Assembly: GCA_023259315.1 (NCBI GenBank)
Contig: JAHFQL010000087.1
Location: 1-5,188, forward strand
Length of the DNA stretch: 5,188 nucleotides
Origin: Candidatus Woesearchaeota archaeon
GTDB taxonomy: Archaea > Nanoarchaeota > Nanoarchaeia > Woesearchaeales > GW2011-AR4
Direction of reading: 5' to 3'
Under the pieces are notes generated by a model that was not told the DNA's origin, ran no database searches, and saw only the letters and a list, made by a program, of their open reading frames with translations. Of this stretch, positions 1-5,188 are shown piece after piece (within the stretch, counting starts at the first letter, position 1; the number at the start of each line of letters is the position of its first letter). The translations under genes were made by a program, and so were the position numbers.

Positions 1-1035
1 AGTTTTGATTGGGATTATGTAAGCTTTTGTATTTGTTTTTTGCCTTGTTTTTTGCTTTTCAATAATTGCGTCATAAATCCTGTCAACGCCAAAGCTTACT
101 CCTGCAGCTGGATAGTTTCCCTTGTCCAGGAAAGCTCCAATCATGTTGTCATATCGGCCACCGGCACAAACAGAGCTTTTAATGCTGCTGTTTTTCAAAA
201 ATGCTTCAATAACAGTGCCTGTGTAATATGCCAAGCCTCTTGCCAGAGAAACATCAAATTCAGCTTCAAAATTTAGATTTTTTAGAAAATCAAGCAATTG
301 CCCTATTTCATCTAATCCCTTTGATTCTTTTAATATATTTTTTAATTGATTAATTTTTTGCTGGTTGCTTCCGTTAATGTTTATTATGTCAATTATTTTA
401 TTGATTTTTTTATCATCAATTTTTTGCTCTTTCAATTCATTTTTCACAACATTAATTCCAAATTTTTCCAGTTTATCAATTGATAGAATAACAGACTCTT
501 GTTTGATTTTTTCAATGCCGCAATAATTCAAAACATCATTCAGCAATTTTCTGTTGTTGACTTTGATGATAACTTCAAAATTGAACTTGCAGAAGGCAAC
601 ATAAATCAATGCAATTATTTCGGCATCTGTTGCCATTGACGACGAGCCAACAACATCAACATCGCATTGGGTAAACTGCCTGTATCTTGCAGAGGCAACT
701 GGGCCATCTCGAAAAACTTCTCCAATCTGGTATCTTTTGAAAGGCATTTTTATTGTTGGGTTCATTCCAACATATCTTGCCAAAGGGACTGTTAGATCAT
801 ACCTCAATCCAAGCTCCCTGTCGCCTTGGTCTTTTAGCTTGAATGTTTCCTTCAATATTTCAGCTCCACCTGCATATTTTGAAGCAAGAACATCAAGTTT
901 CTCAATAATTGGAGTCTCTAAAGGAGCATATCCATAAATCTCAAAAACTTCCTTTAGAGTATTAACTATCTTATCCCTAACTATTATATCTTCCGGTGAA
1001 AAATCACGTGTTCCTTTTGGCAGTTGAAGGTTCAT
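1..1035 (-). CDS. hisS: Histidyl-tRNA synthetase, C-terminus cut off by the window edge
   Basis: Cytoplasmic class II aminoacyl-tRNA synthetase that charges tRNA-His with histidine using ATP. The minus-strand frame stays open from the ATG at 1035 to the left edge (345 codons). Visible landmarks: KGTRDF near residue 7, RYDLTVP at 78-84, motif 2 (FRDGP...ARYRQF, 108-121) followed by QCDVDVVG, the histidine-specific LARGLAYYTG (264-273, catalytic Arg266), GGRYDN (292-297), and motif 3 GVSFGVDRI (312-320). The C-terminal anticodon-binding domain has only just begun, so roughly 75-90 residues lie outside the window. The motif 2 region resembles eukaryote/archaeal HisRS. The usual Asp of RGLDYY is Ala269 here. 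All catalytic motifs are present, so it reads as a true HisRS and not HisZ. There is no Shine-Dalgarno, and a TATA-like box lies about 28 nt upstream, which fits a leaderless start. It follows the HisG-like gene after 36 nt. Confidence 0.96.
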   Translation of the reverse strand, partial: MNLQLPKGTRDFSPEDIIVRDKIVNTLKEVFEIYGYAPLETPIIEKLDVLASKYAGGAEILKETFKLKDQGDRELGLRYDLTVPLARYVGMNPTIKMPFKRYQIGEVFRDGPVASARYRQFTQCDVDVVGSSSMATDAEIIALIYVAFCKFNFEVIIKVNNRKLLNDVLNYCGIEKIKQESVILSIDKLEKFGINVVKNELKEQKIDDKKINKIIDIININGSNQQKINQLKNILKESKGLDEIGQLLDFLKNLNFEAEFDVSLARGLAYYTGTVIEAFLKNSSIKSSVCAGGRYDNMIGAFLDKGNYPAAGVSFGVDRIYDAIIEKQKTRQKTNTKAYIIPIKT

Positions 1036-1057
1036 ATCAAATCACATTTTTATTGTT

Positions 1058-1070
1058 GTTTAAATAATTT
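1058..1070 (-). promoter_or_regulatory. Putative TATA box of hisS
   Basis: The minus strand reads AAATTATTTAAAC here. The core TTATTTAAA is centred about 28 nt before the hisS ATG, the spacing expected for an archaeal promoter giving a leaderless mRNA. It lies just after the stop codon of the upstream gene, so hisS may be transcribed separately as well as by read-through. AT-rich background weakens the call. Confidence 0.4.
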
Positions 1071-1071
1071 A

Positions 1072-1818
1072 TCAAAGTGTTCTATCTATAACTTGTCCCA
1101 TATCAATTTCTGTTGCCATCTTTTCAAGCAAACCCGGACCGTCTGTTCTCAATGGGGAAGTTACCACTAAGTCGCTGAATCTTATTACTTCAATTATCTT
1201 TAGTCCATTTTGATCTATTGTGTCAATTGTAGTTCCGCTGTAAACTGTATCAATGCAGCAATCAGCAGCATCTCTTGCGACCCTATCTTCTAAATCACCC
1301 GAATAAATTTTCAATTCATATTTTCTACCGGTTAATAAAGGACTCTTTGAAAGGTATAACCTACCATTATACTCGTATTTGGTATTTATAGCTACCCGTG
1401 CTTCAATTGATGCATCTTTAATTTGACCTGTTCTATTTATAATTGAAAGAGCAGGTCTTCTGAATTTAGCTTCCTCATCATACCAATCATAAGTATTCTC
1501 AATCTTAAGTGTATTTTTAGGGTTTCTAAGGCGATACTCGTCAAGCAAATCATCACCAGTTACTCCTAGCACAACTCTATCATTTCTAAATTCGTCCACA
1601 ACAATTTGTGGTATGTCTTCTCCTCTTCTCAACCACAAATTAAAATCACCTAATTTCAAAGTAGTTTTATCTAATTGTTGTGCCTTGTCTAAATCAAGCC
1701 CTGCTTCCCTTAAAACTTTCCAGGCATAGCCTTTAAGGCCTGTATTTTTAGGTATGACTAATACAGCTACTCTTTCTCCTGTTGCTCCGATTACATCGTA
1801 AATATTTTCTCGATACAT
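1072..1818 (-). CDS. HisG-like protein (ATP phosphoribosyltransferase catalytic-domain homologue)
   Basis: A 248-residue protein that I match to the HisG catalytic fold. HisG condenses ATP with PRPP in the first step of histidine synthesis. Matches: GLKG...LREAGLDL (27-43; HisG has KGRL and a following AGL), LRRGEDIP (63-70; HisG VRxxDIP), LGVTGDDLLDE (84-94), GDLE (174-177; HisG GSVE/GSLE), and the PRPP-binding region with ADCCIDTVYSGTT (185-197) then NGL (204-206) and IIEVI. That loop is about three residues longer than the usual TGxTLxxNGL. No C-terminal regulatory domain is apparent, so it resembles short-form HisG, although it is longer than the usual 200-210 residues. It is the only gene here with a strong Shine-Dalgarno, and it starts 29 nt after tRNA-His and ends 36 nt before hisS, which suggests co-transcription from the tRNA promoter. 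No other his gene is visible. Family membership is fairly secure; enzymatic activity is not. Confidence 0.75.
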   Translation of the reverse strand: MYRENIYDVIGATGERVAVLVIPKNTGLKGYAWKVLREAGLDLDKAQQLDKTTLKLGDFNLWLRRGEDIPQIVVDEFRNDRVVLGVTGDDLLDEYRLRNPKNTLKIENTYDWYDEEAKFRRPALSIINRTGQIKDASIEARVAINTKYEYNGRLYLSKSPLLTGRKYELKIYSGDLEDRVARDAADCCIDTVYSGTTIDTIDQNGLKIIEVIRFSDLVVTSPLRTDGPGLLEKMATEIDMGQVIDRTL

Positions 1819-1825
1819 TTTTTAG

Positions 1826-1831
1826 CCCTCC
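1826..1831 (-). promoter_or_regulatory. Shine-Dalgarno of the HisG-like gene
   Basis: The minus strand reads GGAGGG, with 7 nt between it and the ATG at 1818. It supports that start codon and contrasts with the other protein genes, which have TATA boxes at leaderless spacing. It fits a gene translated from the inside of a transcript that begins upstream, at tRNA-His. Confidence 0.8.
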
Positions 1832-1847
1832 GTAGTTGATTAATTAG

Positions 1848-1919
1848 GGCAGCAGAGGAGAATTGAACTCCTGTCTGACGAGCCACAGTCGCCTATTCTG
1901 CCGCTGAAATACTGCTGCC
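1848..1919 (-). tRNA. tRNA-His (anticodon GTG), no intron
   Basis: The acceptor stem GCAGCAG pairs with CTGCTGC. It is extended by an encoded G-1 (position 1919) facing discriminator C73 (1848), the histidine identity pair, so G-1 need not be added after transcription. D arm: TTTC, loop AGCGGCA, GAA, with a U10-U25 mismatch. Anticodon stem GGCGA/TCGTC closes the loop CTGTGGC, giving GTG. T arm AGGAG, TTCAATT, CTCCT. CCA is not encoded (C then TAA). The 5' flank is AT-rich (1920-1960) with several TATA-like stretches, but no single clear box. The gene lies directly upstream of the HisG-like gene and then hisS, the enzyme that charges it. Confidence 0.95.
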
Positions 1920-2139
1920 AAGTCTTTAAATTTAAAAATAAAAATAATAGATTTTAAACTAAACAATGCTAGAACTTAGCAATGATGATGTATAGAAATA
2001 ATACTAAAGAACTTGAAATCGTTCGAATTCTTAGAGTTGGAACTATTTAAACCAGAATTAATTTTACTTGATATGAAGACAACCAACTCGTTTCATAAGA
2101 ATAAGAGAATAGGTTTTATATTTAAATCTTTTTATTTTG

Positions 2140-2182
2140 TCAAAAACCGCCAAAATTAATTATAAATAGTGCCGGTTTTTGA
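2140..2182. repeat. Inverted repeat with 10-bp arms around an AT-rich loop
   Basis: TCAAAAACCG (2140-2149) is exactly complementary to CGGTTTTTGA (2173-2182), with a 23-nt spacer rich in A and T (AATTAATTATAAATAG). One more pair forms after a C-C mismatch. Both strands read CGGTTTTTG going outward, so it could act as a U-tract terminator in either direction. It could also be a relic of a small mobile element. The right arm runs into a 10-bp palindrome, GAGCATGCTC (2181-2190). Confidence 0.6.
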
Positions 2183-2188
2183 GCATGC

Positions 2189-2232
2189 TCGGAAATCACA
2201 ACAAATATATCATTGATATTTGTGATTTCCGA
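2189..2232. repeat. Hairpin just downstream of vapC
   Basis: TCGGAAATCACA (2189-2200) pairs perfectly with TGTGATTTCCGA (2221-2232). After a 3-nt bulge (ACA), AATAT (2204-2208) pairs with ATATT (2216-2220), leaving a 7-nt loop. The vapC stop codon lies only 7 nt away, so on the vapBC transcript this would fold as a 3' stem-loop. No U-run follows it directly, so an RNA-stabilising or processing role is at least as likely as termination. Confidence 0.65.
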
Positions 2233-2239
2233 CATGTCA

Positions 2240-2632
2240 CTAATAAGTTTCAACTTTCAATCCTTTGACTCTTGAGAAATGTTTTGCATTTTTTGTTAGA
2301 ATACTGCAGTTGTTCGAAAGGCATATCCCCGCTACCATGGCATCAGTAAGTTGAATCTCCTGTCCCGTCTTTTTTAAATGTGTAGCTATTTCTGCCGTAT
2401 TATACGCACCTGCATGGTCAAGAGGCATATTCGACATAGAGTCGAAAAACTCCTGAGCTAATATAAATTCCTTTTGAGGTATTTGTTTTTTAATTAATAT
2501 TCCATAAAGGACTTCAAGATAATTCACTTCGGTCGATACTACATTCTCTCCTTTTAATGATTCCATCTTAAGAACAGCATTTTGTTCTTGCCTGAGAAAA
2601 TCGACGATGAAATTACTATCAAGGCATATCAT
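2240..2632 (-). CDS. vapC: VapC-family toxin, PIN-domain ribonuclease
   Basis: Toxin half of a type II toxin-antitoxin pair. PIN-domain VapC proteins are Mg-dependent ribonucleases, often cutting tRNA or rRNA. The 130-residue length is typical. Expected acidic metal-binding positions are present: Asp5 in LDSNFIVDFL, Glu40 in NYLEVLYG, and Asp97 in LTDAMVAG. The C-terminal motif TKNAKHF (113-119) has His118 where many family members have Asp, with Asn115 before it; I believe this variant is common in one VapC subgroup. The ATG at 2632 immediately follows the antitoxin's TAA with no intervening base, and a weak AAGGGA lies in the end of vapB, so the two are translationally coupled. The cellular RNA target cannot be read from the sequence. 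Confidence 0.93.
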   Translation of the reverse strand: MICLDSNFIVDFLRQEQNAVLKMESLKGENVVSTEVNYLEVLYGILIKKQIPQKEFILAQEFFDSMSNMPLDHAGAYNTAEIATHLKKTGQEIQLTDAMVAGICLSNNCSILTKNAKHFSRVKGLKVETY

Positions 2633-2884
2633 TTAGATTCCCTTAACTTTCCGCGCAATGTTTTTCCACGCGTCTTTACCGAGCTTTTCTATATTCTTTT
2701 TTATTTCATCAGCTTCCTCATCACTCATGCCTTTCCATGCGCCTGCAAACTTCATAAGCTCCTCCACATTACCCTTCTTCTTATACGTCCTTAAGATTAC
2801 TTCCGAAAAGCTCTCGTCTTTTTTCTTATTGCTAGCCAAAGTTTTATACGCTTCTTCCGTTACAGTTATTGTTTTTACGGTCAT
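2633..2884 (-). CDS. vapB: VapB-type antitoxin (CopG-like, archaeal VAPB family)
   Basis: An 83-residue antitoxin expected to neutralise the downstream VapC and repress its own promoter. The N-terminus MTVKTITVTEEAYKTL is a short beta strand followed by helix, as in ribbon-helix-helix antitoxins. SFSEVILR (25-32) matches the conserved second-helix signature of this archaeal family. The C-terminal half is a charged helical tail (FAGAWKGMSDEEADEIKK, 46-63) of the kind that wraps the toxin. I chose the ATG at 2884 because a TATA box centred about 27 nt upstream puts transcription start there. In-frame ATGs at 2890 and 2908 would add a few residues, but 2908 lies at or inside the TATA box. The same frame stays open to 3115, but that extension runs through the promoter and under the opposite gene, so it is not real. 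It overlaps nothing and abuts vapC. Confidence 0.92.
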   Translation of the reverse strand: MTVKTITVTEEAYKTLASNKKKDESFSEVILRTYKKKGNVEELMKFAGAWKGMSDEEADEIKKNIEKLGKDAWKNIARKVKGI

Positions 2885-2909
2885 AAACATATGTTTATGT
2901 TTAAACATA
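2882..2909. promoter_or_regulatory. Palindromic operator of vapBC
   Basis: Two overlapping perfect palindromes: an 18-bp one (2882-2899, CATAAACATATGTTTATG) and a 14-bp one (2896-2909, TATGTTTAAACATA). Together they give four half-sites of ATGTTTA/TAAACAT. They cover the predicted transcription start, the vapB ATG and the downstream edge of its TATA box. This is where a ribbon-helix-helix antitoxin would be expected to bind and block transcription. Binding itself is inferred. Confidence 0.75.
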
Positions 2910-2921
2910 TATAAAACTTTC
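2908..2921 (-). promoter_or_regulatory. vapBC promoter (BRE and TATA box)
   Basis: The minus strand reads GAAAG then TTTTATATA: a purine-rich BRE-like element followed by a good archaeal TATA box. The TATA centre is about 27 nt before the vapB ATG at 2884, which predicts a leaderless transcript. The AT block also reads as TATA-like on the plus strand. Confidence 0.7.
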
Positions 2922-2941
2922 GGTTGGGAAATATCAACAAC

Positions 2942-2953
2942 AAAATTTAAATT
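2942..2953 (+). promoter_or_regulatory. Putative TATA box of the serine protease gene
   Basis: AAAATTTAAATT, with core TTTAAATT centred about 26 nt before the GTG at 2976, preceded by an A-rich BRE-like stretch. The spacing predicts a leaderless mRNA and supports the GTG start, which has no Shine-Dalgarno. Confidence 0.5.
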
Positions 2954-2975
2954 CTGAAATACTTTTGTAAGAATT

Positions 2976-3797
2976 GTGGAGATATTAAGAAGGGATTTTT
3001 TGAGAGGAAGCACAGCATTGGCTTTAGGCTCGCTTTTGCTTGAGGGCAGAGTAAGTGAAGCGTTCTGCAATGTGCCAACAAATTTAAGACTTCTTCCGGA
3101 AATTTTCAAAGCCACTGTCAGGCTTTCAAGCGCAACATACCATAACGGCGCACCGGTGTCGAATGAGAGAAGTGGAACAGGTTTTATTTACAAATACGAA
3201 AATGGATATTGTTATGTTGCCACAAATCGTCACGTTGCTGTAAACGAGGAGATGGAAAGAGACATGCCTTTTGAGCACAGAACAGCTATTGCTGAATATG
3301 GTACTCCAATACCTTTAGAGCTAGTTGCCGCAGACTACAAACGCGATGTCGCTGTGCTAAGGACAAGTTATGATTTGTCAGATGTAACGTTTGAGAATTA
3401 CAGAAGTATAATCGGCAAGATAGAAGACTGCAAGCGAGGCGACGAAGTCTGCTTTGCAGGATATGGTGGAAAGGATTTTGAATTTTCCAAGGGAAGCTTG
3501 TATGAAACAGATTTTCATGATACAAGCGACGGCATGGACCATAGAGACAGCATTTTTGTTGCGCCAATTTTTCCAGGAATGAGCGGCAGTCTACTTTTTA
3601 GAATAGTCGATCAAGATATTCAATGGATTGGTATAGTTCACGCAATCAACAAAAACAAACCATTAGACCAAATGCGGCTTTCACCACATAGCTTTAAAGT
3701 TTATAGCAAGGTAAGACAAGAATGTCCAACTGGCAGGATTTTTCCAGGGTTTGCGATACAAATTTCTGATCTTGAAGATGTTTTACTTTCAGCTTAA
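2976..3797 (+). CDS. Tat-exported trypsin-like serine protease
   Basis: A 273-residue peptidase of the trypsin/HtrA fold, predicted to work outside the cytoplasmic membrane. The N-terminus carries a twin-arginine signal (RRDFL, 5-9, then hydrophobic STALALGSLLL), so it should be exported folded by the Tat system. Cleavage is probably near residue 29, but no clean AxA site is visible. Catalytic triad by motif: His86 in TNRHVA, Asp124 in RDVAVL, and Ser203 in PGMSGS, with SGTGF (66-70) forming the usual first strand. No PDZ domain follows, so it is a stand-alone protease domain. Six cysteines are scattered through it, and I assign no disulfides. The start is GTG: the frame is closed by a TGA at 2955-2957 and there is no ATG between. 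It diverges from vapBC and converges with bud32. Substrate unknown; structural or quality-control roles are both possible. Confidence 0.88.
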   Translation: MEILRRDFLRGSTALALGSLLLEGRVSEAFCNVPTNLRLLPEIFKATVRLSSATYHNGAPVSNERSGTGFIYKYENGYCYVATNRHVAVNEEMERDMPFEHRTAIAEYGTPIPLELVAADYKRDVAVLRTSYDLSDVTFENYRSIIGKIEDCKRGDEVCFAGYGGKDFEFSKGSLYETDFHDTSDGMDHRDSIFVAPIFPGMSGSLLFRIVDQDIQWIGIVHAINKNKPLDQMRLSPHSFKVYSKVRQECPTGRIFPGFAIQISDLEDVLLSA

Positions 3798-3801
3798 AAA
3801 T

Positions 3802-4410
3802 CTAACTTCCTTTCCTCGCACGATATCTTCCTCTTTTTTCGACAATTTCAAGTCTTTTCAAAGTTTCATTGCTGTTTTTTGCCTCTTTTTTATATGCATC
3901 AACAGCGCATCTAAAACATCCTTCCCAGATTTTATAATGCTTTGACTCAAGTCCTTCTTTCAGCAAGTGCAAATCAACTGCCTTGTCTTCAGCTTTTTCA
4001 GAAAAAAAACTTAATCCAAAATCAATGAAATAAATCTCTTTGTTCAAAATCATATTTGAAGTCGTCAAATCTCCGTGAATTATTGAATTGTTGTGCAATA
4101 TTGCAACTTTTTTTCCGATTTCACTGCATAATTTTTTTTGATTTAATTTTTCTAGAACATCTTTTACAAGTTTTCCATCAATCTTTTCAATTATCAAATT
4201 TTCCTTTTCATCATTTTTTATGAGTCTTGGAGCCGGAAAATTAATTGCCTGTAATTTTTGCAGTATTTTTGCTTCCCTTCTCGTCCTGAATCCTCTTAGC
4301 TTTTCATCAATTTCTTTTATCCTGTAGGATTTTTTAAAGCGATTCTTTAGGATTTTATTTTCTATTAAGAATAATTTTGCTTCTGCACCTTGAGCGATTA
4401 GTCGAGACAT
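3802..4410 (-). CDS. bud32: Bud32, KEOPS complex atypical kinase/ATPase
   Basis: Small atypical kinase (202 residues, typical for the stand-alone archaeal form) that supports Kae1 in the KEOPS complex, which makes N6-threonylcarbamoyladenosine at A37 of ANN-decoding tRNAs. Landmarks: QGAEAKLF (7-14) nucleotide loop, the basic stretch YRIKEIDEKLRGFRTRRE (29-46), catalytic loop IHGDLTTSN (111-119, Asp114 and Asn119), metal-binding IDFGLS (129-134), and the diagnostic basic tail RGRYRARKG near the C-terminus. It is not fused to Kae1, unlike in several euryarchaea, and no Kae1 gene is in view. The ATG at 4410 puts QGAEA at the expected distance from the N-terminus. There is no Shine-Dalgarno; a TATA-like box is about 24 nt upstream. 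It ends 4 nt from the convergent protease gene. Confidence 0.96.
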   Translation of the reverse strand: MSRLIAQGAEAKLFLIENKILKNRFKKSYRIKEIDEKLRGFRTRREAKILQKLQAINFPAPRLIKNDEKENLIIEKIDGKLVKDVLEKLNQKKLCSEIGKKVAILHNNSIIHGDLTTSNMILNKEIYFIDFGLSFFSEKAEDKAVDLHLLKEGLESKHYKIWEGCFRCAVDAYKKEAKNSNETLKRLEIVEKRGRYRARKGS

Positions 4411-4429
4411 TTTTATTAATATTTTTAAT

Positions 4430-4437
4430 AATTTTAA
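4430..4437 (-). promoter_or_regulatory. Possible TATA box of bud32
   Basis: The minus strand reads TTAAAATT, centred about 24 nt before the bud32 ATG, in the 50-nt gap after the deaminase gene. The whole gap is AT-rich, so this is a weak call; read-through from the deaminase gene is equally possible. Confidence 0.3.
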
Positions 4438-4460
4438 TTGTACTGTATTTCTCCTTGAAG

Positions 4461-4952
4461 TTAGGAATCGGTAACCCTAGTCTGGGGTATCCTTCTATGG
4501 TGGTCCATAAGTTCTTGTTTAATCACGTAATCAAGCCCACTATATTCCATAACATCTACTCCACGGTCTCTTAGATATTTTATTCCACGTCCATTAGCAG
4601 ATGGTAAACTATCAATCAACGCTACCACAACAGTATGAATGCCTCTTTCTACAATTAATTCGCAGCAAGGTTTAAAAATATGGACCCTATCATCACCAGT
4701 GCAGGGCTCTAAGGTTGTCAATAAATAGCCTCCATCTGCAAAGTTTCCGGCATTATCTAAAGCCATTCTTTCCGCGTGTATTATCAAAGAAGTATTATCC
4801 AAGAAATTTTTACTGCCCTCTCCTACTAATTCTCCGTCTTTAGACAATACTAGTGCTCCAACGTATGGTTTTCTAATATTTAGCGGTATCATCTTAGCAA
4901 GTGTTATACATCTTTCCATGTATTTTTTTATATCTGCTTCTTTTAATTCCAT
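4461..4952 (-). CDS. Stand-alone RibD-type zinc deaminase
   Basis: A 163-residue member of the cytidine deaminase superfamily. Closest by eye to the deaminase half of RibD, which acts on a pyrimidine intermediate of riboflavin synthesis. Matches: YMERCITLAK (11-20), KPYVGALVL (28-36; RibD has NPxVGxVIV), GELVGEGS (40-47), HAERMAL (59-65; zinc ligand His59 and proton-shuttle Glu61), TLEPC (80-84; zinc ligand Cys84), then KPCCELIVERGI (94-105), where Cys96 or Cys97 is the third ligand. Past this, VVVALIDSLP and NGRGIKYLRDRGVDV follow the RibD pattern. The gap between the two zinc cysteines is 11-12 residues, against 8 in RibD. The C-terminal reductase domain of full RibD is absent. Substrate uncertain: a riboflavin intermediate, a free nucleotide or an RNA base are all possible. 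Its own TATA box gives a leaderless start; bud32 follows after 50 nt. Confidence 0.82.
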   Translation of the reverse strand: MELKEADIKKYMERCITLAKMIPLNIRKPYVGALVLSKDGELVGEGSKNFLDNTSLIIHAERMALDNAGNFADGGYLLTTLEPCTGDDRVHIFKPCCELIVERGIHTVVVALIDSLPSANGRGIKYLRDRGVDVMEYSGLDYVIKQELMDHHRRIPQTRVTDS

Positions 4953-4970
4953 TTTCTTAAAAAACTATCA

Positions 4971-4980
4971 CTTTTATATT
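4971..4980 (-). promoter_or_regulatory. TATA box of the deaminase gene
   Basis: The minus strand reads AATATAAAAG, centred about 24 nt before the ATG at 4952. It is a good match to an archaeal TATA box, and there is no Shine-Dalgarno, so the message is probably leaderless or nearly so. It lies 31 nt past the end of tRNA-Gln. Confidence 0.6.
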
Positions 4981-5046
4981 ATCAAATACCTAAATTTTAC
5001 TCACAGTTTAATAGCCCCGGGCAGATTCGAACTGCCGTCAGAGCCT

Positions 5047-5068
5047 TTCTATTGCATTTTTCGTACAA
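5047..5068 (-). other. tRNA-Gln intron 2 (anticodon loop, canonical 37/38)
   Basis: 22 nt after G37. Folding by eye: anticodon stem GGGCC/GGCTC outside, central helix CTCT with ATAG (3 of 4), bulge GG^T, intron stem TGTA with TGCA around the 7-nt loop CGAAAAA, bulge AA^A. This is a complete bulge-helix-bulge with cuts after the second base of each bulge, the substrate of archaeal tRNA splicing endonuclease. Confidence 0.88.
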
Positions 5069-5084
5069 CCAGAGGGCCCTATGC

Positions 5085-5106
5085 TACGTCTCCCTTTTTA
5101 AGGAAA
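5085..5106 (-). other. tRNA-Gln intron 1 (D arm, non-canonical site about 21/22)
   Basis: 22 nt between A21 and G22. Folding by eye: exon GGTC pairs with GACG (3 of 4), bulge AA^T, intron stem TTCC with GGGA around a 7-nt loop TTAAAAA, bulge TA^G. Cuts after the second base of each 3-nt bulge give exactly this intron. The outer exon-exon helix next to the bulges is missing, so it is a relaxed bulge-helix-bulge. Position 21/22 is unusual compared with the common 37/38 site. Confidence 0.82.
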
Positions 5107-5152
5107 TTGACCGCTACACTACGGGGCTAAAAGAAGAAGCAATGATGTTTTA

Positions 5153-5162
5153 TTTTTATATG
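5153..5162 (-). promoter_or_regulatory. TATA box of tRNA-Gln
   Basis: The minus strand reads CATATAAAAA, centred about 29 nt upstream of the tRNA 5' end, so transcription should begin a few bases before the mature tRNA. The remaining sequence to the window edge (to 5188) is AT-rich with nothing else recognisable. Confidence 0.6.
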
Positions 5163-5188
5163 TTATTATTGTTTTATGTTTTGAATTA

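Follow-up and report, generated by a model that had tools for sequence, protein, structure and literature searches.

Older reports are said to describe binding of histidyl-tRNA by HisG, the first enzyme of the histidine pathway. In bacteria, the rate of short-form HisG is low when HisZ, a paralogue of histidyl-tRNA synthetase (HisRS), is missing, according to the excerpted text of one study (PMC10795190), and HisZ is described as present only in bacteria in an excerpt of a review (PMC9437257). A list of seven fused his genes, again from an excerpt, excludes hisG (PMC1963479), and HisA/F-HisIE fusions are mentioned for DPANN in part of a further paper (PMC11237513). In the excerpted literature on HisG, on histidine synthesis in DPANN and Woesearchaeota and on his fusions, we found no description of an arrangement of tRNA-His, HisG and HisRS.

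The window, meaning the whole 5,188-nt stretch of Woesearchaeota DNA analysed here, carries these three genes in a row on one strand (Table 1). The HisG-like gene is separated from the tRNA by 28–29 nt, depending on the tRNA end chosen, and from the HisRS gene by 36 nt (1036–1071). ARAGORN, Rfam, Pfam and NCBIfam matches and the gaps between them agree with the triad described in an earlier reading of the letters alone (the sequence-only reading). That reading also saw no other his gene, and Pfam and NCBIfam profile searches of the window found none. Base 1919, read from the sequence, is a genome-encoded G-1 opposite C73 of the tRNA; the CCA end is not encoded. The archaeal Bud32 and the taxa of the relatives indicate a DPANN archaeon of Woesearchaeota type.

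Table 1. Features of the window with their positions and the matches or observations behind them
Feature	Position	Strand	Basis
HisRS, 345 aa visible, cut by window edge	1..1035	minus	TIGR00442
HisG-family protein, short form, 248 aa	1072..1818	minus	PF01634
tRNA-His, anticodon GTG	1847..1919, including G-1	minus	ARAGORN 1847-1918; Rfam RF00005, 54.1 bits
VapC and VapB-like antitoxin	2240..2632 and about 2633..2911 (VapB start estimated)	minus	PF01850, PF02697
Trypsin-like protease, weak Tat-signal match	2976..3797	plus	
Bud32 (KEOPS kinase)	3802..4410	minus	TIGR03724
RibD-like/dCMP-type deaminase	4461..4952	minus	
Resembles an intron-bearing tRNA gene	about 5013..5129	minus	by eye

The VapC/VapB pair sits between Bud32 and tRNA-His, and such a pair also lies 5' of HisG in L001 and L003 (L numbers denote loci and G numbers genomes). 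The protease gene is on the opposite strand inside this slot. The deaminase gene adjoins Bud32; it was considered as a member of the module and rejected, the other mapped loci containing no relative of it. At the stretch resembling a tRNA gene, ARAGORN with introns made no call and Rfam gave nothing over threshold.

The window HisG scores above the PF01634 gathering score (40.2 bits against 25.5; E = 4.2e-10) and below the cut-off of TIGR00070, the hisG equivalog (46.6 bits against 75.75). All five single-domain short HisGs of his operons that were scanned (L120, L128, L124, L125 and L016) also fall below that cut-off, at 52.2–73.7 bits, so it does not separate function here and is a source of trouble for annotation. 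The HisG match stops at about residue 226, with no C-terminal ACT-like regulatory domain; the protein consists of the catalytic core and a tail (about 226–248) at the place taken by a HisE domain in many relatives. Its predicted fold is that of the HisG catalytic core. Aligned to E. coli HisG, its PRPP-binding loop is intact (IDTVYSGTT), where we take D-x-V-x-S/T-G-x-T/S to be the loop motif. Comparison of the window gene with hisG of L002 gives a dN/dS of 0.136 (dN 0.175, dS 1.288), and motifs are preserved with few changes in the archaeal HisGs of the window clade. The predicted structure and these comparisons indicate a folded short-form ATP-phosphoribosyltransferase core, PRPP loop intact, under purifying selection. 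The assignment to the HisG family in the sequence-only reading is supported, as a short-form catalytic core.

The protein differs from the short-form HisGs that work with HisZ (1z7m, 1usy, 5m8h, 8oy0) in several respects. It is 17–19% identical to them in structural alignments, it has an insertion with an invariant Trp (the NTYDWxD region), its neighbour is a true HisRS and not HisZ, and HisD and HisB were not found in the archaeal genomes of its clade that were examined. It shares the Trp insertion and a common clade (100/100) with the short HisGs of full DPANN his operons (L117, L119, L120, L122–L125, L128), and the chromosomal slot is the same at least in L120. Those HisGs belong to complete pathways, however, whereas the window clade is a separate branch (99/95) with archaeal members lacking HisD. 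The HisG-HisE fusions of Woesearchaeota and some bacteria (P0010, L001, L009, L013) fall in the same clade as the window protein, and the HisG parts of L001, L009 and L013 are 62, 39 and 42% identical to it. The fusions have a C-terminal PF01503 domain in place of the window protein's short tail.

Wider loci were mapped using proteins of E. coli, of Eremiobacterota and of the window clade as queries. In eight genomes with a full pathway, the his genes of the operon begin with a short HisG of the same type. L120 reads Bud32, HAD, tRNA-His, HisG, HisC-HAD, HisB, HisH, HisF, HisA/I, HisD, HisRS, MetAP. The his gene order is the same in L117, L122, L124 and L128, and the slot of L117, L124 and L128 resembles that of L120 in part. 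HisD is second in L125, and HisG is fused to HisC in L119 and L123. The fused proteins (L119:5881-8199, minus strand; L123:7058-9394) are 772–778 aa long and head a full his operon; the one in L119, where this was checked, also carries a HAD phosphatase-like domain. The published list of fused his genes (PMC1963479) has no such hisG fusions. HisRS lies downstream of the operon in five of the eight genomes, 39–667 bp after HisD in L117, L120, L124 and L128 and about 1.2 kb past the last his gene in G341, and on a different contig from the operon in G066, G191 and G215. tRNA-His lies 12–190 bp before hisG in seven of the eight operons, called by ARAGORN in L119, L120 and L128 and found with an intron in L117, L122, L123 and L125 (Rfam match, GTG read by eye); none was found near hisG in L124. 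tRNA-His was counted throughout from plain ARAGORN runs and Rfam matches with GTG read by eye; ARAGORN allowing introns gave many false tRNAs.

Bud32, a landmark for the slot that holds the full his operon in relatives, is found upstream of HisG in the window, L001, L002, L004, L005, L120 and L128. The first five of these read Bud32 ... HisG, HisRS, followed by MetAP in L001, L002 and L004, where the contig extends. Because the full operons are headed by tRNA-His and HisG and often end with HisRS, the window triad would correspond to the head and tail of the same island. An assembly gap does not account for the arrangement, because one contig carries both HisG and HisRS and leaves no space between them for the missing genes.

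We counted pathway genes in the 371 genomes of the phylum of G001. The HisG-domain profile A2 matched in 31, PF01634 in 41, HisD in 15 and HisI in 33 (32 over cut-off). With G002 added, 43 genomes have HisG, 25 of the divergent short type and 18 canonical. The short group was cut at an A2 E-value of 1.3e-7 or better. Seven weaker A2 matches (2.8e-6 to 5.3e-4) were treated as canonical, where the tree also places every one of them; G299 and G371 were assigned to the short group solely on their profile scores. HisD is present in eight short-HisG genomes, each of which also carries HisB, HisI and two or more HisA/F matches (at least 100 bits). In the other 17, HisD and HisB are absent throughout (0/17 each), HisI is present in three and a single strong HisA/F in three, where absences here and below rest on genomes of unstated completeness that do not include the window's own. 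HisD is also lacking in 14 of the 18 canonical-HisG genomes, 11 of which keep HisI. Six genomes have HisI and three have HisD with no HisG match, and in G030 HisD is present and a proper HisRS was not found, as incomplete genomes would show.

The sequence-only reading had raised the question of whether relatives possess the rest of the pathway. In all seven archaeal genomes of the window clade that were examined (G001–G005, G009, G013), HisD and HisB were not found; HisI is present in two and HisE in three, and HisE was not found anywhere in G002–G005. The clade's one strong HisA/F match, in G004, belongs to a HisF and HisH pair (L150:8223-9642) beside genes that by eye resemble surface-sugar genes. 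We rejected this pair as part of a histidine pathway, its neighbours appearing by eye to be sugar-acid synthase and amidotransferase genes.

HisRS lies less than 500 bp from the short HisG, on the same strand, in 15 of the 17 HisD-lacking genomes (G001–G005, G009, G019, G075, G092, G182, G184, G299, G355, G364, G371), the exceptions being G013 and G349. The adjacency is not chance, because HisRS neighbours HisG in so many of these genomes. The sequence-only reading had asked whether it was confined to this genome; the neighbourhood recurs in DPANN genomes. Something intervenes in three of the 15: a 119-aa ORF in G001, tRNA-His in G075 and HisE in G371. HisRS is upstream of HisG in G355, and in G371 hisG is broken, near HisRS (L081, L133). 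When one genome per species was scanned, 17 loci emerged, seven from Woesearchaeota and ten bacterial, and HisRS lies downstream of HisG in six of the seven Woesearchaeota loci (L001–L005, L009, L014). tRNA-His is located at most 1.2 kb 5' of HisG in eight of the 17 HisD-lacking genomes, by ARAGORN in G002, G004, G019, G182, G184, G349 and G364 and by Rfam and eye in G299; it was not found within that distance 5' of hisG in L001, L003, L005, L009 and L014. In G075 it separates HisG from HisRS, and in G355 it precedes HisRS.

The triad is probably the head and tail of a his operon that lost its middle, with HisG retained, likely as a PRPP-using enzyme outside histidine synthesis. The head (tRNA-His and hisG) and the tail (hisRS) would derive from a DPANN operon that lost hisC, hisB, hisH, hisF, hisA/I and hisD, their adjacency would be inherited, and the HisRS would be the ordinary HisRS of the cell. 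HisG would have escaped the loss of the pathway. Most likely it still moves phosphoribose from PRPP to an adenine nucleotide, with a product of PR-ATP or PR-AMP type that may now serve something other than histidine. In relatives, fused HisE, adjacent HisI or a SLOG-family protein accompany it; with HisE and HisI not in view, the window HisG may use AMP or pass on PR-ATP, which is a guess. Some observations stand against this explanation. The lack of HisE in the window and in G002–G005 leaves no obvious outlet for PR-ATP unless the substrate is AMP, and the broken hisG of G371 indicates that decay does occur. Also against it are the loci where a nearby tRNA-His was not found (L124, and within 1.2 kb upstream L001, L003, L005, L009 and L014) and the possible histidine role of the fused gene in some bacteria. 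In the excerpted text of one study, hisG is listed among the genes gained at one Woesearchaeota node (PMC8421398), against loss.

We infer loss as the direction of change. The HisD-lacking rows do not form one clade: at least three changes of state are required, with an AU p of 0.0045 for the 15 of 17 in the tree, a test weakened by the long branches that this tree contains. If the direction is loss, the operon collapsed and kept HisG on more than one occasion, since these rows are not a single clade; the number of changes itself cannot distinguish loss from gain. The tree leaves out L149 (a fragment), three near-identical bacterial rows (L008, L010, L011) and five with no HisG ORF in the set (G299, G371, G080, G039, L017).

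The neighbour of HisG was called a HisRS and not HisZ in the sequence-only reading, and profile scores bear this out. With only 345 residues visible it still exceeds the cut-off of TIGR00442 (316.4 bits against 286.75), and it stays below that of the HisZ model TIGR00443 (189.3 against 271.65); no difference from histidyl-tRNA synthetase (HisS) was found in its visible part. The seven archaeal window-clade genomes have one strong HisRS each, beside HisG in six. Searches with the hisS model found no second HisRS-like gene above about 51 bits in these seven, nor in the eight full-pathway short-HisG genomes, which also have one HisRS each (in two pieces in G215). Two HisRS-type genes each are present in G120, G360 and G288, and in G120 and G360 one of them lies in the his neighbourhood and could be HisZ-like.

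Given that bacterial short-form HisG is slow without HisZ (PMC10795190) and that no second HisRS-like gene was found, either HisG works alone or HisRS fills the role of HisZ. The ordinary HisRS might then be the regulatory subunit of the short HisG, in a complex that senses histidine or PRPP/ATP and tunes charging of tRNA-His. The eight full-pathway genomes with their single HisRS, the reported restriction of HisZ to bacteria and the persistence of HisRS within 500 bp across HisD-lacking genomes that are not one clade all speak for such a complex. We nevertheless consider it unlikely. Operon ancestry already accounts for the pairing, G013 and G349 keep HisG with no HisRS within 500 bp, and the bacterial loci other than L016 have no HisRS in the stretch examined. 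No natural HisG-HisRS fusion turned up in a search over 326–1038 aa; the six proteins returned, of 326–362 aa, are all listed with HisG and HisE domains. The sequence-only reading went from adjacency to a histidine-sensing or charging module; this step is not supported, and the operons of the eight full-pathway genomes offer a simpler origin for the triad. A stronger form, in which the single, catalytically competent HisRS acts as HisZ in a living precursor state of the bacterial system and HisG is kept because the pair controls tRNA-His charging, is rather improbable.

The companions of HisG would favour, from gene content, an enzyme that makes a phosphoribosyl-adenine nucleotide for a non-histidine purpose. 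The commonest are the next two enzymes: HisE, fused to it (PF01503) in 36 of the 79 homologues listed among 5.8 billion proteins, and HisI, adjacent in L005 and L014. In L001 and L013 the fused HisE domain exceeds the NCBIfam cut-off. A gene of the SLOG/LDcluster4 type adjoins HisG, by overlap or end to end, in L002, L003 and L004; in L139 such a gene comes after HisI/E and in L135 after HisRS. These genes occur next to HisG or elsewhere in his neighbourhoods, and the HisGs concerned are of two types. The SLOG family includes LOG-type phosphoribohydrolases.

These companions also suggest a shunt of the upper pathway, in which HisG, HisE and HisI make ProFAR and another enzyme, for example SLOG/LDcluster4, degrades it and feeds purine or phosphoribosylamine pools. 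HisI is present in 14 of the 31 HisG-bearing, HisD-lacking genomes (3/17 with short and 11/14 with canonical HisG), and HisG, HisI/E and SLOG adjoin in L139. In Salmonella, by the excerpted account, ProFAR (HisG and HisI) is sufficient for PurF-independent formation of phosphoribosylamine in vivo, whereas ProFAR alone gave none in vitro (PMC3485032); this would be a precedent, not evidence, for these archaea. Against the shunt, HisE and HisI are not in the window and are sparse among the seven clade genomes, and action of SLOG on a substrate of this kind is a guess based on the family's LOG-type enzymes. We give it a low probability; a collapsed operon that retained HisG for a non-histidine use remains our preferred reading.

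The ten bacterial loci come from Chloroflexi, Latescibacterota, Gemmatimonadota, Poribacteria and Eremiobacterota; no relatives were found on viral contigs. In the Eremiobacterota locus L016 the HisG-like gene heads a run of his genes, and in several of the others a histidine-phosphatase-superfamily gene lies directly 3' of it. Canonical HisG and HisD are also present in all seven non-Eremiobacterota bacterial genomes with a HisG-HisE gene, which makes it an extra gene in those bacteria (L006–L008, L010–L013, L015). For G014, the PF01634 search gave canonical HisG alone; its HisG-like gene, an ORF cut short, came from the one-genome-per-species scan. The fused HisE gave the top HisE match of G008, G012 and G014, whose other matches were weaker and partial, so in some bacteria the gene may have a histidine role. 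In the tree the bacterial rows nest within the archaeal clade as sisters of the fused archaeal L009 (97/81), a position that would fit transfer from archaea.

It is very unlikely that HisG is a functionless leftover in slow decay. The broken hisG near HisRS in G371 is what such decay would look like, but the low dN/dS between the window and L002, the motifs kept in the archaeal window clade and the spread of HisG to bacteria as an extra gene argue against it. Least credible is that the window genome has a complete pathway at another locus with this protein as its ordinary HisG, a possibility raised in the sequence-only reading that holds for the eight relatives with the same type of HisG and fails for the seven archaeal genomes of the window clade, which lack HisD and HisB and whose sole strong HisA/F sits with HisH beside surface-sugar-like genes.

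With the relatives in view, an odd adjacency becomes a series, from the full operon through genomes with the upper steps only to HisG alone beside HisRS. The puzzle is why relatives without the histidine pathway keep its first enzyme. Retention of HisG in several lineages where HisD and HisB were not found suggests a non-histidine use of HisG, PR-ATP, PR-AMP or ProFAR, or a need for it connected with HisRS. Either a non-histidine use or a dependence involving HisRS, if true, would apparently be new.
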